Assembly: GCA_027051265.1 (NCBI GenBank)
Contig: JALTZH010000038.1
Span: 1 to 5,779 of the forward strand
Length of the DNA: 5,779 nucleotides
Direction: 5' to 3'
Source: an archaeon
Lineage (GTDB): Archaea; Hydrothermarchaeota; Hydrothermarchaeia; JALTZZ01; JALUTC01
Below the pieces are notes generated by a model. The model was not told the DNA's origin, searched no databases, and worked only from the letters and a program-made list of their open reading frames with translations. The stretch's first letter is position 1, and each line of letters opens with the position of its first letter. Below, in pieces: positions 1 through 5,779 of this stretch. Made by a program: the position numbers and the translations under genes.

Positions 1-265
1 TGGACTTCTTTACCTCGTGGAGCACCACCTCGCTGCCGCGCTTTATAAAGTCCACCTTTATAGCCCCGATGGCCACTTCCCGCCTCTGCCTCGAGTAGCT
101 CTCGGCGTGTATAACCCTGCCGAGTGCCACGGTATCGCTGGTGTGCTCCATGGTGGCGAGGTGCGAAAAGAGCCAGAGCTTTGTCTTGCAGATGAAGTAG
201 TAGTTGACCTGCACGCCTGTTATATGCGCATGCTCCTCCTCGCTCTGCGAAAGCTGCCCCTCCAT
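1..265 (-). CDS. cas4: Cas4 RecB-like nuclease, 5' part only (cut by left window edge)
   Basis: This is the first 88 codons of a Cas4 family protein, which with Cas1-Cas2 trims and orients prespacers during CRISPR spacer acquisition. Seen in translation: an N-terminal TGVQVNYYFICKTKLWLFS block (residues 16-34) carrying Cys26, the expected first ligand of the Cas4 iron-sulphur cluster; GRVIHAESY (49-57) with the RecB-motif His53; KVDFI (70-74) with Asp72; and EVKKS (84-88), the catalytic E-x-K motif. The other three cluster cysteines would lie in the missing C-terminal half. The ATG at 265 is the only good start, because an in-frame stop lies seven codons upstream. The gene is far richer in G+C than the effector genes to its right, and it appears to have its own promoter rather than belonging to the cas3 operon. 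It is not annotated on the plus strand: the open frame there is an antisense shadow. Family assignment is firm; whether the gene is intact outside the window is unknown. Confidence 0.95.
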   Translation of the reverse strand, partial: MEGQLSQSEEEHAHITGVQVNYYFICKTKLWLFSHLATMEHTSDTVALGRVIHAESYSRQRREVAIGAIKVDFIKRGSEVVLHEVKKS

Positions 266-293
266 GGTTTTATTCTGAGGCTGCGGTTATAAG
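266..293 (-). promoter_or_regulatory. Probable archaeal TATA-box promoter for leaderless cas4 mRNA
   Basis: Reading the minus strand, CTTATAA lies at 293-287, its centre about 25 bases before the cas4 ATG at 265. Archaeal TATA boxes sit about 25 bases before the transcription start, so transcription would begin at or next to the ATG and give a leaderless mRNA. No Shine-Dalgarno sequence is visible between the box and the ATG, which fits. The box match and spacing are seen; the start site is inferred. Confidence 0.5.
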
Positions 294-328
294 TAGGTTG
301 TGTCTGCCGAGTTCAGAGTGCAGTAAAT

Positions 329-349
329 GGTTTGTGGTTTGTGATTTGG
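329..349. repeat. Short 7-bp tandem repeat
   Basis: GGTTTGT occurs twice in direct tandem (329-335, 336-342), followed by a degenerate third copy, GATTTGG (343-349). It lies immediately before the surviving part of the PIN-domain remnant, where the toxin homology stops. It may be a replication-slippage product or a scar of the rearrangement that removed the front of the toxin gene. It is too short and imperfect to be a CRISPR repeat. Confidence 0.5.
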
Positions 350-350
350 A

Positions 351-455
351 ATGATGGACGCTATAATACTCGCCACCGCAAGGCGCAAAAAGATTAAGGT
401 GCTAACCAAAGACAGGTATTTTGAGGGTTTGGAAGAGGCGGTGATGCTTGAGTGA
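351..455 (+). pseudogene. C-terminal remnant of a VapC-like PIN-domain toxin
   Basis: A 34-codon frame reads MMDAIILATARRKKIKVL and then TKDRYFEGLEEAVMLE. This matches the last third of VapC-type PIN ribonucleases: the D-A-I-I-x-A-T-A helix with a conserved metal-binding Asp (residue 3), then the L-T-x-D strand (Asp21) followed by F-x-G-L. A whole VapC is about 130 residues and needs an N-terminal Asp and a central Glu that are absent here. An in-frame TGA lies at 342-344, two codons before the ATG, and I find no toxin-like sequence in other frames upstream. No ribosome site precedes the ATG and no VapB antitoxin is present. It is most likely a dead fragment, on the strand opposite to the cas genes. 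Assignment to the PIN family is by motif only. Confidence 0.7.
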
Positions 456-546
456 GGTCGTGGGAGGAGAGGTTGGAGTTTAGGGAACTGAGAAAAAGTT
501 AGGCGTATGTTCTCTAATAATGTCTTACAAATACATTCAGATCGTC
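456..546. other. Spacer between toxin remnant and cas3 end; possible weak cas3 terminator
   Basis: This is the gap between the toxin remnant and the end of cas3. Reading out of cas3 on the minus strand, a run of six T residues (554-549) overlaps the stop codon, and a run of five T residues lies at 497-493. Archaeal termination often uses such T runs without a hairpin, so the effector transcript may end here, but both runs are short. G+C content falls across this stretch, from the mixed composition of the toxin remnant to the AT-rich cas3. No gene is supported here. Confidence 0.3.
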
Positions 547-3150
547 CTAAAAAACATAAATTTCATATTCCTCATCTTGGGCTTTGAATCTTTCTTTAAT
601 TTTGTCAAATCCATATCTGTAGATCGTATCAATGTCTTCATCATTAATGTTTAAAATGTAGAATCCTTTAAACTCTCTGATGCTATTTCTAATTCTATTG
701 AAATAGAACACTGGCACGTTTATTGAGTATTCATACAACGCTTTTCTTATCTCCCATTTACTTTTTTGAGTACGATTTTCTAATTCTTCCCAAGTCAAGC
801 CGACATTCTCTTGATTTTTAATTAGCTTTGCTATATCTTTTACCCAATCTTCTCCATATTTCTCCATTATTTTTGGAATTACCACCTGAAACCCTGCAAT
901 ATTTCTGAATATCATCTGAGCCTGCCATTTCTTTTCAACTGTGAAATATTTGAGAAAATCAAGATTTTCGACGATTTCTTTGATATAAACATCTACCAAT
1001 CTTCTACCATCAACTTCATAGTCAAAAACTTCATTAATCATGCTCTTTTCACTTTCATAATTCAATACTTCATCTTCATATTTTTTTAGTACATTAACGG
1101 TCTGTTCTAATACCATCTCAGCAGCTTTCCCTTTTTGTGATAATCTACCCCCTACATAAATGGCTTTTGTTCCTATATCTTTGTCAAATTTGGTGAATAT
1201 GTAAATATTTGGCTCGCCTTCGTAATTAACATTCCTTTTTCTATATACGCGCCCCCACCTTTGTATTTGACTATCTATTGGAGATATTTCTGTAAGCATT
1301 CCATCAAAATCAAGATCAACGGAAGCTTCGATAATCTGTGTTGAAACCACTATAATGCCTTTATTTTTATCTGTCGATTCTATTTCTCCAAGTTTTTCTT
1401 TTATTTTTCTTATAGTGTCATCTTTTACTTTCTCAAAAAGACGAGAGTGTAATAAAAATATATCGTCTTTTATTTTACCTTCATTTTTCATATTTTTAAG
1501 AGTTTCATAGATTATTATTGCTTTACTAACATTGTTTATAACTATGAAGATACTTTTCTTTCCATCACTTTTTAATTTTTTCAGATATTTTGTTATAACT
1601 TCCTCATTCACGGAAATTGTGGAATTTTGTTTTTCATTTCTTGTTTTAATGTATTCTACCAGAGGTTCGTCTATCGTCTTAATTTTATGCCTCTTTAATT
1701 CATAATTTCTAATTTCATTTTTCACCTTTTCAGTATCGAACATCTGCTTATGCTCAAGATTTAATCTGAAATCTTCCGGGATATCTTCTCTGGTCTTTTT
1801 ATCTCTAAAAAAGAAAGGTTTGAAATATGGTGGCAATGTTGCGGTAATTATCAATATTTTACCGCCAAGAACCTCAACTATTTTTAGGGTTTTTATTATA
1901 ACTGCTGCCATTTCTGGATTGTAGGCCTGTACTTCGTCAAGAACTATTGCGGACAATGGATAAATGGATATTATCTTATCAGAGCCATAATAGTTAAGAG
2001 ATGTAAGAAATATTTGATCAGGCGTAGCAAGTGTAACAGGATGAGAGAGGAGACTGGCAGATGTCATTTTTTCATCTACACTTGTATCACCAAATTTTTT
2101 AGCCTCCTCCACGTACTCCATGAATGCGGTGGAGTGTAAAAGTCCGAGAAGTTTTACATCTCCAAGATAATCCTCGAATCTGTGGTAGATGTCGTTTAAT
2201 GCAACTCTTAGTGGCAGAGTATATATAAACTTCCTTCCAGTATTTGATGCCCATAAAATAGCGAATTCGGTTTTTCCAGAGCCAGTTGGAGCGATTAAAA
2301 CACCAGATTCTCCGTCAACGTCTTTAAGAACATCTCTCTGCCAGAGAGTTTTAGAGAATCTCGATTCTATTTCTTGCTTCATTTTATCCAATACTTTATC
2401 TGGATTTTCCGAATACTCAACATTAATATCTCCGCTTGCTGAGTAGTCGCATCTTCTTAAGCATCCCAGGAACACCATAAAATCGTAATCAGGATTCTCG
2501 TTATCTATTTCGTAAAATTCAGCAAAATCCAGCAGATCACCATGATTATTTATAATATCCAGAAGCTCATTAACTCTCTCTCCAGAAGTATCTATTTTTC
2601 CAGCTATATCATCAATGTTTGCATTTTTAAAGAGTTCCTCTAAAAATTTTTTGAAAGTGTCCCAATTATCCCTTAGGAATTCCAGATATCTTTTTATATC
2701 ATCCGGATAGTTCTGATATATCTCTCCAAGGTCTTTCTCATCAATGTAAAAATTATTGTAATGATGCAGTAGTACTGCAGTTCTTATCCGACTCGCCCAA
2801 ATATCATTTTCTTTAATAAGTATTGATGCCCAGATAGCCGATAAAATTTCGTGATCTTTTATCCTAAGCCCTTTAATAGGCTTTAAGAATTTTTCTAACA
2901 CCTCCCATTCATTAGAGTTTGTGTCATACACTCTCTTCTGGAAATCATAATTTATTTTTCCAAAATCGTGGACTAATTCAGCTATTTTTAGTGCTTCGAA
3001 AAATTTTTCTTTTTCTTTGATATAAATTCCATTAATCTCAACAAAATTCTTAAGTTGCTCGGCACGTTTAATAACTTCTCTTGTATGAGCTTTTAGACTT
3101 TTATTTTCCCCTTCGGATTTTGCTCTGAGCAGATCTATTACTTCCATCAT
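547..3150 (-). CDS. cas3: Cas3 HD nuclease-helicase
   Basis: The effector nuclease of type I CRISPR-Cas: once Cascade has bound a target, Cas3 unwinds the DNA 3' to 5' with ATP and degrades it. Numbering from the ATG at 3150 (867 residues), the N-terminal HD domain shows His22, the HD pair in LVHDFGK (61-62), His100 in DHEILSAIW, the HH pair in LLHHYNN (129-130) and Asp235 in RRCDYSASGD. The superfamily 2 helicase follows: Walker A APTGSGKT (287-294), DEVQAYNP (405-412) as motif II, TATLP (436-440) as motif III, STQIIEASVDLDFD (603-616) as motif V and QRWGRVYR (630-637) as motif VI, then a C-terminal domain. All catalytic motifs are present, so the protein should be active. Motif II ends in Gln rather than the usual His. 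The frame extends to 3168, but the ATG at 3150 overlaps the cas5 stop as ATGA and is preferred; the adjacent ATG at 3147 is equally possible. HD and helicase are fused, unlike the split Cas3'/Cas3'' of type I-A. Confidence 0.98.
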   Translation of the reverse strand: MMEVIDLLRAKSEGENKSLKAHTREVIKRAEQLKNFVEINGIYIKEKEKFFEALKIAELVHDFGKINYDFQKRVYDTNSNEWEVLEKFLKPIKGLRIKDHEILSAIWASILIKENDIWASRIRTAVLLHHYNNFYIDEKDLGEIYQNYPDDIKRYLEFLRDNWDTFKKFLEELFKNANIDDIAGKIDTSGERVNELLDIINNHGDLLDFAEFYEIDNENPDYDFMVFLGCLRRCDYSASGDINVEYSENPDKVLDKMKQEIESRFSKTLWQRDVLKDVDGESGVLIAPTGSGKTEFAILWASNTGRKFIYTLPLRVALNDIYHRFEDYLGDVKLLGLLHSTAFMEYVEEAKKFGDTSVDEKMTSASLLSHPVTLATPDQIFLTSLNYYGSDKIISIYPLSAIVLDEVQAYNPEMAAVIIKTLKIVEVLGGKILIITATLPPYFKPFFFRDKKTREDIPEDFRLNLEHKQMFDTEKVKNEIRNYELKRHKIKTIDEPLVEYIKTRNEKQNSTISVNEEVITKYLKKLKSDGKKSIFIVINNVSKAIIIYETLKNMKNEGKIKDDIFLLHSRLFEKVKDDTIRKIKEKLGEIESTDKNKGIIVVSTQIIEASVDLDFDGMLTEISPIDSQIQRWGRVYRKRNVNYEGEPNIYIFTKFDKDIGTKAIYVGGRLSQKGKAAEMVLEQTVNVLKKYEDEVLNYESEKSMINEVFDYEVDGRRLVDVYIKEIVENLDFLKYFTVEKKWQAQMIFRNIAGFQVVIPKIMEKYGEDWVKDIAKLIKNQENVGLTWEELENRTQKSKWEIRKALYEYSINVPVFYFNRIRNSIREFKGFYILNINDEDIDTIYRYGFDKIKERFKAQDEEYEIYVF

Positions 3151-4016
3151 AACCACCCAAATTCGCATGGTATTTTGAATTTATTGCCATCAATTTCAAA
3201 TTCTTCATATTTTATTTCTATTTTTCTATCTCCATTTCTAAGTTTAATTATATAATCAAAACCTGTATAAATTACTGGCTGAAAATCAACATGTCTTTCT
3301 GTAGTTTTTGTTATTTCCGCCTTATGTTTTATCAATGTACCATTATTGTAGAATTTTACAGTTACAGGTATGGAATAAACTGGATACTTCTGATTTTTGA
3401 TCGGGAATTCGATTCTTTTACCGTCCCTTACGATATATCTTTTGATGTACATAGGATATCTAAGCCAGATTGATTTTTTGGCTGGTTTGTAGTCTGATTT
3501 ATCTAAAAACTCTACTCTTCTGATAAAAACAACATCTTCACTTCTGCCGAGATAGAGTGTTTTCTTCGGTTTTGATAAAGCATCATTAATATTTTCCAAA
3601 AGTTCTTTATTTCCACGAAGGAAGATGTAAATGCAACCATTAAAGAGTTCTTGTTGATAGACAGGAGTTCTCTGAGCTGTTATATTATAATGATATACTG
3701 GATGCCAGCTATTTCCGAGGGGATTCCTTTTATGTTTGTTCACTAAACCAATCTTACTAATAGAAACTTCTCCTTTTATTAAACTCTGATAGTTCCAAAA
3801 TGTGCTTTCAAATCCTCCATGAATACTAACTTGTAGAGACCACAAATCCTCTTTATAATACTCTCCTACTGCGTTCTGTAACATTCCTATTATTGTTGAT
3901 TTAGGAGGTAATGGATATGTCTGTGCATAATAAAATGTAAATGGATTCCTGTATTGTGCGAATGGCTGGAAAAGTTCAATATAAAGCACCCTATTCAACA
4001 TATTGCAATCACTCAT
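3147..4016 (-). CDS. cas5: Cas5 (Cas5t-like) Cascade subunit
   Basis: Cas5 is the single-copy RAMP subunit that caps the 5' handle of the crRNA and anchors the large subunit in Cascade. At 289 residues it shows the family start: LYIELFQPFAQYRNPFTF (11-28), then the hallmark YPLPPKSTIIGML (34-46) that forms the first RRM-like ferredoxin core and its glycine turn. The second conserved block, YLGRSEDVVFI (155-165), is also typical of Cas5. The sequence looks most like the Cas5t group found with Cst1/Cst2 in Tneap-type I-B systems. The start at 4016 overlaps the end of cas7 by 8 bases; ATG at 4001 (residue 6) would remove the overlap, and neither has a visible ribosome site. The stop overlaps the cas3 start. 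Translation is probably coupled to cas7. In I-C systems Cas5 also processes crRNA, but nothing here indicates that; a Cas6 is expected outside the window. Confidence 0.93.
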   Translation of the reverse strand: MSDCNMLNRVLYIELFQPFAQYRNPFTFYYAQTYPLPPKSTIIGMLQNAVGEYYKEDLWSLQVSIHGGFESTFWNYQSLIKGEVSISKIGLVNKHKRNPLGNSWHPVYHYNITAQRTPVYQQELFNGCIYIFLRGNKELLENINDALSKPKKTLYLGRSEDVVFIRRVEFLDKSDYKPAKKSIWLRYPMYIKRYIVRDGKRIEFPIKNQKYPVYSIPVTVKFYNNGTLIKHKAEITKTTERHVDFQPVIYTGFDYIIKLRNGDRKIEIKYEEFEIDGNKFKIPCEFGWL

Positions 4017-5280
4017 CTTTATGCTTCGGTAACTTTACTGTTACACTTGAATCATGGAATATTTCTACTTTCTTCACTTTCTCATTCTTCCCTGAAGTAT
4101 TAAATAATTCGTTAATTAAACCTAGAACTTCCTGCTCATTCAGCGCCCTTGGATCGCTTAGGTTTTCGTCTTCTATCTCAAAAACTGGCTTTCTACTTTT
4201 AGTAATCCTGTGCCTGACTCTATAGATTTTTTTGCCATCCTTTTCGTATTCCTCTATCTCATCGTATTCTTCACTTACATATTCATCAACAAGGATGATT
4301 TTGTCTTTGAAGGTTTTATAGGGAGTATCTTTATAGATCCCTACAACCATCAGTTTCGGAGATAAGTCCTCGTCACGTCCTTTTATGCTCCTTTTGAGAT
4401 TAAATATTGCTTTTATTAGTTCTTTGACACGCTCTTTAATTTTCTTATCTCTAAGCCGATATTCTATTATCATAGCACCTACATTATCGTTGAATTCTAT
4501 ATATTCCTTCAATTCTTTTGAAAATTTCACTTTATTATCATTTTCCTTAAAAGGTAAGATTAATTTGGAAATGTATATGTTTTTATCTGCATTCTCTTGA
4601 TATTTAAACATTAATGGCTCTTTTTTCCCACTATAGTTAATTTTAAAATCGATATTTCCTTTATCGTCTTTTTTTATTTCTACAGAGTTCATTGTCCGCT
4701 GTTTATTACCTTCCTTTATCGTCTTAGCTAAATATATCTCTATTTTGCCAATCTTTTCAATGTCAACTACAACACTATATTGATAGTATGTTTCATGCTC
4801 TTCTGCAGTAAATGGATTTGGATCCATCCCTCCGGTAGCTTTTCTCATTCTATTCGCTAAACCGATATTCGCATTGAATAGAGCGTCATAAGCAAATGGT
4901 GTTAAGGATACCGCATGACTTATTTTAACAGGAGCTTCTCTAAAGTTTTGTGGTGTTGTCGAAGTGATTAGATAGCCAAAAAGATCAAATTCTGGATATT
5001 TCAGTATTTCACCCGATAGTAAAATTTCCTCTGCAGGTTGTATAACTGTTTGTTCACCCTCTCCAGCCCGTTGTAATTTAGAGCCATCTGCAACATCCCA
5101 CAAACCCACTTTCTTTGCAGTTTCCAATATGCTATATCTGAGGGCATATCTGCTGACGAGAGTGTACTGCTTACCATCCCACTTGGTTATCTTCTTAAGC
5201 TCTTGATAATTTCCACTTCCTTGGTCGTAGTTCAAGGAATTTCCATAGAACACCACATCCATCACAATATACCTTCCCAT
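4009..5280 (-). CDS. cas7: Cas7 (Cst2/DevR family) Cascade backbone subunit
   Basis: Cas7 polymerises along the crRNA spacer to form the Cascade backbone. Family signs, numbered from the ATG at 5280 (423 residues): GNSLNYDQGSGNYQELKKI (14-32) and YTLVSRYALRYSI (39-51) at the N-terminus, as in Cst2/DevR; DLFGYL (99-104) followed by APVKISHAVSLTPF (116-129); and the segment with NPFTAEEHETYYQYSVVVDI (155-174), which in this family lies near the RNA-binding thumb. SPKLMVVGIY (307-316) precedes an acidic stretch, EYVSEEYDEIEEYEKDGKK (333-351). The frame can be read from a GTG at 5289, but the ATG at 5280 has a near-perfect ribosome site and is the real start. It begins one base after the stop of the small gene before it. 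The protein is longer than the roughly 300-340 residues usual for the family, the excess being mostly after residue 190. The family call is firm; subtype I-B is inferred. Confidence 0.93.
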   Translation of the reverse strand: MGRYIVMDVVFYGNSLNYDQGSGNYQELKKITKWDGKQYTLVSRYALRYSILETAKKVGLWDVADGSKLQRAGEGEQTVIQPAEEILLSGEILKYPEFDLFGYLITSTTPQNFREAPVKISHAVSLTPFAYDALFNANIGLANRMRKATGGMDPNPFTAEEHETYYQYSVVVDIEKIGKIEIYLAKTIKEGNKQRTMNSVEIKKDDKGNIDFKINYSGKKEPLMFKYQENADKNIYISKLILPFKENDNKVKFSKELKEYIEFNDNVGAMIIEYRLRDKKIKERVKELIKAIFNLKRSIKGRDEDLSPKLMVVGIYKDTPYKTFKDKIILVDEYVSEEYDEIEEYEKDGKKIYRVRHRITKSRKPVFEIEDENLSDPRALNEQEVLGLINELFNTSGKNEKVKKVEIFHDSSVTVKLPKHKDE

Positions 5281-5281
5281 T

Positions 5282-5614
5282 TCAATCACCTCCAGATTTT
5301 GGTTTTGATGACATTATACCCATTATTATTGTGTATGCCAATTTTTCAAAATTTTCACCTGAAATTTTAGATGTATATAATCTATTAATTTCGCTGCTTA
5401 ATTTTTTCGCATTTTTATCGTCTTTTCTTGAATTTAAAGCTCGTAATATATTCCACAAAAATTTTTCTTGGTCTCCAGATCTTACGATATTCAGAAGATT
5501 GTAAACAAGCTTTTGCTTATAGTTTTCGGATCCAATTTTTTTAAATGCTTCATCAGTTAGTTTTCGTATATTTTCTAAATCATTTCTTGAGATTACAACT
5601 TTATGCTTGCTCAT
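5282..5614 (-). CDS. Small helical protein, probable Cascade small subunit (Cas11/Csa5-like)
   Basis: A 110-residue protein predicted to be almost entirely alpha-helical, basic at the N-terminus, with no signal peptide or membrane segment. The probable role is the small subunit (Cas11; Csa5 in type I-A), present in two or more copies in Cascade, where it lines the backbone and helps hold the displaced DNA strand. The reasons are its size, its helical make-up and its position between a probable cas8 and cas7, where Cse2 and some Csa5 genes lie. Helical amphipathic stretches cover roughly residues 10-27, 33-45, 50-62, 66-80 and 86-102; the last contains NFEKLAYTIIMGIM. There is no motif that proves the family. 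The ATG at 5614 is chosen because GGAGGTGG lies six bases before it; an upstream ATG at 5629 falls before that site and is rejected. The start overlaps the upstream gene by 14 bases. In most I-B systems Cas11 comes from an internal start in cas8, so a separate gene is notable. Confidence 0.65.
   Translation of the reverse strand: MSKHKVVISRNDLENIRKLTDEAFKKIGSENYKQKLVYNLLNIVRSGDQEKFLWNILRALNSRKDDKNAKKLSSEINRLYTSKISGENFEKLAYTIIMGIMSSKPKSGGD
5284..5293 (-). promoter_or_regulatory. Strong Shine-Dalgarno site of cas7, fixes its start
   Basis: GGAGGTGATT (5293-5284) is complementary to the 3' end of archaeal 16S rRNA over about nine bases and lies a few bases before the ATG at 5280. It is embedded in the last codons (Gly-Gly-Asp-stop) of the preceding gene. 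It decides the cas7 start against the upstream GTG at 5289, which lies inside the site. It is the strongest ribosome site in the window, which suits the most abundant Cascade subunit. Confidence 0.85.
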
Positions 5615-5779
5615 TTGTTCCACCTCCATAAGCTAATCCGCAAACAATCGCAAGGGCGTAATTTTCCCAGTTTTTATTGTTACTTATTATTTTTTCAAAA
5701 AGATAATTGTTAAGATATTTCAATTTTCCATTATCTAAATTGCTTTTATTCTCAAGCAGAATCTTGAGAAATATATTAG
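5601..5779 (-). CDS. 3' end of upstream cas gene, probably Cas8 large subunit (cut by right window edge)
   Basis: An open frame enters from the right edge and ends with TAA at 5603-5601, giving the last 58 residues of a protein. The frame is real on three grounds: it runs without a stop to the edge, it shares the AT-rich composition of the operon, and it overlaps the next start by 14 bases in the manner of the other junctions. The segment looks helical and ends in NWENYALAIVCGLAYGGG. In type I operons of this order the gene before the small subunit and cas7 is normally cas8, whose C-terminal domain is a helical bundle; the sequence fits but does not prove it. No family motif is visible in so short a piece. 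It also resembles the C-terminal half of the small protein that follows. The protein could instead be another helical Cas subunit. Confidence 0.6.
   Translation of the reverse strand, partial: NIFLKILLENKSNLDNGKLKYLNNYLFEKIISNNKNWENYALAIVCGLAYGGGTNEQA
5620..5627 (-). promoter_or_regulatory. Strong Shine-Dalgarno site of the small-subunit gene
   Basis: GGAGGTGG (5627-5620) lies six bases before the ATG at 5614 and decides that start against the in-frame ATG at 5629. It lies within the coding sequence of the preceding gene, where it encodes Gly-Gly-Gly, so the two genes are probably translationally coupled. Confidence 0.8.

Follow-up and report, generated by a model that had tools for sequence, protein, structure and literature searches.

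We assign the 110-residue protein encoded at positions 5282..5614 (minus strand) of the DNA analysed here, with a probability of roughly 0.86, to the stand-alone small subunits of type I-B Cascade: it would be a Cas11b, related by ancient paralogy to the C-terminal tail of the large subunit Cas8b, acting as a belly module and replacing an internal translation start in cas8b. Stand-alone Cas11b is already represented in profile libraries as a I-B small subunit, and the kind is thus known. The window, by which we mean the whole stretch analysed, is an entire contig of 5779 bases from an archaeal draft genome.

Genes of the window and the small protein

The window is a minus-strand fragment of a predicted type I-B cas operon, containing the end of cas8b, cas11b, cas7, cas5, cas3 and a partial cas4. 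Assignment to type I-B follows from the joint presence of a Cas8b end and of matches to TIGR02585, TIGR01895 and TIGR01587 (cas8b, cas7, cas5 and cas3). The 3' end of the large-subunit gene cas8b (5601..5777, minus strand) is open at the contig edge. Its last 58 codons, corresponding to the end of a Cas11-like C-terminal module, matched positions 528-574 of 574 in the PADLOC Cas8b profile PDLC01542 (E 2e-10) and positions 556-604 of 605 in the Cas8b profile A3 (E 3.8e-12). A search of the own genome for the remainder of cas8b returned the window fragment alone, indicating that the end of the contig interrupts the gene. The stand-alone gene cas11b overlaps this end by 14 bases, and its product matched the PADLOC Cas11b profile PDLC01541 over positions 2-95 of 98 (E 3e-34), with further PADLOC matches to PDLC01190 (6.6e-6) and PDLC01193 (3.5e-4). 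A reading of the sequence alone, made before this analysis, had proposed a separate small-subunit gene behind a probable cas8; these genes are cas11b and cas8b, respectively.

The cas genes are tightly packed, the ribosome-binding sites of cas11b and cas7 being embedded in the end of the preceding gene. That of cas11b, GGAGGTG (5621..5627, minus strand), lies 6 bases before the ATG at 5614, within the last Gly codons of cas8b, and has a duplex energy of -14.0 kcal/mol. A longer open reading frame of 115 residues has no ribosome site, so that the start previously chosen for the 110-residue version was correct. The earlier decision to discount the Gly-Gly shared by the two protein ends was equally sound, since the cas11b ribosome site translates as Gly-Gly-Gly in Cas8. 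The cas7 site, GGAGGTGAT (5285..5293, minus strand), falls within the last codons of cas11b. Downstream on the same strand are cas7 itself, encoding a backbone subunit of the Cst2/DevR family (4009..5280; NCBIfam TIGR02585, E 2.6e-83), cas5b (3147..4016; NCBIfam TIGR01895, E 5.4e-31), cas3, with HD nuclease and helicase in a single protein (547..3168; TIGR01587, E 3.3e-64; TIGR01596, E 1.1e-19), and the first 88 codons of cas4, cut by the contig end (2..265; Pfam PF01930, E 2.5e-24). Genes cas6, cas1 and cas2 and a CRISPR array would fall outside the contig ends, cas6 lying 5' of cas8b in complete relatives. Inside the window, a search for a CRISPR array found just diverged two-copy repeats, none evenly spaced, and an Rfam search gave no match.

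AlphaFold2 modelled the 110-residue protein from its single sequence as a five-helix bundle (pLDDT 87.5, pTM 0.82), in keeping with the small all-helical bundle expected of a Cas11. The top PDB fold matches of this model included Cas11a of type I-A (7tr6_E, Z 6.8), Csm2 (8bmw_B, Z 6.4), Cmr5 (2zop, Z 5.2) and the C-terminal domain of Cas10 (6ifn_A, Z 6.5), that is, both free small subunits and large-subunit tails; FliS chaperones scored equally high and, for helical bundles, Z below 13 is weak evidence, so these matches are support rather than proof. Sequence searches of the PDB with Cas11b and Cas8b, using single sequences and profiles, returned no relevant chain. A model of the Cas8b tail, built from the relative L003 joined to the window fragment, reached a pLDDT of 39.5, too poor for superposition on Cas11b.

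Relatives were collected by tblastn in public genomes (L003, from a DHVE2 archaeon) and, for the rest, by running PADLOC models on whole archaeal genomes. Complete loci from several families showed the order cas6-cas8b-cas11b-cas7-cas5-cas3, followed by cas4 where the fetched region was long enough. In the window and all relatives cas11b sits between cas8b and cas7, inside the Cascade operon and beside the large subunit, and in every intact locus it is directly behind cas8b. Searches of viral contigs gave no relative of Cas11b or Cas8b, and searches of plasmids gave no match.

Two weak genome matches (L006 and L011) contained several internal stops and were judged to be chance. At L077 cas8b was split into two open reading frames in different frames while cas11b was intact, as a frameshift or an assembly error would produce. 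At L036 (G247) a cas8b remnant with stops lay near an intact cas6, genes of a type III-like module and many short-repeat copies; it may be a decayed I-B locus whose cas6 was kept for the type III system. Finally, a contig end of a genome from the same class as that of the window (L033, G009) carried the first codons of the same type of cas8b, indicating that the system is not restricted to the window's genus.

Kinship of Cas11b and the Cas8b tail

The sequence-only reading had aligned the two proteins of the window by eye. Compared with shuffles, this pair by itself gave a Smith-Waterman p of about 0.03 whether the Gly tails were kept or removed, which is a hint and not a proof; the homology itself proved real when profiles were compared. 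Alignment by hhalign of 19 Cas11b with 18 full Cas8b sequences gave a probability of 96.3 and an E of 1.9e-9, with the match confined to the last ~84 columns of the Cas8b profile. Among the controls, the best of 200 column shuffles reached E 0.0063, a tail-less Cas8b profile 0.036 and reversal 0.086. When both profiles were built without the window, the Cas8b-tail HMM detected the window Cas11b at 2.7e-6 and the Cas11b HMM detected the window Cas8b tail at 4.1e-4, in each case among 1221 open reading frames; all 20 Cas11b frames ranked straight after the Cas8b genes in the search with the tail HMM. Within one order, an independent genome search with the PADLOC Cas11b model, which is curated and was built by others, matched the tail of the neighbouring Cas8b in 12 of the 13 genomes, with E from 2e-6 to 3e-4. 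Across 394 archaeal genomes, the best matches of the Cas11b profile other than cas11b genes were Cas8b tails (2.8e-8 to 8e-6), the next unrelated match standing at 1e-3. Csh1-type Cas8b, in contrast, showed no kinship with either Cas11b or Cas8b of the window type (E at least 0.16), indicating that the Cas11b match is not typical of any helical Cas8 tail. Judged by these profiles, Cas11b and the Cas8b tail are homologous over the whole bundle, and the two segments do not belong to unrelated families. That two short, helical, Lys-rich stretches resemble each other by chance would agree with the p of the window pair by itself; the gap between the true alignment and the best shuffle, together with held-out detection in both directions, refutes this explanation and leaves it next to no probability.

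In a tree of 19 Cas11b and 20 Cas8b tails, which is unrooted, the two modules formed separate clades (support 100/100) joined by a stem of 2.78 + 1.77 changes per column. Lineages branched in broadly the same order in both. Separate clades with a similar order are explained by a single split that predates the archaeal families carrying the system. Tail branches were longer than Cas11b branches in the window (0.99 versus 0.52), L003 (2.16 versus 1.1) and L016 (1.32 versus 0.6), and a roughly twofold difference in several lineages designates Cas11b as the more conserved copy. Cas11b also matched the tail of another Cas8b family, PDLC02050 (3e-8 to 7e-7), better than that of its partner family PDLC01542 (1e-4 to 2e-3).

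The inference of the sequence-only reading, that a duplicated Cas11 module became a stand-alone gene, is largely supported, with "duplicated" taken in the sense of ancient paralogy. An origin of the gene as a copy of the tail of the system's own cas8b does not follow from these comparisons, given an ancient split with no root and the higher scores against PDLC02050; for the same reasons tandem duplication of the cas8b 3' end within the locus is just one of two readings. According to the other, Cas11b is an older small subunit that was always separate and the Cas8b tail is its equally old fused relative, as in Cas10, with no copying event in type I-B. This history, which would leave the working mechanism the same, is a serious contender, and we give it slightly less than an even chance. 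It would account for the long stem between the clades and for the better scores of Cas11b with the PDLC02050 tail and other Cas11b models than with PDLC01542; the fold predicted for Cas11b resembles that of the Cas10 C-terminal domain, and Makarova et al. 2011 (PMC3150331) proposed an ancient connection of the large with the small subunits. Against it, every intact locus has cas11b directly behind cas8b, where tandem copying of the 3' end would put it, and the similarity is still visible in sequence, whereas Csh1-type Cas8b shows none to either module.

Possible translation starts inside cas8b

Since the window's own cas8b is cut before the start of the module, internal starts were sought in 18 relatives with complete cas8b genes. 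For each in-frame start of the tail region, the strength of the preceding ribosome site was taken as the energy of its duplex with the 16S end. As a positive control we used 12 archaeal Csh1-type cas8b genes, a family also found in Haloferax volcanii and Thermotoga maritima, in whose loci cas7 directly follows cas8b with no cas11 between. A strong internal site (at or below -8 kcal/mol) was present in 2/18 cas8b genes accompanied by cas11b versus 8/12 of the Csh1-type genes (p 0.0017, a value that overstates the evidence because the rows are related). The eight positive controls indicate that the scan can see internal starts, which are rare where a cas11b gene exists. This contrast agrees with the earlier proposal that cas8b could do without internal initiation once the small subunit has a gene of its own.

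Close to where the tail module begins, one Met (L003 residue 594) was encoded by ATG in 18/18 complete cas8b genes (L003-L081), with no consistent ribosome site. The mean site energy at this invariant Met was -3.8 kcal/mol, compared with -2.5 for other in-frame ATGs and -11.3 for the starts of cas11b. Of the ribosome site and ATG that the sequence-only reading had suggested looking for inside cas8b, the ATG was thus found throughout the relatives, while the site was near background; an internal ribosome site with a start before the tail module was not a consistent feature of the 18 genes. Against this trend, at one locus (L013) a ribosome-like sequence preceded two in-frame cas8b ATGs.

In the Csh1-type genes (L112-L126) most strong sites were followed by starts 130-147 codons from the end. 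These starts are candidates for internal-start Cas11b in archaea besides Haloferax. Among the genes compared, an intact cas8b of the window type always adjoined cas11b, and a Csh1-type cas8b had no cas11 gene and usually an internal site. This suggests an either/or rule for archaeal type I-B systems, the small subunit being translated from within cas8b or from a cas11b gene of its own.

Probable role in Cascade and comparison with known systems

The belly of a solved I-B Cascade, which holds the displaced strand, is built from the Cas8b tail together with three Cas11b (PMC11096372). By analogy with this arrangement, the first belly module of the window system is most likely its Cas8b tail, and several copies of Cas11b would follow it along the Cas7 backbone and bind the displaced DNA strand. 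The separate gene with its strong ribosome site would supply the free small subunit, and for that reason cas8b of the window type may not have kept, or may never have had, the internal start of the Csh1 type. Our data show directly what the genes are, that the two modules are homologous and separated in one old split, that the gene order is constant and that internal ribosome sites are scarce in cas8b, while belly position, copy number and DNA-strand binding are carried over from solved complexes.

Two other roles were weighed against this one. If cas8b also yielded a free tail fragment from the invariant ATG, each complex would contain two kinds of free small subunit. The conservation of that ATG in 18/18 genes speaks for such a product, as do fair ribosome sites at two related loci (L013, -10.0 kcal/mol; L012, -7.1 kcal/mol) and the production of Cas11b from an internal Met in Haloferax (PMC11899642). 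However, the mean energy at this position is close to background and far from that of cas11b starts, and the Met sits among other invariant residues, where it can be structural. We consider this product quite unlikely, and similarly doubt that a diverged Cas11b and a Cas8b-tail fragment take different belly places in one I-B Cascade. The two small-subunit kinds envisaged by the sequence-only reading are retained here only in the sense that one belly module is the Cas8b tail and the others are Cas11b; a second free product of cas8b finds no support. The small protein could instead be an accessory of the cas operon that works outside Cascade, for example a regulator or chaperone, a role with which the equally good match to helical bundles such as FliS chaperones would be consistent. 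The match to the Cas11b family, the homology to the Cas8b tail and a gene that always lies between those for the large subunit and the backbone all argue for a Cascade subunit and make an accessory role very unlikely.

Most of the I-B, I-C and I-D systems studied use a single sequence both as free small subunit and as tail of the large one, so that neither mutation nor evolution can separate the two roles. The system of the window has two diverged genes, and in several lineages the rate of change of Cas11b is about half that of the Cas8b tail. With such a pair one can ask which residues serve the first belly slot and which the other slots. Haloferax has been described as having no separate cas11b gene (PMC11899642), and a 2026 paper describes types I-B, I-C and I-D as lacking a stand-alone Cas11 (PMC13199841); for type I-B the cas11b of the window qualifies the latter statement. 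In the literature searched, to which subscription journals did not belong, no description of Cas11b and the Cas8b tail as a paralogue pair was found.

Among the closest known systems are the PADLOC entries Cas11b PDLC01541 ("CAS-I-B; effector_SS") and Cas8b PDLC01542, which share family, size and neighbour with the window protein and from which we see no functional difference; the library entry is silent on kinship with the Cas8b tail. Type I-A (Cas11a) and type I-E (Cas11) also pair a separate small-subunit gene with a large subunit whose tail is helical, and the fold search placed Cas11a of 7tr6 near the top, although sequence searches found no similarity of the window protein to any solved chain. 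Type III systems likewise combine a large-subunit tail of small-subunit fold (the Cas10 C-terminal domain) with free small subunits (Csm2 and Cmr5), and tail and free subunits alike match the model, but their large subunit belongs to a different family and their targets are RNA. The internal-start Cas11b of type I-B, known from Haloferax volcanii (PMC11899642), Synechocystis (PMC11096372) and Thermotoga maritima (PMC13199841), has the same expected role and is itself the Cas8b tail module. Its sequence is identical to that tail, whereas the Cas11b of the window is a paralogue that has diverged and has a gene and a ribosome site to itself.
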